DNA of 64,000 nucleotides, taken from the NCBI GenBank assembly GCA_028289125.1, contig JAQGGZ010000006.1, forward strand, positions 1 to 64,000, in the 5' to 3' direction. This document shows positions 1 to 64,000 of this stretch, piece after piece. Source of the stretch: Candidatus Saccharimonadota bacterium. Lineage in GTDB: Bacteria; Patescibacteriota; Saccharimonadia; Saccharimonadales; UBA4665. Position 1 is the stretch's first letter. The number at the start of each line of letters is the position of its first letter. Position numbers and translations under genes: made by a program. The notes beneath the pieces are model-generated. The model searched no databases. It saw nothing but the letters and a program-made list of their open reading frames with translations, and was not told the origin of the DNA.

Positions 1-1
1 G

Positions 2-1177
2 TTCTTCAGTATCTCGGGTTCTGAGTTCGTCGAAATGTTCGTCGGTGTCGGTGCCTCCCGTGTCCGCGACCTCTTTGCCAAAGCAAAGAAGAACGCCCCG
101 TGCATCATCTTCGTCGACGAGATCGACGCCGTCGGTCGCCGCCGCGGTTCCGGTATGGGCGGTGGTCACGACGAGCGTGAGCAGACCCTGAACCAGATCC
201 TGGTTGAGATGGACGGCTTCGAGCAGGGTCAGAACGTCATCGTCCTGGCCGCAACCAACCGTGCCGACGTTCTGGACCCAGCCTTGCTGCGCCCTGGCCG
301 TTTCGACCGCCGCGTCAACATCGGCCTGCCGGATCGTCCCGACCGTGAAGCTGTCCTGAAGATCCACTTCGCCAACAAGCCGCTCGCCAAGGATGTCGAT
401 CTCGACGCCCTGGCCGCCAAATCAGCCGGTTCCTCGGGGGCCGACCTGGCCAACATCGCCAACGAATCCGCCATCATCGCCGCCCGCAACGACCACTCAC
501 AGATTTCCCAGTCCGATGTCACCGAAGCCTTCGAGCGCGTCGCCATCGGCCCTGAGCGCAAGAGCAAGGTCATGACCGAAGCCGACAAGAGCGTCACCGC
601 TTATCACGAAGCCGGCCACGCCTTGGTCGGTCACGTGCTGCCGGACAGCGACCCAGTGCACAAGGTCACCATCATTCCGCGTGGCGGTACCGGTGGCGTC
701 ACCTGGTTCCTGCCGCCCGAAGACCGTGTCTACGTTTCTTTAGTTGAACTGAAAGACGTACTGGCCCGCGCCATCGGTGGTCGTGCCGCTGAAGAAATTA
801 TCCTCGGCAAGGACAAGATTACTACCGGTGCCGGTGATGACCTGAAGAAAGCCGCTGAAATCGCTCGTGACATGATCGTCAATCAGGGTATGGGTTCCAA
901 GCTTCGTGACCAGGTCTTCCAGACCAATGACGGCATGATGATGGACCGCCTGATCCACGACCGTGAATATTCCGAAGAGACCGCCAAGACCATTGACCAG
1001 GAAATCGAAGACCTACTCGTCGAAGCAACTCGCCGCGCACAGGCAGTCATTCGTGCCAACCTTGATAAGTTAGAAGCGCTGAAAGACGTGCTATTAGAGA
1101 AAGAGACCGTCGACGCCAAAGAAGTCGTAAAGATCTTTGAAGGCACAGTCATGCCAAAAGCCGCAGCGCTGTATTAA
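2..1177 (+). CDS. ftsH: ATP-dependent zinc metalloprotease FtsH (3' part)
   Basis: Membrane-anchored AAA+ protease that degrades misfolded membrane and regulatory proteins. The reading frame is open from base 2, so the N-terminal membrane segments and Walker A lie outside the window. Visible are the pore region ([14 protein letters not shown]), Walker B ([12 protein letters not shown]), the second region of homology with arginine fingers ([10 protein letters not shown]), the zinc motif HEAGH, and the downstream zinc-ligand region around [10 protein letters not shown]. The fragment is about 391 residues and ends normally. The next gene begins 59 nt downstream. Confidence 0.97.
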
Positions 1178-1236
1178 AGCCTGCAAAAGTGCGACAATAG
1201 ATAAGCCTCCTCAGATGGGCATAAAGAGGTTATTGC

Positions 1237-3768
1237 ATGCAACAAGCTGTTCACCCGAACCCTTCGATCGAAGACGATAACGTCGTCCTTCTGCTCCAGG
1301 TGCCACGGGCCAACGAAAAGAAAGAGCTGGCTGCCGAACAGATGTTCGCCAGTCTGCAGGGCTTGTTGACGATTCCGTCTACCCGTCGCTTCCAACCAGT
1401 ACTTCGTGAGCGTCTCAGCTTTGAAATCGCCGCCCTCAATAAACGCATCGGTTTCTATGTCTGGGTTCCGCGCTATCTAAAAGATTTCGTCGAAGAGCAG
1501 ATTTACGCCCAGTATCCGACCGTCCAGATTTCCGAAGTAAATGATTACACGGCCGATCACGCCAAGCCGTTCAACACCGTCCTCAGCACCGAACTTAAAT
1601 TATCAGGCGCTGATGTCTTGCCGATCAAGACGTTCCAGAGCTTTGAAGTCGACCCGCTGGCTGCGATTACCGCCGCCCTGGCTAAGTTTGATGATTCCGA
1701 AGAGGCCTGGATCCAATTGGTCATGCGCCCGGCCGCCAGCAACTGGCATAAGCGCAGCGAGAAATATATCGCCGGCATGCGCGGGGGCGGCAAACTCACG
1801 ACGGCCGGTCTGATGACCGCCTTCTGGGAACCGCCCGAGACCAAAGCCGAACCGGCCAAATTGACCGAGTACGAACAGCTACGCGCCAGCAACGCTGAAG
1901 TCAAAAGCCAGAAACTGGCTTTCGAGTGTGTTGTCCGTATCGTATACCGTGGCCCGTTATCAGAGCACCAGGCCCGCCTGCGTCTGCAGTCGATCATCGC
2001 CAGCTATAAACAGTTCAATACGACCTATCTCAATGGCTTTGAGCAGAAAAAGATCGCCAATGATCCGAATACCATCGCCCTTTACCGGACCCGTCAGTTC
2101 GGCAAGAGCGGCTATATCATGAATATCGAAGAGACCGCCACTCTCTATCACTTGCCGCACACCAACGTCGAGACGCCCTATATCTTGTGGGCGCTGTCAC
2201 AGACCGCCGAGCCGCCGGCTAGTCTGCCTATCGTTACTCAGACATACGACGAGCAGCTCAGCCCGATTGCGGCCACCAACTTCCGCGGGCATAACACCAT
2301 GTTCGGTCTGCCGCGTTACGACCGTTCCAGACACATGTATATCATCGGGCAGACCGGTACCGGTAAGTCGGGTATGCTCGAGCTGCTGACGATATCCGAT
2401 ATTTACAGCAGTTTCGGCTTCGCGGTCATCGACCCTCACGGAGATTATGCGCAGAATATCCTGCAACGGATTCCGGCGGGCCGGGCCGAGGACGTCATTT
2501 ACTTCAATCCGGCTGATACTGATTTCCCGATGGCGTTCAACCCACTCGAAGTCACTGATCCCAAGCTTAAAACGCACACCTGTTCCGAACTAATCGGCGT
2601 GTTGAAGCGCATGTTTGAAAGCTGGGGACCGCGCCTGGAATATATCCTTCGCTACAGCATCCTGGCACTCCTTGATTATCCGAATGCGACGATGCTTGAC
2701 ATCACCCGGATCCTGACCGAAAAGAAATTCCGTCAAGAGGTCCTTGAGTACGTCCTTGACCCCGTCGTTAAGAACTTCTGGACGATCGAATTCGTCAGCT
2801 GGAACGACAAGTTCGCCGCCGAAGCGGTCGCGCCGGTCCTGAACAAAGTCGGTGCCTTTACGGCCAACCCGCTGGTCCGCAACATCATCGGCCAGCCGAA
2901 GAGCAGTTTCAACATCCGTAAGATCATGGACGAGCGCAAGATCCTGCTCGTCAACCTGTCACGCGGACTTGTCGGTGAAGACAACGCCGCCCTCCTGGGA
3001 GCGCTCTTGGTCACCAAGATTCAGCTGGCTGCTATGAGCCGGGCCGATATCAGTGCCGAGGAACGCTCGCCGTTTTACTTATATGTCGACGAATTCCAGA
3101 ACTTCGCCACTGACTCGTTCGCCACCATCCTGTCTGAAGCCCGTAAATATGGCCTTCACCTCACGGTTGCCAACCAGTACATCGCCCAGATGTTGCCGGA
3201 AGTCAAAGACGCCGTCTTCGGTAACGTCGGTTCGATCATCGCCTTCCGCACCAGCGCCGACGACGCCCGGACCATGGCAAAATATTTCGAGCCGAAATTC
3301 ACCGAATTCGACATCATCCACATGCACAACCGCCATTTCGTCATCAGCATGACGATCGAAGGCGAGAAAAACCAGGCTTTCTCGGCGATCAGCCTCAATT
3401 TACCGCCGCGCCAAGAAGACCACACCGCTTATATCATTGAACGGAGTCGCGCCCAGTTCGCATCCAGCCGGGAATACGTCGAAAAGTACGTTGGCGAGCG
3501 TTACCTGGGCCTGGGCAAAAAAACCGAACCCGCTAGGCAACAAGTTCCAAAACCCGTTAAGCCCGTCAGCCAACCACAACCCGCGTCGGTTCCCGCTGCT
3601 ATCGCACCTAAACCTAAACGCGTCGCAGATGTCAGCATCGCCAAAGCTGCCCTCCATGACATCGACGTAGAGCCTTCTGAGCCCACCAAACCAAAACGCA
3701 AACGAACCCGACGCCGCAAAAAACCGAATACTATCGCCCCGAACGAGACGGTAATTAATTTTAGTTAG
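1237..3768 (+). CDS. HerA/TraG-VirD4-like P-loop ATPase
   Basis: An 843-residue protein with a long N-terminal region of unknown fold (about residues 1-360) and a RecA-type ATPase core. The core has Walker A IIGQTGTGKSGML, a conserved IDPHGDYA stretch and Walker B FYLYVDEFQNFA, as in the HerA/FtsK/TraD-VirD4 group (type IV secretion coupling or DNA-pumping ATPases). The C-terminal about 100 residues are low-complexity, Pro- and Lys/Arg-rich, ending in a KRKRTRRRKK basic tail that may bind nucleic acid or the cell surface. No signal peptide is visible. A purine-rich AAAGAGG lies 7 nt before the ATG. Large ATPases of this type are common in Patescibacteria; the substrate is unknown. Confidence 0.8.
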   Translation: MQQAVHPNPSIEDDNVVLLLQVPRANEKKELAAEQMFASLQGLLTIPSTRRFQPVLRERLSFEIAALNKRIGFYVWVPRYLKDFVEEQIYAQYPTVQISEVNDYTADHAKPFNTVLSTELKLSGADVLPIKTFQSFEVDPLAAITAALAKFDDSEEAWIQLVMRPAASNWHKRSEKYIAGMRGGGKLTTAGLMTAFWEPPETKAEPAKLTEYEQLRASNAEVKSQKLAFECVVRIVYRGPLSEHQARLRLQSIIASYKQFNTTYLNGFEQKKIANDPNTIALYRTRQFGKSGYIMNIEETATLYHLPHTNVETPYILWALSQTAEPPASLPIVTQTYDEQLSPIAATNFRGHNTMFGLPRYDRSRHMYIIGQTGTGKSGMLELLTISDIYSSFGFAVIDPHGDYAQNILQRIPAGRAEDVIYFNPADTDFPMAFNPLEVTDPKLKTHTCSELIGVLKRMFESWGPRLEYILRYSILALLDYPNATMLDITRILTEKKFRQEVLEYVLDPVVKNFWTIEFVSWNDKFAAEAVAPVLNKVGAFTANPLVRNIIGQPKSSFNIRKIMDERKILLVNLSRGLVGEDNAALLGALLVTKIQLAAMSRADISAEERSPFYLYVDEFQNFATDSFATILSEARKYGLHLTVANQYIAQMLPEVKDAVFGNVGSIIAFRTSADDARTMAKYFEPKFTEFDIIHMHNRHFVISMTIEGEKNQAFSAISLNLPPRQEDHTAYIIERSRAQFASSREYVEKYVGERYLGLGKKTEPARQQVPKPVKPVSQPQPASVPAAIAPKPKRVADVSIAKAALHDIDVEPSEPTKPKRKRTRRRKKPNTIAPNETVINFS

Positions 3769-3806
3769 CTCCTACGGCGCCGACTCGTCTATACTTAAGT
3801 AAGCTT

Positions 3807-5405
3807 ATGGCTCAACCCACGACTACATCGTCCAAAAAACGCATTTCGTTGAGCAGTATCGCCACATTACTGGTGGTAACGTCCTTTGCCGGACAGCTGC
3901 TTGGCTTCTTGCGTACCAAGCTTGTCAGTAACAACTTTCCGGTGGCCGGTCCCCAGAGTACTGACGCTTATTTTGCTGCCTTCACGATACCCGACTTTTT
4001 CTTCTTTACGATCGCGGCCGGTGCCCTTGGCGTGGCGTTCATGCCTGTCTTACTGGATCGCTACCATAAAGGAGACAAGCGGGGTGTCTGGCAACTATCA
4101 GCCAGCCTGATGAATCTGCTGGCGATGATCATGGGCGCTGTCGGGCTGATAATCTTTCTGTTCGCTGAACCGCTGATCCATTACATCGTGGCCCCGAACA
4201 TGTCGCCGGAGCAGCTGACGAACGCCGTCACTATCATGCGGCTGATCGCCTTCAACCCGATGCTGTTTACGATTTCCGGAATCCTGACCAGTGCCCAGCA
4301 GACGTTCGGTCGTTTTTTCTTCTATGCGATTTCGCCGCTGTTTTATAACGTCTGTATCATCGTCAGCATATTTCTGTTTAAGGACAATATCGGTCTGGTA
4401 GGCCTCGGCATCGGTGCGCTGGCGGGTGCGCTGCTGCAATTACTGATCGTCGTGATCGGCCTGAACGGTCTGAAGTTCCACTGGCACCCGAAGATCATGT
4501 GGCACAGCAAAGATTTCAAACAGATCTTGCGCCAGCTCCCGGCCCGCTCGATCGACCAGGGTATCGACCAGGTCGGTAACATCATCGACACCCACTTGGC
4601 CAGCCGCCTCGGCCAGTCTTTCATCAGTTATTATAACTACGCCTACACATTGCAGACCGCACCGATCCTGTTAATCGGAACAGCGATTTCAACGGCCGCC
4701 TTTCCGAGGCTCGCCAGCCGCCTCAGCCAGAACCGACCAGATCTGTTCAGAAGGGATTTCCTGATGATCCTGCGTATCCTGATATGGATCATCCTGCCAG
4801 TGGCGGTCGTCTGTTATTACGGGCGGGGCTATCTGGCACGCATGATTTTTGGTGATAACGCCCCGCAGATCGCGACCATCTTCGGATACCTCACCGTCGC
4901 GATTATCTTCCGTAGTCTGTACGCCATCATTTCGCGCTGGTTCTATGCCCAAAAAGACTCGAAGACCCCGTTATATATCTCTATCTTCACGATCGCCCTG
5001 AACGTCATCCTGTCGGTTACACTGTCACGGCCCAACGCCTACGGTGTCGTCGGATTGGCCATCGCCCAGTCTATCGTCGCCTTCGTCGAAGTCGTCATCA
5101 TGGCGACCGTCATGTGGTATCGAGACGCCAAACTGTTCGACAGCGATTTTCTGAATGCCTGCAGTCGCATCATATCAGTAACCGGTTTCACGCTCGTAAC
5201 GGGAGCTATCATCGCGGCACTGCTGCCGTTGGGCGTAGCCGACCGCGGTTTTATAACGCTTGGTTCAAAGTTGGCCGGCATCGCCGTCACTATCTTCGTG
5301 GTGCACATCGCGATGTCATCATTGTTCGGACTTGAAGAGGTACGGCCGATCATCAATCGTGTGCGTAAGCTCGTCACCCGCCCAATCCGCTTAAGCGATT
5401 TGTAG
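3807..5405 (+). CDS. murJ: Lipid II flippase MurJ (MviN family)
   Basis: A 532-residue polytopic membrane protein of the MOP/MVF superfamily that flips lipid II for peptidoglycan synthesis. The N-terminus (LLGFLRTKLVSNNF) and TDAYFAAFTIPDFFF match the first MurJ helices, and about 14 hydrophobic segments follow. A TATACT hexamer lies 11 nt before the ATG, so the leader would be only about 4 nt. There is no Shine-Dalgarno sequence. It lies downstream of the TraG-like ATPase and upstream of lepA on the same strand. Confidence 0.93.
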   Translation: MAQPTTTSSKKRISLSSIATLLVVTSFAGQLLGFLRTKLVSNNFPVAGPQSTDAYFAAFTIPDFFFFTIAAGALGVAFMPVLLDRYHKGDKRGVWQLSASLMNLLAMIMGAVGLIIFLFAEPLIHYIVAPNMSPEQLTNAVTIMRLIAFNPMLFTISGILTSAQQTFGRFFFYAISPLFYNVCIIVSIFLFKDNIGLVGLGIGALAGALLQLLIVVIGLNGLKFHWHPKIMWHSKDFKQILRQLPARSIDQGIDQVGNIIDTHLASRLGQSFISYYNYAYTLQTAPILLIGTAISTAAFPRLASRLSQNRPDLFRRDFLMILRILIWIILPVAVVCYYGRGYLARMIFGDNAPQIATIFGYLTVAIIFRSLYAIISRWFYAQKDSKTPLYISIFTIALNVILSVTLSRPNAYGVVGLAIAQSIVAFVEVVIMATVMWYRDAKLFDSDFLNACSRIISVTGFTLVTGAIIAALLPLGVADRGFITLGSKLAGIAVTIFVVHIAMSSLFGLEEVRPIINRVRKLVTRPIRLSDL

Positions 5406-5428
5406 CGACCCCTGTTATAATAGAGGCA

Positions 5429-7207
5429 ATGGATCAGTCTAAAATCCGAAACTTTTGTATCATTGCTCATATTGACCACGGTAAGTCGACGCTGGCTGAC
5501 CGTCTGTTAGAGGTGACCGGCACTGTCGAGAAGCGCAACATGAAGGCACAGCTGCTCGACAAGATGGACCTAGAGCGTGAAAAAGGCATCACCATCAAAC
5601 TGGCACCGGTCCGGATGGAATATCAGGGCTATGAATTGAACCTGATCGACACGCCGGGCCACGTCGACTTCAGTTATGAAGTGTCACGTAGTCTTGAAGC
5701 TTGCGAAGGTGCCTTGCTCGTGGTTGACGCCAGCCAAGGCATCCAGGCGCAGACGTTGGCGAACGTCTACCTGGCGATCGCCGCCAATCTGACAATTATC
5801 CCCGTGCTCAACAAGATCGACCTGCCGGCCGCCGACGTCGAGCGGGTGAGTGCGGAAATCATCAGCCTTCTTGGCTGTTCGCAGGATGACATCCTGAAGA
5901 TTTCTGCCAAGACCGGTATGGGTGTCGAAAAGGTACTTGAAAAGATCGTCAGCGAGGTCCCGGCTCCCAAGCCGGCCGCCACGCCCGAGACACGCGCCCT
6001 GATCTTTGACAGCTACTACGACGATTACCGGGGTGTCATCCTGTATGTCCGGGTATTCGACGGCGCTATCGATAAGAACAGCCAGATCAAGATGCTGGCC
6101 ACCAGCGCGCCCGGCATTGCTTTGGAAGTCGGTGCGCTCAAGCCTGACATGACGCCCGGAACGCGTCTGAACGCCGGCGAAATCGGTTACATCGTCACCA
6201 ACCTTAAATCGACCCGTGAAGCCAAAGTCGGTGATACGGTCACGTTGTACAAGAACCCGACGACCGACCCGCTGCCGGGCTACCTAGACGTCAAACCGTT
6301 CGTCTATGCCGGCTTCTTCCCTGAATCGAACGAATATTATCAGGAACTGAAAGACGCCATCGAAAAGCTCAGCCTGAGTGACTCGGCTTTGCAATTTACG
6401 CCAGAGAATTCACCCGTCCTCGGATTCGGTGTACGCATCGGTTTCCTTGGTTTGTTACACATGGACATCGTCCGCGAACGGCTGGAACGCGAGTACAACC
6501 TGGAACTCGTCGTTACCAACCCCTCAACCGACTACCAGGTCAGTCTTCTGAACGGCGAAGACCTGGACATTCAAAGTGCCGCTGACTTGCCGGATGTGTC
6601 CAAGATCGCCGAGATACGTGAACCGTGGATCAAAGGTGAGATCGTCGTCCCCCAAGATTATGTGGGCGCAGTCATCCAACTGATTTCCACCAAGCGCGGG
6701 CTGCACAAGAATCTCAGCTATGTCGACCAACGCGCGCTGGTCAGCTTCGAGGCCCCGCTCGCCAACTTACTGACGGATTTTTATGACCAGCTCAAAAGCA
6801 TTACCAGCGGATACGGCTCATTCAACTACGAGCTGTCTGATTACCGCGCTGAAGATCTCGTCAAACTTGATTTCTACGTCGCCGGCGAACGGGTCGACGC
6901 CCTCAGCGTCATGGTCCACCGCTCGGAGGCCGACAGCCTCGGCCGGGTCATCGTTTCAAAACTGAAAGAGGTCATTCCGCGCCAGAACTTCCAGGTAGCC
7001 TTGCAGGCAGCCATCGGTGGCCGCTTCATCGCCCGCGAAGACATCAGCGCCTATCGCAAAGACGTCACGACCGGCTTGTATGGCGGTGACGTATCGCGTA
7101 AGAAGAAGGTTCTGGCTAAGCAGAAGAAGGGCAAGGAACGTCTCAAGCGGTTCGGTAAGGTCGACATTCCGGCCGAAGCCTTTACCGTCATGCTGAAGCG
7201 TGACTAA
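5429..7207 (+). CDS. lepA: Elongation factor 4 (LepA)
   Basis: A 592-residue translational GTPase that back-translocates or remodels stalled ribosomes. It has the G1 loop AHIDHGKSTLADRLLE, the G3 motif DTPGHVDF, the G4 motif NKID and the LepA-specific basic C-terminus (KQKKGKERLKRFGKVDIP). Length is typical of the family. TATAAT at 5416-5421 ends 7 nt before the ATG and no Shine-Dalgarno is present, so the mRNA is probably leaderless. Confidence 0.97.
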   Translation: MDQSKIRNFCIIAHIDHGKSTLADRLLEVTGTVEKRNMKAQLLDKMDLEREKGITIKLAPVRMEYQGYELNLIDTPGHVDFSYEVSRSLEACEGALLVVDASQGIQAQTLANVYLAIAANLTIIPVLNKIDLPAADVERVSAEIISLLGCSQDDILKISAKTGMGVEKVLEKIVSEVPAPKPAATPETRALIFDSYYDDYRGVILYVRVFDGAIDKNSQIKMLATSAPGIALEVGALKPDMTPGTRLNAGEIGYIVTNLKSTREAKVGDTVTLYKNPTTDPLPGYLDVKPFVYAGFFPESNEYYQELKDAIEKLSLSDSALQFTPENSPVLGFGVRIGFLGLLHMDIVRERLEREYNLELVVTNPSTDYQVSLLNGEDLDIQSAADLPDVSKIAEIREPWIKGEIVVPQDYVGAVIQLISTKRGLHKNLSYVDQRALVSFEAPLANLLTDFYDQLKSITSGYGSFNYELSDYRAEDLVKLDFYVAGERVDALSVMVHRSEADSLGRVIVSKLKEVIPRQNFQVALQAAIGGRFIAREDISAYRKDVTTGLYGGDVSRKKKVLAKQKKGKERLKRFGKVDIPAEAFTVMLKRD

Positions 7208-7217
7208 GGCCGCGGCC

Positions 7218-7246
7218 TTGCAGTTATGCCCTCTGACCTCTATAAT
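7218..7246 (+). promoter_or_regulatory. Promoter of the guanylate kinase gene (leaderless type)
   Basis: TTGCAG (7218-7223), 17 nt spacer, TATAAT (7241-7246). The -10 ends 6 nt before the ATG at 7253, which places the expected transcription start on the start codon. Confidence 0.75.
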
Positions 7247-7252
7247 TGCGTC

Positions 7253-7969
7253 ATGGAATCTAGCGTCACAACGCTTCTCGAAACTTATCGACCGTCCTCC
7301 GCGACGGTCGAACTTGTTAATGAGACCCCGGTCGTATTATTAGTCGGCGTTTCGGGTGCTGGCAAGGACACCATAAAACACCAACTATTGCAAACGGGGC
7401 GGTATCACCACATCGTCTCGCATACCACCCGCGAGCCACGCAATAACGGTGGCGTCATGGAGCAGGACGGTGTCGAATACCACTTCGTCGACCGATCAGT
7501 CGCCGTCCATATGATCGAAGTCGGCGCTTTCGTCGAAGCCAAACAGTACGGCACCAACATATACGGCACCAGTGTAGCCGAGATCGAGCAGGCCAACGGT
7601 GAAGGCCGCATCGCTCTGACTGACATCGAAGTGCAGGGCGTCAGTGAATATAAAGCGATATCTTCTAAGGTGATAGCCATCTTCGTCTTGCCACCAAGCT
7701 ACGAGGAGTGGCAACGCCGTCTCTATGCCCGGTATCTACCGGGTGAAGTCGATCCGGCCGATATCATGAAGCGGATGCAAACAGCTATCACGGAACTCGA
7801 AGAAGCCCTTGAGAAACCGTATTACCACTTCGTTATCAATGATGACCTTAATGAAGCCGTACACGCCGTCGACAGCATCGCGCACAATAATGACCAGTTC
7901 AACCAGGTCGATAGCACCGTACGGGCGCAGGCTGAAAAACTGCTCGAAGATTTGCGCCAAGCAGTTTAG
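7253..7969 (+). CDS. gmk: Guanylate kinase family protein
   Basis: Phosphorylates GMP to GDP. The P-loop GVSGAGKDT, the GMP-binding HTTREPRNNG segment and VEYHF are present, as in guanylate kinases. The protein is about 238 residues, longer than the usual about 205, with about 20 extra residues before the P-loop domain and an acidic, helical C-terminal extension. An ATG at 7226 is also in frame, but it lies upstream of the -10 box, so the start at 7253 is preferred. The P-loop has Asp in place of the usual second Ser/Thr (GKDT), a variation seen in related nucleotide kinases. Confidence 0.85.
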   Translation: MESSVTTLLETYRPSSATVELVNETPVVLLVGVSGAGKDTIKHQLLQTGRYHHIVSHTTREPRNNGGVMEQDGVEYHFVDRSVAVHMIEVGAFVEAKQYGTNIYGTSVAEIEQANGEGRIALTDIEVQGVSEYKAISSKVIAIFVLPPSYEEWQRRLYARYLPGEVDPADIMKRMQTAITELEEALEKPYYHFVINDDLNEAVHAVDSIAHNNDQFNQVDSTVRAQAEKLLEDLRQAV

Positions 7970-7974
7970 CAGTC

Positions 7975-8003
7975 TTGTCATTTGAGTGCCAAAAGCCTAT
8001 AAT
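7975..8003 (+). promoter_or_regulatory. Promoter of hrcA (leaderless type)
   Basis: TTGTCA (7975-7980), 17 nt, TATAAT (7998-8003), 7 nt, ATG at 8011. This is one of the clearest -35/-10/start-codon arrangements in the window. No CIRCE copy overlaps it. Confidence 0.8.
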
Positions 8004-8010
8004 CGTGGGC

Positions 8011-8715
8011 ATGACCGAGCGTCAAAAACTAATTCTCGCCTCACTTATCGAACAGTACGCCGAAGTCGCCAGCCCGGTCGGCTCTAGTCTGCTGGCGAAA
8101 CTTTTCCATGTTTCCAGCGCAACCATCCGCGCCGAGATGTCCGAGTTGGAACGCTTGGGCTTCATCACGCAACCTCACACCAGCGCCGGCCGTATTCCGA
8201 CCGATAAAGGGTACCGCTTTTACGTCAACGGCCTGACTGAAGAGCAGGAGACATCGACCGAACGTCGTGCCGAACGAGTCTTAGCGGCTCGCGTCACGAG
8301 TGGCGGCCAGCCAGAGCGCACCATCCGTAACGCCGTCGATACGCTGGTGGAGCTGACGCATAACCTTGGCCTGGCAACGATCGGCAACCAGCTGTATATC
8401 AGCGGTTTGGGCAACCTGTTCGGCCAGCCTGAATTCGGTCAGGCTGCGCAGGTGCAGCAGGTCGCCCGTCTGCTCGATAACCTCGAACCGTGGCTCCGCG
8501 AGGCCGCGCCGAACGAGCCGCTCAGCGTCTACATCGGTAGTGAAAACCCGATCGGCCGCAGCGCGGGGGTCAGCCTGATCATCAGCCGGTTCCGTAGTCC
8601 TTTTTCGGACCACAGTTACATCGGTACGCTTGGCCCGACCCGCCAAAGTTACCGTAACGGTATCCAACTGGTGCGCCGTGCCGGCCAGACCCTTGAAGAA
8701 GTCTTATATTCATAA
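8011..8715 (+). CDS. hrcA: Heat-inducible transcription repressor HrcA (short form)
   Basis: Binds CIRCE operators and represses chaperone genes. The N-terminal winged helix is clear (MTERQKLILASLIEQY, SSATIRAEMSELERLGF, TSAGRIPTDKGYRFYV). The C-terminal GAF-like part carries the conserved YIGSENP and LGPTRQSY stretches. At 234 residues it is about 100 shorter than typical HrcA, the middle region being reduced. An upstream in-frame start at 7975 overlaps the promoter and was rejected. It heads the hrcA-grpE-dnaK-dnaJ group. Confidence 0.9.
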   Translation: MTERQKLILASLIEQYAEVASPVGSSLLAKLFHVSSATIRAEMSELERLGFITQPHTSAGRIPTDKGYRFYVNGLTEEQETSTERRAERVLAARVTSGGQPERTIRNAVDTLVELTHNLGLATIGNQLYISGLGNLFGQPEFGQAAQVQQVARLLDNLEPWLREAAPNEPLSVYIGSENPIGRSAGVSLIISRFRSPFSDHSYIGTLGPTRQSYRNGIQLVRRAGQTLEEVLYS

Positions 8716-8726
8716 GGAGCATCCAT

Positions 8727-9200
8727 ATGTCAGATAAACCCAAGAAACAACCGATCGACAACACCGAATTCGACCAGCAAATCGCTGATCTGACCGACGC
8801 CTTGCAGCGCGAGCGAGCTGACGCCGTAAACATGCGCCGTCGCCACGATGAGCAGCTGGCCAGCGTCCGGACGAGTGTCAAAGCTACCGTCGTCAAAGAC
8901 CTGCTGCCCGTCATCGATAACTTTGACCGGGCACTCAAGCACGTCCCAGCTGATCTCAAAGATAATGATTATGTCAAAGGTGTCCAAGGGGTGGTCAAGC
9001 AGTTTGAAAAGACTTTGGCTGATATGGGTGTTGAAAAGATCAAGACCGCCGGTGAGCCGTTCGACCCGCATCTGCACGAAGCCGTGGCCATGGAAGAAGG
9101 CGAGGGCGACGAGGAAATCGTCAGCGAAGAACTGCAGTCCGGCTACAAAATCGGTGACACGGTCATCCGTCACGCCATGGTGCGCGTCACCACGAAATGA
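8727..9200 (+). CDS. grpE: Nucleotide exchange factor GrpE
   Basis: A 157-residue co-chaperone that releases ADP from DnaK. It has an N-terminal coiled coil (about residues 10-55) and a C-terminal beta domain with FDPHLHEAV and GYKIGDTVIRHAMV signatures. AAGGAG lies 8 nt before the ATG, so this gene is read by a Shine-Dalgarno, as expected for the second gene of an operon with hrcA (11 nt gap). Confidence 0.96.
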   Translation: MSDKPKKQPIDNTEFDQQIADLTDALQRERADAVNMRRRHDEQLASVRTSVKATVVKDLLPVIDNFDRALKHVPADLKDNDYVKGVQGVVKQFEKTLADMGVEKIKTAGEPFDPHLHEAVAMEEGEGDEEIVSEELQSGYKIGDTVIRHAMVRVTTK

Positions 9201-9208
9201 CACGTCTG

Positions 9209-9235
9209 TTAGCACTCTTGACATAGGAGTGCTAA
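9209..9235 (+). promoter_or_regulatory. CIRCE operator (HrcA site)
   Basis: Perfect TTAGCACTC-N9-GAGTGCTAA, the consensus HrcA operator. The 9-nt spacer itself carries the TTGACA -35 hexamer of the dnaK promoter, so bound HrcA would cover the polymerase site. Confidence 0.97.
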
Positions 9236-9246
9236 TTTTCTACACT
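9218..9246 (+). promoter_or_regulatory. dnaK promoter
   Basis: TTGACA (9218-9223), 17 nt, TACACT (9241-9246). Expected start near 9253, giving a leader of about 47 nt. The -35 lies inside the CIRCE spacer. Confidence 0.85.
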
Positions 9247-9253
9247 GGGTGTA

Positions 9254-9280
9254 CTAGCACTCATATAACCTAATTGCTAA
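9254..9280 (+). promoter_or_regulatory. Second, degenerate CIRCE-like operator
   Basis: CTAGCACTC-N9-AATTGCTAA: the left arm matches the consensus at 8 of 9 positions, the right arm at 7 of 9, with the exact 9-nt spacing. It starts right at the predicted transcription start of dnaK. Confidence 0.6.
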
Positions 9281-9299
9281 ACAGGAAAGGGTACGAATT

Positions 9300-11198
9300 A
9301 TGGGAAAAATCATTGGAATCGACCTCGGTACGACGAACTCGGCCATGGCTGTCATGCAGTCCGGCAAACCGGAAATCATCGCTAACAGCGAAGGCAACCG
9401 CACGACGCCTTCCGTCGTAGCCGTCAACAAGAACGGCGAACGGCTGGTCGGGCAGGTCGCCCGCCGTCAGCAGGTTACTAACAGTAAGAACACCATCTAT
9501 GAGGTCAAACGCCTGATCGGCCGCAACTTCAACGATAAAGAAGTCCAGCGCGACCTCAAACTGATGGGTTACGAAATCATTAAGAGCGGTAACGGCGTCA
9601 AGGTCAAGATGGGCGACAAAGAATACAGCCCGGAAGAGATCAGCGCCATGATCCTTGCCAAGTTGAAAGCTGACGCCGAAAGTTTCTTAGGCGACAAGGT
9701 TACCGAAGCCGTCATTACGGTTCCAGCCTACTTTGACGACTCCCAGCGTCAAGCTACCAAGGACGCCGGTAAGATCGCCGGCCTTGAAGTAAGGCGCATC
9801 ATCAACGAGCCGACCGCTGCCGCTTTGGCCTACGGACTCGACAAGGGTAGCAAGGCTGACGAAAAGATCGCGGTGTACGACCTCGGTGGTGGTACCTTCG
9901 ACGTCTCCATCCTCGAACTCGGTGACGGTGTGTTTGAAGTCAAGTCGACCAACGGTGACACCCACTTAGGTGGTGCTGACTTCGACCGCGTCATCATCAA
10001 CTACTTCGCTGACGAGTTCAAAAAAGAGCACGGCATCGACATAACTGACGATAAGGCCGCTATGCAGCGCCTGCGTGACGAAGCCGAAAAGGCCAAGATC
10101 GAACTGTCGAGCGCCCAGGAAGTCGACGTCAACCTGCCATTCCTGACCGCTGACGCCGACGGCCCGAAGCACTTTGAGCACAAACTGACCCGAGCCAAGC
10201 TTGAGAGCCTGGTCAGCGATCTTATCGACAAGACCGCTGAACCCTGCGAGAAGGCCCTCAAGGACGCCGGCCTTAAGGCCAGCGACATCAACGCCGTCGT
10301 CCTCGTCGGTGGTATGACCCGCATGCCGGCCGTTCAGGAAAAGGTTAAGAAAATCTTTGGCAAAGACCCGATGAAGGGCGTCAACCCGGATGAAGTCGTC
10401 GCCGTCGGTGCCGCCATCCAGGGCGGTGTCCTCCAAGGTGACGTCAAGGACGTGCTGTTGCTTGACGTAACCCCACTGAGCCTCGGTATTGAAACCATGG
10501 GCGGTGTCATGACCAAGCTCATCGAGCGCAACACCACCATCCCGACCAGCAAATCCGAAGTCTTCAGTACCGCCGCTGACAACCAGCCGCAGGTCGAAAT
10601 CCACGTTGCCCAAGGTGAACGTGAGATGATCGACGGCAACAAGTCACTCGGCCGCTTCGTTCTCGACGGTATCCCATCCGCTCCACGCGGTGTTCCTCAG
10701 ATCGAAGTCACCTTCAACATCGACGCCAACGGTATCCTGCACGTCTCTGCTAAGGACAAAGGCAGCGGCAAAGAGCAGAGCATTACCATTTCCGGTTCCG
10801 GCAACCTTGATAAGACCGAAGTCGAAAAGATGGCCAAGGACGCTGAAGCCCACGCTGATGAAGACAAGGCCCGCAAGGAATTGATCGAATCACGCAATCT
10901 GCTCGACAGCGCCGTCTACCAGGCCGAAAAGATGAAGGCCGACAACAAGGACAACATCGGCGAAGAGGACATGAAGACGCTCGACGAAGCGATCGAAGCT
11001 GCCAAGAAAGTCGCCGCCGACGACAAGGCTGGCAAAGAAGACCTTGAAAAGGCTGCCAAAGAGCTCAACGACAAACTGATGCCGATCGGCGCCAAGATGT
11101 ACGAAGACAAGTCATCAGACACCAGCAGCGAAAAAAGCGATGACAAATCCGATGATGAGACCGTCGAAGGCGAAGTCGTCGACGAAGACAAGAAATAA
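9300..11198 (+). CDS. dnaK: Chaperone DnaK (Hsp70)
   Basis: A 632-residue Hsp70. The ATPase domain carries [32 protein letters not shown] and [11 protein letters not shown]. The substrate-binding domain carries the [11 protein letters not shown] linker region. The acidic tail (about the last 30 residues, rich in Asp, Ser and Glu) is typical. AGGAAAGG lies upstream of the ATG. Probably controlled by HrcA through the two upstream operators. Confidence 0.98.
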
Positions 11199-11200
11199 CC

Positions 11201-11467
11201 ATGGCACGGGCGACCCGTCACGCCGGGCTGATAGATGATATTTTATTCCTGATGTTAGCGCTGATGCTGACGACGGGTCCGACTATGTCAATGATTCGAA
11301 ACTTCAAATCGGCCGTCTATATTGATACGTCTGACGCCCTGAACGCAATCGGATCAATCCTGGGATTCGGTCTCTACGCCTTCGGTGTAGTGCTACTCGT
11401 CACGTCAGCTAGACGCATCACCATCAAGCTAACCCATAAATCTGGTACTATAGGAAACAATGGCTAA
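11201..11467 (+). CDS. Small membrane protein between dnaK and dnaJ
   Basis: An 88-residue protein with two predicted membrane segments (about residues 13-30 and 48-68) and a basic C-terminus. It begins 2 nt after the dnaK stop and overlaps the dnaJ start by 8 nt, so it is translationally embedded in the chaperone operon. I do not recognise the family. A role at the membrane with DnaK/DnaJ is only suggested by position. Confidence 0.7.
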
Positions 11468-12566
11468 AAAAGATTACTACGAAGTCTTAGGCGTGAACAA
11501 AGACGCCAGCGCGGACGAAATCAAAAAAGCGTTCCGCAAGGCCGCGATCGAACACCACCCGGACCGGGGTGGTGATGAAGCCAATTTCAAAGAAATCAAC
11601 GAAGCCTACGAAGTCCTCAAAGACAGTAGCAAACGCCAACGTTACGACCAGTTCGGTCACGCTGGCGTCGGCGGTAATGGCGGTGGTGGCAGTCCATTCG
11701 AAGGTTTCGGTGGGTTCGGCGGCCAAGGCGGCCAGAACGTCAACTTCGATTTCGGCGACCTCGGGCTGGGCGATATCTTCAACAGCTTCTTCGGTGGTGG
11801 CCAGACCGGTCAGCGTCAACGCCAGAACCGCGGCCGCGACGTCGAAGCCCGACTAGACATCACGTTTGAAGAAGCCGTCTTCGGTACCGAATCAGAAATT
11901 AATCTTAACCTTGAAGATAGTTGCTCGCATTGTAAGGGTACGACCGCCGAACCCGGCTACGACTTAAAAACCTGTGAAACCTGTAAGGGATCCGGCCAAG
12001 TCGTAACCGCTATGCGCACCGTCTTCGGTAACATCCAGCAGGCCGCTGTCTGTCCGACTTGTAAAGGTACCGGCAAGGTTCCTGAAAAAATCTGTAGCGT
12101 CTGCCGAGGCAGCGGTACCGAAAAGCGCCGCCAGGCTGTCAAGCTGAAGATACCAGCCGGTATCGATGATGGTTCGACCATCCGCTTACGTGAACACGGC
12201 GAGGCTATCGCCAATGGCCCCAAGGGAGACCTGTACGTCAACATCCGGGTCAAACCGCATAAGAAGTTCACCCGCGAAGGCAACATCATCCTGAGTGAAG
12301 AGCATATCGGCATGGTCCAGGCCGCTCTCGGTGCGGAAATCGAAGTCGACACCGTTGACGGCCCGGTCACTATGAAAGTTCCAGCCGGTACCCAATCAGG
12401 CACTGACTTCAAACTGAGTAGTCATGGCGTCCCGCACATGAAGAGTGAGGCCCGTGGGCCGCACATCGTGACTATAACGGTCGATACCCCGACCAAGCTG
12501 ACGAAAGAGCAGAAAGAGCTGCTCGAGCAGTTTGCGAACCAGCCGAAAAAGCGCGGGCTGTTCTAG
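11460..12566 (+). CDS. dnaJ: Chaperone DnaJ
   Basis: A 368-residue type I Hsp40. It has a J domain with HHPDRGG (HPD motif), a Gly/Phe-rich region (about residues 70-125), four zinc-binding CxxC repeats (CSHC, CETC, CPTC, CSVC) and the C-terminal substrate domains. AGGAA lies just before the ATG. The 3' end overlaps the convergent GGDEF gene by 95 nt. Confidence 0.97.
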
Positions 12567-13200
12567 ACTCGCGTTCCTGATCACGCTCACGTATAGCACT
12601 GAGTAAATTCGGGGCGTCGCGTAAATCAAGTCCGGCTACCGTGGCAATCCGACCCATCATCTTAAGGGCTACCGCCTGCCTGAAATTAATCGTTTCTAAG
12701 CTGGCCACGCGCTTCTTGACGTACATATCCATGTCGGCGGCATTTAATAATTCGCTTTTGGTCTGCGTGCCGTCGTGTAAATGGCAACCAAGCGATACGG
12801 AGAGGTCTTTTTCGACAAGCCGCTGCTTGACACGGCCGGTAATCTTTTCTAATTCTTCTTGGGTGTGGACGTTGCGGACGGCGATGACGAACTCGTCGCC
12901 GCCGGTGCGGGCCACCAAGCCGATAATGTCATTTTCTGAGGCGTCCTCACGGTTATGGCGTACGCTGCCTGCCAGGACCTCTGCGATGCCGATGACGAAT
13001 TCGTTACCCGCTTCATGGCCTTCGACATCATTCTTTTTCTTCAGGCCGTTAGCGTCGGCGACAATTACACCGAAGGTGCCCGGTTCATATTCGAGAAGGT
13101 AGTCTAACTCTTCATTAAGAGGCGCAAGATTAGGAATACCTGTCATCGGGTCCAGGTGTTCGGGCGCTACTAAAGTGGCAAAATCCTCGCGTGAAGTCAT
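12472..13200 (-). CDS. GGDEF-domain protein (putative diguanylate cyclase)
   Basis: About 242 residues. It has [14 protein letters not shown] (nucleotide-binding) followed by the intact catalytic motif ARTGGDEF, so it should make cyclic di-GMP from GTP. No sensor domain or membrane segment precedes it. The start at 13200 is chosen because an upstream in-frame TTG (13221) falls inside the -10 box. Its last 95 nt overlap the end of dnaJ on the opposite strand. Confidence 0.85.
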
Positions 13201-13209
13201 AAGCGTGTC

Positions 13210-13260
13210 ATTATATACCAATTATGCTAAATTGTCAATAGCTTATGCTTGATGTATAAT
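13210..13260. promoter_or_regulatory. Divergent promoters sharing one -35 region
   Basis: Minus strand: TTGACA (13238-13233), 17 nt, TATAAT (13215-13210), serving the GGDEF gene. Plus strand: TTGTCA (13232-13237), 17 nt, TATAAT (13255-13260), serving the small peptide gene at 13270. The two -35 hexamers overlap by five bases, so the promoters should compete for polymerase. Confidence 0.85.
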
Positions 13261-13269
13261 TAAGCCATC

Positions 13270-13383
13270 ATGCAAAAACAAACTGACGAACGCGGCTTCA
13301 TTACCATGCTTGTCTGCATCATCGCCGTCGTCGGCGTCGTCATTTTCTTTGCGTATATGCGTGTCGCCCACGCCAATAATTAA
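13270..13383 (+). CDS. 37-residue single-pass membrane peptide
   Basis: Short reading frame: a hydrophilic N-terminus MQKQTDERG, one strongly hydrophobic helix (about residues 10-30) and a short VAHANN tail. It sits directly behind a consensus promoter (TTGTCA-17-TATAAT) with the -10 ending 9 nt before the ATG, which supports real expression. The ERGF start recalls class III (pilin-like) signals, but the Glu at +5 is missing. Function unknown. Confidence 0.55.
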   Translation: MQKQTDERGFITMLVCIIAVVGVVIFFAYMRVAHANN

Positions 13384-13438
13384 TAAAAAACACATTATTG
13401 ACAACAGTCATAATATTTATTCATGTTAGAATTACATA

Positions 13439-14377
13439 ATGGCTTATAGCATAACTCCCCGATTAATCATGGCTGCCGCTCTCACCCGTGGGTGGGAAGT
13501 TGAAGAGACCGATCCGCGCCATTCTTTCTATACCTTGAAGCACTCTGACGGTAACCGCCAATGGCACATACGTAACATTACCAGTGTTAAGACGAGTGCG
13601 CTCAGTACTATCATCGCCGACCGGAAAGATCTGTTTTTTGAACTGTGTGAACCGCTCGATTTTCCGCTGCCACCGACAGTATTATTAGAAAAATCCATGT
13701 CACTGGACGAAGACTTTCTCAATGCACATGGTACGGTCGTCGTTAAGCCGACGAACCAAGCCCACGGCAAGGGAGTGTCTGTCGGTATCACAAGTCAGAC
13801 TCATCTGGACACGGCTGTTCAGTTCGCCCGCTCATTCAGCTCAAGAGTGATGATTCAAAAACATATCACAGGTAATGATTACCGGCTGTTATTCGTCGAT
13901 AATAAGTTGGCCGCCGCCGCTATTCGTCGCCCTGCATTCGTCATCGGTGATGGCGAGCGTACGATCAGGGAACTGATAGAAGTTGAAAACGCCAGCCAGA
14001 ACCGCAGTAAGGGTTACCAGGCTACCTTGACCGAAATAGATACGGATGCGGCGGAGAGGTTCCTCGGTAAAGTCATGTCCTCAGTGCCGGCTTATGGTGA
14101 GGAAGTCCAGGCCGTAGGCACCGCAAACATCGGCCGGGGCGGAGTCGCCATAGACGTGACCGATACGATCGACCCCGAGATAGTCGCCATCGGACAAGGG
14201 CTTGTCGACCACTTTGGGATGGGCCTATGCGGCGTCGATATCATCATCGATGAGGAGGGCCGGCCGTACGTCATCGAAATTAATACTGGCCCCAGCTTAG
14301 GCTTACACGAATTTCCGTTCGAAGGTAAGGCGCGTGATACCCCGAACGCTTATCTCGACTGGCTCGCTAAGCCGTAA
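13439..14377 (+). CDS. ATP-grasp ligase related to cyanophycin/glutathione synthetases
   Basis: A 312-residue stand-alone ATP-grasp domain. VVVKPTNQAHGKGVSVG is the ATP-binding Lys/glycine loop, RPAFVIGDGERTIRELIE is typical of the CphA/GshF ATP-grasp group, and CGVDIIIDEEGRPYVIEIN carries the metal-binding Asp, Glu and Asn. It should form an amide bond from an acyl phosphate and an amine, with unknown substrates. The long N- and C-terminal domains of CphA are absent. An extended -10 (TGTTAGAAT, ending 13432) lies 6 nt before the ATG, so probably leaderless. Confidence 0.8.
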   Translation: MAYSITPRLIMAAALTRGWEVEETDPRHSFYTLKHSDGNRQWHIRNITSVKTSALSTIIADRKDLFFELCEPLDFPLPPTVLLEKSMSLDEDFLNAHGTVVVKPTNQAHGKGVSVGITSQTHLDTAVQFARSFSSRVMIQKHITGNDYRLLFVDNKLAAAAIRRPAFVIGDGERTIRELIEVENASQNRSKGYQATLTEIDTDAAERFLGKVMSSVPAYGEEVQAVGTANIGRGGVAIDVTDTIDPEIVAIGQGLVDHFGMGLCGVDIIIDEEGRPYVIEINTGPSLGLHEFPFEGKARDTPNAYLDWLAKP

Positions 14378-15110
14378 ATATCCGACGGAGGTGTTCGCTG
14401 TCTTCGATGACGGTCGTGACGACCTCATCGTCAACCGTGCGAGCCAGGTGGTAGGCTTCGGAACCATTCAGTCGGATGAGTTCCGGCTCGTCTCCGATAA
14501 TGACGCTGGCGCCGTTCTCAAGGGCTAGGCCTTGGGTGTTATGGGCCGGAAAATGTGCCAACAGATGATCCATGCGACTGTCACTGCGTTGGCCGTATGG
14601 TGTTTGATCATGGCCATCGGCATGCGCCGTAACCACCCCCGGCAGCACCTCTAAACCATCGATGAACTGAAAGTCCCAGTCCTCGGCCTGTGGGCGGCGA
14701 GAACCGTTGCTATGCATGGACTGGAAAGGCAATAAAGCTCCGGCACTGATACCGGAATGAGCCTTGCCTTCTGTCAGAGCATCTTTTAAAGCCTGGAATA
14801 AGACTGTTTCACGAAGGCGCTCCATCATGTAAGGAGAATTGCCCCCGATAGTATGTATCAAACTGGCCCTACCGATTTCATGGTGAATCCGGGTCGTCGT
14901 AGGGCGTTCGCCGTAGCCATGCAGGACGCTGGCGACGACGCCTAATGATTCAAACAAAGCGAGAGTCGTCGGAACTTTTTTGTCGTACGATGATTGCGTC
15001 GTACAGGCGCTGGGCAAGATCAGGACGTCAGTGTGTTCGGCGCCGATGGTTTCAATCGTGTGTTGCAGGGCGGGCTTCTTAACGCCTCCGCCGATCGCCG
15101 TGATAAGCAT
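14367..15110 (-). CDS. S51-family serine peptidase (PepE/cyanophycinase-like)
   Basis: A 247-residue class I glutaminase-like fold hydrolase. The nucleophile elbow GISAGALLPF is typical of peptidase family S51, which includes dipeptidase E and cyanophycinase. It is convergent with the preceding ATP-grasp gene, overlapping it by 11 nt. On its own strand TTTACT-17-CATAAT lies upstream, the -10 ending 6 nt before the ATG. Pairing of a CphA-like ligase with an S51 peptidase recalls make-and-degrade cyanophycin systems; this is inference. Confidence 0.75.
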   Translation of the reverse strand: MLITAIGGGVKKPALQHTIETIGAEHTDVLILPSACTTQSSYDKKVPTTLALFESLGVVASVLHGYGERPTTTRIHHEIGRASLIHTIGGNSPYMMERLRETVLFQALKDALTEGKAHSGISAGALLPFQSMHSNGSRRPQAEDWDFQFIDGLEVLPGVVTAHADGHDQTPYGQRSDSRMDHLLAHFPAHNTQGLALENGASVIIGDEPELIRLNGSEAYHLARTVDDEVVTTVIEDSEHLRRIFTA

Positions 15111-15166
15111 AGATATATTATGACATAGTATTACAAATTAGTAAACTAATGCTATGATAAGTTGTT

Positions 15167-16093
15167 ATGAAAAATATCCTTATTTTATGCCGTCGTGATG
15201 ACCGCGAATCGTATGATACCCAGGCGACTATGCTCGCCCAGTTACAGGCGCTTGAAGACCCGGATGCACAGTATTCCGGGGCTGACTATGAAGACCTCCT
15301 GTTTGACTTTGACGGACAGGAACTGCGTGTCACCGACACCGTTTCAGGTAATGACCTCCGCACCTTTGACACTATCTTTCTGATCGGCTGGTTCAAGACG
15401 AAAGCGCTCGATGACGTTGCCCGTTCAGTCGCCCACTACGCCGCCGCCCATGGCGTAGCCTTCGCGAACAGCGAAGCATTTTACGGCCGCTCATTCACCA
15501 AGCTGAGTCAGTGCGTCTTGGCCGCCCTGAACGGTGTCCGCGTGACCCCGTTCTTATTCTCACTCGACCGCCAGGTCTTACACTCCGCCATCCTGCAAGC
15601 CGACCGGCCGTGGCCGATGATCGTCAAAGCCGTTGCTGCCAGTCGCGGTCAAAATAACTTCTTAGTTCATGAAGCTGAAGAGATGGAACGTATACTTACG
15701 ACCGACATCGAACTTAACATCCACTATATCGTTCAGGAATTCGTACCGAATGACGGTGACTATCGCATCCTAGTAATGGGCGGGAAGGTGCGCATGGCGA
15801 TTCACCGCAAGGCCCAGTCCACCACACACCTGAACAATACATCACAGGGTGCGACCGCCACTCTAGTGGCTGCCGAAGATCTGCCCTCAGCCGTCCAGGC
15901 CGAGGCCTTGAAACTCGCCCAGTTATTTCACCGCGAAGTCACCGGTGTCGATATGGTGAAGCACCGTGACAATGAAAATTACTATTTCCTGGAAGCCAAC
16001 AACATGCCGCAGTTGTCGACCGGCAGTTTCGTGCCTGAAAAGATGCAGCAACTGGCAGCTTACCTTAAAGAAATCACTGCTATCGTCGGATAA
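15167..16093 (+). CDS. RimK-like ATP-grasp ligase
   Basis: A 308-residue protein. The N-terminal domain is unlike RimK, followed by an ATP-grasp fold: WPMIVKAVAASRGQNNFLV (ATP Lys and loop), YIVQEFVPNDGDYRILVMG, and VTGVDMV...YYFLEANNMPQ with the metal-binding Asp, Glu and Asn. Relatives ligate amino acids to peptides or proteins. TATGAT ends 8 nt before the ATG, so the mRNA would be nearly leaderless. It is divergent from the S51 peptidase gene, sharing a 56-nt intergenic region. Confidence 0.78.
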   Translation: MKNILILCRRDDRESYDTQATMLAQLQALEDPDAQYSGADYEDLLFDFDGQELRVTDTVSGNDLRTFDTIFLIGWFKTKALDDVARSVAHYAAAHGVAFANSEAFYGRSFTKLSQCVLAALNGVRVTPFLFSLDRQVLHSAILQADRPWPMIVKAVAASRGQNNFLVHEAEEMERILTTDIELNIHYIVQEFVPNDGDYRILVMGGKVRMAIHRKAQSTTHLNNTSQGATATLVAAEDLPSAVQAEALKLAQLFHREVTGVDMVKHRDNENYYFLEANNMPQLSTGSFVPEKMQQLAAYLKEITAIVG

Positions 16094-16144
16094 CAGAGAC
16101 GGTTATGCCGGCGTTTTTTGTGCATTTGAGACGATGCGCGAAGT

Positions 16145-16173
16145 TTGATAACAATAGATAAAAATGTTATCGT
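16145..16173 (+). promoter_or_regulatory. Promoter of the DUF218 gene
   Basis: TTGATA (16145-16150), 17 nt, TATCGT (16168-16173), then 7 nt to the ATG at 16181. The -10 is weak but has the first, second and last consensus bases. Confidence 0.5.
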
Positions 16174-16180
16174 ATAAATT

Positions 16181-16825
16181 ATGTTGACTCAGGAATGTGC
16201 GCGCCAAGTAGTTGTATTAGGTGGTGGTTTGACTCCTGATGGCCAACCTTCGCAGGAGACATACGAGCGCGCCGTAAGTGCCGTTTACTATACTGATAGG
16301 TTCGACGCTGATAGTGTCATCTTCGGCGGTGGGCGCGGTTTCCTGGCTGACGGTTTAGCAGACGTGAGAGCAGAAGCCGATGTGATGGAGCAAATAGCGG
16401 TTGAACACGGTATGGACCCGGAACGTATCATCGGGCTGGACCGTTCATCCCGCAACACGTTTGAAACCTTCCTGAATATCAAGCCGCTACTTACCGAGCA
16501 GAAGACGGCTATTATTACCCACGCTTACCACATGCCTCGTGCACTTCGCATGGCCCGGCTTGTTTTGCCACAGGAGGTAGTCGGGTTTGAAGCATTGGCG
16601 GAACATTCTGGTAAGGCGAGGGCACCCCTCAATGAACGCGTATTGCAATTAGCCACCAGGCTCAGCATGACCGGAGTTTCCGTAGGAGATGACGTAACGC
16701 TGCGGCGTCGCAATGAGGTACTCGCAAAGGTAATTGATACGCCCAGCCGTATAGGGCTTCTCAAAGCTACGCTGCTTCGGAATCATACATCCGTCGAGGC
16801 TTCCAAACCTGCGTCGCAGAAATAA
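16181..16825 (+). CDS. DUF218 (YdcF/SanA-like) protein
   Basis: A 214-residue protein: VVVLGGGLTPDGQPS near the N-terminus, VIFGGGRG, the SRNTFETF segment and ITHAYHMPRALRMARLV are all DUF218 hallmarks. Members act in envelope biogenesis or bind S-adenosylmethionine; the reaction is not known. No membrane segment is visible, so this is a soluble version. It sits between two ATP-grasp genes. Confidence 0.78.
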   Translation: MLTQECARQVVVLGGGLTPDGQPSQETYERAVSAVYYTDRFDADSVIFGGGRGFLADGLADVRAEADVMEQIAVEHGMDPERIIGLDRSSRNTFETFLNIKPLLTEQKTAIITHAYHMPRALRMARLVLPQEVVGFEALAEHSGKARAPLNERVLQLATRLSMTGVSVGDDVTLRRRNEVLAKVIDTPSRIGLLKATLLRNHTSVEASKPASQK

Positions 16826-17013
16826 CTCGCTAGGAACACTCACCGCTAGAAGCCGGCAAGAATTTTGCATAAAGAGGGCCACCGCCACTACTACTATTGA
16901 CTAATTTAGCTTAATGTGGTAATGTTTTTAGGTTAAATATTAAAACAATAACCTATTTAGAAGCAAACGTTTTGTTGATTGCTCTAATGGTTAAAGTAAG
17001 GTTATATAAGCGC
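16826..17013. other. Intergenic region with promoter and small inverted repeat
   Basis: The 188 nt between the DUF218 and third ATP-grasp genes holds no credible gene. AGGTTA (near 16930) and TAACCT (near 16950) form a small inverted repeat with a 14-nt AT-rich loop, and the TTGCTC-17-TTATAT promoter of the next gene (16979-17007) lies at its end. Confidence 0.5.
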
Positions 17014-18330
17014 ATGGCACGATTCGATGAAGCACAAGAACGCGATATGGTCCTCTTCGTAGGGTCGTATCTTTCATCGCAGAAAAAGGCCATGGACAAA
17101 CTCAGCAAGTCGCTGAAGAAGAACCTGACCGCCTGCGTCCTGTTGGACGAGACCGATAAACCCAAGAATATCCCACCAAGTTATAAGGCGGTCATCATCA
17201 AGTGTGACTTCACCAAGGAAACGTTTATCCAGAAGGCACTGATGCCTTATAAGCACCGGTTCCTGGCCGTCACTTGCCGTGCCGAACGCAACATCCCGTT
17301 GCTGAAGAAAGTCGTACCGCACGTTCCGTACCTGAACACCCCGACCGAGAAATCATTGGACTGGACAACCGACAAGATCAAGATGCGCCAAATGCTGCGG
17401 TCGTATGACAAGGCAATATCACCAAAGTTCATTGTCGCTCATGATGCCAGCCAGGAAACGATGAACAAGATCGAACGTACCGTCGGTTTTCCCTTAATCA
17501 TCAAACCGGCCGGCCTCGCTGCCAGCCTGCTGGTCACGCTTTGCTACCACCGCGAAGAGCTTGAATCCAACCTGGCTCGCACCGTCAAGAAAATCGATCA
17601 GATTTATAAGAAGAAACGCGGCCGCGGTGAACCCCAGATCCTGATCGAGGAGTTCATGGAAGGCAGCATGTATTCGATTGACTCCTATGTCAACCAGCGT
17701 GGTGTCGTCTATCATGCGCCGCTCGTCCACGTCCGCACCGGTCGCTCAGTCGGCTACGAGGATTTCTTCGGCTACATGCGCATTACGCCGGTCAATATCA
17801 AGTCGTACAAAGTCGACGCCGCCAAGCATGTCGCTGAAAAAGCCATCGAAGCCTTGAACCTGCGCAGCACTAACTGTCACATCGAACTCATGCGCACTGA
17901 AGACGGCTGGAAAGTCATTGAGCTCGGCCCGCGCATCGGTGGTTTCCGGCACGAGATGTACGAGTTGTCTTATGGTATGGACCACTCGATGAACGACATC
18001 CTCATCCGTATCCCGAAAAAGCCGGTTCTGACGAAGCGCATCAAGGGCTACACCGTCGTGATGCAGTTCTACGCCCGCCAGAAAGGACGTCTGACCAACC
18101 TCGAAGGTATCAACAAGATCCGCAAACTCGAGTCGTTCAACCGCATCGATATCAAGAAGAAAATCGGTGATATGTGCGACTTCGCTCGCAACGGTGATGA
18201 TCCGGTGTTTGACATCATCCTGTTCAACAAGGACCGTTCGAAACTGCTCGCTGACATCCGCCGCCTCGAACAAAGCGTCACGATCAAGGTCAAAAAGACC
18301 GGCACCAAGACGACCACCCCCGCCCGTTAA
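17014..18330 (+). CDS. ATP-grasp carboxylate-amine ligase (L-amino-acid-ligase-like)
   Basis: About 438 residues: an N-terminal domain, then ATP-grasp with FPLIIKPAGLAASLLV (ATP Lys), ILIEEFMEGSMYSIDSYV, and CHIELMRTEDGWKVIELGPRIGG (metal ligands), then a C-terminal domain like those closing L-amino-acid ligases. It probably joins an amino acid to another amine. The start at 17014 is chosen because TTGCTC (16979-16984), 17 nt, TTATAT (17002-17007) ends 6 nt before it; the in-frame start further upstream (16972) precedes this promoter. Confidence 0.75.
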   Translation: MARFDEAQERDMVLFVGSYLSSQKKAMDKLSKSLKKNLTACVLLDETDKPKNIPPSYKAVIIKCDFTKETFIQKALMPYKHRFLAVTCRAERNIPLLKKVVPHVPYLNTPTEKSLDWTTDKIKMRQMLRSYDKAISPKFIVAHDASQETMNKIERTVGFPLIIKPAGLAASLLVTLCYHREELESNLARTVKKIDQIYKKKRGRGEPQILIEEFMEGSMYSIDSYVNQRGVVYHAPLVHVRTGRSVGYEDFFGYMRITPVNIKSYKVDAAKHVAEKAIEALNLRSTNCHIELMRTEDGWKVIELGPRIGGFRHEMYELSYGMDHSMNDILIRIPKKPVLTKRIKGYTVVMQFYARQKGRLTNLEGINKIRKLESFNRIDIKKKIGDMCDFARNGDDPVFDIILFNKDRSKLLADIRRLEQSVTIKVKKTGTKTTTPAR

Positions 18331-18355
18331 TACGGCTTATGCTATATTAAGGTAG

Positions 18356-18856
18356 ATGATTAACGCCTACGTCATATTGGCCATCGCCGGGCCGGCTGTC
18401 TTATTGCTTTTCTTCCGCAGCAACGCGGCTCTGACCTTTCTCAGTCTCTGCCTGGGTAGTGTCTTGGCGCACGTCGCCAGCAATGACGCGTCGCAGCTTC
18501 TCGGCAGCACCTCGGCGAACGGCCAGCTCGTCAACCCCATGCTCGTTTCAGTCGGTCTCTTGGTCATTCCAGCCATTCTGACCGCGCTATTCATGATAAA
18601 GAGTGTTCGTCCCAACCGCCTAATTTTCCAAGTCCTTCCGGCGGTCAGCACCGGGGCAGCTGCCATCATATTAGGCAAGCAGTATCTGTCATTGTCGGCT
18701 CAGGATCAACTGTCACAATCGGTCGTCTGGCAGACCGTCAACCAGTTCGATGTGCTGGTCATCGGTTTGAGCGCTTTGTTCTGCCTATTGGCGATCTGGA
18801 TGCAGCGGCCGAAGCATCACGGCGATAAAGAAGATCACCACAAGCACGGTCATTGA
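18356..18856 (+). CDS. Membrane protein with His-rich tail
   Basis: A 166-residue protein with about five hydrophobic segments and a C-terminal tail HHGDKEDHHKHGH that could bind metal ions. I do not recognise the family. TATATT (18343-18348), preceded by the TG of an extended -10, ends 7 nt before the ATG. There is no Shine-Dalgarno, so probably leaderless. Confidence 0.65.
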   Translation: MINAYVILAIAGPAVLLLFFRSNAALTFLSLCLGSVLAHVASNDASQLLGSTSANGQLVNPMLVSVGLLVIPAILTALFMIKSVRPNRLIFQVLPAVSTGAAAIILGKQYLSLSAQDQLSQSVVWQTVNQFDVLVIGLSALFCLLAIWMQRPKHHGDKEDHHKHGH

Positions 18857-18880
18857 CTTTTAGCCCGTTTTATCGATAAT
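18853..18880 (+). promoter_or_regulatory. Promoter of tRNA-Lys
   Basis: TTGACT (18853-18858), 16 nt, GATAAT (18875-18880). Its -35 overlaps the stop codon of the preceding gene. The tRNA begins 21 nt after the -10. Confidence 0.6.
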
Positions 18881-18901
18881 ATAAGAAGTTATTTGAGTTA
18901 T

Positions 18902-18978
18902 GGGCCCATAGCTCAGCCGGTTAGAGCACCTGCCTTTTAAGCAGGGTGTCGTGGGTTCGAGTCCCACTGGGCCCTCCA
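18902..18978 (+). tRNA. tRNA-Lys(TTT)
   Basis: Acceptor GGGCCCA pairs with TGGGCCC. The anticodon loop CTTTTAA reads TTT, the T-arm has GGTTCGAGTCC, and CCA is encoded. The discriminator is T, unusual for tRNA-Lys. Confidence 0.95.
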
Positions 18979-19026
18979 ATAAAAATGCACCGACCTTTCG
19001 CTACCGCGTCGGTGCATTTTTATTGG
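18976..19026 (+). terminator. Bidirectional terminator fused to tRNA-Lys CCA end
   Basis: Perfect 19-bp inverted repeat (18976-18994 with 19008-19026) with A-tract and T-tract sides and a 13-nt loop. The left arm begins with the CCA of the tRNA. Confidence 0.9.
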
Positions 19027-19311
19027 CCCGGCGCAGTGCGAGTTATGAGGACGGGTTAGTAAAATTGCAGTCTTGCAATTTTAGAGCGAGCAAAGCGAGT
19101 GATCCCACTGGTTTTCGCGAAGGCGGTATTATTGCTACCAGTGGACGAGAGAAAAAATTGTCCGATATGTATCACAGTATGACTGATGTAGCGGAAGCTA
19201 GGCCGAATACAGTAAAAATTGAACCCGTGTTAGGTGACGTTGAAGGTACTCACCTGGTTTTAATGGCAAAGTTAACTGGGTGAATAGACAAACCTTGCTA
19301 TCATTAGATTG
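19027..19311 (+). other. Intergenic remnant region downstream of tRNA-Lys
   Basis: Contains a perfect 10-bp hairpin (19060-19069 with 19074-19083), a 9-nt copy of tRNA-Lys 3' sequence TCCCACTGG (19103-19111; original at 18962-18970), and an open frame from there to 19283. The only ATG with reasonable context (19168) gives a 38-residue peptide with no recognised family. It may be the 3' remnant of a lost gene or element. Confidence 0.35.
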
Positions 19312-19896
19312 ATGCTACTGAAAATCCATCAAGCCGGTCAACCCATTTTACGTAAACAAGCTAAGACTGTTACTGAGAGTGTGCTACGGTCCCGCGAGAC
19401 TCAAGACCTTATTGATCATATGATTGAGACGCTACGTGACGTGCCCGGCGTTGGCCTGTCCGCTTCGCAAGTAGGAAGTCCCCTGAATATATGTATCATG
19501 GAAGATAAGGCCGCTTACCACAAGCCGTTATTGCCGGAAGTACTCATGGCCCAAGGCCGTAAGGAGTTTTCGCTGAAGGTACTCGTAAACCCTCGTCTAG
19601 AAATCATTGAAACCGAACCGGAAATATTTTTCGAGGGCTGCCTTAGTGTTGAGGGGTATGTCGGTGTAGTGCCGCGGGCAAGCAAAGTTCGGGTTACCGC
19701 TACCGATAGACACGGGGAGGCGTTATCTTTCGTAGCCAAAGGCTGGCAGGCTCGAATCCTGCAACATGAAGTGGATCACTTGCATGGAATTTTGTATATC
19801 GACAAGGTCAGGCTCAGTAGCTTTATGAACATCAAAAACTTCAACAATCTTTGGCGGGATGCATTGCAGCCGAAAATAGAAAAGCATTTCATATAA
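19312..19896 (+). CDS. def: Peptide deformylase
   Basis: Removes the N-formyl group from nascent proteins. All three motifs are present: GVGLSASQVG, EGCLSVEGY and QHEVDH, the last with the metal-binding HExxH-type arrangement. 194 residues, slightly longer than usual. TATCAT (19299-19304) ends 7 nt before this ATG and an adjacent TTG (19309) is less likely. Leaderless deformylase mRNA is notable because formylated starts are its substrate. Confidence 0.95.
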   Translation: MLLKIHQAGQPILRKQAKTVTESVLRSRETQDLIDHMIETLRDVPGVGLSASQVGSPLNICIMEDKAAYHKPLLPEVLMAQGRKEFSLKVLVNPRLEIIETEPEIFFEGCLSVEGYVGVVPRASKVRVTATDRHGEALSFVAKGWQARILQHEVDHLHGILYIDKVRLSSFMNIKNFNNLWRDALQPKIEKHFI

Positions 19897-19974
19897 AAGC
19901 TACGATTGTCGACTGGTTTCGCAAGTATCTGACTGCCTGAGAATACGTCGCACGCCGCTTGGTATACTTAGGTT

Positions 19975-20601
19975 ATGAGCGACACAACTTCTGAACATCC
20001 AGTAAATAATAAATCCGCTTCACGACGTGAAAGCTACCAGAACGCTTTAGCCGGGCACGGTGAAAGCCCGAAGGCATTGCAGTGGAGTAGCTACGACGCT
20101 GCCGCTATGCGGTACAGGCAACTCGTCGCTGACTTAAACATTGAGAATAAATCCATACTTGATGCCGGGTGTGGAATGGGAGATGTACTGCCGTTCCTGT
20201 ACGGCAAAAGTCCTAATTTCAAATACCTGGGTGTTGATATAACGCCGGATTTCATTGAAATCGCCAAAAAAAGATACGCCGGCTACGAGTTCGAAATTTT
20301 TAACCCGTTTGAGGATGAGTTAGCCCAAAAGTACGACATCGTTATTTCTTCGGGCGTCATGAATTTTAATACTCCAGGCTGGGAGGACGAGAGAAAAAAA
20401 ATGATCGAGCGTCTGTACGGCTACGCTAATGAAGCGTTGGCGTTTACCATGTCTGGATGGATGCAAGAAAGCAGTGGAGGAAAGAAAATAGCTTATGCGA
20501 ACATTCCGGACATGCTCAAATTTTGTTCTTCATTAACACCTAAGGTGATACTTCGTAACCATTACAGCGCTAAGGATTTTACGATTGTAATGTTTAGATA
20601 A
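19975..20601 (+). CDS. Class I SAM-dependent methyltransferase
   Basis: A 208-residue protein with motif I LDAGCGMGDVLPFL, acidic residue in YLGVDITPDF and the post-motif DIVISSGVMNF, typical of Rossmann-fold methyltransferases. Substrate unknown. TATACT (19963-19968) ends 6 nt before the ATG, so probably leaderless. Confidence 0.82.
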   Translation: MSDTTSEHPVNNKSASRRESYQNALAGHGESPKALQWSSYDAAAMRYRQLVADLNIENKSILDAGCGMGDVLPFLYGKSPNFKYLGVDITPDFIEIAKKRYAGYEFEIFNPFEDELAQKYDIVISSGVMNFNTPGWEDERKKMIERLYGYANEALAFTMSGWMQESSGGKKIAYANIPDMLKFCSSLTPKVILRNHYSAKDFTIVMFR

Positions 20602-20655
20602 TACAAGTTGCCGCCCAGAGTTATAATTAGAATACGTTAAGGGGGGTGTCTAACT

Positions 20656-21636
20656 ATGGGTGAGTTCACTGGTGAGCACGATCAACTTCTACAAATAGAG
20701 CAGGCGCTTGAGCGCGCGACGCTGGCGGTAACCGGCGAAGAAGGTCACGATCCCTTGGAAGTATTTCCGAACCCGGCGACGGCTGAGCGGCGGGCGGATG
20801 TGGCTTGGGATCCTCGTTTGACCGAGGATCAAGAACAGGCGTTTCGTAGCAGTATGGCTGAGATCGGGCCTGGTCGTCCGACCGATATCGGGCCGGCCGA
20901 AGTCGGGTTTGGCAATATTGATTATGTCGCCGTTTTAGAAGGTGGCCAACCACACAAGATGGTCGCGCAGCTCCAGGTCGTCCGGGCTCATGGTCGGGAC
21001 CTCATGCCGGGCATGATCGTACAGACTGCTTCGGCTGACCGTACGATCGGCGCCAATGAACGGGCGTTCATGGCCGGTCACCTCGGCTGCGAAGAAAGTG
21101 AAGTCGCCGACACGGAACTTGGCGTCGCCGAGCAGATTCTCCGTCACGAAGCCGACTTTGAGGCCGTCGGTTCGGAAGCCACGCTCGAAGACGCATATGT
21201 TGCGGGCGAGGTATCTCTGATGGATGCGATTCATATCGGCAACTTCATCCATCCGGATCCTGAGTCTCCATCGGATGGTACGCGCGTCAATGTCATACTG
21301 GTCGGGGTCAAAAGGGTATACGCCGATGATGGGTCAGGGCAGTACTCCCAAGCTTCCAATGCGGATAAGATCAGCCAGGCCCTTAACTTTTCGACCTTTC
21401 AGCGGAACATAGGGTTCGTTACAAGCTCCACCTACCAGCCATCAAATGTTATCAGTGCCCGGCAAGTCGCATTCGATACCAGTTCGAACGTCCAGGTGCT
21501 GAGCTATGGCACTGAAACCTTGGCCCGCGTCAAAGTCGCCCAGCCCGAACAGCCGAGCTTGGCCCAGCTAGGCGGCGAGGCATTCAAGACGGCTTTGCTA
21601 CTTACCGAACACGGTGAAGAGCAAGCTAGCAGGTGA
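20656..21636 (+). CDS. Uncharacterised soluble protein, 326 residues
   Basis: An acidic protein without signal peptide, membrane segment or Cys-rich motif. I do not recognise a family. The middle third looks like a mixed alpha/beta domain and the C-terminal third is Gln/Ala-rich. It has a purine-rich AAGGGGGG about 9 nt upstream of the ATG, so it is not of the leaderless type. Confidence 0.7.
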   Translation: MGEFTGEHDQLLQIEQALERATLAVTGEEGHDPLEVFPNPATAERRADVAWDPRLTEDQEQAFRSSMAEIGPGRPTDIGPAEVGFGNIDYVAVLEGGQPHKMVAQLQVVRAHGRDLMPGMIVQTASADRTIGANERAFMAGHLGCEESEVADTELGVAEQILRHEADFEAVGSEATLEDAYVAGEVSLMDAIHIGNFIHPDPESPSDGTRVNVILVGVKRVYADDGSGQYSQASNADKISQALNFSTFQRNIGFVTSSTYQPSNVISARQVAFDTSSNVQVLSYGTETLARVKVAQPEQPSLAQLGGEAFKTALLLTEHGEEQASR

Positions 21637-21895
21637 TGCAGTCGTAAGCCGGTTCAGTATTTTCGACTTGTTGAAAACGGTACAGTAAGCCGCTCTTTGC
21701 CAGCAGGTATTCATCGACCACCACGCCAATGACGAAGCCTGTTGCCAGTATCAGCGCCAACCCCATATAAACCCGTGGCTTCATGGGCAGCTTGCGACGG
21801 AAAATAATGAATAGTACGAGAATGATAGCGAAACATATGAGAAAAATGATGCCCGCCGGTGAAATGGTGACAGTCGTGGTATATGGGGATTGCAT
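21626..21895 (-). CDS. Small membrane protein, 89 residues
   Basis: Two hydrophobic segments (about residues 14-32 and 44-63) separated by a basic RRKLPMKPR loop, and a C-terminal CITC pair. No family recognised. It is convergent with the preceding gene, overlapping by 11 nt. TATAGT (21907-21902) ends 6 nt before the ATG, which supports a real leaderless gene and gives an intergenic region shared with comEC. Confidence 0.65.
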   Translation of the reverse strand: MQSPYTTTVTISPAGIIFLICFAIILVLFIIFRRKLPMKPRVYMGLALILATGFVIGVVVDEYLLAKSGLLYRFQQVENTEPAYDCITC

Positions 21896-21983
21896 GACTT
21901 CACTATAGCAAACCCATTAAAGTTATGTATAGATTCTCTACGCATTACTTCTAACGGCCGGAAGTCGTTCATATAGTGGAACG

Positions 21984-23423
21984 ATGAATCCTGTCATGCC
22001 GCGCAACAGCCATCGCACCTCAATATTAATCGGAGGCTGTGTCAGTTTTCTCATGGGTGTCGGGCTGGCGCCACGGTTATCAGGTATATGTGTGATAGCG
22101 GCCGGGCTGATGATAGTAGCGGCGGCTATTTTTGGCCCGGTGAGGACGATATGGATGATAGGGCTCATCGTCTGCAGTTTTGTGTTGGGAGACTGGCGGG
22201 GCAGCACCTATCATCATCAACTCGATCGTTACGATGCCTATGTCGGCGTCAAACAGACTGTCAGCGTAACGGCGCTGAGCGACGCGGTGTACGATTTAAA
22301 AAAACAGCTGACCTTTGATGCGCAGGATGTGACTATCGGTGCCGAACATCTGAAAGGTAAGATCGCAGTGTCGGGTTTTGGTGAGAACATGGTGTTCAAA
22401 GGTGACCGGTTGTTTGTGACCGGTTCGATGCGGGCGGCCCGGGGTTCATACAAGGCTCGCATCAGTTTTGCTGCTTTACAGGTGCAGTATCATCACGATA
22501 CGTTGATTGATCGCTGGCGTCGCCAGTTCGCGGCTGCCTTGACCAGCACGCTACCGGAGCCGCTGGCGCCGTTCGGCATGGGCCTGTTGATCGGACAACG
22601 CAACACGCTGCCGAAAGAAACCTCAGACACGTTGCTCTGGGTCGGGCTGACGCATATCATCGCCGTTTCTGGTTACAATCTTACTATCCTGTTGCAGGCG
22701 TCGCGACGGCTACTCAATAAAGGTTCCAAGTATCAGACGCTGCTTTTATCATTAGGTCTTATCGGGACGTTCCTGCTATTCAGCGGCAACAGTCCATCGA
22801 TCGTGCGAGCGGCAATCGTCAGTTCACTGGGATTACTGGCCTGGTATTATGGCCGTCAGTTCAACGCTGTGCTCCTCATTTTGCTGACGGCAGTAATCAC
22901 CAGCTGGGCCAACCCGTCATATGTGTGGTCTGATAGCGGCTGGTACCTGTCCTTCCTAGCCTTTGCCGGTATCTTGATTCTGGCGCCCGCATTGAAGCAC
23001 TATCTGCCTCATCGCCTCGCCGGGTCGTTGATCGGGGGCATGGTGCTGGAAAGCATCTGCGCCGAATTGATGACGTTACCGTACCTGCTGTATGTGTTTG
23101 GGCAGACATCCGTAGTGGCACTGGTGGCGAATATTGCGGTGGCGTCGTTCGTCCCGCTGGCGATGCTGTGTACGATGATAGCCGGGCTGGCCGGCCTGTG
23201 GTTACCGCTGTGGGCCGGTTACTTCGCGTGGCCTGCGAACATGATCCTGAACTATATGCTTGATGCCTGCGCGTTACTCAGCCGGGTTCCCCATGTATTC
23301 GTTGAGAACTTTTATATCAGCCTGGCAGGTATGATGCTCTGGTACGCGACCGTGGCTGTCAGCTGCGTGATTTTATCGAAGAAAAATGCTATAATAACAG
23401 ATAGAAACCAACTTCTGACATAA
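21984..23423 (+). CDS. comEC: ComEC/Rec2-type DNA uptake channel (membrane part only)
   Basis: A 479-residue polytopic protein: N-terminal soluble domain (DUF4131-like, about residues 60-160) followed by the competence domain with HIIAVSGYNLTIL and many membrane helices. The C-terminal metallo-beta-lactamase-like nuclease domain of full-length ComEC is absent. It should import single-stranded DNA. TATAGT (21972-21977) ends 6 nt before the ATG. Confidence 0.88.
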   Translation: MNPVMPRNSHRTSILIGGCVSFLMGVGLAPRLSGICVIAAGLMIVAAAIFGPVRTIWMIGLIVCSFVLGDWRGSTYHHQLDRYDAYVGVKQTVSVTALSDAVYDLKKQLTFDAQDVTIGAEHLKGKIAVSGFGENMVFKGDRLFVTGSMRAARGSYKARISFAALQVQYHHDTLIDRWRRQFAAALTSTLPEPLAPFGMGLLIGQRNTLPKETSDTLLWVGLTHIIAVSGYNLTILLQASRRLLNKGSKYQTLLLSLGLIGTFLLFSGNSPSIVRAAIVSSLGLLAWYYGRQFNAVLLILLTAVITSWANPSYVWSDSGWYLSFLAFAGILILAPALKHYLPHRLAGSLIGGMVLESICAELMTLPYLLYVFGQTSVVALVANIAVASFVPLAMLCTMIAGLAGLWLPLWAGYFAWPANMILNYMLDACALLSRVPHVFVENFYISLAGMMLWYATVAVSCVILSKKNAIITDRNQLLT

Positions 23424-23437
23424 AGGAGCCTGTACCT

Positions 23438-24163
23438 ATGAGTGGACACTCGAAATGGTCAACCATCAAGCGCCAGAAAGGCGCCAAAGACGCCGCCCGG
23501 GGCGCCGTTTTTACGAAACTGGGTAATGCCATAGCTATGGCCGCCCGCGGTGGCCTAGACCCTGACACTAACTTTTCCTTACGCCTGGCAATCGATAAGG
23601 CTAAGGCTGCCAACATGCCGTCAGCTAATATCCAGCGCGCCCTTGACCGCATCAAGGACAAGTCGGCCGCTCAATTGGTCGAAATTCTTTATGAAGGCTA
23701 TGGACCCGGCGGCGTCGCTATCTTGGTCGAATGTGCCACCGACAATCTAAATCGCACTTACCCGGAAGTGAAACTGGCCTTTAGCAAACATGGCGGCAAT
23801 ATCGCCGAAAAAGGCGCCGTCGCGTTCCAATTCGAACACAAAGGCATGATCCGCGTCAAAGGCGCCGGTGACGATGTGATGATGCAGGCGCTTGAAGCCG
23901 GTGCCGACGACGTCCAGGACGAAGATGGTGAGTCTGTCATTTATACGGTGGCAACCGACCTGGCCAAAGTCCGTGATGCCCTCAAAGATGCCGGCATGGA
24001 AATCACCGAGGCAGAACTTACCTATGTTCCAACTACTACTGTCGAGGTCAGTGACGGCGCAACCGCCGGTAAGATCATGCGGCTGATGGATGCACTTGAT
24101 GACTGTGATGACGTCGTCAATACTCACGTCAACTTTGACATCCCTGAGGCCTTACTCGTTTGA
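23438..24163 (+). CDS. yebC: YebC/PmpR family protein
   Basis: A 241-residue protein with the diagnostic N-terminus MSGHSKWSTIKRQKGAKDA. Family members are transcription regulators or (recent work) factors relieving ribosome stalling at proline runs. AAAGGAG lies about 11 nt before the ATG. The stop codon overlaps the TTG start of ruvC, suggesting translational coupling. Confidence 0.96.
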   Translation: MSGHSKWSTIKRQKGAKDAARGAVFTKLGNAIAMAARGGLDPDTNFSLRLAIDKAKAANMPSANIQRALDRIKDKSAAQLVEILYEGYGPGGVAILVECATDNLNRTYPEVKLAFSKHGGNIAEKGAVAFQFEHKGMIRVKGAGDDVMMQALEAGADDVQDEDGESVIYTVATDLAKVRDALKDAGMEITEAELTYVPTTTVEVSDGATAGKIMRLMDALDDCDDVVNTHVNFDIPEALLV

Positions 24164-24630
24164 GAATCATCGGTATAGACCCCGGTACCGGTATCCTCGG
24201 GTTCGGTGTCATCGATGTGGTCAACCGCAATGCGCAGCTGGTTGACGCCGGCGTCATCCGTACGCCCGTCAAAGAAGACGACGCCGTGCGGTTACTGACC
24301 ATATATGAAGAGCTGACGGACATAATTACGGCTACCAAACCGCAGATGATGTCGGTTGAAAAATTATTCTTCGCCCGTAACGTGACGACGGCCATGACCG
24401 TAGCGCAGGCCAGAGGCGTCGTCTTGCTATGCGCCATGCAGGCCGGCCTGGAAATCGCCGAGTATACGCCGATGCAGATCAAGCAGGCTATCACCGGTTA
24501 TGGCAAGGCTGACAAGAAACAGATGCAGGAGATGGTGCGAGCCATTTTGAAGCTCAAGGTCATACCAAAACCCGACGACGCGGCTGATGCCATCGCGGCC
24601 GCACTGACACACGCTCAGTTCATCAGATAG
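24160..24630 (+). CDS. ruvC: Holliday junction resolvase RuvC
   Basis: A 156-residue junction endonuclease. Catalytic acids are visible in GIDPGTG (Asp), SVEKLFF (Glu) and the PDDAADAIA segment. It starts with TTG inside the yebC stop region (TTGA overlap), the only start that preserves the RIIGIDPG beta strand. Confidence 0.95.
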   Translation: MRIIGIDPGTGILGFGVIDVVNRNAQLVDAGVIRTPVKEDDAVRLLTIYEELTDIITATKPQMMSVEKLFFARNVTTAMTVAQARGVVLLCAMQAGLEIAEYTPMQIKQAITGYGKADKKQMQEMVRAILKLKVIPKPDDAADAIAAALTHAQFIR

Positions 24631-24644
24631 GGTATACTGAAAAT

Positions 24645-25223
24645 ATGATCGCCACCTTATCGGGAACAGTATCTGAAAAGCTATCGACGATTCTTGTACT
24701 GGATGTCGCCGGGGTCGGCTACGGCCTCAACGTCACGACTGAAGATTACGGTCGGCTTGAGACCGGCGGCGCCGCTAAGGTGTACGTCTATGAACATATC
24801 CGCGAACAGTCATACGATCTGTTCGGGTTCAGCCAGCTGGACACCAAGAAACTCTTTGAACAATTACTGGGCGTCAAAAATGTCGGGCCGAAAGTAGCAC
24901 TAGCTATCTTGGATATCGGTTCAGCTGCCGCGGTGAGAGGTGCTATCGCCGCCGGTGACGTCAAGTTGCTGCAGAGCGCCAAAGGCGTCGGTAAGCGTGC
25001 CGCTGAACAGGTTGTCGTCGAACTTCGTGATAAAGTCGGCGCTATCGCCAGTGATGCGGCTGAGGGCATCGTCACCCGTCCAGGTGTCAATACGCAGGAT
25101 GAGGCCGTCGAAGCATTGATATCGCTCGGCTATAACCCGCAGGATGCGACCGCCGCCTTGGTCGATGTCAATCCGTTGCTGAGTGTGGAAGAACGAGTAA
25201 CCTTAGCCCTGAAGCGGAAGTAG
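24645..25223 (+). CDS. ruvA: Holliday junction DNA helicase subunit RuvA
   Basis: A 192-residue tetrameric junction-binding protein: N-terminal OB domain, two helix-hairpin-helix motifs (around LLGVKNVGPKVALAIL and AKGVGKRAAEQVVVEL), C-terminal RuvB-binding domain. TATACT (24633-24638) ends 6 nt before the ATG although the gene follows ruvC by only 14 nt, so it may also have its own leaderless transcript. Confidence 0.96.
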   Translation: MIATLSGTVSEKLSTILVLDVAGVGYGLNVTTEDYGRLETGGAAKVYVYEHIREQSYDLFGFSQLDTKKLFEQLLGVKNVGPKVALAILDIGSAAAVRGAIAAGDVKLLQSAKGVGKRAAEQVVVELRDKVGAIASDAAEGIVTRPGVNTQDEAVEALISLGYNPQDATAALVDVNPLLSVEERVTLALKRK

Positions 25224-25226
25224 CCT

Positions 25227-26039
25227 ATGAAGATGGTAACCCTCAATAACGGCACGCAAGTTCCGCAGATCGGTCTTGGGCTGTGGCAGGTCCGTGACCC
25301 GCAGCAGTTCCATGAAGCGGTCCGCCTGGCATTTATCAATGGGTACCGCCATTTCGATACGGCGCAGGCATACGGCAACGAAGCGATGTTTGGTCACACG
25401 TGGCGCGAATCAGGCATCGCTCGCAAAGATTTTTTTGTCACCACCAAGATCGCCGTCAATAATTTCGGGTATCACCGTACGAAGCGAAGTTTCATGCAGT
25501 CATTGGAAGATCTCGAAACCGATTATGTTGATCTGTTGCTGTTGCATTTTCCGGTTCCTATCCTGCGCAAACGATCCTGGAAGGCCTTGCAGTCGATTGC
25601 CGAACATGGTCAGGCCCGGGCGATCGGCGTCAGCAACTTTACGGTAAGACATCTTGAGGAGCTCGCGAAATACGCCAGGATCGTACCGGCCGTCAATCAG
25701 GTCGAACTCCATGTTTTCCTGCAACAACCGGAGCTGCTGTCCTATTGCGCATTGAAAGGCATCGTCGTGGAGGCTTATTCGCCACTAGCCCATGCCCGGG
25801 ACATGAATAACCCTGTCATCCGGGAAATAGCCGAACGCCACGGCCGGTCATATGCACAAATTATGCTGCGCTGGTGTATTCAAAAAGGCCTCATCGTATT
25901 GCCGAAATCAATCAACCCCGAACGGATAAAGGAAAACTTCAACGTTTTTGATTTTGAACTTGATGCCGATGACATGCGCAGATTAGAAGCACTGGACCGC
26001 AACTTCCGCACCTGCTGGAGTCCGGTTCATGTACCATAA
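25227..26039 (+). CDS. Aldo/keto reductase
   Basis: A 270-residue NADPH-dependent reductase. The catalytic tetrad is visible: Asp and Tyr in FDTAQAYGNE, Lys in VTTKIAV, His in LLHFPVP. The NADPH-binding end LPKSINPERIKEN is intact. It begins 3 nt after ruvA and precedes ruvB by 33 nt, an unexpected metabolic gene inside the ruv cluster. Substrate unknown. Confidence 0.92.
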   Translation: MKMVTLNNGTQVPQIGLGLWQVRDPQQFHEAVRLAFINGYRHFDTAQAYGNEAMFGHTWRESGIARKDFFVTTKIAVNNFGYHRTKRSFMQSLEDLETDYVDLLLLHFPVPILRKRSWKALQSIAEHGQARAIGVSNFTVRHLEELAKYARIVPAVNQVELHVFLQQPELLSYCALKGIVVEAYSPLAHARDMNNPVIREIAERHGRSYAQIMLRWCIQKGLIVLPKSINPERIKENFNVFDFELDADDMRRLEALDRNFRTCWSPVHVP

Positions 26040-26072
26040 AGTTGCTATCCGTGCGATAATACTATAAGCATT

Positions 26073-27104
26073 ATGATTGATCGCATCGTTACAACCGGCC
26101 TGGACGAAACTGAACCAGGTGAGCAGGAGCTTGAGAATACGCTCCGGCCACGCGATTTCGAAAATTATATCGGTCAGGAACGGCTGAAGCAGAATCTGAA
26201 GCTCGCCATCGAAGCCACTAAAAAACGTGGTGAACCGCTCGATCATGTCCTTTTATATGGCCCACCTGGCTTGGGCAAGACGACCATGGCCAGCGTTATC
26301 GCCCATGAGATGGGTGCCCAGATCCGTATTACTAGTGGCCCGGCCATCGAGCGGGCCGGCGATCTGGCCAGCTTGCTGACCAACCTGCAGGATGGCGACA
26401 TATTGTTCATCGACGAGATACACCGGCTTAACCGTTCGGTCGAAGAAGTGCTTTATAGCGCGATGGAAGACTTCAAGCTGGACATCATGCTTGGGAAAGG
26501 GCCGAGTGCCCGCAGCCTGCGACTTGATCTGCCACGGTTCACCTTGATCGGCGCAACTACCCGGACCGGTGCGTTGGCCGCCCCACTACGTGACCGTTTC
26601 GGCATGATCCACCGGCTGGAATTTTATAAACCTGAAGAGGTCCAGCGTATCATCAGTCGCACGGCCGATATCTTGGGTGCCCGCATCGAGCCGGCTGCTG
26701 CGCTTACTCTGGCAGAACGCTCCCGTCTGACGCCACGTATCGCGAACCGTCTGCTCAAGCGCGTGCGTGATTTTGCTGACGTGAATGGTGACGGTTTCAT
26801 CGACGGTGCCACCAGCCAGCGCGCACTTCAGCTCTTAGAGGTGGATGAACTTGGTCTGGACCCGGCTGACCGTATGCTGCTGATAGCGATAATCGAAAAT
26901 TATGACGGTGGCCCGGTCGGCGTCGAGACCTTGGCTGCTCTGACGGCTGAAGAACGCAGTACGATCGAGGACTTTATCGAGCCGTACCTGCTACAGATCG
27001 GCTTGCTGGAACGCACGCCACGCGGCCGTAAGGTTACCGCCAAGACGTATCGCCACTTGGGACGAGCGGTAGGTGAAGAAAAGCCACAGACAAATTTGAT
27101 CTAG
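26073..27104 (+). CDS. ruvB: Holliday junction branch migration ATPase RuvB
   Basis: A 343-residue AAA+ motor: Walker [13 protein letters not shown], Walker [11 protein letters not shown], sensor [17 protein letters not shown] with arginine finger, and the C-terminal winged helix (RTPRGRKVT). Length typical. -10-like hexamers lie a few nt upstream of the ATG. Confidence 0.98.
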
Positions 27105-27122
27105 GCGCTATAATAAACCGAT

Positions 27123-27704
27123 ATGAACCCGCAACAACCATCCTCACCAGGCCAGACGCCAACCCCAGCAATCCATAATCCGCTTGAAGCGATGCAAAAA
27201 GACGAGCAGGTGATTTGCGAAATCAAGCGACATCCCATCGGCCTTGTCGGCCCATACCTCATGGGGGGACTATCGGTGCTGGCCATTGTCGGCATCACCA
27301 TATTCGGACTGCCTTTCATCCCGGATGGCACCGGCCAATATAGCCTGAAATTCTGGAGCACCATCATAGCATTACTGCTCGTCGCCCTGGCATTGCTTTA
27401 CACGTATGTCGCCACCCGTATTTACAGCGCCAACCGTTGGATCGTCACGAGCGATAGTGTTACCCAGGTCAATCAAGTCGGTTTGTTCGGAAACCAATCC
27501 AGCCAGTTACCTCTGTCTAGCCTGGAAGACATCACGGTCAACCAGTATGGTATCCTGGCACACACGTTCAATTACGGCACGTTAGTGGCTCAGACTGCGG
27601 GAGAGCATTCAAAGTTCTCTTTTTCGTACTGCCCAGATCCTAATAAATATGCCCAGCTTATTCTCAATACCCGCGAGAATATGAAATCCGGTTCATCCGA
27701 GTAG
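27123..27704 (+). CDS. Membrane protein with bacterial PH domain
   Basis: A 193-residue protein: Pro-rich N-terminus, two membrane helices (about residues 42-62 and 80-98), then a PH-like domain (IYSANRWIVTSDSVTQV, SLSSLEDITVNQYG), as in the YdbS/YdbT family. Function unknown. TATAAT (27109-27114) ends 8 nt before the ATG. Confidence 0.75.
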   Translation: MNPQQPSSPGQTPTPAIHNPLEAMQKDEQVICEIKRHPIGLVGPYLMGGLSVLAIVGITIFGLPFIPDGTGQYSLKFWSTIIALLLVALALLYTYVATRIYSANRWIVTSDSVTQVNQVGLFGNQSSQLPLSSLEDITVNQYGILAHTFNYGTLVAQTAGEHSKFSFSYCPDPNKYAQLILNTRENMKSGSSE

Positions 27705-27714
27705 AGCTGATCTC

Positions 27715-28164
27715 TTAATTGTTATTCTGTTTGACGTAAGTACCGCCGCCTTCAAGGGTGGCGGTCAGCGTGTAGGTGGCGCAGGTCGTATCGTCTTGCT
27801 CGCAGCCATTGCCGCTGGTCGTTAGGGGCTGGTAGGCATAATTATGTGTCGAGGGGTTTGCTACCAAGGTCGGTCGGTTGCCCGACGGATCCTGTAACAG
27901 CGCAGTATCAAGACTCTTCATATTCACCTGCAGCCAGCTCGAGTCATTCAGATCCCGTAGAGAAGGGTAGTGACTGTTCGTCTGGTAGTAAGCTTCAAGC
28001 TGTTTCTGAATCGCATTGACTGATTTAGCGCGGTCTTGGTTGCGGTTCCTTGCCAGCACGCCTTTGTAGGCGACGCCGACGATGGCCAGCAGTATGGCGA
28101 TGATCAGGACGACGACGAGTAATTCTATTCCAGTGAAACCATCTTGACGGTTAGGACGACGCAT
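27715..28164 (-). CDS. Type IV prepilin-like protein
   Basis: A 149-residue protein with a class III signal: a short basic leader then G|FTGIELLVV, with the prepilin peptidase Gly and the +5 Glu conserved, followed by one long hydrophobic helix and a globular domain with two Cys (CEQDDTTC) that may form a disulfide. It is probably a pilin or pseudopilin. Encoded 9 nt downstream of the PilB-like gene on the same strand. Confidence 0.88.
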   Translation of the reverse strand: MRRPNRQDGFTGIELLVVVLIIAILLAIVGVAYKGVLARNRNQDRAKSVNAIQKQLEAYYQTNSHYPSLRDLNDSSWLQVNMKSLDTALLQDPSGNRPTLVANPSTHNYAYQPLTTSGNGCEQDDTTCATYTLTATLEGGGTYVKQNNN

Positions 28165-28173
28165 AGTCTGAGC

Positions 28174-29442
28174 TTAGCTCCGTTTGCTGATTTGTTCAAG
28201 TTCGGTCAAGCCGCGGAGCGCTTTGATGACATGGTCGAGGTCAATTGAAACCGAGTCAGCTTGGGCAGTTTGGCGCAGGTCGGCAATCGGCCGGTTCATG
28301 ATGACAGCCCGTTGGATCGGCGGGGTAAGCGCGATGACTTCCGCCAGGAAAATCTGGCCTTGGTAGCCGCTGAAATGGCATGCCTGACAGCCGACCTTAC
28401 TGGCTTTCCAGAGTCGGTTCAAGCCAGTCGGGGAACTGCTGGCATCGGCGATATCCGAGCCTAACCCGAAAGCGATGGCTTCGCCCTCCAGCTGATTGAC
28501 ACGGCTGACGAAGGCCTCAGGAGCCAGCCCGCAGTTCTTGGCGGCGCGTTTGACTACGGTCGGGCTTGGCTTATATGGAGTTCGGCAGTGAGCGCAGAGC
28601 TTTTTGACCCGACGTTGGCCGGTGACTGCCTTAAGGCCGGCGGCTACCAAATGAGGTGCGAGGTGCATGTCGAGCAGGCGGCGGAGAACATGCTCGCCGG
28701 ATGCGGCGTACATGCTGCCGAGTAATAACCGGTTTGTCATACCGGCTTCAAAAGCCAGTTCACCGGCATCGTGGTCGATAAGGTTGCCCATGATGATGAC
28801 GTCGCTGTCCTGGCGAAGGGCGGCCAATAAGTGGTCGGTCGTGATCTGCCGGCCTGTCATCTGCATATGGTTGATACCGTCGATCGTCTGGGCGCTGTCC
28901 GGCTCGATATTGAGCACACTCCGCTGGACTGATTGCACGAGCGCGCCAAGAGCTGCCAATGTCTTACTGGTAACCTGTCGATCAAGGCTGGCGCTGACGA
29001 TAACGCCATGCGGTTCACTAAGCGCATGCTCCAAGGCGCGCTGTCCAGGTCCCCAGAAACCTAATGATGGTAAATCAAGCGGCCGCTTGAGGTGAGGGAC
29101 GAGATGCAAGACGACTTTTTCGCCATCCATCAGCTGGAGGCTGGTGAAGTGGATGAGGACAGGCTGGTCGGCTGTAGGGTGACTGAAGCTACTGCCGGCG
29201 TGATTGACGGTGGTAGCCCGTTGCTTCAGATGGGTGACTAGGGCTTCATGGTGCTGGCGAGGAAGTTTGGCGGCATCCGTCAGTAATCCGTCGTGTCGGA
29301 ATCGGACAATGGTCAGGTGGGTCCGGGGCTCGAAGTGGACAGCGCTTGCGCCTCTGTTAATAGCGTCTTCTAACAGTTGGTCGATAGTCGCTTTTATTAG
29401 GTTGTCGGCCTCATTGGCCGTTGCTGAAGATTGCCCACTCAT
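28174..29442 (-). CDS. PilB/GspE-like protein with degenerate ATPase motifs
   Basis: A 422-residue protein that aligns with type IV pilus extension ATPases over its C-terminal part: RQDSDVIIMGN, LLDMHLAPHLVAAGLKAV, RRVKKLCAHCRTPY and the second Cys pair VGCQAC. Walker A is replaced by SASLDRQVTSKT (about residues 150-161, no GxxGxGKT) and the Walker B Glu of GEIRD is Asn (GNLID). The zinc Cys4 site is kept. It is likely unable to hydrolyse ATP and may act as a structural or regulatory subunit with the adjacent pilin. Confidence 0.8.
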   Translation of the reverse strand: MSGQSSATANEADNLIKATIDQLLEDAINRGASAVHFEPRTHLTIVRFRHDGLLTDAAKLPRQHHEALVTHLKQRATTVNHAGSSFSHPTADQPVLIHFTSLQLMDGEKVVLHLVPHLKRPLDLPSLGFWGPGQRALEHALSEPHGVIVSASLDRQVTSKTLAALGALVQSVQRSVLNIEPDSAQTIDGINHMQMTGRQITTDHLLAALRQDSDVIIMGNLIDHDAGELAFEAGMTNRLLLGSMYAASGEHVLRRLLDMHLAPHLVAAGLKAVTGQRRVKKLCAHCRTPYKPSPTVVKRAAKNCGLAPEAFVSRVNQLEGEAIAFGLGSDIADASSSPTGLNRLWKASKVGCQACHFSGYQGQIFLAEVIALTPPIQRAVIMNRPIADLRQTAQADSVSIDLDHVIKALRGLTELEQISKRS

Positions 29443-29503
29443 TCTAGTGGTTAATTGTAACAGAAAAGCTTAAGCGGCCATACCTTAATATGCCGTAAAG
29501 TCG

Positions 29504-29517
29504 ACCGTTATGACGGT
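29504..29517 (+). promoter_or_regulatory. Candidate palindromic operator upstream of recA
   Basis: ACCGT-TATG-ACGGT, a perfect palindrome with 5-bp arms, lies just upstream of the likely recA -10 (TATACT, 29541-29546) where a -35 would sit. An SOS repressor site is possible; no LexA consensus is recognisable. Confidence 0.35.
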
Positions 29518-29585
29518 TCGGTCTTAACAGGGGAGAAGTGTATACTAGTTAGTACAAAAGGGTAATGACCACGGAGGGTAATACT

Positions 29586-30626
29586 ATGGCAGAGACCAAG
29601 ACTAAAACAGCTAAACCAGTACCAGCAGCCGCCTCAGCAGAAGACGGTAAAGGTAAGGCGCTTAACTTAGCACTTGATGCGATCGAAAAACAGTTCGGTA
29701 AAGGCTCAATCATGCGCCTTGGCGATGCGCATCCGGCTAAGGTGGAATCAATCCCGACCGGTAGCTTATCGCTCGACATCGCGCTCGGCGGCGGTCTGCC
29801 GAAAGGCCGCATCATAGAAGTCTATGGCCCGGAAAGCTCCGGTAAGACGACATTGACCCTACATGCAATCGCCGAAGTGCAGCGTCAGGGTGGTACCGCC
29901 GCTTTCATCGATGCTGAGCACGCCCTAGACCCTCGCTATGCCCAGCGCATCGGTGTTGATACGACTAACCTGCTGTTGTCGCAACCTGACAGTGGCGAAC
30001 AAGCGCTTGAGATTGTCGAGACTTTGGTACGCTCGAACGCCGTCGATATCATCGTCGTCGACTCCGTCGCAGCGCTTGTACCACGGGCTGAAATCGAAGG
30101 TGACATGGGCGATGCCCACATGGGCTTGCAGGCCCGTCTGATGAGCCAGGCGCTTCGTAAGCTGACTGGTGTCATCTCCCGTTCAAAGGTTACGGTGGTA
30201 TTCATCAACCAGATACGTATGAAAATCGGTGTCATGTTCGGTAACCCCGAGACGACCACCGGTGGTAACGCCCTGAAGTTTTACGCCAGTGTCCGCATGG
30301 ACATCCGTCGTATCTCCCAAATCAAACAAGCCGACGCAGTCATCGGCAACCGCACCCGTGTCAAAGTGGTCAAGAATAAGGTTGCGCCGCCATTCCGTGA
30401 GGCTGAATTCGACATCATGTACAATCAGGGCATCTCGCGTACTGGTGACGTCCTTGATTTGGCAGTCACGCATGACATCGTTGAAAAAGCCGGTGCGTGG
30501 TTCTCGTACAATGGCGAAAAGGTCGGCCAAGGCCGTGAAGCCTCGAAGCAATTCCTCCAGGAGCATCCCGAAATTATGGAAGAGTTGGCTAAAAAAGTTC
30601 AGGATGCAGTCACTGCCAAAGGCTAA
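29586..30626 (+). CDS. recA: Recombinase RecA
   Basis: A 346-residue strand-exchange ATPase: Walker [11 protein letters not shown], the DNA-binding [17 protein letters not shown] region, and VRMDIRR. The start at 29586 follows GGAGGG with proper spacing; an upstream in-frame ATG at 29565 would place the Shine-Dalgarno inside the gene. Followed by recX after 14 nt. Confidence 0.98.
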
Positions 30627-30640
30627 TTGAGAGGGGTGGT

Positions 30641-31252
30641 ATGAAAATCACCGCAATCAAGCAACAAGTCAAACGGCCCGACCGATATTCGATTTATGCC
30701 GATGACGCATACGTCTTCAGTTTAGGTGAGACCGGCCTTCTTAAGGCCGGTCTCTTTGTGGGCTTAGACATCGATGCGGACCAGCTTGAGGCTTACAAGA
30801 TTTCTTCGAAATATGACAAGCTGTATGACTTATCGCTGCGTTATATCGCTATCCGCTTGCGTAGTGAGTGGGAAATGCAGACCTATTTGAAACGCAAAGA
30901 AGCTAGTCCGGAAGACGCCGCAGCTATAATGGAGCGTCTTCGTGATAACCGGTGGTTGGATGAGACGGCATTCGCCCGCGCTTGGGTCAGCAATCGTCGC
31001 CAATTGAAGCCGACCAGTAAACGTCGCCTTCAACAGGAGTTACGCGCCAAACGCGTCGATGAGCATATCGTCAGCGCTGTATTAGAGGAAGATGAGACAG
31101 ACGAGAGCGATGTATTGATAGAACTGATACGACGTCGTCGCCGGCAGACACGTTATCAGGATGACGTAAAGCTGATGCAATACCTCATCCGGCAAGGCTT
31201 TTCATATAGTGACGTAAAGGATGCACTCCGGTCAGAGGCCGAAAACTTATAG
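30641..31252 (+). CDS. recX: Regulatory protein RecX
   Basis: A 203-residue helical-repeat protein that modulates RecA filaments. Family signatures include YALRYIAIRLRSEWEM-like LSLRYIAIRLRSEWE, RLRDNRWLDETAFARAWV and a Lys-Arg rich centre. It has GAGAGGGG before the ATG. It carries a perfect 12-bp hairpin within its early coding sequence (see that entry). The 3' end overlaps the convergent PRC-barrel gene by 6 nt. Confidence 0.92.
   Translation: MKITAIKQQVKRPDRYSIYADDAYVFSLGETGLLKAGLFVGLDIDADQLEAYKISSKYDKLYDLSLRYIAIRLRSEWEMQTYLKRKEASPEDAAAIMERLRDNRWLDETAFARAWVSNRRQLKPTSKRRLQQELRAKRVDEHIVSAVLEEDETDESDVLIELIRRRRRQTRYQDDVKLMQYLIRQGFSYSDVKDALRSEAENL
30728..30754 (+). terminator. Perfect hairpin inside the recX coding region
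   Basis: GAGACCGGCCTT, loop CTT, AAGGCCGGTCTC, followed by TTT: a GC-rich 12-bp stem starting 88 nt into recX. It has the shape of a weak intrinsic terminator or an attenuator between recA and most of recX. Confidence 0.5.
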
Positions 31253-31762
31253 GGTGACCGTGGCCCGGGACGACGCCGTCTTCAGCAGTTCTTCAATTAT
31301 GATCTTGTCGGCGGTTATCTCAGTGATTTGATTGCGATCGACGACGAGTGAACCACCGGTAAGATGTTTGACGATTGACTGGCTGACGTACAGTTTGTGA
31401 ATGAAAAGGCTGTCCAAGTCGGTGGCGAAATCACTGACTTTGCCGACCTTATCTCCGCTTACGGTACACACGCTCTTATTGATCAGTTCAAAGTGCAGAT
31501 CGATCACTTCTTCTAGGCGAATTAACTCCTCAGGAGGCGTCAGAACATCATAGTCGTCTATGATGATGCCTTCAGGGATTCGGTCGCGGATATCTTGCCC
31601 GACTAGGATCAGGACATGGCTGCTGCGGTTATCCTGGCAGTAAAAGCCTTCGATTTTCAGGTTAGTGGGATTGATGATCGGCCCCACCGCCATAGCCACC
31701 GGCTGTCCTGAACGAAGGCTCAATACCGGCACATAGGAGAGTTTCGTGCTCAAGTGCAACAT
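31247..31762 (-). CDS. PRC-barrel domain protein
   Basis: A 171-residue protein with two PRC-barrel-like repeats: VLSLRSGQPVAMAVGPIINPTN near the N-terminus and SVCTVSGDKVGKVSDFATD in the middle. PRC barrels serve in RNA processing (RimM) or as photosynthetic and sporulation-associated modules; the role here is unknown. TATACT (31774-31769) ends 6 nt before the ATG, so probably leaderless. Confidence 0.72.
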   Translation of the reverse strand: MLHLSTKLSYVPVLSLRSGQPVAMAVGPIINPTNLKIEGFYCQDNRSSHVLILVGQDIRDRIPEGIIIDDYDVLTPPEELIRLEEVIDLHFELINKSVCTVSGDKVGKVSDFATDLDSLFIHKLYVSQSIVKHLTGGSLVVDRNQITEITADKIIIEELLKTASSRATVTL

Positions 31763-31840
31763 ACTAGTAGTATACCGCCGTATTAATAAAACATAAAAAC
31801 TTAGCAGTTAGCCCCCACACCTTATTATTTTCTCCGTATC

Positions 31841-33289
31841 ATGGAAAATATGAGACGGGGAATCAACATAGCTATCGTTACGGCACTGATGTGTATGATG
31901 TCAGGCACGGTATCGGCTGACTCCGAAGGAGCTTTTGTAATCAGCGAGGTTTCAGTCGGTAGCGCTACGAATTCACGCGAGGAATTCATCGAGCTCTACA
32001 ACGGCTCGGGTGATTATCTCGATTTTTCAACCGGCCAGTGGCAGCTTCATATAGCCAGTAGTGGCGCCAAGGACTGGCAATCACCTTTGCGGACGGTTAC
32101 CTTGTCGGGGTACTTACATCCGGGCTATAGTTATCTCATCGGTTCATCTTTCAGCCAGACGACGGACGGTGCCAGCCTCCTCCATCATTTTCCGGAAAAC
32201 GCGGACGCGTACAATGCATCAGCACTGAGCGCTTCCGGCGGCCATGTGCGGCTGGTAAAGACTGACAATGGTCAAGCATCCGTCATTGATGAAGTCGAAT
32301 GGGGAAACGGACCGACCGCCGGGTCACTCGATAGCCGTACGATTTACCGGATGTCCAGTGCTATCAAAGCCGGCCGGAGTCTGCAACGTACCCAGAACGA
32401 CGAGTCCGTATATATCGATACGGACGACGACGCCTTCGATTTCATCCTGAGTGATGAACCTACGCCAGAAACGACTACTCCCGACCAGCCGCCACCTATC
32501 CCACCGGCTATCCCGGAAACCACTGATCCCGGCCAGTCGGATGATGATGGAATATCCCTAGATCCCGACGTGTTGCCGCCAAGGATTACCGAACTCTTAC
32601 CCAACCCGGCCGACCCGTTTACAGACGCTAGTGACGAATACATCGAACTTTTCAATCCGAACGACCAAGCGATTAATCTCCGCGGCTACACTTTGCAGAC
32701 CGGCCTGACGACTCACCGTACATATAAGATCAACACTGATAATTTCATCCCGCCCATGGCTTACCTGGCATTTTATGCCAAACAGACGAAGCTGAGCTTG
32801 AGCAATACTGGAGGACAGGCCCGTTTGCTCGATCCTTCGGGTGTGGTCGTGGCTGAGTCGGCGGTCTATGGCAAGGCGCTCGATGGGCTGACCTGGCAGA
32901 ATGACGGTGACATATGGCAGTGGTCAGCCACACAGACTCCAGCGGGCGAAAACCGGTATATGCCACCGGTCACCAGCCTGCTGAAAGCGGTTGGCGCCAC
33001 CAAAAAAGTCACCAAACCCAAAGCAGTTAAGACGGCCAAAAAAGCCCCGAAAAAGAAAGCGGCCAAAAAGACGATACAGACGGCTTTCGTTGCCGATAAG
33101 GCGCCTAAGAATCCGACGATCCATGCATCCGTGCTTGCCGCCGTACTCGGTATTGCATTACTATATGGGGCATATGAATACCGTCATGACGTGGCAAACC
33201 GTTACCGACAGCTTACAGGCAACCGAAAGCTTGGGCGCGGCTATTGGCGAAAAATTACGCGGTGGCGAAGTGATCCAACTGATCAGTGA
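31841..33289 (+). CDS. Secreted/anchored lamin-tail-domain protein
   Basis: A 482-residue protein: N-terminal signal peptide (AIVTALMCMMSGTVSADS), two lamin-tail domains (around VISEVSVGS...EEFIELYN and ITELLPNPAD...DEYIELFNP) separated by an acidic Pro/Thr-rich linker, then a Lys/Ala/Pro-rich stretch, one C-terminal membrane helix (ASVLAAVLGIALLYGAY) and a basic tail. This is a cell-surface layout. tsaE begins inside its last 116 nt in another frame. Confidence 0.8.
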   Translation: MENMRRGINIAIVTALMCMMSGTVSADSEGAFVISEVSVGSATNSREEFIELYNGSGDYLDFSTGQWQLHIASSGAKDWQSPLRTVTLSGYLHPGYSYLIGSSFSQTTDGASLLHHFPENADAYNASALSASGGHVRLVKTDNGQASVIDEVEWGNGPTAGSLDSRTIYRMSSAIKAGRSLQRTQNDESVYIDTDDDAFDFILSDEPTPETTTPDQPPPIPPAIPETTDPGQSDDDGISLDPDVLPPRITELLPNPADPFTDASDEYIELFNPNDQAINLRGYTLQTGLTTHRTYKINTDNFIPPMAYLAFYAKQTKLSLSNTGGQARLLDPSGVVVAESAVYGKALDGLTWQNDGDIWQWSATQTPAGENRYMPPVTSLLKAVGATKKVTKPKAVKTAKKAPKKKAAKKTIQTAFVADKAPKNPTIHASVLAAVLGIALLYGAYEYRHDVANRYRQLTGNRKLGRGYWRKITRWRSDPTDQ

Positions 33290-33650
33290 CCTCGGCGGTG
33301 GCAAGACCGCACTCGTGCGTGGCCTCGCTAAGGGCCTGGGCAGTACGGACAGCGTGGCCAGCCCGAGTTTTACCATCAGCCGCGAGTATAAGGCCGGCGA
33401 CAAGACCCTCTACCATTTTGATTTTTACCGCTTGCAAGATCCGGGTATCATGGCGAATGAACTTGCGGAGCTGTTTGAAGATGAGCAAGCCGTCATCGCG
33501 ATCGAATGGGCCGATATCGTCGAATCCATTATTCCGCCTTCGCACGTGACTATCCGCATCGAACCGAAAGCCGAAACAGAACGGCTTATCAGCTTAAGTT
33601 GCCCGACGGATCTAGAATACGTCGTACCGACGGTTATGGAGCGGGCATGA
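33174..33650 (+). CDS. tsaE: tRNA threonylcarbamoyladenosine biosynthesis ATPase TsaE
   Basis: About 158 residues. Walker A LGGGKTALVRGLAKG, FTISREY and LYHFDFYRL, and AIEWAD are TsaE hallmarks. It works with TsaB and TsaD to make t6A37 in ANN-decoding tRNAs. The start at 33174 fits TATATG ending 6 nt upstream; 33186 is an alternative. Both lie within the 3' end of the lamin-tail gene. It overlaps tsaB by 4 nt (ATGA). Confidence 0.9.
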   Translation: MNTVMTWQTVTDSLQATESLGAAIGEKLRGGEVIQLISDLGGGKTALVRGLAKGLGSTDSVASPSFTISREYKAGDKTLYHFDFYRLQDPGIMANELAELFEDEQAVIAIEWADIVESIIPPSHVTIRIEPKAETERLISLSCPTDLEYVVPTVMERA

Positions 33651-34039
33651 TAATTCTGACAGTCCGCACGGATAAGCCTGAAGCCGAGATAGGCTTGTTC
33701 AGTGATTCGCAGCAGCTTGGCTATGAGACATGGGAGGCACATCGACAGCTGGCTGAGACCATCCATAGTAAGATTGACTCACTATTGAAAGATCATGGGA
33801 AAAGCCCGCACGACATCCAAGGCGTCATCACGTTCCAAGGTCCGGGTAGTTTTACCGGCTTACGCATAGGGTTGAGCGTCACGAATGCTCTTTCATACGC
33901 TCTGCAGGTTCCGCATGTCGGAGGCCAAGGTGAAAATTGGATCAAAGATGGCACAGCAGAACTGGCCACTGCCACCGGCCCGTCGGTCGTGCTTCCGGAG
34001 TATGGCGCCCCTGTTCACATCACGACTCCCAAGAAGTAG
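33647..34039 (+). CDS. tsaB: Short TsaB-like protein
   Basis: 130 residues, against the usual about 220-230. The conserved ASKH-fold segment QGPGSFTGLRIGLSVTNALSYAL is intact, but most of the C-terminal domain is missing. TsaB is the inactive partner that binds TsaD, so the N-terminal half may suffice for dimer formation. The start at 33647 couples to the tsaE stop. Confidence 0.85.
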   Translation: MIILTVRTDKPEAEIGLFSDSQQLGYETWEAHRQLAETIHSKIDSLLKDHGKSPHDIQGVITFQGPGSFTGLRIGLSVTNALSYALQVPHVGGQGENWIKDGTAELATATGPSVVLPEYGAPVHITTPKK

Positions 34040-34211
34040 TTTATTTGCGGAGTCAGCTGTTTAGCAGTATAGTTTTAAGCAGGGAATAACATTCCTGCTT
34101 GACCATTAATACGATATTTAGGCGTTAACCATTCAAATTTAGACTAGTGAAGTGATAGCGATCGTCTAAGGAATACCGCGTTAACTACTACAACGACAGA
34201 AAGGATACTAC
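34040..34211 (+). promoter_or_regulatory. rny upstream region with promoter and leader hairpin
   Basis: 172 nt without a gene. TATAGT (34068-34073) could start a leader of about 130 nt whose 5' end folds as AAGCAGGGAAT/ATTCCTGCTT (34077-34087 with 34091-34100, one bulged base). No T-tract follows, so it is not an ordinary terminator. Confidence 0.45.
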
Positions 34212-35723
34212 ATGTTACTCACCATTGTATTTGCTTTGGTTGGATTAGCTGTAGGTTTTGGCGGTAATACCGTCCTGACCAAAAAGCGGATCGGATCAGC
34301 CCAGGCCCAGGCCGATAAAGAGATAAGCAAAGCGACGAAAGAAGCCGACAAAATTGTTGCTGATGCCCGTAATGAAGCCAACAAGATTACCCAGGATGCC
34401 AAGCATGACGAGCAGATTCGTCGCAAGGAATACCGCGAAATCGAATCTCGCCTGCTCAAACGCGAAGAAGCGATAGACAGCAAACTTGATAGTCTCGACA
34501 AAAGAAGTGAAAACTTACGTAGATCAGAGACCGAACTCGAGAAACTAAAAGATGAAATCCGCGAAATTCGCGGCAAGCAGCAGGAAAAACTGGAAAAGGT
34601 CGCCAAGCTCAGCAAGGCTGAAGCCGCCGAAAAACTGATGCAGATGACCGAACGGGACATCAAAGGTGACCTGAGCGGCCTGATTGCGAAGATGCAGAAT
34701 GATGCCAAGGAAACTGCTGAGGAGCAAGCCGGTGCCATCATCGTCGAAGCCATGGAACGTATGGCTAGCGAAGTCACTGCCGAACGCACCGTCACGGCAG
34801 TCAAACTGCTGGATGAAGAAATGAAAGGTCGCATCATCGGTAAGGAAGGCCGTAACATCCAGGCGCTGCAACGTGCTACCGGTGTCGACATCATGGTTGA
34901 TGATACTCCCGGCTTCGTCGTACTGAGCAGCTTCGATCCGATTCGCCGCGAAATCGCCCGTCAATCCATGGAAATGCTGATGAAAGATGGTCGTATCCAT
35001 CCTGGTCGCATCGAAGAAGTCGTCGAAAAGGCCCAGAAGGTCGTGCAGAAAGAAGTCATCCGTGCCGGTGAAGACGCCGCTCGTGAAGTCGGTGTGATCG
35101 GCATCCCTCGTGAGGTGTTACAGCTTCTCGGCGAGCTGAAGTTCCGTACCAGTTATGGCCAAAACGTCTTGAAACACAGTACTGAGATGGCGCACATCGC
35201 CGGCATCATCGCTGAACAAGTTGGCGCTGACGTTAAGACCGCCAAGTATGCCGCCCTGGTCCATGACCTTGGCAAGGCGCTGACTCACAAGATGGAAGGC
35301 AAGCATCACCACATCAGTGGCGAGATGCTGCGTAAATACGGTGCGCCCGAAGCCGTCGCCCTGGCGGCCGAACAGCACCATGATGACGTCGAAGCCACTA
35401 CCACCGAAGCCCTGATCGTCCGAGTCGTCGATGCCATCAGTGCATCCCGCCCCGGTGCCCGCAACATCAGCGCCGAAAACTTCGTCGAGCGTATGAAGGA
35501 CCTGGAAAACGTTGCCAACAGCTTTGACGGCATCGACAAGGCCTACGCGATCAGCGCCGGCCGTGAGGTCCGTGTCTTCGTCCGCCCACACCATGTTGAC
35601 GATCTGACGGCTATCAAACTGGCCCGCGACATCGCTACCAAGATCGAGTCCACCATGCAGTACCCAGGTACCATCAAAGTCAACGTCATCCGCGAAACCC
35701 GCGCGGTTGAGTTCGCCAAGTAA
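34212..35723 (+). CDS. rny: Ribonuclease Y
   Basis: A 503-residue membrane-anchored endoribonuclease that starts mRNA decay. It has one N-terminal helix (LLTIVFALVGLAVGFGG), a long coiled coil (about residues 30-190), a KH domain (GRIIGKEGRNIQALQ) and an HD domain (ALVHDLGKAL, HHDDVEATT). AGAAAGGA precedes the ATG. The following ymdB-like gene repeats the rny-ymdB pairing known in Bacillus. Confidence 0.97.
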   Translation: MLLTIVFALVGLAVGFGGNTVLTKKRIGSAQAQADKEISKATKEADKIVADARNEANKITQDAKHDEQIRRKEYREIESRLLKREEAIDSKLDSLDKRSENLRRSETELEKLKDEIREIRGKQQEKLEKVAKLSKAEAAEKLMQMTERDIKGDLSGLIAKMQNDAKETAEEQAGAIIVEAMERMASEVTAERTVTAVKLLDEEMKGRIIGKEGRNIQALQRATGVDIMVDDTPGFVVLSSFDPIRREIARQSMEMLMKDGRIHPGRIEEVVEKAQKVVQKEVIRAGEDAAREVGVIGIPREVLQLLGELKFRTSYGQNVLKHSTEMAHIAGIIAEQVGADVKTAKYAALVHDLGKALTHKMEGKHHHISGEMLRKYGAPEAVALAAEQHHDDVEATTTEALIVRVVDAISASRPGARNISAENFVERMKDLENVANSFDGIDKAYAISAGREVRVFVRPHHVDDLTAIKLARDIATKIESTMQYPGTIKVNVIRETRAVEFAK

Positions 35724-35732
35724 GGGCCCCAC

Positions 35733-36527
35733 GTGCGCATACTGTACCTTGGTGACGTGATGGGTGAGCCGGGTATCAAAGTGCTTGAACGACGGCTGGC
35801 CGATCTCAGACGTGAATTATCCGTCGATGTCGTGATCGCGCAGCTTGAAAACCTGTCGGACGGAAAAGGTGTTCGACACGCCGACTTCGATCGTGTACGA
35901 GCCGCGGGTGTAGACTTCGGCACCGGTGGTAACTGGAGTCTGCATCTGCCTGAATCTGCACCGCTCCTGTCCGACCCGGCCGTTCCACTGATCCGCCCGG
36001 CCAATTACCCTGAAGGCACCCCCGGTCTCCCTTACAAATACCTGGAAACGGCTCAAGGCAACGTTTTGATCGTCAGTCTGATGGGCCAGATAGTCGGTAA
36101 GGATGCCGACAAGCCGGTCGACAATCCGTTACGGATAATTGACCGCATCCTTGAAGAGCAATCATCCGTCCAGAAAGCAGCTGTCGTGGTCAACCTGCAT
36201 GGTGACTTCAGTAGCGAGAAACTCGTTATCGGGCACTACCTGGCAGGCCGAGCCAGCCTTGTCGTTGGCGACCACTGGCATGTACCGACGGCCGATTTGC
36301 AGATACTACCCGGCGGCACCGCGCATCAGACTGACGTCGGTATGTGTGGGGCGCTTGATTCCTGCCTCGGGGTGCGTTTTGACATCATCGAGCAGCGCTG
36401 GCGCAATCAGCAACCAAGTCGGAACGAGCTTGAGACCAGCGGTCGCATGCAGTTGAACGGCGTAGTAGTCGACGTCGAAGACGGCCAAGCGGTCAACGCT
36501 CAGGCAGTCCGCGAAATTATCGTTTAG
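35733..36527 (+). CDS. ymdB: YmdB-like metallophosphoesterase
   Basis: A 264-residue calcineurin-like phosphoesterase (TIGR00282/YmdB family): RILYLGDVMGEPG (metal Asp), NLSDGKGV, VNLHGDFSSEK and GDHWHVPTAD. It hydrolyses 2',3'-cyclic mononucleotides in characterised members. GTG start 9 nt after rny. The 3' end overlaps the convergent small membrane gene by 4 nt. The usual GGKG signature reads SDGKG here. Confidence 0.85.
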   Translation: MRILYLGDVMGEPGIKVLERRLADLRRELSVDVVIAQLENLSDGKGVRHADFDRVRAAGVDFGTGGNWSLHLPESAPLLSDPAVPLIRPANYPEGTPGLPYKYLETAQGNVLIVSLMGQIVGKDADKPVDNPLRIIDRILEEQSSVQKAAVVVNLHGDFSSEKLVIGHYLAGRASLVVGDHWHVPTADLQILPGGTAHQTDVGMCGALDSCLGVRFDIIEQRWRNQQPSRNELETSGRMQLNGVVVDVEDGQAVNAQAVREIIV

Positions 36528-36712
36528 CCGTTGGTCTTGCTGCCGAAACCGTAGGCGGCAATCAACACGCTGACGACCATATTGATGATGACGATCTTGA
36601 TCAGCGGCAAATCATGATTGAATGCCAGCAGGACGGCGCTGCCTAACCAGATGGTGGCGATGACGCCGGCCGTGTACGGGTATTTGATAAATAAGATGAA
36701 TTCCTTAAGCAT
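36524..36712 (-). CDS. Small membrane protein, 62 residues
   Basis: Two hydrophobic helices (about residues 11-30 and 36-56). It overlaps the end of the ABC1/UbiB kinase gene by 8 nt and is last in a three-gene minus-strand operon (38466 to 36524). No family recognised. Confidence 0.6.
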   Translation of the reverse strand: MLKEFILFIKYPYTAGVIATIWLGSAVLLAFNHDLPLIKIVIINMVVSVLIAAYGFGSKTNG

Positions 36713-38303
36713 GTTTTTCCTCCACTATAGTTGGTTCGGTCGGAACCGATATATCTTTGCCGATCTTTACCTTGGCTACTAATTCCTGAAACAGGTCCGG
36801 GTCACGGCTGGCGACGCGCTCCAGCCAGCCATGGATGGTCTCGTAAGCCTGGTTCATGGTCATCGCGTCGTCAGATTGGTAACGGATGTCAGGAATGGCC
36901 TTTTCAATGTCGTTAAGCGCTGTCTCGAACATTACCGCGAATACCTTGTCACGCCGGCCGAGTGAGTTGACCAGGGCCATGTAGGTTTGGGCGGCCCGCA
37001 GGACCTCGGTGGACTCGATGCGCATGACAAGGCCGAAGCGGTTACCACGGTTGACGACGTTGTTGAAGAGATCAAGCGTGCGGCCCTCGCGGATAATCGT
37101 CTTGACGTCCTGCGTGCCGATGGCACTCTGCATGATATTGCGGACGACCTTGCCGACTTCGTTGACGAGATTGTCGGGCAGATTATAACTGCCGGAAGAG
37201 CCGGCCGAACTGTTGATGTTGACCCGGCCGCCGAGTTTGCGCAGGGCATTGTACAGATCATTGACGAAGAAGCGCATGAAGCTCGTGAATAGCGACACAA
37301 CGTCGAAGTCGTCCTCACTCTCGGCGTACATCTTGTGCCATGAATTAATGATCTGGAAGAAGGCCGGCTGATTGCGCGGCCTTGAGGCCGATATACCGAA
37401 ATCGATCGTGCCGACTTTATTGTCAGGTAACAGGCGGATGTTGCCAGGATGCGGATCGCCCTGGATGCGAGGCATCGTGATGCTGCCGGCCATCAAAGCG
37501 CTGCCGAACGATATGAGCTGCGTGTCCAAATCGCTACCGGTCTGTTCTTTAACGAAAGCGACTGGGTCGACGCCGTCCTGCTTGGCCTTAAGGACTTCGA
37601 CCACCGAGAGGCCCGGCAGATAATCCTGGACGATAACATTAGCCGTACACAATTCCAGATACGTCTTAGGGATTACGATGCGCGGATGATCCATGTAGGC
37701 TTCAAACATCTCAGCCGCGAACAAAGCTTCGGATTTATAGTCGGCTTCCCGTAAGGTCGAGTGGCGGAATTCACGGAAAGCGCTGTTGAGGTTCATGCCG
37801 ATATTGCGGTATTCACGCTTGGCGAAACTGCGCGTGAACATGGTCAGCAGCCGTAAGTCGTAGGCTAGTAAGTCGGCCACCTGCGGGCGTAGCACTTTGA
37901 TGATGATGGCTTTGCCGTTGATATGTTGGCCGTAGTAGACCTGACCGAAACTACCGGCCGCGAACGGCTTCGGTTGCACCAAGGCTATATCGCGGAGGGC
38001 ATCCGGCTTAAGTTCACGCTGCAAGACCTGGACGATATCCATCTCAACCGTGTCCAGGTTCTCGAAGATGCGCATCTTATTAGGATTCTGCCACTTCTTC
38101 ATGACGACGTTATTGAGCAGTACGCCCTGCAGGAACTTGACGTAGACCCCGCCCATATCGACGAACTCGTCACAGATCATGGTGTACAGCTCGGTTTGCT
38201 TACCGCGTTGCTGCAAGATGTAGGCGCGAGCGATCAGCCGGGCCAGGCGCCGGGTACGTTGGCGTTTAAGGGCGGCGATGGATGGCTTTCGCTGTTGCGC
38301 CAT
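36705..38303 (-). CDS. ABC1/UbiB (AarF) family atypical kinase
   Basis: A 532-residue protein-kinase-like ATPase: an AAGSFGQVYYGQ ala/gly-rich loop, catalytic Lys in AIIIKVLRP, QGDPHPGNIRLLPD catalytic loop and GTIDFG metal site. The family's KxGQ motif reads KFLQ (VYVKFLQGVL). Relatives support isoprenoid lipid or quinone metabolism; no quinone genes are visible here, so the substrate is open. Confidence 0.88.
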   Translation of the reverse strand: MAQQRKPSIAALKRQRTRRLARLIARAYILQQRGKQTELYTMICDEFVDMGGVYVKFLQGVLLNNVVMKKWQNPNKMRIFENLDTVEMDIVQVLQRELKPDALRDIALVQPKPFAAGSFGQVYYGQHINGKAIIIKVLRPQVADLLAYDLRLLTMFTRSFAKREYRNIGMNLNSAFREFRHSTLREADYKSEALFAAEMFEAYMDHPRIVIPKTYLELCTANVIVQDYLPGLSVVEVLKAKQDGVDPVAFVKEQTGSDLDTQLISFGSALMAGSITMPRIQGDPHPGNIRLLPDNKVGTIDFGISASRPRNQPAFFQIINSWHKMYAESEDDFDVVSLFTSFMRFFVNDLYNALRKLGGRVNINSSAGSSGSYNLPDNLVNEVGKVVRNIMQSAIGTQDVKTIIREGRTLDLFNNVVNRGNRFGLVMRIESTEVLRAAQTYMALVNSLGRRDKVFAVMFETALNDIEKAIPDIRYQSDDAMTMNQAYETIHGWLERVASRDPDLFQELVAKVKIGKDISVPTEPTIVEEKHA

Positions 38304-38307
38304 AGAT

Positions 38308-38466
38308 CTATTTCCGCGTAAAACCGATTATGAACAAGGCGACGGTTGAAAACATGGCGGAGAGGTAGAGAGCGAAGACGTCGCTGGTGGACTTGACCGT
38401 GATAGCCATCAGGATGACAGCCAGCCAAATCAGCAGGATGGTTGCGAATACTGATATGTATTTCAT
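38308..38466 (-). CDS. Small membrane protein, 52 residues
   Basis: Two hydrophobic helices, starting MKYISVFATILL. First gene of the operon with the ABC1 kinase (4-nt gap). TATAAT and TATAGT hexamers lie 10 and 4 nt upstream of the ATG. No family recognised. Confidence 0.6.
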   Translation of the reverse strand: MKYISVFATILLIWLAVILMAITVKSTSDVFALYLSAMFSTVALFIIGFTRK

Positions 38467-38560
38467 GCTTACTATAATTATACCATCAAACAATTATTAC
38501 GACCAAAGTTAGGACTGGATTTATCGGCGCTCTTTCGCTATACTACCTCAGTTACGCTCT

Positions 38561-38637
38561 CGGGGATTGGCGCAGTTGGCTAGCGCGCGCGGTTTGGGAC
38601 CGCGAGGTCGAAGGTTCGAGTCCTTTATCCCCGACCA
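38561..38637 (+). tRNA. tRNA-Pro(TGG)
   Basis: Acceptor CGGGGAT pairs with ATCCCCG. The anticodon stem CGCGG/CCGCG closes loop TTTGGGA (anticodon TGG). Discriminator A, CCA encoded. TATACT at 38539-38544 is its likely -10. Confidence 0.96.
38620..38635 (+). repeat. Direct repeat, copy 1 (in tRNA-Pro 3' end)
   Basis: GTCCTTTATCCCCGAC, identical to 38791-38806. A tRNA 3'-end duplication is the usual footprint of tyrosine-recombinase integration. Confidence 0.75.
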
Positions 38638-38677
38638 ACTAAAAAGACCAGGCTTGTCCTGGTCTTTTTAGTTGGTC
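38633..38677 (+). terminator. Bidirectional terminator fused to tRNA-Pro CCA end
   Basis: Perfect 20-bp inverted repeat (38633-38652 with 38658-38677), 5-nt loop, A-tract and T-tract in opposite arms. The left arm contains the last acceptor base, the discriminator and CCA of the tRNA. Confidence 0.92.
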
Positions 38678-38790
38678 TTGTGATGGAGCCTCGGTTCTTC
38701 GACGCGACAGCTTGCTGGCGCCTGTCGAAGGTTCGGTCGGCAAGCTCGCCCGCAGAAATCATATTTCGAGGACGAGTGTAGGCGTGCGCG

Positions 38791-38806
38791 GTCCTTTATC
38801 CCCGAC
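38791..38806 (+). repeat. Direct repeat, copy 2 (attachment-site-like)
   Basis: Sixteen-base identical copy of the 3' end of tRNA-Pro, 155 nt downstream. The stretch between (38678-38790) holds no gene but several inverted repeats, including AGCTTGC/GCAAGCT and CGACAG/CTGTCG. Confidence 0.7.
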
Positions 38807-38870
38807 AATTGACGTGTCAGGAGCCCAAGACTTGCCCGACATTTTATTATTTAAGAGTTGAGTTATACTT

Positions 38871-39306
38871 ACGAACAACCTAGATAATATTAAAGTGTAG
38901 TTTACTGATTGTTGACTTTACTTGTCAGCCGCAAGACATTACCAGTCTATTAAAGCTTGACCCTTCAGATGTATTTATAAAAGGTGAGATTCGTAAGCCT
39001 AAATCTAGGTTTCAAACTGGAACTGTACCTAATCCGCGTAACGTATGGGAATATGATTCACCACTTGATGTAACCACGGGCGTTGAAGAACATATTTCGT
39101 ATATGGCGAATCTTCTGTACGAAAGAAAGGAAGCAGTCCGTGCAGTATCGGGTCAATACAAAGTCGAGTTAGCTATTACGGCTTTCATCGATCATGCGGG
39201 TTGCTATTTAGAGAAAGAAATAATTGTACAGCTAGGTGAAATGGGGGTAGGTATTGGGTTTGATATGTATGTGCGTGACTTAGAAGGCGTAGATCCAAAC
39301 GCATAA
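38871..39306 (+). pseudogene. DUF4279-like gene, 5' end broken
   Basis: From 38884 one frame runs to 39306 without a usable ATG before 39103. Its product matches DUF4279: DPSDVFIKGE, NVWEYDSP, VEEHISYMANLLYERKEAV and GVGIGFDMYV. The missing N-terminal strand is found just upstream in another frame (NNLDNIKV from 38874), followed by a TAG at 38898 and a one-base shift. I read this as a recently inactivated gene beside an attachment-like repeat. A shorter product from 39103 is possible but would lack half the domain. Confidence 0.6.
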
Positions 39307-39390
39307 TCACAATAATATTTTGCGAGTTACATAGATGGTAGGCTGACGTATGCACTTGCATAATGCACGCTAACATTGTACGGTAAGGCA

Positions 39391-40209
39391 ATGTACGCTT
39401 ACCTGAAGAGCTCGTTAAAGAAACTTTATCCATTTTTCACTCTACGCATTGTCGGAAGCGTCGCCGTGGTGTTGCTAGTCTCCGCTGTAGCCATAGCATA
39501 TTCCGTACAACGCCATAAAGATGACAGAGCGTTGGCCCAGACTGCAAATGCTCATGCCAAAGCGGCCTCCCAAGTTAAGCAGGCCGATGCAACGCAAGAA
39601 GCGGCCCTGAAGCAAACTATCGCTGCAGCAAAGAAGAACACAGAGACGAAAACTGGCACGCAAAGTAGTACCGCTCCGACTTCTACTGACGCCAAAAATG
39701 TCACCAAATACTCAACCTCATCCGACCCTCGGTCTACGGCTTACTCCTTGACACCTCCGGCTGCGAACCCTGCCAGTTTCAATACGAAGATTACACACGC
39801 CGGACAACTGAAGGCGGGCGACATGGTTTATTACAACGCTACCAAAGGCGAAAAAGGTTACTACGCTGGTGACTTAGTAATTAGCCGCCCGATCATTACC
39901 ATCAGTCGTAACGGCGGTCCGTATGGTGGTCGCTTCTATGACCCGAACGTAACCGTCTCTTCGCCTGACGGCCACGTCATGTCCTTTCCTACATCACCAT
40001 GGGATAGTACTTCGCCGTATTTCGTAATTGCAGCTGAGGCGTCAAAATATAAGAATACTGGCACGAGCTTTGACATGTATCTTCAGGTTAAGCAGGATCT
40101 TCCTGCGAACGGTAGCTATCAGATGCACGTTTATAGTGGCCAGGTCGGTACGGGATCACCATACTCCTGGCAATACGACGGCTTCATCACGGTCATCGTT
40201 ACCGATTAG
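39391..40209 (+). CDS. Membrane-anchored surface protein
   Basis: About 272 residues: one N-terminal membrane helix (about residues 15-40), an Ala/Lys/Gln-rich coiled-coil or linker region (about 45-110) and a C-terminal beta-rich domain (about 135-272) resembling bacterial Ig-like surface modules, ending VTVIVTD-like. No family recognised. TTGCAT (39356-39361), 17 nt, TACGGT (39379-39384) ends 6 nt before this ATG, which selects it over an in-frame TTG at 39376. Confidence 0.68.
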   Translation: MYAYLKSSLKKLYPFFTLRIVGSVAVVLLVSAVAIAYSVQRHKDDRALAQTANAHAKAASQVKQADATQEAALKQTIAAAKKNTETKTGTQSSTAPTSTDAKNVTKYSTSSDPRSTAYSLTPPAANPASFNTKITHAGQLKAGDMVYYNATKGEKGYYAGDLVISRPIITISRNGGPYGGRFYDPNVTVSSPDGHVMSFPTSPWDSTSPYFVIAAEASKYKNTGTSFDMYLQVKQDLPANGSYQMHVYSGQVGTGSPYSWQYDGFITVIVTD

Positions 40210-40279
40210 CTGTACCTATTCCCCTAGCCAAAGATTCCACGTGAGCGCATAATAATAAGTCTCAAAGGGAGTACTCAGC

Positions 40280-40774
40280 ATGGCAGCAGGTGAAAGCCCA
40301 GACCCACAACCCGACGAACAACAACGGACGGCGGTCCACCGCCAGTACGTTGCCAGCCTAGTTAGTAGTTATGGACCGGCGTTACGGGTTGCGTTCGGAG
40401 TGGACGGATTGCCACCTCATGAGGAGCATACGACCTTATTAAAGGCCACGGCTCGGGCGCTTGGCATGCTGGAAGTCGCAGCGACAATCGGCCGTCCCTT
40501 ACCGTACTCTCGGAATGGCGATCAGCGCACCCGACACGATCCGCTGGTAGATATGGGCTGGGCCACATTAGAACCGGTACCTAATGTCGATACCGCAGAG
40601 TCGGCTCGAAGCCGCTACGTCGTCAGGGTTACCGACACGGGTGGAGAGACAGTCCGTGAGATGCGTGCCGCCTTAGGCGACGATCCGCCTGAAGTGGTAT
40701 TGGCGCGTCACCTTTCAGCATATGAAGCGCAGGCTGCTGAACTCGAAGCCTTACGTAAACCCGCAGGTTCTTAA
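40280..40774 (+). CDS. Hypothetical protein, 164 residues
   Basis: Soluble, mainly helical by appearance, with no recognised motif. AAAGGGAG lies 9-10 nt before the ATG. It ends 1 nt from the stop of the next, convergent gene. Codon use resembles neighbours. Confidence 0.6.
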   Translation: MAAGESPDPQPDEQQRTAVHRQYVASLVSSYGPALRVAFGVDGLPPHEEHTTLLKATARALGMLEVAATIGRPLPYSRNGDQRTRHDPLVDMGWATLEPVPNVDTAESARSRYVVRVTDTGGETVREMRAALGDDPPEVVLARHLSAYEAQAAELEALRKPAGS

Positions 40775-40775
40775 A

Positions 40776-41393
40776 CTAAAGTTTCGGCATCTCGTCAACG
40801 AGAGCTAAGCGGCTCAACACCGAAGGGTACACATGCACGCCGTCATAAAAACCTTCTTCAAGGGGGCGGCCATCAAGGTAGGCTGGATAGGTGTCCATAA
40901 GAGTGGCTCCGATCATTGCAAGAGCAGGGAAATTGCCTGACCATTCACGCGTCAGATCGTACCCGCGGACTTCATCATATTGGATATCAGCCACGCTGGC
41001 AGCCACACGCCCTAACATTTCTTCCAGATGAGGTCGGCGCAAGGCTTCTCTCAAGCGGGCCTTATCAGGGCGGAGCGCGATGTCTCCGACGGTAGCCGCG
41101 AAACGTACGGTCCCCAGGGTGAAACCGGTGTGATACCACTCCTGTTCGACGTCAGGCAGTACGTTGTCCTCGTCTTCCTGACCACTCCTTCGGTCGGCTT
41201 GGTCCTGGACCAGGTCGACGATGCGCCCCAAAAGAGGTATCTCAGCTTCGACATCCGCGTGCATGTCGGGTTCACCGTTCAAAAAGCGCAATGCCACATT
41301 AATCGCGGCTTGTTGCAATAGTCCTGCCTGCTCCTCGCTCGCTTGTTGAGGGGTGTACAAATCTCGAAGTTCATTAGCCAAAGAATAGCTCAT
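40776..41393 (-). CDS. Hypothetical protein, 205 residues
   Basis: An acidic, probably helical protein without recognised motifs. TATAAT (41405-41400) ends 6 nt before the ATG, a strong leaderless promoter arrangement that supports expression. Confidence 0.65.
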   Translation of the reverse strand: MSYSLANELRDLYTPQQASEEQAGLLQQAAINVALRFLNGEPDMHADVEAEIPLLGRIVDLVQDQADRRSGQEDEDNVLPDVEQEWYHTGFTLGTVRFAATVGDIALRPDKARLREALRRPHLEEMLGRVAASVADIQYDEVRGYDLTREWSGNFPALAMIGATLMDTYPAYLDGRPLEEGFYDGVHVYPSVLSRLALVDEMPKL

Positions 41394-41602
41394 ACTATTA
41401 TTATACCATAAACACGAAGAAAAAGAAAGTATTTAATCTTGTTGGCGGCTAATTATCGTCGGTATTGCAACGTTTATTAACAGATAAGACACCCGCTTTT
41501 TAGAAAGTCAGAAGGTACATTTCGGTAAGATAGTTTACTGTAGCCTGGGAAGCCCGCTCCTATACTGGAAAGTACCAATAAAGAATAAGGAGGGTGTTAT
41601 TT
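41394..41602. other. Intergenic region upstream of the KGG stress-protein gene
   Basis: About 200 nt with no gene. It carries the leaderless -10 of the minus-strand gene at its left end, a TATACT near 41569 that may serve the KGG-repeat gene, and the Shine-Dalgarno AAGGAGGG just before 41603. Confidence 0.5.
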
Positions 41603-41797
41603 ATGGGTACACAAGATCGCGGATTTGCATCGATGGACGCTGATAAGCAAAGGGAGATCGCCAGCAAGGGCGGTAAGGCCAGTGGCGGTAACTTTGCAAA
41701 TGATCGTCAGAAGGCTAGTGAGGCCGGTAAGAAAGGTGCAGAAGCACAACCGACCGAAGCTAAAGCCGAAGGCGGTCGCAACAGCAGCCGTAGCTAA
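41603..41797 (+). CDS. KGG-repeat stress-response protein (YciG/Con-10-like)
   Basis: A 64-residue, highly hydrophilic protein with Gly/Lys repeats: REIASKGGKASGG and KASEAGKKGAEA, the stress-induced KGG motif. Such small disordered proteins accumulate under general stress. A strong AAGGAGGG precedes the ATG. Followed by a terminator. Confidence 0.85.
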   Translation: MGTQDRGFASMDADKQREIASKGGKASGGNFANDRQKASEAGKKGAEAQPTEAKAEGGRNSSRS

Positions 41798-41817
41798 TCA
41801 CTGCTAGTTTAGCGCAT

Positions 41818-41845
41818 AAAAGAGAGCTTCTCAGGGCTCTCTTTT
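41818..41845. terminator. Bidirectional terminator
   Basis: AAAAGAGAGC (41818-41827) pairs perfectly with GCTCTCTTTT (41836-41845), 8-nt loop, with extra Ts after. It lies between two convergent genes and can serve both. Confidence 0.85.
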
Positions 41846-42232
41846 TTAGTCCCGGTTGATGGTGATAAGCCGGCTGATACCATAAGCGATCAAGGCGTAG
41901 ACGGCCATGGCGACCAGAGTGAAGAGCTCGAACCGGGCGACACCGGCCTGTAGGTCATAATTGAACAGGCTGATGAATGGTGATACGAACGGATCGGTGA
42001 CTGAGTAGATGAAGTTGGCAAAACCGTTACCGGCGTTGGCGCCGAGCAGGGCCAGTACGAAACGGATACCCAGCAATGTAAGGAGAACTCCGGCGACATA
42101 CCAGACGACACGGGCGGCAGTATTTTGTTTATGTGCTTTCTCACGGCCCGGTTCGACGACTTGCTGTGTGGTCTGAGTGGTGTTACCGGCGGTAGTAGTG
42201 GTTTCGCGGACTTCTTGGGTTGGCTCGTTCAT
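41846..42232 (-). CDS. YggT-like membrane protein
   Basis: About 128 residues: a Thr/Gln-rich soluble N-terminus (about 45 residues) and two to three membrane helices with IYSVTDPFVSPFISLF, which resembles the YggT family. Start at 42232 is chosen for AAGGAA eight nt upstream; an earlier in-frame ATG (42283) lacks such a signal. Confidence 0.65.
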   Translation of the reverse strand: MNEPTQEVRETTTTAGNTTQTTQQVVEPGREKAHKQNTAARVVWYVAGVLLTLLGIRFVLALLGANAGNGFANFIYSVTDPFVSPFISLFNYDLQAGVARFELFTLVAMAVYALIAYGISRLITINRD

Positions 42233-42324
42233 GGTACGTTCCTTGTTTAATACGGTAAGCGTAGCAATAACGCGACGGTTCAAGTATGAGAATAATTACA
42301 GTCACACAATGGTAAAGTAAGACC

Positions 42325-42990
42325 ATGAACCCGCAAGAAAAATCTGAAATCATCGCTCAGACCGCTGACTATGTAAAAGAAAAGTTCCAATCAGAAAGCT
42401 CGGGGCATGATTGGTGGCACATGTTCCGTGTCTGGCAGCTGTCAAAACATATCCTGGAGACCGAGCCCGATGCCGACCCCTTCGTAACAGAATTAGCCGC
42501 CTTGTTGCACGATATAGCCGATTGGAAATTCCATAATGGCGATGAGGAAGCCGGCCCACGGGCCGCTCGCGTCTGGCTTCAGGAACTCAGTGTTGACGAA
42601 ACGATCATCGTTTCTATTGAAGATATAATCCGGACAGTGTCGTATAAGGGTGCCGGGGTGCCGTCGAATATGGCAACTATTGAGGGCAAGATCGTGCATG
42701 ATGCTGACAAGCTTGACGCCATCGGCGCCATCGGTATCGCCCGGACGTTCGCCTACGGAGGGATGAAGGGTAACGGAATGTATGACCCTGACCAGAAACC
42801 GGAGTCTCACGCTGACTTCGCCTCGTATCAGAAAAGTAACGGCCCGACGATCAACCACTTTTACGAAAAGTTATTACTGCTAAAAGAGCGGATGTATACG
42901 GATACCGCCAAGCAGATGGCCGCAGGGCGGCACGCTTTTATGGAGGCTTTTCTCGAGCGCTTTTACAGGGAATGGGACGGCACCGAATAG
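42325..42990 (+). CDS. HD-domain phosphohydrolase (YedJ/YpgQ-like)
   Basis: A 221-residue metal-dependent phosphohydrolase: SSGHDWWHMFRVW (first His), ALLHDIADWKF (HD pair) and IVHDADKLDAIGAIGIAR (last Asp). Relatives cleave nucleotide triphosphates. TAAAGT (42313-42318) ends 6 nt before the ATG. Confidence 0.88.
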   Translation: MNPQEKSEIIAQTADYVKEKFQSESSGHDWWHMFRVWQLSKHILETEPDADPFVTELAALLHDIADWKFHNGDEEAGPRAARVWLQELSVDETIIVSIEDIIRTVSYKGAGVPSNMATIEGKIVHDADKLDAIGAIGIARTFAYGGMKGNGMYDPDQKPESHADFASYQKSNGPTINHFYEKLLLLKERMYTDTAKQMAAGRHAFMEAFLERFYREWDGTE

Positions 42991-42993
42991 GTG

Positions 42994-44085
42994 CTAGGCC
43001 TTCTTGAGCAGTTCGAATTCATCTTCGAACAAGTGCTCCAAGAAGTAGATCAACTGGGTTTCAAGCTTGTCTAAGCCGACGCGTTTGCGCCGTTTGCTGG
43101 CCTCGCGGTAGTACGCGGTGAAGTCTTTGCTGCCGTAAGTCTGAAGTAGATCGGGGTGTACATAACTGCTCCGTGCGACCGTCCGGGTGTTGCCCAGGAC
43201 TTGCGCGGCGGCGTCAACGGCTTCGACTAGCACCTTGTCTTTCTTGGGTGTCTCCTCGGCCGGTAGTTGTTCGGTGCGAACGAGGTGATTGAAAGCCATG
43301 AGCGTTCCGCCCCAGGTCCGGAAGTCTTTAGCCGAGATATGTTGCCCGGTTATGGTGTGCAAGTGCGCATTAATCTCAGCCGATTCTATGGCGTGGTAGC
43401 CTTGTTCAGTCGTATAGCGGAACAGACGTTCGCCTTTTTGGTCGATCAGTTGCTGCATCATCCGGGCGATACGAGGATCATCGAACGTTATATGATGATC
43501 CTTACCGGACTTACCACGGAAAGCCAGCGTGATTACAGACCCGGCTATAACGATGTTCTTGTGCGTCAGCGTTGTCAGGCCGACCGATTCGTTCTGTTCA
43601 TAGTACTGCTCGTTGCCGATGCGGATGTAGGTGTTATCGAGGAGCCACAGCATGACAGCCATGACTTTCGGGCCGTCGAGAGCAGGGCGCTGTAAATCCT
43701 TTTCAATGGAACGCCGGATTGTCGGCAGGCAGTTGGCGAAAGCGATCGAGCGGTAGAACTTTACGATATCGCGCATGGCCCGCCATTTCGGGTGGTAAAT
43801 GTATTGTTTGCGGCCCTTTTCATCAAGGCCGGTGGCCAGGATGTGGCCCTTGTCATTCGGGCAGATCCAGACTTTCTGCCAGGCGGGTGGGATGGTCAGC
43901 TCGGTGATCTGCTGGCGGATCTTGGCGTCGGTCAGTTTCTTGCCGTCTTTGTCGGTGAAGGTGAAGCCTTTGCCGCGGCGTTTCCGGCTTAAGCCGACGG
44001 CTTCGTCCGAGGTGTACGTCAGACCGATGAGCTCAGCACATTTTTGATTATCAGCGTAGAGTGCTTCCAGTTCCTCGAGTTGCAT
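42994..44085 (-). CDS. DNA topoisomerase IB (bacterial/viral type)
   Basis: A 363-residue tyrosine enzyme that relaxes supercoils. Typical stretches: ATGLDEKGRKQYIYHPKW, YIRIGNEQYYEQN, FRGKSGKDH and the active-site region ARSSYVHP with the catalytic Tyr. It has the usual N-terminal DNA-binding and C-terminal catalytic layout. TATACC ends 7 nt before the ATG, a possible leaderless start. Confidence 0.93.
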   Translation of the reverse strand: MQLEELEALYADNQKCAELIGLTYTSDEAVGLSRKRRGKGFTFTDKDGKKLTDAKIRQQITELTIPPAWQKVWICPNDKGHILATGLDEKGRKQYIYHPKWRAMRDIVKFYRSIAFANCLPTIRRSIEKDLQRPALDGPKVMAVMLWLLDNTYIRIGNEQYYEQNESVGLTTLTHKNIVIAGSVITLAFRGKSGKDHHITFDDPRIARMMQQLIDQKGERLFRYTTEQGYHAIESAEINAHLHTITGQHISAKDFRTWGGTLMAFNHLVRTEQLPAEETPKKDKVLVEAVDAAAQVLGNTRTVARSSYVHPDLLQTYGSKDFTAYYREASKRRKRVGLDKLETQLIYFLEHLFEDEFELLKKA

Positions 44086-44136
44086 GCCTACAGGTATACC
44101 ATTGCCGTAATGCTCGGGGCAGTAATAATTTTCGCC

Positions 44137-44850
44137 TTAGTAACGGCGGTCGGCGGCGGTTTTGCGGGCAATCTCAGTAAGGGAGTCGTCGATGTTGAGG
44201 GGCTCAAAACTACCGTGCGCTTTGACAGCGGCCAGTTCGATCAGACCGTCGGTGAAGGCCGGGTTATTCGGCAGGAGCGGGCCATGCAGATAACATCCGA
44301 TGACGTTATTGGTGCGTGCACCTTCGAGATGGTCCTCGCCATTGTTGCCGTTGCCGCGCAGCACCTTACCCAGTGCGGCCTGGCCGGCGTTAAGGTAGGT
44401 ACGGCCGCTATGGTTCTCAAAACCGTATAGCGTGCCGAAATCAGATTCGACGGCAACATTGCCGATCAGACGCTTGTCGGCAGCGCGGGTTTCTAAGTCA
44501 AAGATGCCGATGCCTTTCATGTCGGTGCCGCTATTGGTCAGGAAACGATGCCCGAACAGCTGGTAGGTGCCGCACACCATCAGCATGGGAGTACCCTCAT
44601 CGGCCAGTATGTGCAATCTGGCGCCGATGCGTTGGATGTCCTGCTCGATGTCCGCCTGAGCGGCATCCTGTCCGCCACCGCCTAGTACGATATCGACTTT
44701 TTCGGGCAGTTCACCGCCAAGGTGATAATAATGGATCACCGGTTCGTACCCAAGCCATTGCATCCGTTTGCTCAGCGTCAACAGGTTGCCACGGTCGCCA
44801 TACGTATTCATCTCATTTATATAGAGCTGGACGATGTGAAGTTGTTTCAT
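44137..44850 (-). CDS. gatD: Lipid II isoglutaminyl synthase, glutaminase subunit GatD
   Basis: A 237-residue class I glutamine amidotransferase of the CobB/CobQ type. Catalytic Cys in MLMVCGTYQLFG and His in GCYLHGPLLPNNP. It supplies ammonia to MurT for amidation of D-Glu in lipid II. Overlaps the murT stop by 4 nt. Confidence 0.92.
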   Translation of the reverse strand: MKQLHIVQLYINEMNTYGDRGNLLTLSKRMQWLGYEPVIHYYHLGGELPEKVDIVLGGGGQDAAQADIEQDIQRIGARLHILADEGTPMLMVCGTYQLFGHRFLTNSGTDMKGIGIFDLETRAADKRLIGNVAVESDFGTLYGFENHSGRTYLNAGQAALGKVLRGNGNNGEDHLEGARTNNVIGCYLHGPLLPNNPAFTDGLIELAAVKAHGSFEPLNIDDSLTEIARKTAADRRY

Positions 44851-46130
44851 AATGATTCCCCGGCTTTTGCGGTAAGTTCTTCATACAGGTGGAGCATGGC
44901 GGTGTAGGTGGCGACGACGATTTTGCGATCAGGTAGCTTACAGAATGCTTGTAGAGCTTTGTCGATATCCGGCTCGACCGTCGTGACTTTAATGTCTGCA
45001 TAGTGCAAACGCAGCGCCATATCAGCCGCGCGACTACCGCTGGTGGCGGTTATCTGACGGCCTTTCAAGGGCACGAAATCGACGTCCCATAGCCACGAGA
45101 CGTCCCGGCTATCAGCGTAATTGTCGTTGATGACGATCATGGTAGCGATATCTTCAGTCAGGTAGGAGGCAAGCGTTTGGCGGAAGCTGGCCGGGTTTTT
45201 TACCAGCACCAGCTGCAGTTGGCTGCCGTTCTTGAGCGTGAATATCTCACCGCGGCCGAAGGCTGTGCCGACATTACCCAGCCAGTCGATAAGCTGGGCG
45301 GCATCGATTTCCGGCAGCAGGCTTCGTACCAGGGCGACCGCGGCTGCCGCGTTTTGGAAGTTATGTTGACCCGTCAGCTGCAGGCTCGTCTGGTAGGTCT
45401 TGCCCGCGATGGCGTAACTGGCGGTCTGGCCTTGGAAGGCGGTCAGTTCGACGTTAGGGACCAGTGGCTGCGGGTCGGCGATCGTCTGATTATCTTTGCT
45501 GCGGATAGAAACGAGCTCGTTATCACTCGGAAAGAACGACTCCAGATTAGCCGCTACACCGAAGTAACTGACGCTGATCTTAGCCGCCAGTTCACGGCCG
45601 ATCTTGGCCAGGCGCGGGTCGTTGGCATTGGTGACCACGCCCTCGGTGGCAGCGCGCATCGTGGTGCCGACAAGTTCGGCGACGACGTCAACCTCGCCGA
45701 AGCGATCAAGCTGGTCGCGGCTGACATTTAATGCCAGCACCCAGCGCGGCCGGACCTGTTTGACGAAGTGCCGGGCGTACGCTTCATCGATTTCGAATAC
45801 GGCTATGTCGTGCGGCAACTTGCCTCGCCAGTCGGCGCCGGTCAGCAGGCTGGAAACGATGCCCCGGATCAGGTTGCTCCCAGTAGGGTTGGTCAGGACT
45901 TCCTTGCCGGCGGCTTCCAGTAATTCGACGACCATCTTCGTCGTCGTGGTCTTGCCGTTAGTGCCGGTGATGACTATGACGCCTTCGGGTAATTGTTCGA
46001 CCATATCGGCGAAGTAGGAAGGGAAGAGCTTTTCGACGACGAGACCGGGCAATGCCTGACCGCCGTGGGGTCGGAATCGGGTGGCGGTTTTGACAAGTTT
46101 TCCGATGCCGGTACTGAGGGCGCGATTCAT
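44847..46130 (-). CDS. murT: Lipid II isoglutaminyl synthase, ligase subunit MurT
   Basis: A 427-residue Mur-ligase fold: P-loop VITGTNGKTTTTKMV, central DEAYARHF, and the C-terminal MurT domain (TIVINDNYADSRDVSWLWDVDF). Only one Cys is present in the whole protein, so the Cys4 zinc ribbon of Staphylococcus and Streptococcus MurT is absent. TACAAT ends 7 nt before the ATG. Confidence 0.92.
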   Translation of the reverse strand: MNRALSTGIGKLVKTATRFRPHGGQALPGLVVEKLFPSYFADMVEQLPEGVIVITGTNGKTTTTKMVVELLEAAGKEVLTNPTGSNLIRGIVSSLLTGADWRGKLPHDIAVFEIDEAYARHFVKQVRPRWVLALNVSRDQLDRFGEVDVVAELVGTTMRAATEGVVTNANDPRLAKIGRELAAKISVSYFGVAANLESFFPSDNELVSIRSKDNQTIADPQPLVPNVELTAFQGQTASYAIAGKTYQTSLQLTGQHNFQNAAAAVALVRSLLPEIDAAQLIDWLGNVGTAFGRGEIFTLKNGSQLQLVLVKNPASFRQTLASYLTEDIATMIVINDNYADSRDVSWLWDVDFVPLKGRQITATSGSRAADMALRLHYADIKVTTVEPDIDKALQAFCKLPDRKIVVATYTAMLHLYEELTAKAGESL

Positions 46131-46152
46131 AGGGTCTATTGTAGCCCATAAG

Positions 46153-46182
46153 TTGCATCAGAGGTACAGCTTCACGTAGAAT
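46153..46182 (+). promoter_or_regulatory. Promoter of tRNA-Pro(CGG)
   Basis: TTGCAT (46153-46158), 18 nt, TAGAAT (46177-46182), 14 nt before the tRNA 5' end. Confidence 0.6.
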
Positions 46183-46196
46183 ACAACCACAGGTAA

Positions 46197-46273
46197 CAGG
46201 GTGTGGCGCAGTTTGGTAGCGCGCGCGGTTCGGGATCGCGAGGTCGGAGGTTCAAATCCTCTCACCCTGACCA
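46197..46273 (+). tRNA. tRNA-Pro(CGG)
   Basis: Acceptor CAGGGTG pairs with CACCCTG. Loop TTCGGGA gives anticodon CGG. Discriminator A and CCA encoded. It is the second proline tRNA in the window. Confidence 0.95.
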
Positions 46274-46311
46274 AGTAAAAAGCCTCAGCATCAGCTGGGG
46301 CTTTTTACTTG
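46272..46311 (+). terminator. Bidirectional terminator fused to tRNA-Pro(CGG)
   Basis: CAAGTAAAAAGCCTCAGC pairs with GCTGGGGCTTTTTACTTG (one G-T pair), 4-nt loop ATCA. The left arm includes part of the tRNA CCA. Confidence 0.88.
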
Positions 46312-46325
46312 AGGAAATACGATAA

Positions 46326-46964
46326 CTACGGTCTGGTGTTGTCGAGACAACCGATGACGTAATCGTCGATCTGGCGGGCTTCTTCGGGAGACAGGGCGTG
46401 TTCTGTCGTACTGTAATCTCCAGGATTGTCGGCACTGAGCGCGTAAGTACCGACCCATTTATCGACTGCGTTGACGTAGCTGGCGTCAGCGTTATTGCAT
46501 TCAGGAGTATCAGCCGATGCAGCGTAGAACTGCTCGGTCCCATAAATATAGTTAACGGTGAGCTGTATATCCGGAGCCCCATAAGCCGGGGTATGTTGCG
46601 TGGAACAGTCATCACCCCCTTGCGGGACGAAACCCTCCGAAGTGTAACCGTCGGCCGTACCGTTCTGAGACGGACGGACGCAGTAATCGTCAAATCCGCC
46701 CCATGCGGCGGGGCGACTCAGGACCACCTGTCCGAAATCCTGGACCGCTTTCAGGTAGCGCTCTATACGATCTGGAGATGTGAGGTAGGCTTCTAAAGGA
46801 TCGGTAACGCCAGTAGCGGGTGCGGCTTCGGTGCTCGGCATGGTGGCTGTCGCCGATGAAGCTGTAGTTTCATCGGTGGGAAATGATTGATAACTCTCGC
46901 ACCCACTTAATATAGCGAGGCCCGCCGCACCGCCCACCAGTCGTAAACCTAATGACTTAGCCAT
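46326..46964 (-). CDS. Secreted lipoprotein of unknown function
   Basis: A 212-residue protein with a signal peptide and lipobox LAILSGC (Cys at about residue 27), so it should be lipid-anchored. The mature part is Ser/Thr-rich at first, then a globular domain with several Cys (DDYCVRPSQ, DDCSTQ, PECNNAD, VIGCLDN). AGAGGG lies upstream of the ATG. Confidence 0.72.
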   Translation of the reverse strand: MAKSLGLRLVGGAAGLAILSGCESYQSFPTDETTASSATATMPSTEAAPATGVTDPLEAYLTSPDRIERYLKAVQDFGQVVLSRPAAWGGFDDYCVRPSQNGTADGYTSEGFVPQGGDDCSTQHTPAYGAPDIQLTVNYIYGTEQFYAASADTPECNNADASYVNAVDKWVGTYALSADNPGDYSTTEHALSPEEARQIDDYVIGCLDNTRP

Positions 46965-47039
46965 AGAACGCGCCCTCTTTGAATAAGTATCTACTGTACG
47001 CCGCTTTTTTATCAGGTGTCAATCAAGTACAGTAAGGAT

Positions 47040-47696
47040 ATGATTTTCTACGCCGTCCTTGCTCCCGTCATCGGCGTGGCCATCTTTTTTATCGGTGAAG
47101 CCATTCGTCGTCGCTTGAAGCGCGGCAATGAGGACTCCCGTAAGCTGCTGCATGCGGTACATGGGCTGACCATAATCGCCTGGTTATTCCTGGTCGGTCA
47201 CCAGTTCATCATCGCCTTCGAGATTTTCTTTTTCGTGGCCATGTTCGTCATCAAGTACATGGCGCCACGGTTTCCGTCCGTCGTCGGGCGCATGTACAAG
47301 GTGGGCCGTGACAGCTATGGCGAATTCTTTTACCCGATTGGTGTCATCGCGGCAATCGTCATCGCTGGATCGGACTGGCTCATCGTGGCGGCCTTGCTGC
47401 AGCTGGCGTTAGCTGATTCGGTCGCGGCCATAGTCGGCAAGTCCTTCGGTAAGTCCAACAGCTACAAACTGTTCGGTGGCACGAAATCAGTCGCCGGTAC
47501 GACCGCCTTCGCCGTGACTTCAGCCATCATTTTCCTCGTCATCTTACTACCGACACAGCCGCACACGGCAGGTCTGTGGGCGGCGATCGTTATCATGCCG
47601 CTGGTAATTGCAGCCGTCGAGAATGTCAGCGTAATGGGCAGCGACAATCTGACCATCCCACTGACTGCCGCCGTACTCTTACGATTACTCGCCTAA
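47040..47696 (+). CDS. Dolichol/phytol-kinase-like membrane protein
   Basis: About 218 residues, six or more membrane helices. SRKLLHAVHG, LQLALADSVAAIVGKSFGKS and GGTKSVAGTTAF are motifs of the CTP-dependent lipid kinase family (SEC59/VTE5/DGK1, related to CdsA). The ATG at 47040 is preferred to the GTG at 47016 because TACAGT (47028-47033) ends 6 nt before it. It overlaps the convergent NUDIX gene by 4 nt. Confidence 0.78.
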   Translation: MIFYAVLAPVIGVAIFFIGEAIRRRLKRGNEDSRKLLHAVHGLTIIAWLFLVGHQFIIAFEIFFFVAMFVIKYMAPRFPSVVGRMYKVGRDSYGEFFYPIGVIAAIVIAGSDWLIVAALLQLALADSVAAIVGKSFGKSNSYKLFGGTKSVAGTTAFAVTSAIIFLVILLPTQPHTAGLWAAIVIMPLVIAAVENVSVMGSDNLTIPLTAAVLLRLLA

Positions 47697-48229
47697 ACGG
47701 AAATATAATCAATCAGCAAGCGGATGCTGTTCGCCAGATTTTCTTTGGCGGTCTCACCATCTTTCAGACGGCGCAGGAGCTCATTCGGGTTTAGCCATTC
47801 GGCTCCGCTGAAATCATCGGCGCTATAGTTGGCCGGCGCTTCGTCCATGTAAATGATGTAATCCACGGTGACGTAGGGGATGGCGCCCGGTTTCGGGTAA
47901 GTCTTACCGATTTCGCTGAACATGTCGGGTTCGACAGATAAATTCAGTTCCTCCTCGAAGCCTCGTACGATAGCTTCCAGGTAAGTCTCGCCCGAGGCGA
48001 CGTGCTCGGCGGCGCTGAAGTCCAGTCCGTTTGGGGCAATCCGTTTGCTGGCGATACGGCGGGGAATCCAGACCTCACCTTTCTTGTTGACGATCAAGGC
48101 GTGGGCAGCGCGGACGTAGCGGCCGCCGTCACGAGGCAGGTCAAACGCTTCCTCGTGGGTGATGGTGCCGATGACGGTATCTTCGGCGTCGACGAGGTCG
48201 AGGATCTCTTCGCTATAGTCGGTTGTCAT
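47693..48229 (-). CDS. NUDIX hydrolase (YfcD/IDI-like)
   Basis: A 178-residue protein of the NUDIX branch that includes isopentenyl-diphosphate isomerase and YfcD: VDAEDTVIGTITHEEAF, IPRRIASKRIAPNGLDF. The NUDIX box is GETYLEAIVRGFEEELN, with Gly where the first Glu of REUXEE is expected. The isomerase Cys motif is absent, so a hydrolase is more likely. It starts within the end of the P-type ATPase gene. Confidence 0.75.
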   Translation of the reverse strand: MTTDYSEEILDLVDAEDTVIGTITHEEAFDLPRDGGRYVRAAHALIVNKKGEVWIPRRIASKRIAPNGLDFSAAEHVASGETYLEAIVRGFEEELNLSVEPDMFSEIGKTYPKPGAIPYVTVDYIIYMDEAPANYSADDFSGAEWLNPNELLRRLKDGETAKENLANSIRLLIDYISV

Positions 48230-50058
48230 AGTTTGGACCCATGGGCGCGCAAGGCATTGAAGATGACGACGATATCGACGACTTCTTGAATCAGAGCGCC
48301 GTACAACGGTTGGAAACGGCCGGTGGCAAAGATGAGCATCAGGGCGATACTCAGACCGATGCCGATCAGGATGCTTTGCTGGGCGATACGGAACGTTCGG
48401 CGGGCGATAGCAAAAGCATCGGCGACGCGACTGATGTCATCCTGCATGATGACGACATCAGCGGATTCGCTGGCGGCCGTCGAACCCTTGGCACCGAGCG
48501 CAATACCGACTTCGGCGGCTGTTAGCACGGGTGCGTCATTCACGCCATCACCGACGAAGGCGACAGGACGTTCCTTGATGGCGTCGATGGCGTGCAGCTT
48601 ATCGGCCGGCAACGCTTCTGCCGTTACGTCACTGATGCCGAGTTGTTTGGCGATTTTTTTGGCTGTGGTCTGGTTGTCGCCGGTCACCATCAGGAACTTG
48701 CGGATGCCGAAGCCGTTCAGCCGCTGTAGGGTGGCCTTGCTGTTGTCGCGGACCTCATCATTGAAACTGATGATGCCAGCCAGCTTGTGGTCGATGGCGA
48801 CGAAGGCGGCGGTCTGCTGAACTTTCTTGATGGAAAAAGTTGGCGGAACGATGATCTCGTACTCGTCGATCATGCCGAGACGGCCGACCATGATTTGCTT
48901 GCCGCCGACCTGCGCTTGGACACCATGACCAGGAAGTTCTTTGACATGCTTGGCCTTTGTGAGCTTGATTTTCTGCTGTATCGCCTTGTTAGTGATGGCG
49001 GTCGCCAGGACATGGTTGGAGCTTTGCTCGACGGTGGCGGCAGCACTGAGGACATCAACTTTTTTGAACCCGCTGTACGTCGTGATGCCGTCGACTTCCG
49101 GCGTTCCGTGGGTCAGTGTGCCGGTCTTGTCAAAAGCGATCGTGCGGACCGCCGCCAGGCGCTCGAGGGCCGAACCGTTCTTGACGATGATGCCGTTCCT
49201 GGCTGCCCGGCTGATGCCGGAGATGACGGCGATAGGAGCCGCCAAGATCAGCGGGCAGGGTGTGGCTACGACCAGCACTTCTAGAAATCGCTCAGATTCA
49301 CCGCTGATAAGCCAGGCTCCCCCGGCGATGACGAACGCAATGATAGTGAACGGCACGCTGTAGCGGTCAGCTAAACGCACGAAAGGCGATTGGTTATCAG
49401 CGGCTTTAACTAGTTTGATGATCTGCTGATATTGGCTGTCGGCGGCCGAATGGATGGCTTTGGCGGTAATGGCGCCGTCGAGGTTGACGGTACCACTTAA
49501 CAGCTTGTCGCCTGGCTTTTTCAGCTGTGGCAGGCTTTCGCCGGTTAGGCTGGCTTCGTCGACACTGGTCGTGCCTTCGATCACTTCGCAGTCGACCGGT
49601 ACGACTTCACCCGGGCGAACTTCGATCGTGTCAGCTACTTTGACTTCTTTGACGGTGACATCGACAAAGGATTTCTTGCGTAGGACATGGGCTTTTTGGG
49701 GCGCTCGGGAGAGGAGGGCATCCAGCTCGGACTTTGCCCGGTGCTCGGCGTAATCTTCCAGCGATTCGCCGCCGGTCAACATCAGGACGATGACGATCGC
49801 GGCCCAGTACTCGCCCATGACGAGTGCCGTGATGATGGCGGTGGCTGCCAAAATGTCGACCCCATATTTGCCATTACGCAAATCCTCGACCATACCCCAG
49901 AGCAGCGGAATCAGCACGACGCTGGCGACGATGATCAGGATTATATGAGCGGCCTTATCGAAACCAGCCAAATCCAAGCCCAGCGCTACTGCTGACGAAA
50001 GTAACGCAAAACAAAATTCTTTATACCGACGGACAAACCGTAGCAATCGTTTCATCAC
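48226..50058 (-). CDS. P1B-type heavy-metal-transporting ATPase
   Basis: A 610-residue cation pump: VATPCPLILAAPIAVISG (CPx-type metal site, here Cys-Pro-Leu, as in Zn/Cd/Co pumps), FDKTGTLTHG phosphorylation loop, VTGDNQTTAKKIA and FVGDGVNDAPVL. The N-terminal metal-binding HMA domain is absent. AAGGAG precedes the ATG. Together with the downstream NUDIX gene it forms a two-gene operon. Confidence 0.93.
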   Translation of the reverse strand: MMKRLLRFVRRYKEFCFALLSSAVALGLDLAGFDKAAHIILIIVASVVLIPLLWGMVEDLRNGKYGVDILAATAIITALVMGEYWAAIVIVLMLTGGESLEDYAEHRAKSELDALLSRAPQKAHVLRKKSFVDVTVKEVKVADTIEVRPGEVVPVDCEVIEGTTSVDEASLTGESLPQLKKPGDKLLSGTVNLDGAITAKAIHSAADSQYQQIIKLVKAADNQSPFVRLADRYSVPFTIIAFVIAGGAWLISGESERFLEVLVVATPCPLILAAPIAVISGISRAARNGIIVKNGSALERLAAVRTIAFDKTGTLTHGTPEVDGITTYSGFKKVDVLSAAATVEQSSNHVLATAITNKAIQQKIKLTKAKHVKELPGHGVQAQVGGKQIMVGRLGMIDEYEIIVPPTFSIKKVQQTAAFVAIDHKLAGIISFNDEVRDNSKATLQRLNGFGIRKFLMVTGDNQTTAKKIAKQLGISDVTAEALPADKLHAIDAIKERPVAFVGDGVNDAPVLTAAEVGIALGAKGSTAASESADVVIMQDDISRVADAFAIARRTFRIAQQSILIGIGLSIALMLIFATGRFQPLYGALIQEVVDIVVIFNALRAHGSKL

Positions 50059-50107
50059 AAGCTCCTTTATCGTTAGTACAAGTATAACAAAGCGTTGCTT
50101 TATTCAG

Positions 50108-50809
50108 TCACGACTGCAAGAATCGGCAGATAGTCTCGACGTAAGCCTGATTCGCGCCATTCTTGAAAAGATCATCGTTCAGACTGTGCTCCAGATCGGG
50201 AGCCAGGAATTTCTGAGCGTGGAAAGCCTCGATATACGAATCGCTCGCTGTCGCCGGAACGAGGTCGTCGCGTCCGTGCACCATCACAAGCGTCGGCGGA
50301 GGGGCCTTATGGTCTTGTAATAGCGGATTATCACGGAGGGCTCCGGTGTCGTGACGGTAGACGTTACGGGTCCAGCCGACATCGATTTCGCCCCACAAAG
50401 TATAAAAATCTTCTGGTTGATAGATGGCCGGTGCGCAGAGTACCAGATGCTGAACCTGCCGTTGCTGACTCAAAGTGGCCGCCAGGTAACTCCCATAACT
50501 TGAACCCATGAGGCTGATCGAAGCGTTTGGGCGCTCCTTGCGCAGCTGGTCATACACGTTCACGGCTTCAAGCAGGTGCTGTGCCGGACGTGTGTCATCC
50601 AGATGGAACGGACTGTCGCCGTGTCCGCTGTAATCGAAACAGACGATGCTGAGACCGGTTTGGTCAGCGATCTTCGTCAGCATTTCACGGTAATGCGTGC
50701 GGCTCGCCGTCCAGCCGATCAGGAAGATGAGAATACGTTCGGAGTCGCGCGGATACCAGTCCGCTGCCAGTGAGTAACCGGGGCAGTCGAACGTAACCTG
50801 CTCAATCAA
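50108..50809 (-). CDS. Alpha/beta hydrolase
   Basis: A 233-residue hydrolase: nucleophile elbow LMGSSYGSYLA, acid in VHGRDDLVPA, His in DLEHSLND. A conserved FDYSGHGDS oxyanion segment is present. Substrate unknown. It overlaps the upstream DUF4239-like gene by 8 nt, so the two are cotranscribed. Confidence 0.82.
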   Translation of the reverse strand: MIEQVTFDCPGYSLAADWYPRDSERILIFLIGWTASRTHYREMLTKIADQTGLSIVCFDYSGHGDSPFHLDDTRPAQHLLEAVNVYDQLRKERPNASISLMGSSYGSYLAATLSQQRQVQHLVLCAPAIYQPEDFYTLWGEIDVGWTRNVYRHDTGALRDNPLLQDHKAPPPTLVMVHGRDDLVPATASDSYIEAFHAQKFLAPDLEHSLNDDLFKNGANQAYVETICRFLQS

Positions 50810-51527
50810 TGCTGTAGTACCGTGTCTGCAACAGACGTTGATATGGTTTCCAGGCGTCGTGAGCCCGCTTGTGGGTCAGGGTGCTAAGCTTGACGACGAT
50901 TACGACGAGCATCGTCAGGCCGGCGGCGAGCAGACCGGCGATTATACGGTAAATCACCTCGTCACCCGTTTTAATGGTCAATATGAAACCAGTGGTGATG
51001 CCATACAGGACCAGCATGATTATCCATTCATGGCTGAAAATCTTGTTGGCGAGCAACATTGAGAACTGGGTGCGGTTTTGCTGGTTCTTCACGAGCTTTT
51101 CAAGCAATGATTTTATTTCAGCTTCATTGTCCCCTGAGTAGCTGACGCAGAAACCGATAAGGCTTTCATACTGCTTTTCGCCTTGGCCGGGCCGGCGCTG
51201 CTTCGAGCAAGTCTTCAGGTAGTCATCGAATGCGGTCTGCAGGCCGTTGCGTAATTCGGTCGGTAAGTTCTTCAGACTTAATGCCATTTCAAAGATGGCG
51301 TTCGCTTCGCTGCGGGCGGTCCGATGCAGATCATCGATGCGGGCTTTCTGTGAAGTCAGAATCGGGGCGAGGTAAAAACCGTATAAGAACGAGTTGACCG
51401 AGAACAGCGTCAGCGCGCCACTGCTGAACGTAGTTTTAGGCAGTACGAAGACTAGTACCAGGAACAGCAATAGGAAGAACATAAAATAAGTGGTAAGCCG
51501 GATACGGATAAGGAAGAATTGGCGCAT
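50802..51527 (-). CDS. Bestrophin-like (DUF4239-type) membrane protein
   Basis: A 241-residue protein with two N-terminal and two C-terminal membrane helices enclosing a cytoplasmic helical domain (about residues 55-165), the arrangement of DUF4239. TTATAC ends 6 nt before the ATG, a likely leaderless start. Confidence 0.68.
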   Translation of the reverse strand: MRQFFLIRIRLTTYFMFFLLLFLVLVFVLPKTTFSSGALTLFSVNSFLYGFYLAPILTSQKARIDDLHRTARSEANAIFEMALSLKNLPTELRNGLQTAFDDYLKTCSKQRRPGQGEKQYESLIGFCVSYSGDNEAEIKSLLEKLVKNQQNRTQFSMLLANKIFSHEWIIMLVLYGITTGFILTIKTGDEVIYRIIAGLLAAGLTMLVVIVVKLSTLTHKRAHDAWKPYQRLLQTRYYSID

Positions 51528-51566
51528 TACTACGTATAATAAAGCACAACCATAAAATATGACAAA

Positions 51567-52313
51567 TTACTTCACTGCCAAGAACGCCAGCATGCGTGCC
51601 AAATCACGTGGGCGGGACAGGAACGGTGAATGGCCGCCGGGTAAGATATAGGGATCGACGCCCAGGAACTCGCGTGCGGCCAATCTGGACCAATCCGGAC
51701 GCACCATCCGATCTTCGGTACAGACGATGTAATCCTGGGGGATGCGCGGCCAGCGGTCAAGCGTCGGTTCAACAACCGGCCGACGTTGTGGGCGGAGATG
51801 ACGGATAGCCTCCACGACCAGCTTGTGATCGGATACGTCATGATAAAGGAACTGGACAGCCCGGCTCCGGTCAAACTCGGTCATATCCGGGCCGAGATCG
51901 GGTCGCCTGACAATCGCTGCCCGGGAGGCAGGCGAATGACGGGGTATCGTCGTATGATGCGCTTCCAACGGACCGAAAGCCTGCAAAGTCTGCGGCTCAA
52001 ATGAGGCAGCTAAGAATATCATCTGTCGGAATGGCCCTTCGCCCGTCCGCGGATCATTGAGGAGATTCACGGCCCGTGGTCCGTAGTTGCCGGCGCGAGA
52101 GTGAAATATGCCGACCAGGTTGTCACGGCCGGCTAAGGAGTCAGCTACGGCCTGCCCGTAGTCGTTCAAATCTTTGGTAGGGTCATCAACGGGTACGTCC
52201 ATCGCCACGGAGTCATAGCCCAGCTCATCAAGCTCAGTTTGCAACCGCTGCATGCACCAGGCGTCATGCCAGGGTCCATGCACTAAAGCGAATGTTGGCG
52301 GACGATCACGCAT
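51567..52313 (-). CDS. Alpha/beta hydrolase (esterase-like)
   Basis: About 248 residues. ALVHGPWHDAW (oxyanion region), FHSRAGNYGPR (nucleophile Ser) and PGGHSPFLSRP (His) follow the esterase/hydroxynitrile lyase-like pattern. The ATG at 52313 is chosen because TATCAT (52325-52320) ends 6 nt before it; a longer in-frame start at 52349 precedes the promoter. Confidence 0.8.
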   Translation of the reverse strand: MRDRPPTFALVHGPWHDAWCMQRLQTELDELGYDSVAMDVPVDDPTKDLNDYGQAVADSLAGRDNLVGIFHSRAGNYGPRAVNLLNDPRTGEGPFRQMIFLAASFEPQTLQAFGPLEAHHTTIPRHSPASRAAIVRRPDLGPDMTEFDRSRAVQFLYHDVSDHKLVVEAIRHLRPQRRPVVEPTLDRWPRIPQDYIVCTEDRMVRPDWSRLAAREFLGVDPYILPGGHSPFLSRPRDLARMLAFLAVK

Positions 52314-52364
52314 ATGTCTATGATATAAACCAGACAGGTAAAAAATCAAATAAGATTATCGATG

Positions 52365-52390
52365 TGAAACTTTTAGGTAATTTGAACGTA
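52365..52390 (+). promoter_or_regulatory. ECF-type promoter, probably autoregulatory
   Basis: TGAAAC (52365-52370), 16 nt, CGTA (52387-52390): the GAAC-type -35 and CGT-type -10 of ECF sigma promoters, directly upstream of an ECF sigma gene. A TATAGT (52389-52394) 5 nt before the ATG could be an alternative housekeeping -10. Confidence 0.55.
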
Positions 52391-52399
52391 TAGTTAGAT

Positions 52400-52918
52400 A
52401 TGATGCAAGAAGCAGCTATCATCCAAGCCGTCATCGAAGGCAAGAATGGCTACGCCGAGCTGGTGGAGCGCTACCATGTCGGGCTGATAATTCATTGCGA
52501 ACGGCTCGTCGGTGACCGTACCGACGCTGAAGACGTCGCGCAAGAGGCGTTCGTCAAAGCTTACTTGAATCTCAAAAATTATGATGCTGACAAAGCCCGT
52601 TTTTCGACTTGGTTGTATAAGATCGCGACTAATCTAGCCATTGACTATCTGCGTAAGGAACGTCGCATCAGTCACGAAGCCGATGTCGAAACGCTGGCAG
52701 AGCTGTCCATGCCGACCCAGGTAGAATTGGCCGAGCGCAATGAACTACGGGCGATCGTGGCCGCGCTTGAGCCGCCGGCGTACAAACAGGTCATCGAAGG
52801 TTATTACTGGCAAGGCAAAAGCTACCAAGAGCTGGCAGAGGAGTTACGAGTGCCGCTCAACACGGTGCGGACTTGGATACACCGCGCCAAAGAGCAACTT
52901 AAGGAGCAGTTAGTATGA
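52400..52918 (+). CDS. ECF-family RNA polymerase sigma factor
   Basis: A 172-residue group 4 sigma factor: region 2 (DRTDAEDVAQEAFVKAYLNL, FSTWLYKIATNLAID) and region 4 (GYYWQGKSYQELAEELRV, LNTVRTWIHRAKEQL). Region 3 is absent, as expected. It overlaps the next gene by 4 nt (ATGA), the usual coupling of an ECF sigma with its regulator. Confidence 0.95.
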   Translation: MMQEAAIIQAVIEGKNGYAELVERYHVGLIIHCERLVGDRTDAEDVAQEAFVKAYLNLKNYDADKARFSTWLYKIATNLAIDYLRKERRISHEADVETLAELSMPTQVELAERNELRAIVAALEPPAYKQVIEGYYWQGKSYQELAEELRVPLNTVRTWIHRAKEQLKEQLV

Positions 52919-54357
52919 AGCCGACAATCGATCAACGCCTGGATGATGCCCGGCCTGAAAACACCCGAGGTGATGATGTTTTTGTCGCCCGCACCATGGA
53001 AGCGGTCGGTCGGGCAGCGACGTCTGAAACTTTTTCGAAAGCTGTGCGTACTACAAGCACAACCAAATCAGGAGCTTTCCGTATGAAATTATCAAGTTAT
53101 AAGAGACACTTACTCGCGTTACCGCGACTCGCATTTATCGCTATCATCCTCGGTACGACGGGTACCGTAGGTGCGGCCGCGTACGCGACGTACCAGTGGG
53201 TCGTGCCGAATGCCACGGTCACAGACGTTAATCAGAATAATGACGACAACCGCAGACAATACACCGTCAACGGTCAGTGCGGCCAGTACTATTCGGGTCA
53301 GGATCTGAAGTATGAGATTGCCCAGAACTCGGGGTTATCCGATGACGATGCGCGCAAGGTGCTGCAGAATACTTGTATCTATGACGCCCTCGGTTCATTC
53401 ATCGAAACCCGCTTCGTCAGCGACAACGACGCTAAAAGCATGGCCCGGAAAAAGGTAGGCGATACCGTCACGATGTACACGCACGACAATATCTTTCCTG
53501 GCAACCCGAACGCTAATCCGATTTTTGGGCTGACGACCGGTTATGTGACCGACATATCACCTAAGAGCATCACGATCACTCTGACGTTATATCGGGTTGA
53601 TAACTCATTCGACTATAAATCGGGCAGACCGTTTGAGTATTATCCCGAAGGCAAGTCCGTCTCACGCACGATCGCAGTCGCGCCCGATGTACAGGTCTTT
53701 GAAAACGGCAAGCCCATACAACTGTCTGATGTCTCTGTCGGTTCTGTCGTTCAACTTGTAACACGGACCCAGCATCTCGTGCAGTATTACCAAGACTTAC
53801 ATGGTAATGGTCTTGGGCCGCAGACCGGTTTCGCGGTTGCGGGCATAATCAAGACCGACCTCGACCCCAAATTTGTCGGCGGCGTCGGAAGTGAGATCGG
53901 CGACCCCCAGATTGCAAACGCCGTTGCCAAGCTTGGGCCCTGCACTGAAAACGTATCGTACTACTGCGTGAACGTACCGAACCAGATCCTCGGCGTGGTC
54001 TATACGACGGCGGACGAAACCTCTCAAGCCAATGATAAATATCGCCGGACCGATGTGACAAACAACGGGCCAGTGAAGTTCCATCAGTTACACGGTCGTA
54101 TCAAGTCAATTGACGGTACGAAGGTGACTCTTCAGGCCCGAGGTAGCACCAAGACTTTCACGGTGGATCTGCCGTACGATGCCATATCTCAGTACAATGG
54201 TGCGGGCAACGCCCTCAAGGTGAACGTCGGTGACCTGATGGAAGTAGACTACTTGCAAACGCCCGATGAAGACCATTTGAAAGTCAAATCATCAGACCTG
54301 ATCATGTTCGGACTTTTGGAGCAGACGCAAGTGGATGGATCTGTGGCGAAGTACTGA
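52915..54357 (+). CDS. Membrane-anchored partner of the ECF sigma factor (putative anti-sigma)
   Basis: A 480-residue protein: about 55 cytoplasmic residues, one membrane helix (about residues 63-85, LAFIAIILGTTGTVGAAAYA) and a large extracytoplasmic domain of about 390 residues with beta-rich segments and several Cys (GQCGQYYSG, NTCIYDA, GPCTENVSYYC). I do not recognise the outer domain. Position and topology fit an anti-sigma factor; there is no ZAS zinc motif, so this is inference. Confidence 0.65.
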   Translation: MKPTIDQRLDDARPENTRGDDVFVARTMEAVGRAATSETFSKAVRTTSTTKSGAFRMKLSSYKRHLLALPRLAFIAIILGTTGTVGAAAYATYQWVVPNATVTDVNQNNDDNRRQYTVNGQCGQYYSGQDLKYEIAQNSGLSDDDARKVLQNTCIYDALGSFIETRFVSDNDAKSMARKKVGDTVTMYTHDNIFPGNPNANPIFGLTTGYVTDISPKSITITLTLYRVDNSFDYKSGRPFEYYPEGKSVSRTIAVAPDVQVFENGKPIQLSDVSVGSVVQLVTRTQHLVQYYQDLHGNGLGPQTGFAVAGIIKTDLDPKFVGGVGSEIGDPQIANAVAKLGPCTENVSYYCVNVPNQILGVVYTTADETSQANDKYRRTDVTNNGPVKFHQLHGRIKSIDGTKVTLQARGSTKTFTVDLPYDAISQYNGAGNALKVNVGDLMEVDYLQTPDEDHLKVKSSDLIMFGLLEQTQVDGSVAKY

Positions 54358-54457
54358 TATTAGTATAAACGTGTACACTCCTGGCTATACCTAACACTAT
54401 CGCTCTTTTAGGATCGAGTGGTCATATTAGTTCTGAGTAAGACGTCGCACCTATCGA

Positions 54458-55435
54458 TTATTGATGGCGTGACTGAAGGTACTCCAGCAGCCCGTGATGT
54501 AAGTGGTGCGCGCCGTCCCAAATTACTAGGTTGATGTCCTGAGGCAAATCCGTAGGGTCCTCGTCCCGAAAATCAATTGAACGTACTTCTGGCGGCAGAG
54601 CCTGGCTCATGTGCCTGTCCGTCCCGCCATTCGTAAGCGAGAATTTATCACCCCAGACTTCAAGTTCGTCAGGATTGAGCAAGTCAGCCGGCGTCAGGCC
54701 GATAGTTTTGAGCACGGTTTGGTCAGAGAGGACGGCCTGGATAGATGTAGTCTTTGATACGCCTTCCACGGCGAAATCCAAGGCAAAATTGCCTCCGAAA
54801 TGAGGTGTGATCGGTATGTCTGCCTCAGTGAATAACTGTTCGGCCCGCAGCTTGATAGCTGTGCGCAGATCGTACTTGCCGTTCGTGGCCGGAACATCAA
54901 AATTGAGGTCACGCAGTTGTTCCTCCGTAAGCTCAGTGCCGTTCACGACTTCCATGGTTATCTGAGGCCCTCGATCATCAAGCATGATATCTTGAGGTCT
55001 ATGCCCGATTTTGCGCCAGAACTCAGTTTTTGGCTGGGCAGGGTGTGGACGTAGTCCGAATTCTTGTACTAACTGCCCGATTATCTCGCGCCACTGGCGT
55101 TTCATCTCAGTATCGAAGGTGTCTTCATAAACGCTGTAGAACGGCGTGTCACGAAGCTTACCGTCGTCAGTGAATCCCCATACTTCCGCGCCGCTGCAGT
55201 GGCTGATCAAAATGCTGTTTCTTACGCGGGCGGGCATCATATCTGTGATACTTGCCAGCACGCGCTTCAGGCTCCCGCCGGTCACCATAAAGAGTTTTCC
55301 GCCGCTCTCAAGGAAAGAAGCGAGCTCATCTATCATTGCGGATTCGGCGGGCGTGTAGACTTCGGCGATGGTTTCATCGACATCCGAAAATACCAGGCGT
55401 AACTGATTGTTCCAGTGAATAGTAGGACCGCTCAT
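54458..55435 (-). CDS. HAD-superfamily hydrolase (type IIB-like)
   Basis: A 325-residue phosphatase: motif I VFSDVDETIAEV (DxDxT), motif II VTGGSLKRV, a large cap domain, and a C-terminal VWGDKFSLTNGGTDRHM with the metal-binding Asp. It resembles phosphomannomutase/Cof-type sugar phosphatases. TATACT lies 9 nt before the ATG. Substrate unknown. Confidence 0.78.
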   Translation of the reverse strand: MSGPTIHWNNQLRLVFSDVDETIAEVYTPAESAMIDELASFLESGGKLFMVTGGSLKRVLASITDMMPARVRNSILISHCSGAEVWGFTDDGKLRDTPFYSVYEDTFDTEMKRQWREIIGQLVQEFGLRPHPAQPKTEFWRKIGHRPQDIMLDDRGPQITMEVVNGTELTEEQLRDLNFDVPATNGKYDLRTAIKLRAEQLFTEADIPITPHFGGNFALDFAVEGVSKTTSIQAVLSDQTVLKTIGLTPADLLNPDELEVWGDKFSLTNGGTDRHMSQALPPEVRSIDFRDEDPTDLPQDINLVIWDGAHHLHHGLLEYLQSRHQ

Positions 55436-55506
55436 ATGTGAATCAGTATAACAAAGGTAAGGATTATGTAATGCCCATCGGTGCAGCCCTTTGCTCGGGG
55501 CAAGCT

Positions 55507-56616
55507 TTAGCCTAAGTAATTTTCTATCGACAAAGGGACCGACCCAAAAGTTATCTCTTCGAGAGTGATATCTTCCGTAGTGTAATGCCCCCCTCTACTT
55601 AATGTTACATGTGGCGTCAGGACCGGCGAATGTCTTAGGGCGCCTGTCTTAGCAATGAAGCGCGCAGGGTCAGTTACATCGCAGTCCTTTAGAAACTGAA
55701 GAAGAGCGGTATACATTTCGCGGTGAGCGGTGATCATATCCTGAGTAGGTTCAAATTCGAGCACTATGGCACTATTGCGATAACCGAAAACTGAAACCCG
55801 TGTAGGCAGTAGCGTCTGGGGCCGGTCAGGAAGGGCATCGTTCAAACGATCGATAAAAGTGACCAGATATTTGACGTACTGTGACTGATCTATGCCGGTA
55901 ACCGTATGTATCTGTTCGTACATTTCATCGATCAAACCGAAATGAAGAAGAGTCAGATGCAGTTGGCTGGGAGGCGTAAGCCGGAACCTGCCGGTGAAAT
56001 TTATAAGGTTTTGGAGATTGATTAAGCGTGCGAGCCCCGTGTCGTCAGGTGTCAGCTTGGTGTATAGCCGCCGCCTTGAAAGTCTCGGTTGCGGAGTGTT
56101 GCTGACCGGTGGAGGATTCGTAACGATGACACTGTCAAAACCTTCCTCCGGGCTCGGCAAATTCAAAGTAAGCCTGTTATGCATCCGTGCCATTGCGGGC
56201 TCGGGGACTCTTTTTTCACGAGCTTCGTTCCTCATCGAGCTGGTAGGCAGGTCGGTGTTTACGTATAGCCCGACAATCTTGAATTCTTCGAATTGACGTA
56301 TGAGGTTGATCAGTTGTCGTCTATCACGACGCCGCGCATTAGTGGCATCGACCACGATATGTTCTTTGGCCCGAAGACCTTCGCTTATCTTTTGTAAGGC
56401 TATGTCGGACACGACTGGTTCCTTCGTGTGGTCAGTCGGATTGCCCGTCAGTTCTTCGCGTATATCGTCCCTGTTGACGTACACCGCACCTATTTCTTCG
56501 GCTAAGGGTTTGAGTATCGTAGTCTTGCCGCTTCCGGGCAAACCGATACCTATGAGCGCCAAAGGCCCGGATGAGGCGTAAGCCAGCACTGTTTCCTTCC
56601 ATAAGGGTGGTTTCAT
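55507..56616 (-). CDS. Polynucleotide-kinase-like / 2H-phosphoesterase fusion
   Basis: 369 residues in two modules. Residues 20-165 form a P-loop kinase with GIGLPGSGKTT, VNRDDIREELTG and VVDATNARRRDRR, as in Pnkp and tRNA-ligase kinases. Residues about 185-369 form a 2H phosphoesterase with HLT (220-222) and HVT (336-338). A 5'-kinase joined to a 2',3'-cyclic phosphodiesterase is the end-healing pair of fungal Trl1 tRNA ligase. No ligase domain is present. The gene lies directly downstream of tRNA-His on the same strand, behind its terminator. RNA repair is an inference. Confidence 0.78.
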   Translation of the reverse strand: MKPPLWKETVLAYASSGPLALIGIGLPGSGKTTILKPLAEEIGAVYVNRDDIREELTGNPTDHTKEPVVSDIALQKISEGLRAKEHIVVDATNARRRDRRQLINLIRQFEEFKIVGLYVNTDLPTSSMRNEAREKRVPEPAMARMHNRLTLNLPSPEEGFDSVIVTNPPPVSNTPQPRLSRRRLYTKLTPDDTGLARLINLQNLINFTGRFRLTPPSQLHLTLLHFGLIDEMYEQIHTVTGIDQSQYVKYLVTFIDRLNDALPDRPQTLLPTRVSVFGYRNSAIVLEFEPTQDMITAHREMYTALLQFLKDCDVTDPARFIAKTGALRHSPVLTPHVTLSRGGHYTTEDITLEEITFGSVPLSIENYLG

Positions 56617-56677
56617 TACCTGCTTACTTATACCGTAAGCCCGAATTTACGTATGTGAAGTATCGGATATACAATTC

Positions 56678-56724
56678 GCCCCAAATAAAAAAGGCCACAC
56701 AAGGTGACCTTTTTTATTTGGGGC
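56678..56724 (-). terminator. Terminator fused to the tRNA-His 3' end
   Basis: Perfect 17-bp inverted repeat (56678-56694 with 56708-56724), A-tract and T-tract arms, with further partial pairing in the loop. On the minus strand the stem begins inside the acceptor end and includes C73 and CCA of tRNA-His. Confidence 0.9.
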
Positions 56725-56796
56725 GAATGATGGGGCTCGAACCCACGGCCTCCGGAGCCACAATCCAGCGCTCTAACCTACTGAGCTACATCCGCC
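56719..56796 (-). tRNA. tRNA-His(GTG)
   Basis: Acceptor GCGGATG/CATTCGC with the extra G-1 opposite C73, the tRNA-His identity element. Anticodon loop TTGTGGC (GTG); CCA encoded. Confidence 0.95.
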
Positions 56797-56819
56797 ATGT
56801 TTACAGTAAAACAGAGGTG

Positions 56820-56848
56820 ATTATAACGGATTACGCCGAACTTTTCAA
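56820..56848 (-). promoter_or_regulatory. Promoter of tRNA-His inside the rdgB 3' end
   Basis: On the minus strand TTGAAA (56848-56843), 17 nt, TATAAT (56825-56820). The -35 lies within the last codons of rdgB. Confidence 0.78.
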
Positions 56849-57376
56849 ATGTTCGACCAGTTTCGCGATGGCGCGGCTGCGATGACTTAACGAATCTTTC
56901 TCTGCCGGCGACATTTCGGCATAGGTTTTGGTCTGGCCCTCAGGCATGAAAACGGTGTCAAAACCGAAGCCATTTTCACCGCGGGGTGATACGGTTTTAC
57001 CATGCGTAGTGCCGGTAAAGATCAGCGTGTCAGTGCCGTCATAATATGCAAGATAACAGGTTGCAGTGGCGGCTGCTTCAACATTGCCGGCCACGGTAAA
57101 TAGAGCTGCCGGTCCAAGCTTTTCTTCAAAGAATTTGATGTAAGGTCCCGGTAAGCCGGCCAAACTATCAAGCCCGGCTGACACGTCTTCTATCACTACC
57201 GGGACGCCGGCCAGTTCATAGGCGGCCTTGGCTTTGGCGGTCGCTATCTCAGCCGCGTCGGCACTTTGGATCTCGGTCAGATCGTACGCGACATGATCAA
57301 GGGCGATATCGGCCGGTAAGAGCCGCTGCCATTCTTTGAGTTTGTTGGCGCTGCCGGTGACGAGTGTGAGTTTCAT
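56831..57376 (-). CDS. rdgB: XTP/dITP diphosphatase (RdgB/HAM1)
   Basis: 181 residues; removes non-canonical purine triphosphates. VTGSANKLKEWQ, VIEDVSAGLDSLAGLPGPY, ENGFGFDTVFMPEG and SHRSRAIAKL are the family motifs. Start at 57376 follows AAGGAG with 9-nt spacing; the upstream in-frame ATG is rejected. Confidence 0.95.
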   Translation of the reverse strand: MKLTLVTGSANKLKEWQRLLPADIALDHVAYDLTEIQSADAAEIATAKAKAAYELAGVPVVIEDVSAGLDSLAGLPGPYIKFFEEKLGPAALFTVAGNVEAAATATCYLAYYDGTDTLIFTGTTHGKTVSPRGENGFGFDTVFMPEGQTKTYAEMSPAEKDSLSHRSRAIAKLVEHLKSSA

Positions 57377-57439
57377 TTCTAAAGGCTCCTTATATCCTTG
57401 GAGGGCGTAATGCTTCACGCTTCAAGTATACTTGTATTC

Positions 57440-57937
57440 ATGAAAACAGCCCATGACAGCGAAGTGCCAGCCCAAAACCAGCAGGTCTTCACGGCCTGCG
57501 CCTTTATACACCAGCAGATCGACGGCGTGACAAAAGTCTTCATGCCTAAACGCGCGGCGACCAAGAAATTCTTACCGGACGTCTTTGAATTGCCAGGTGG
57601 TCATATCGATTTCGGAGAGCATCTGGTCGATGGCCTCATCCGTGAGGTTGATGAGGAATTCGGCATGCGCATCAAAGTGGGTGAACCATTCGCAGTGTTC
57701 GACTATACCAATGCAGTCAAAGGCTCACATAGTATCGAGGTAATTTATTTCGCACAGTTCTGCGATGACGCGTCACGAATCGCCATCAACCCCGAAGATC
57801 ATTCCGAATACGGCTGGTTCGCGGAAGATGAGCTCGATCAGGTGGTCAATGATGTCAAAGGTTTTGAAGATGATGAAATCAAAGCAATACGACGCGGCTT
57901 CGAACTGTTACGTGACGAGCCGCTAATTACCGGGTAA
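57440..57937 (+). CDS. NUDIX hydrolase
   Basis: About 165 residues with a perfect NUDIX box GGHIDFGEHLVDGLIREVDE followed by EFGM. Probably a nucleotide-pool or nucleoside-diphosphate-derivative hydrolase. TATACT (57427-57432) ends 7 nt before this ATG, which selects it over upstream in-frame starts. It is divergent from rdgB and overlaps the 2H pseudogene end by 15 nt. Confidence 0.88.
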   Translation: MKTAHDSEVPAQNQQVFTACAFIHQQIDGVTKVFMPKRAATKKFLPDVFELPGGHIDFGEHLVDGLIREVDEEFGMRIKVGEPFAVFDYTNAVKGSHSIEVIYFAQFCDDASRIAINPEDHSEYGWFAEDELDQVVNDVKGFEDDEIKAIRRGFELLRDEPLITG

Positions 57938-58168
57938 GTGGTTAATTGTTACTTTGCTCCCAACTTCTGTCCTCCTATTGCCGTAAGCCGAGATATGGGG
58001 ACTGTATCCATCTTTGTGGAAGTGAGGGTTCTTGAGTATGCTCCTTGAGGGGGTTAATGCGACTTCGAATGAACCGACGTGCGTAAGATGTAGCGGTATA
58101 TTCTCCGTAAAAAATCCGTAGCCAGCCGTTGAGTTTTCAAAAACTGATGCGATACCGTACCCACTCGT
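57923..58168 (-). pseudogene. Decayed copy of the 2H-phosphoesterase gene
   Basis: Eighty-two codons clearly related to the intact gene at 58211-58684: YGIASVFE, ENIPLHLTHVGSFEV (first HxT motif), KDGYSPHISAYGNRR (second motif). The roughly 75 residues between the motifs are deleted and the C-terminus is cut. TATAGT (58180-58175) still ends 6 nt before the expected start, but that codon is ACG. The reading frame remains open, so loss may be recent. Confidence 0.8.
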
Positions 58169-58210
58169 GGCAGCACTATAGCAAGAGGAGCGTAGCTAAG
58201 CCGACAATAT

Positions 58211-58684
58211 CTATAAAGCAATCTTAGCTAATACCCTTGTCATAGCATCATCTGCGTCTGAAGTCTTTGAAGCAATAGATAGACCCTCAACCGTTAAAAT
58301 GTCACCTGAGTGTACTCGCCGTGTTCCATAAGCAGAGATGTGCGGGCTATAACCATCGTTTTGAAAAAGCGGGTTTTTGAACGTCGCGTTATTTTCGGTA
58401 AGCGTTTTCATAATAAGGGAGTGCAAATGCAACAAAGCTGGATTTAGTTCTATCTCAGTGACAAGTATATTTTTGTCAGGTCCGTAGTATGCATCTTTCG
58501 TTGCCTTAATCTCAAACTGAGCCTGTTGAAGTAAGGCTTGTGATAATAGGCTAGTAAGTTCGTCCGTACCGAGTTCTATCTGAAATGAGTCTATATGCGT
58601 CAAGTGGAGTGGTATGTTATCCTGCGAGAACTCAAAACCTACTTCTAGGTCTTCAAAAATCGTGGCTATACCGTACTTACCCAT
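58211..58684 (-). CDS. 2H phosphoesterase (2'-5' RNA ligase-like)
   Basis: A 157-residue stand-alone 2H protein: HLT at residues 27-29 and HIS at about 115-117 provide the two catalytic His/Thr(Ser) pairs. Members act on 2',3'-cyclic or 2'-5' RNA phosphates. It follows the transporter gene by 3 nt on the same strand, so no separate promoter is needed. Confidence 0.82.
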   Translation of the reverse strand: MGKYGIATIFEDLEVGFEFSQDNIPLHLTHIDSFQIELGTDELTSLLSQALLQQAQFEIKATKDAYYGPDKNILVTEIELNPALLHLHSLIMKTLTENNATFKNPLFQNDGYSPHISAYGTRRVHSGDILTVEGLSIASKTSDADDAMTRVLAKIAL

Positions 58685-58687
58685 GAT

Positions 58688-59587
58688 TTATAAGTTGACC
58701 GCAATTAGCACCAATCCAACTAACATACAAGTTATGCCCGCCCACTGCTTGCGAGAGACTGTTTCTTTGAAGAAGAACATGCCTAATATAACCACAGGCA
58801 ACACAGAAGCTGCCTTGATGGCTCCTACATATGCTTGATTAGGGGCAATGACCTTTGCCTGATATGTAGCAAGCATATTTACAGTATAAGTTACGCCTAC
58901 GATTGCCAACGGCCAAAAATTCTTAAAAATACTCTGATGTACCGAACTCCAATATGCCCTACTATCGTGCTGGCGGTTTTTAAGTACCAATACAGTGACT
59001 AGAATGACAAAAGGCACAGTCAGCAATGACGTGTAGAAGTTGTAGCTTGTAGGGTTGCTCATCTGCAACATCTTTACCTCTAAGTTCGAAAAAATGCTAC
59101 AAACAATAATGGCGATTACGACTAGAGTAAACGCAGTCTTATTGGCTGCTACGAGTGCCTTATTGCCGTGCTTTTTTGCACGAGCTATAATCCATGCCCC
59201 GGCTATTATAAATGCCGCTCCAATAAATCCTGTAACTGATGGAGTCTGGCCTAAAATAATGTAAGCTCCAATCATATTACCTACAGAAAAAAGGGTCATG
59301 AGTGGTGCTACATAGCTTATATCTGCTATTGATATTGCCCGGTAATAGCAATAGAGGTAAATCGCTTGCAGTGCGATATAAACCGTCAGTAATTCCCAGA
59401 AGAAAATGGGTAATTGATTTGGCCAATAAAACCTTGCGAAGAATAATGAGACGACAATGAGAGGCAATGCCACTGCTTGCTGCAGCCATGCCATCGCCAT
59501 ACTGTCTATACCGGTAGCGGCTTTCTTTTCAGCCGTCCTTCTGCCCGACAACATTAGTAAAGCAAGAATAGAGAGGGCAAACCACAT
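58688..59587 (-). CDS. EamA/DMT-family transporter
   Basis: About 299 residues, ten predicted membrane helices in two EamA repeats (SVGNMIGAYIILGQTPSVTGFIGAAFI in the first; AIKAASVLPVVILGMFFFKE in the second). The start at 59587 is chosen since TATAAT (59600-59595) ends 7 nt upstream. Substrate unknown. Confidence 0.82.
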   Translation of the reverse strand: MWFALSILALLMLSGRRTAEKKAATGIDSMAMAWLQQAVALPLIVVSLFFARFYWPNQLPIFFWELLTVYIALQAIYLYCYYRAISIADISYVAPLMTLFSVGNMIGAYIILGQTPSVTGFIGAAFIIAGAWIIARAKKHGNKALVAANKTAFTLVVIAIIVCSIFSNLEVKMLQMSNPTSYNFYTSLLTVPFVILVTVLVLKNRQHDSRAYWSSVHQSIFKNFWPLAIVGVTYTVNMLATYQAKVIAPNQAYVGAIKAASVLPVVILGMFFFKETVSRKQWAGITCMLVGLVLIAVNL

Positions 59588-59779
59588 CTCAGCAATTATA
59601 CATTTATGTTTCAGTAACCAAAATCGTAACAAGTTCAGTCTGTTCGGAGTCCGAAACGGGTCAAAGATACTAACAGATACGGAAGTTGTGGTGCCCCTTA
59701 GTAGATAAGTTCCGAATAAATCACTACGAGGCTATTGTTAGTATATCCCAAGGACTAGCAATCAGTAGGCTTTACCTAT

Positions 59780-60403
59780 CTAGATAGGTAAAGTATTGTT
59801 TGTTGGACTATGCGGTTTCTGCCGTGACTTTGCCCGCCAACTATAGGTAAAGCCGAGGAACACGATAAAAACTGCTAACCACAACACAGAGTACGAGACG
59901 GTTAATAAATTGTAGGCTTCTAGTGCTACCAATATTAAAATCAGTTTTAGCATTAATAAGTAATAGCTTGGCAAAGACTCTGAGTATGGGTCATTATGCG
60001 TTTTGCGAAACGTAGGTATAAAAGAAATAATTTCTGCTGCAGTTACAATAGCGAGTGATATTACTGGTCGATTATGAAGTATGGCGTATGCCGCTACACC
60101 AACAACCGAAATGGCGAGACATACCTTGTCCATAAAAACAATGTCTTTGGTCCCAAAACGAAAACAGTAAAACAGTATAACTGCATCAACAACAACGCCG
60201 CAAATTGTGGGAATCGCACCTACTCCAGCTCCGCCCACAACTTGAAGCCATGCGACAACAGCAGTAATTAAAAAGATACTAATCCATGTGTATAAATGAG
60301 GCTGGTTCTTGCCCCTGAACATATCTAGTAGATATGGCACATAAGCTATAAGTGCTACGCCGGTAGCAATGACCGAGGCAACAATTTTGATACTGTCTGG
60401 CAT
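59780..60403 (-). CDS. Polytopic membrane protein (PQ-loop-like)
   Basis: About 207 residues with seven hydrophobic segments. YVPYLLDMFRGKNQPHLYTW and IISFIPTFRKTHNDPYSES resemble the repeated PQ-loop-type motif P-x-x...P. The start at 60403 is preferred to 60472, which lies against the tRNA-Arg 3' end. A TATAGT lies 9 nt upstream. Function unknown. AT-rich compared with neighbours. Confidence 0.65.
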   Translation of the reverse strand: MPDSIKIVASVIATGVALIAYVPYLLDMFRGKNQPHLYTWISIFLITAVVAWLQVVGGAGVGAIPTICGVVVDAVILFYCFRFGTKDIVFMDKVCLAISVVGVAAYAILHNRPVISLAIVTAAEIISFIPTFRKTHNDPYSESLPSYYLLMLKLILILVALEAYNLLTVSYSVLWLAVFIVFLGFTYSWRAKSRQKPHSPTNNTLPI

Positions 60404-60472
60404 CTTGAAGTAACTATAACAAAGTTCGGAACCGATAAAAGGGAGATTGAAATTAACAGATACGAAAGCCAA

Positions 60473-60549
60473 TGGTGCCCCGGGCTGGACTCGAACCAGC
60501 GACCTTAGGCTTAGAAGTCCTCTGCTCTATCCAGCTGAGCTACCAGGGC
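60473..60549 (-). tRNA. tRNA-Arg(TCT)
   Basis: Acceptor GCCCTGG/CCGGGGC, loop CTTCTAA (anticodon TCT), CCA encoded. The anticodon stem has an A-G mismatch at the loop-closing position (31-39) besides the common 27-43 mismatch. No terminator follows; transcription may continue into the membrane-protein gene. Confidence 0.93.
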
Positions 60550-60710
60550 ACATTGTGAAGTATAAGTTGCGCTAGCATCAGCCGGATAGGGCTGTGCTAC
60601 AGCCATCAGTATAACAGGTCAGACTTGTTGTCGACTTTGTCGCTATACGGAGCTTGCCTCGGTTCTTTAGAGGCGTATCATCCCTGTATTAAAGCGGTGA
60701 GGTTCGTTGG
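60550..60710. other. Gene-free stretch upstream of tRNA-Arg
   Basis: 161 nt. On the minus strand a TATACT lies about 8 nt before the tRNA-Arg 5' end. I see no other gene or stable hairpin. Confidence 0.5.
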
Positions 60711-61349
60711 CTAAATAATCTCTAGCACTTGCTTGAAATCATCAATGATATAGGTCGGCTGAAGGGTTTGTAATTGGCCGAAGTCATAAAATTTGTGATG
60801 CTCCTCTGGGAAGAACAAGATTGAATCTACGCCAAAGTTTTGCGCTGCACCGATATCTTTATCAGAATCACCAATCATCACGGTCAGTTCTGGTGTGCCG
60901 CCTAATGCTGTCAGCGCTTTTTCCAGTGGTTCAGGATGGGGTTTGTGGTGGCTGACATCATCACCGGCGATGATAACTTCGAAGAATCGCCGTAAATCAT
61001 ACTTGTCCAATAAGTGTTCGACATTCTCGTGCGGTGAGGTCGTGATGAGTGCGAGGTGTTTTCCCGCTTTGTGCATCTGCTCAAGGACAAAAAGTGTATC
61101 TGGGTATAGTTCAACATCGGGAAGAGTTCGTTTCGCAACGAGGTCCGCTTCATCATAGGCACCTTCCGGATCCTTTACGCCCCACTGAAGAAAGTGCTCG
61201 GTCATTTTCCCGAAACTGGCACCGATTTCGTTATCGGTCTTATGGATGCCATGCTTTTGCATGACGATGCGCGTAGCATCGAGCCAGATGTGTAGTGTCC
61301 TCGCTAAGTTACCGTCCCAGTCGAGAAGAATGTATTCGTACTTATTCAT
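60711..61349 (-). CDS. HAD-family phosphatase (Gph-like)
   Basis: 212 residues: motif I LLDWDGNLART (DxDxN variant), VLEQMHKAGKHLALITTSP, HHKPHPEPLEKAL and MIGDSDKDIGAAQNFG. A phosphoglycolate-phosphatase-like small-molecule phosphatase. The ATG lies only 10 nt after the CCA of tRNA-Gly, so the gene is probably expressed from the tRNA transcript; a longer frame start would overlap the tRNA and is rejected. Confidence 0.85.
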   Translation of the reverse strand: MNKYEYILLDWDGNLARTLHIWLDATRIVMQKHGIHKTDNEIGASFGKMTEHFLQWGVKDPEGAYDEADLVAKRTLPDVELYPDTLFVLEQMHKAGKHLALITTSPHENVEHLLDKYDLRRFFEVIIAGDDVSHHKPHPEPLEKALTALGGTPELTVMIGDSDKDIGAAQNFGVDSILFFPEEHHKFYDFGQLQTLQPTYIIDDFKQVLEII

Positions 61350-61359
61350 AATAATGTCG

Positions 61360-61434
61360 TGGTGCGAGTGCGGGGAGTCGAACCCCGGTAGCCAGTTTGG
61401 AAAACTGGAGTAATGACCGTTATACCACACTCGC
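61360..61434 (-). tRNA. tRNA-Gly(TCC)
   Basis: Acceptor GCGAGTG/CACTCGC, anticodon stem CCAGT/ACTGG, loop TTTCCAA (TCC), CCA encoded. TATAAT on the minus strand (61450-61445) lies 10 nt upstream. No terminator separates it from the HAD gene. Confidence 0.95.
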
Positions 61435-61452
61435 CTAGCGTCAGATTATACC

Positions 61453-62976
61453 CTATATGTCGTTCAAGACGGTAATTCTGGCACCGAGGCTGTTGAGTCG
61501 TTCGGCCAGATCTTCGTAACCACGCTGGATGGTATAAATATTGCGGAGCGTGCTGACGCCGTTAGCGGCGAGCATGCCGATTAGCAGCAGAGAAGCCGGG
61601 CGAAGGGCTGGCGGGCAGACGACGTCGGCCGAGGTGAACTTGGTCGGACCGGTAATGTAGATGCGGTGCGGGTCGGCCAGTTCGACATTAGCACCGATCT
61701 TGGTCATTTCAGTGTAATAGATGGCACGGTTCTCGTACATCCAGTCGTGGATCATGCTGCGGCCGATGATGGTGCAGGCGATCGGTACGAAATACGGCAG
61801 GTTGTCGGCGTTTAAGCCAGGGTAGGGCAGTGAGTGGAGCTTGTCGGCCAGGGCGTGCAGTTTGCCATTGTGCTTCTGAATCGTGATATCGACGAGGTCG
61901 GTGCGCTTGTTTTCGGCTTTGTAGCGCTCGGACATTTCAAAATCAAGCCCCATCTTTTTGAGCTTCAGCATCTCGATAGTCATGAAATCGATCGGAACAC
62001 GCTGGACGGTAATCGATGAATTTGTTGTGACGGCAGCCGACACGAAGAACATGGCCTCGATCGGGTCTTCACTTGGAGCGAAAGTAACGTTCTTCTTGAT
62101 TTCGGCCACGCCTTTGATGCGGATGGTGCTGGAGCCGATGCCCTCGATCTCGACGCCTAATTTCTGCAAGAAGTAACAAAGGTCCTGGACCATATAATTG
62201 GCGCTGGCAAACTGTAAAATCGTTTCCTCAGGTGTGCGGGCGGCGGCCAGTAAGGCGTTTTCTGTAACGGTGTCGCCGACCTCATACAAGGCGACGCGGC
62301 CGGCTGGTTTCTTGTCAACGGTAACATTGTAGTTGCCGGTCGTGGCCACGATGTTGACACCGAATTCCTCCAGCGCGTACAAATGCGGGGTGACCGTGCG
62401 GGTGCCGAGCTTACAGCCACCGGCGTAAGGAATCTTGAATTCTGCGTAGTCGTGCAACAGGGAACCGATCAGCATCAGGACGCTACGGGTCTTGCGTGCG
62501 GCCTTGCCGTTGATTTTTTTCAGGTTCAGTTCGGCTGGGCGGCGGATTTCGAGATCGTTGCCAGGCAGCCATTTGACCTGGACGCCGAGGCTTTCGAGGA
62601 CTTCGATGATACGGTAGACCTCTTCGATGCGAGGGAAGGACTTGAACCGGGTGACGCCTTTGTTGAGCAGGCTGGCACACAGGAGGCCCACAGCCGCGTT
62701 CTTACTGGTCTTAAGGGTAATTTCACCGCTGAGTTCATGACCACCCTCGATGCGCAGGTTGGTGGCGGCAGCGCCGCTGATGCTGATCAGCTGCTTGTTC
62801 AGAACGTCGCTGATGCGGCCCAGGGTCTCGAGGCTCATGTTCTGCTTGCCATGTTCCATGCGGTTGACCGCGGATTGGCTGGTATTGAGTTTGCGGGCGA
62901 ACTCTGATTGGGTTAAGCCGCGTTCTTGTCGTATCTGAGCGATTAACTCGCCGATTTTGTCATTTGTGGTAGGCAT
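61453..62976 (-). CDS. murA: MurA-type enolpyruvyl transferase with N-terminal HTH domain
   Basis: 507 residues: an XRE/Cro helix-turn-helix (residues 1-65, LTQSEFARKLNTSQSAVNRM) followed by a full enolpyruvyl transferase fold. The catalytic Cys loop AGGCKLGTRTVTPHLYAL matches MurA, which makes UDP-GlcNAc-enolpyruvate, the first peptidoglycan step. Ordinary MurA is about 420 residues and has no DNA-binding domain. TATAAT lies 9 nt before the ATG. Confidence 0.88.
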   Translation of the reverse strand: MPTTNDKIGELIAQIRQERGLTQSEFARKLNTSQSAVNRMEHGKQNMSLETLGRISDVLNKQLISISGAAATNLRIEGGHELSGEITLKTSKNAAVGLLCASLLNKGVTRFKSFPRIEEVYRIIEVLESLGVQVKWLPGNDLEIRRPAELNLKKINGKAARKTRSVLMLIGSLLHDYAEFKIPYAGGCKLGTRTVTPHLYALEEFGVNIVATTGNYNVTVDKKPAGRVALYEVGDTVTENALLAAARTPEETILQFASANYMVQDLCYFLQKLGVEIEGIGSSTIRIKGVAEIKKNVTFAPSEDPIEAMFFVSAAVTTNSSITVQRVPIDFMTIEMLKLKKMGLDFEMSERYKAENKRTDLVDITIQKHNGKLHALADKLHSLPYPGLNADNLPYFVPIACTIIGRSMIHDWMYENRAIYYTEMTKIGANVELADPHRIYITGPTKFTSADVVCPPALRPASLLLIGMLAANGVSTLRNIYTIQRGYEDLAERLNSLGARITVLNDI

Positions 62977-63099
62977 AGACCAATAATTATATCACTGTAC
63001 GCATAAACGCAATAGGTTTTTTATAAGCTGCTACAATAGAAATATGATCTAACGAAGCGTATTATTCAGCATAAATCATAATGAATGAGGGAACCACCA

Positions 63100-64000
63100 A
63101 TGGATGATACCGCTATCGCACAACTAATCGCCGCCGAAGAAAAACGTCAACGTGACGGCATTGAACTTATTCCGAGTGAAAACTATGTCAGTCGGGACGT
63201 ACTGACCGCTATGGGTAGCGTCTTTACGAACAAATATTCCGAAGGCTATCCGGGCAGACGCTATTATGGCGGTCAAGAGAACACCGACCAGGTCGAGACC
63301 ATCGCTATCGAGCGTGCCAAGCAGCTGTTCGGGGCCGATCACGCCAACGTTCAGTCGCACTCCGGTGCCCCCGCCAATGAAGCTGTCTATTTCGCCTGGC
63401 TTGAGCCGGGTGATACCGTCCTAGCTATGGATTTGAGCCATGGCGGTCACCTCACCCACGGCAATCCGATGACCCGCTCCGCCAAACTGTACAATTTCGT
63501 CCCCTACAAGATGAAAAACCCAGAGACCGGTGAGATTGATTATGATGAACTGCGCGAGCTGGCCCTCAAGCACAAGCCGAAACTGATTCTGGCAGGCTTC
63601 AGTGCCTACCCGCGCGAGCTGGACTATGCGAAATTCGCGGCTATCGCCCAAGAAGTCGGTGATCAGTGTTTGCTTATGGCCGACATGGCTCACATCGCAG
63701 GCTTGATCGCTGCCGGCGTAGCCAAGAATCCGTTTGACTACGGCTTCCATGTCATTACGACGACCACTCATAAGACGCTGCGTGGTCCGCGTGGTGGCAT
63801 GATTCTCTCCAAGGGCACCGTATCGACACCGTTGAAAGCACCGGAAAAAACCTTGGAAAACATCCCGACGCTGATTGACCGGGCCGTATTCCCCGGCATG
63901 CAGGGCGGTCCTCATGAGCACATCATCGCCGCTAAAGCTGTCGCGTTCCGTGAGGCATTACAGCCGGAATTCAAAACGTATGCTCAGCAGATTCTTAAGA
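63100..64000 (+). CDS. glyA: Serine hydroxymethyltransferase (5' part)
   Basis: Makes glycine and methylene-tetrahydrofolate from serine. The first 300 residues are present: [34 protein letters not shown] and the PLP-lysine motif [14 protein letters not shown] near residue 225. The gene runs off the window. GAGGGA lies about 8 nt upstream of the ATG. Confidence 0.97.

Follow-up and report, generated by a model that had tools for sequence, protein, structure and literature searches.

The window, a stretch of 64,000 nucleotides from a draft genome of Candidatus Saccharimonadota bacterium, encodes a single protein that joins a Pnkp-type polynucleotide kinase domain to a 2H phosphoesterase domain. 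With moderate confidence, we read this fusion as a bifunctional RNA end-healing enzyme that would phosphorylate 5'-OH ends and open 2',3'-cyclic phosphates on broken RNA. The first-pass annotation had placed a kinase and a 2H domain with both HxT motifs in one chain; Pfam, alignments and fold all agree with this (Table 1). It had also likened the protein to the healing module of Trl1 minus the ligase domain, and this composition holds: the chain combines a Pnkp-type kinase with a 2H cyclic phosphodiesterase (CPDase)-type domain. Pfam finds no ligase domain in it, so that it is not a Trl1-type tRNA ligase, while the order of a polynucleotide kinase (PNK) domain followed by a 2H CPDase domain is the layout of PNK/CPDase healing enzymes, the module type of the lancelet enzyme and Trl1. 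The full-length AlphaFold model, with 15 relatives from other genomes as input, consists of two confident domains (mean pLDDT 92.5, pTM 0.61), and pLDDT drops to 60 in linker residues 171-180.

Table 1. Features of the fusion gene and its upstream neighbourhood (window coordinates).
Feature	Position	Strand	Remarks
Kinase-2H fusion protein, 369 aa	55507..56616	(-)	single uninterrupted ORF
N-terminal Pnkp-type 5'-OH polynucleotide kinase domain (predicted activity), about residues 16-166	56119..56571	(-)	Pfam, PHROGs, PDB profile, Foldseek, alignment
Pro-rich interdomain linker, about residues 167-182	56071..56118	(-)	low-confidence stretch of the model
C-terminal 2H phosphoesterase domain, residues 183-369, HLTL and HVTL	55510..56070	(-)	homologs, alignment, fold
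tRNA-His (GTG)	56719..56795	(-)	upstream neighbour of the fusion ORF; taken to lie outside the system
Intrinsic terminator-like 25-bp palindrome after tRNA-His, reaching into the tRNA 3' end	56673..56729	(-)	stands between the tRNA and the fusion gene

In the kinase domain, Pfam AAA_33 covers residues 24-150 (9e-22), and the match to the PHROG polynucleotide kinase has an E-value of 2.7e-18. The domain carries the P-loop GLPGSGKTT, D50xxR53 (D50-I-R53), D90xT92 (DATN) and the lid motif RNxxR (R129/R133), which vary little or not at all among the five closest sequences (the fusion and four single-domain homologs) and align with the Pnkp of Clostridium thermocellum (CthPnkp). We take D50 and R53 to be the acceptor-site Asp and Arg, and R129 and R133 to be the lid arginines. 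CthPnkp, of the Pnkp-Hen1 RNA repair system, is the closest solved kinase domain both by sequence and by fold. It ranks first in a single-sequence PDB search (1.4e-6) and, with a larger lead, in a search with a profile of five close homologs (1.9e-18, 69.8 bits), where it is followed by PSTK (2.2e-12), Pnkp1 (3.6e-12), mammalian PNKP (1.4e-9) and T4 Pnk (2.5e-9). Foldseek likewise ranks it first for the model (4gp6, rmsd 2.3 A, TM 0.77 by target). Where the fusion has its 2H domain, CthPnkp carries a metallophosphoesterase and a ligase domain, and it has a Hen1 partner.

Family models are less specific. NCBIfam ranks PSTK (L-seryl-tRNA kinase, 1.1e-13) ahead of Pnkp (5e-10), both far under their cut-offs: the fusion scores 51 bits against 290 for the PSTK equivalog and 38 bits against 750 for the bacterial Pnkp model TIGR04075, the latter with the kinase part only, and thus is neither a PSTK equivalog nor a full-length kinase-phosphatase-ligase Pnkp. 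Therefore, the acceptor cannot be read from sequence alone. Pfam tRNA_lig_kinase matches under its cut-off as well (E 0.012). Taken by motifs, profile and fold rank, the domain is specifically polynucleotide-kinase-like, of the Pnkp type, with the activity predicted accordingly from sequence and model.

Relatives of the kinase in phages occur in an RNA-repair context. The best phage tblastn match by E-value, in vB_BcoS-136 (2e-12), is annotated as a polynucleotide kinase and is a kinase-HD fusion encoded directly after an RNA ligase gene. The top viral fold match, phage G gp264, is likewise a kinase-HD protein adjoining an annotated RNA ligase; as the alignments covered both domains, the gp264-like matches were considered as kinase-2H fusions, until translation and Pfam identified them as kinase-HD. 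On one viral contig (L063) the kinase is clustered with a PF09414 RNA ligase gene (7e-27) and an HD gene; another (L064) carries an HD-kinase fusion and, after it, a gene with a below-cut-off match to an RNA-ligase OB-type domain, and a third (L065) has an HD-kinase fusion, with the HD read by eye. In phages, kinase, phosphoesterase and ligase have been described as the standard set for healing and sealing (PMC7824862). By homology, the RNA ligase neighbours of these kinases are a functional hint toward RNA repair. The tblastn search against phages and plasmids gave matches on the kinase side only, with no fusion among the matches listed, and a 2H profile search of the viral contigs found nothing.

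For the C-terminal domain, Pfam 2_5_RNA_ligase2 matches residues 215-355 below its curated cut-off, both in the whole protein (1.5e-4) and in the domain alone (2.9e-5). The same family is matched by 11 of the 13 homologs of the domain (best 6e-8), and their alignment shows no variation in either catalytic His or in the first Thr of the HxT/HxS motifs. Modelled alone, the domain reaches pLDDT 94.2 and pTM 0.88, and its best PDB fold matches are 2H enzymes. Given the invariant residues, the Pfam matches of the homologs and the fold matches, the 2H assignment is secure and the motifs are not due to chance; the domain has the two H-x-T/S-x motifs and the bilobed fold of the superfamily.

Structurally the domain comes nearest to TT0787, archaeal 2'-5' ligase-like proteins, a Deinococcus CPDase and E. 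coli LigT; these LigT/ThpR-type bacterial and archaeal CPDases (closest 1iuh, 5h7e, 5ldm), unlike the fusion, are stand-alone proteins with no kinase. CNPase is far down the list (E 0.06), and Acb1, also of the 2H superfamily, appears at a lower rank. Hence the likeness to Trl1 extends to composition and not to kinship of the 2H domain, which resembles LigT/ThpR and shows no particular affinity to the Trl1/CNPase type. A few Saccharibacteria and Arthrobacter/Micrococcaceae encode sequence homologs of the domain, which are stand-alone and about 190-230 aa long; those of Arthrobacter/Micrococcaceae (L044-L046, L048-L050, L052, L055-L057) are 30-38% identical to it. Their presence suggests gene exchange between Saccharibacteria and Actinobacteria, the known host phylum of Saccharibacteria. 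Enzymes of the 2H superfamily have several activities, such as the conversion of 2',3'-cyclic phosphates to 2'-phosphates; ligation by LigT is disputed (PMC5283653). A second, stand-alone 2H protein (157 aa) is encoded 1.6 kb from the fusion gene, at 58211-58684 (-), and matches 2_5_RNA_ligase2 above the cut-off (2.2e-6). Its homology with the fused 2H domain was considered and dropped, as BLASTP finds none.

The kinase-2H kind of enzyme is already known. The lancelet (Branchiostoma floridae) PNK/CPDase has the same N-terminal P-loop PNK and C-terminal 2H CPDase with no ligase domain, and both of its activities have been demonstrated (PMC5434554). It is nearer to the fusion in composition than Trl1 is. 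It differs in being eukaryotic and in having a known separate ligase, BfRNL (PMC3400036), whereas the bacterial variant combines a LigT-like 2H domain with the apparent absence of a ligase. Fungal Trl1 and plant tRNA ligases likewise have a kinase followed by a CPD domain and both healing activities, which in the fusion are predicted; Trl1 also carries a ligase domain, which the fusion lacks. In vertebrate CNPase a PNK-like domain also precedes a 2H domain. CNPase has no PNK activity (PMC5434554), while in the fusion the P-loop and acceptor-site residues are intact, and the CNPase 2H domain is, as noted above, a weak fold match. HD-Pnk and the phage kinase-HD enzymes are likewise bacterial or phage fusions of a Pnk kinase with a phosphoesterase, found beside RNA ligases, the phosphoesterase being HD where the fusion has 2H.

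Searches of 198 genomes from the order and 93 from the family turned up no second kinase-2H fusion, and a rare-peptide-pattern search of genome contigs with the fusion protein returned no relative. The two domains occur there as separate genes. Kinase-only orthologs are present in G236 (49%, 149 aa), G222, G175 and G062, and 2H-only orthologs in G048, G062, G080 and two other genomes sampled across the phylum, the 2H genes of G048 and G062 each lying directly after an obgE-like gene. Among the relatives, only G062 has both genes, on different contigs. Encoded apart and for the most part in different genomes, the two domains must each be of use by themselves. A kinase search of the Arthrobacter genomes with the 2H gene, run with no positive control, gave no match. 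The separate domains in relatives, together with the LigT-like 2H structures, point to a fusion that probably arose independently of the eukaryotic enzymes. In two genomes of one genus (L008, L035), a conserved small protein, starting MATILNLTPHAINL and MYTIRNLMGKAVSL, respectively, and possibly of phage origin, is encoded before the kinase-only gene.

The first-pass annotation had proposed looking for an RtcB or Rnl-type ligase. Searches run family by family in the genome bearing the fusion (874 kb, 89% complete) found no RtcB, no PF09414 (Rnl-type ligase), no PF09511 (with a weak control) and no KptA. Few genomes of the family have RtcB at all (2 of 92). Repair to intact RNA, and with it a sealing step, is therefore putative; a sealing ligase may lie in the missing part of the genome or be of an unrecognised kind. 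The window contains no RNA-repair operon partner of the fusion. We also considered the fusion as a defence-system gene and rejected this, since PADLOC yields a weak P-loop match and nothing convincing.

In the mechanism that we propose, the N-terminal Pnkp-family kinase would transfer the gamma phosphate of an NTP to the 5'-OH of broken RNA, perhaps also accepting DNA 5'-OH ends, and the C-terminal 2H domain would convert the 2',3'-cyclic phosphate end most probably to a 2'-phosphate, like LigT, Trl1 and CNPase. Metal-independent RNases and ribotoxins leave 2',3'>p / 5'-OH breaks, which the two domains, acting together, would turn into 3'-OH,2'-P / 5'-P ends. If no ligase seals them, the healed ends would pass into RNA turnover or salvage. 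Domain identity, intact motifs, fold and the RNA-repair setting of the phage kinases are observed, whereas RNA as the substrate, the 2'-phosphate product and the cooperation of the domains are what we infer.

A role in nucleotide salvage in the episymbiont is an unlikely explanation, in which the 2H domain would open free nucleoside 2',3'-cyclic monophosphates that come from RNA breakdown and the kinase would act on 5'-OH nucleotides, RNA polymers not being the target. Bacteria of this kind depend on salvage, the housecleaning enzymes Ham1 and NUDIX are encoded near the fusion, and the genome, 89% complete, yielded no sealing ligase. Moreover, the 2H domain resembles LigT, and the substrates of 2H enzymes include 2',3'-cyclic phosphates of free nucleotides as well as those of RNA ends (PMC5283653). 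However, the kinase homologs cluster with polynucleotide kinases, the phage relatives adjoin RNA ligases, and Ham1 is an old syntenic neighbour unrelated to the inserted segment that carries the fusion (see below). The domains might instead have been joined by chance and share no substrate, the kinase acting on DNA or RNA 5'-OH ends and the 2H domain on Appr>p, on cyclic oligonucleotides or in 2'-5' ligation. Relatives with mostly one domain in the absence of the other would fit this, as would the inclusion of Acb1 in the 2H superfamily. We nevertheless hold it to be rather improbable, because the equal pairing in eukaryotic PNK/CPDases and Trl1, and the recurrent pairing of Pnk kinases with HD, HAD and metallophosphoesterase domains in bacteria and phages, argue for a shared substrate.

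That the protein is a DNA-repair 5'-end kinase with an accessory 2H domain seems very improbable. CthPnkp, the best structural match, has been solved with DNA (4mde), and mammalian PNKP, a DNA repair enzyme, scores in the profile search; but DNA ends offer no known task for a 2H CPDase, as a 2',3'-cyclic phosphate requires a 2'-OH, and the ligases in the phage contexts are RNA ligases. We see hardly any chance that a sequencing error joined two neighbouring genes: although the fusion is known from one draft genome only, it is a single in-frame ORF with no internal stops and a natural Pro-rich linker, codon statistics are alike in both halves (-0.043 and -0.055), and no relative was found with adjacent kinase and 2H genes for an error to join.

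If both activities of the proposed healing enzyme are true, a kinase-2H healing architecture hitherto tied to eukaryotic tRNA splicing would, within the reach of our searches, have a bacterial representative, apparently by convergent fusion. This would raise the question of how ultra-small bacteria mostly lacking RtcB handle RNA breaks with 2',3'-cyclic phosphates. As a speculation with a small chance of being right, Patescibacteria (Saccharimonadia) may have arrived on their own at a PNK/CPDase of eukaryotic style by joining a phage-related Pnk kinase to a LigT-like CPDase common to Micrococcaceae (Actinobacteria), and may use it with an unrecognised sealing enzyme or, in the absence of sealing, on ribotoxin-cut RNA.

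The position of the fusion next to tRNA-His, which lies about 100 bp upstream of it on the same strand, had been called suggestive, and this does not survive comparison with relatives. The order Ham1, tRNA-His is kept in L068, L069, L070, L072 and L073, and terminator-like hairpins, in shorter versions, follow tRNA-His in relatives too. In G191 and G008, a P-type ATPase is the next gene after tRNA-His and its terminator, with nothing between. In the window the ATPase is at 48226-50058, and between it and tRNA-His lie roughly 6.6 kb with further genes, among them the fusion. This extra segment (50108-56616) encodes two alpha/beta hydrolases, a Bestrophin-like protein, a HAD-like protein, a sigma-70-family factor, downstream of it a 480-aa protein with no Pfam match, and the fusion, and the codon statistics of 54.4-60.4 kb are mostly under the window norm. 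The neighbourhood thus looks like an insertion site. As the fusion lies in an inserted segment beyond the tRNA's own terminator, adjacency is no functional evidence, and we reject a functional link with tRNA-His given the order Ham1, tRNA-His, terminator, P-type ATPase in relatives.

The terminator palindrome itself takes in the last tRNA-His bases (ATTCGCCCC...GGGGCGAAT), and as an RNA fold (z = -5.8) it competes with the tRNA acceptor stem. Elsewhere in the window, 61453-62976 (-) encodes a MurA/EPSP-synthase-type protein (EPSP_synthase, 1.1e-45) with an N-terminal Cro/C1 helix-turn-helix (HTH_3, 5.4e-14), possibly a self-regulating cell-wall enzyme.
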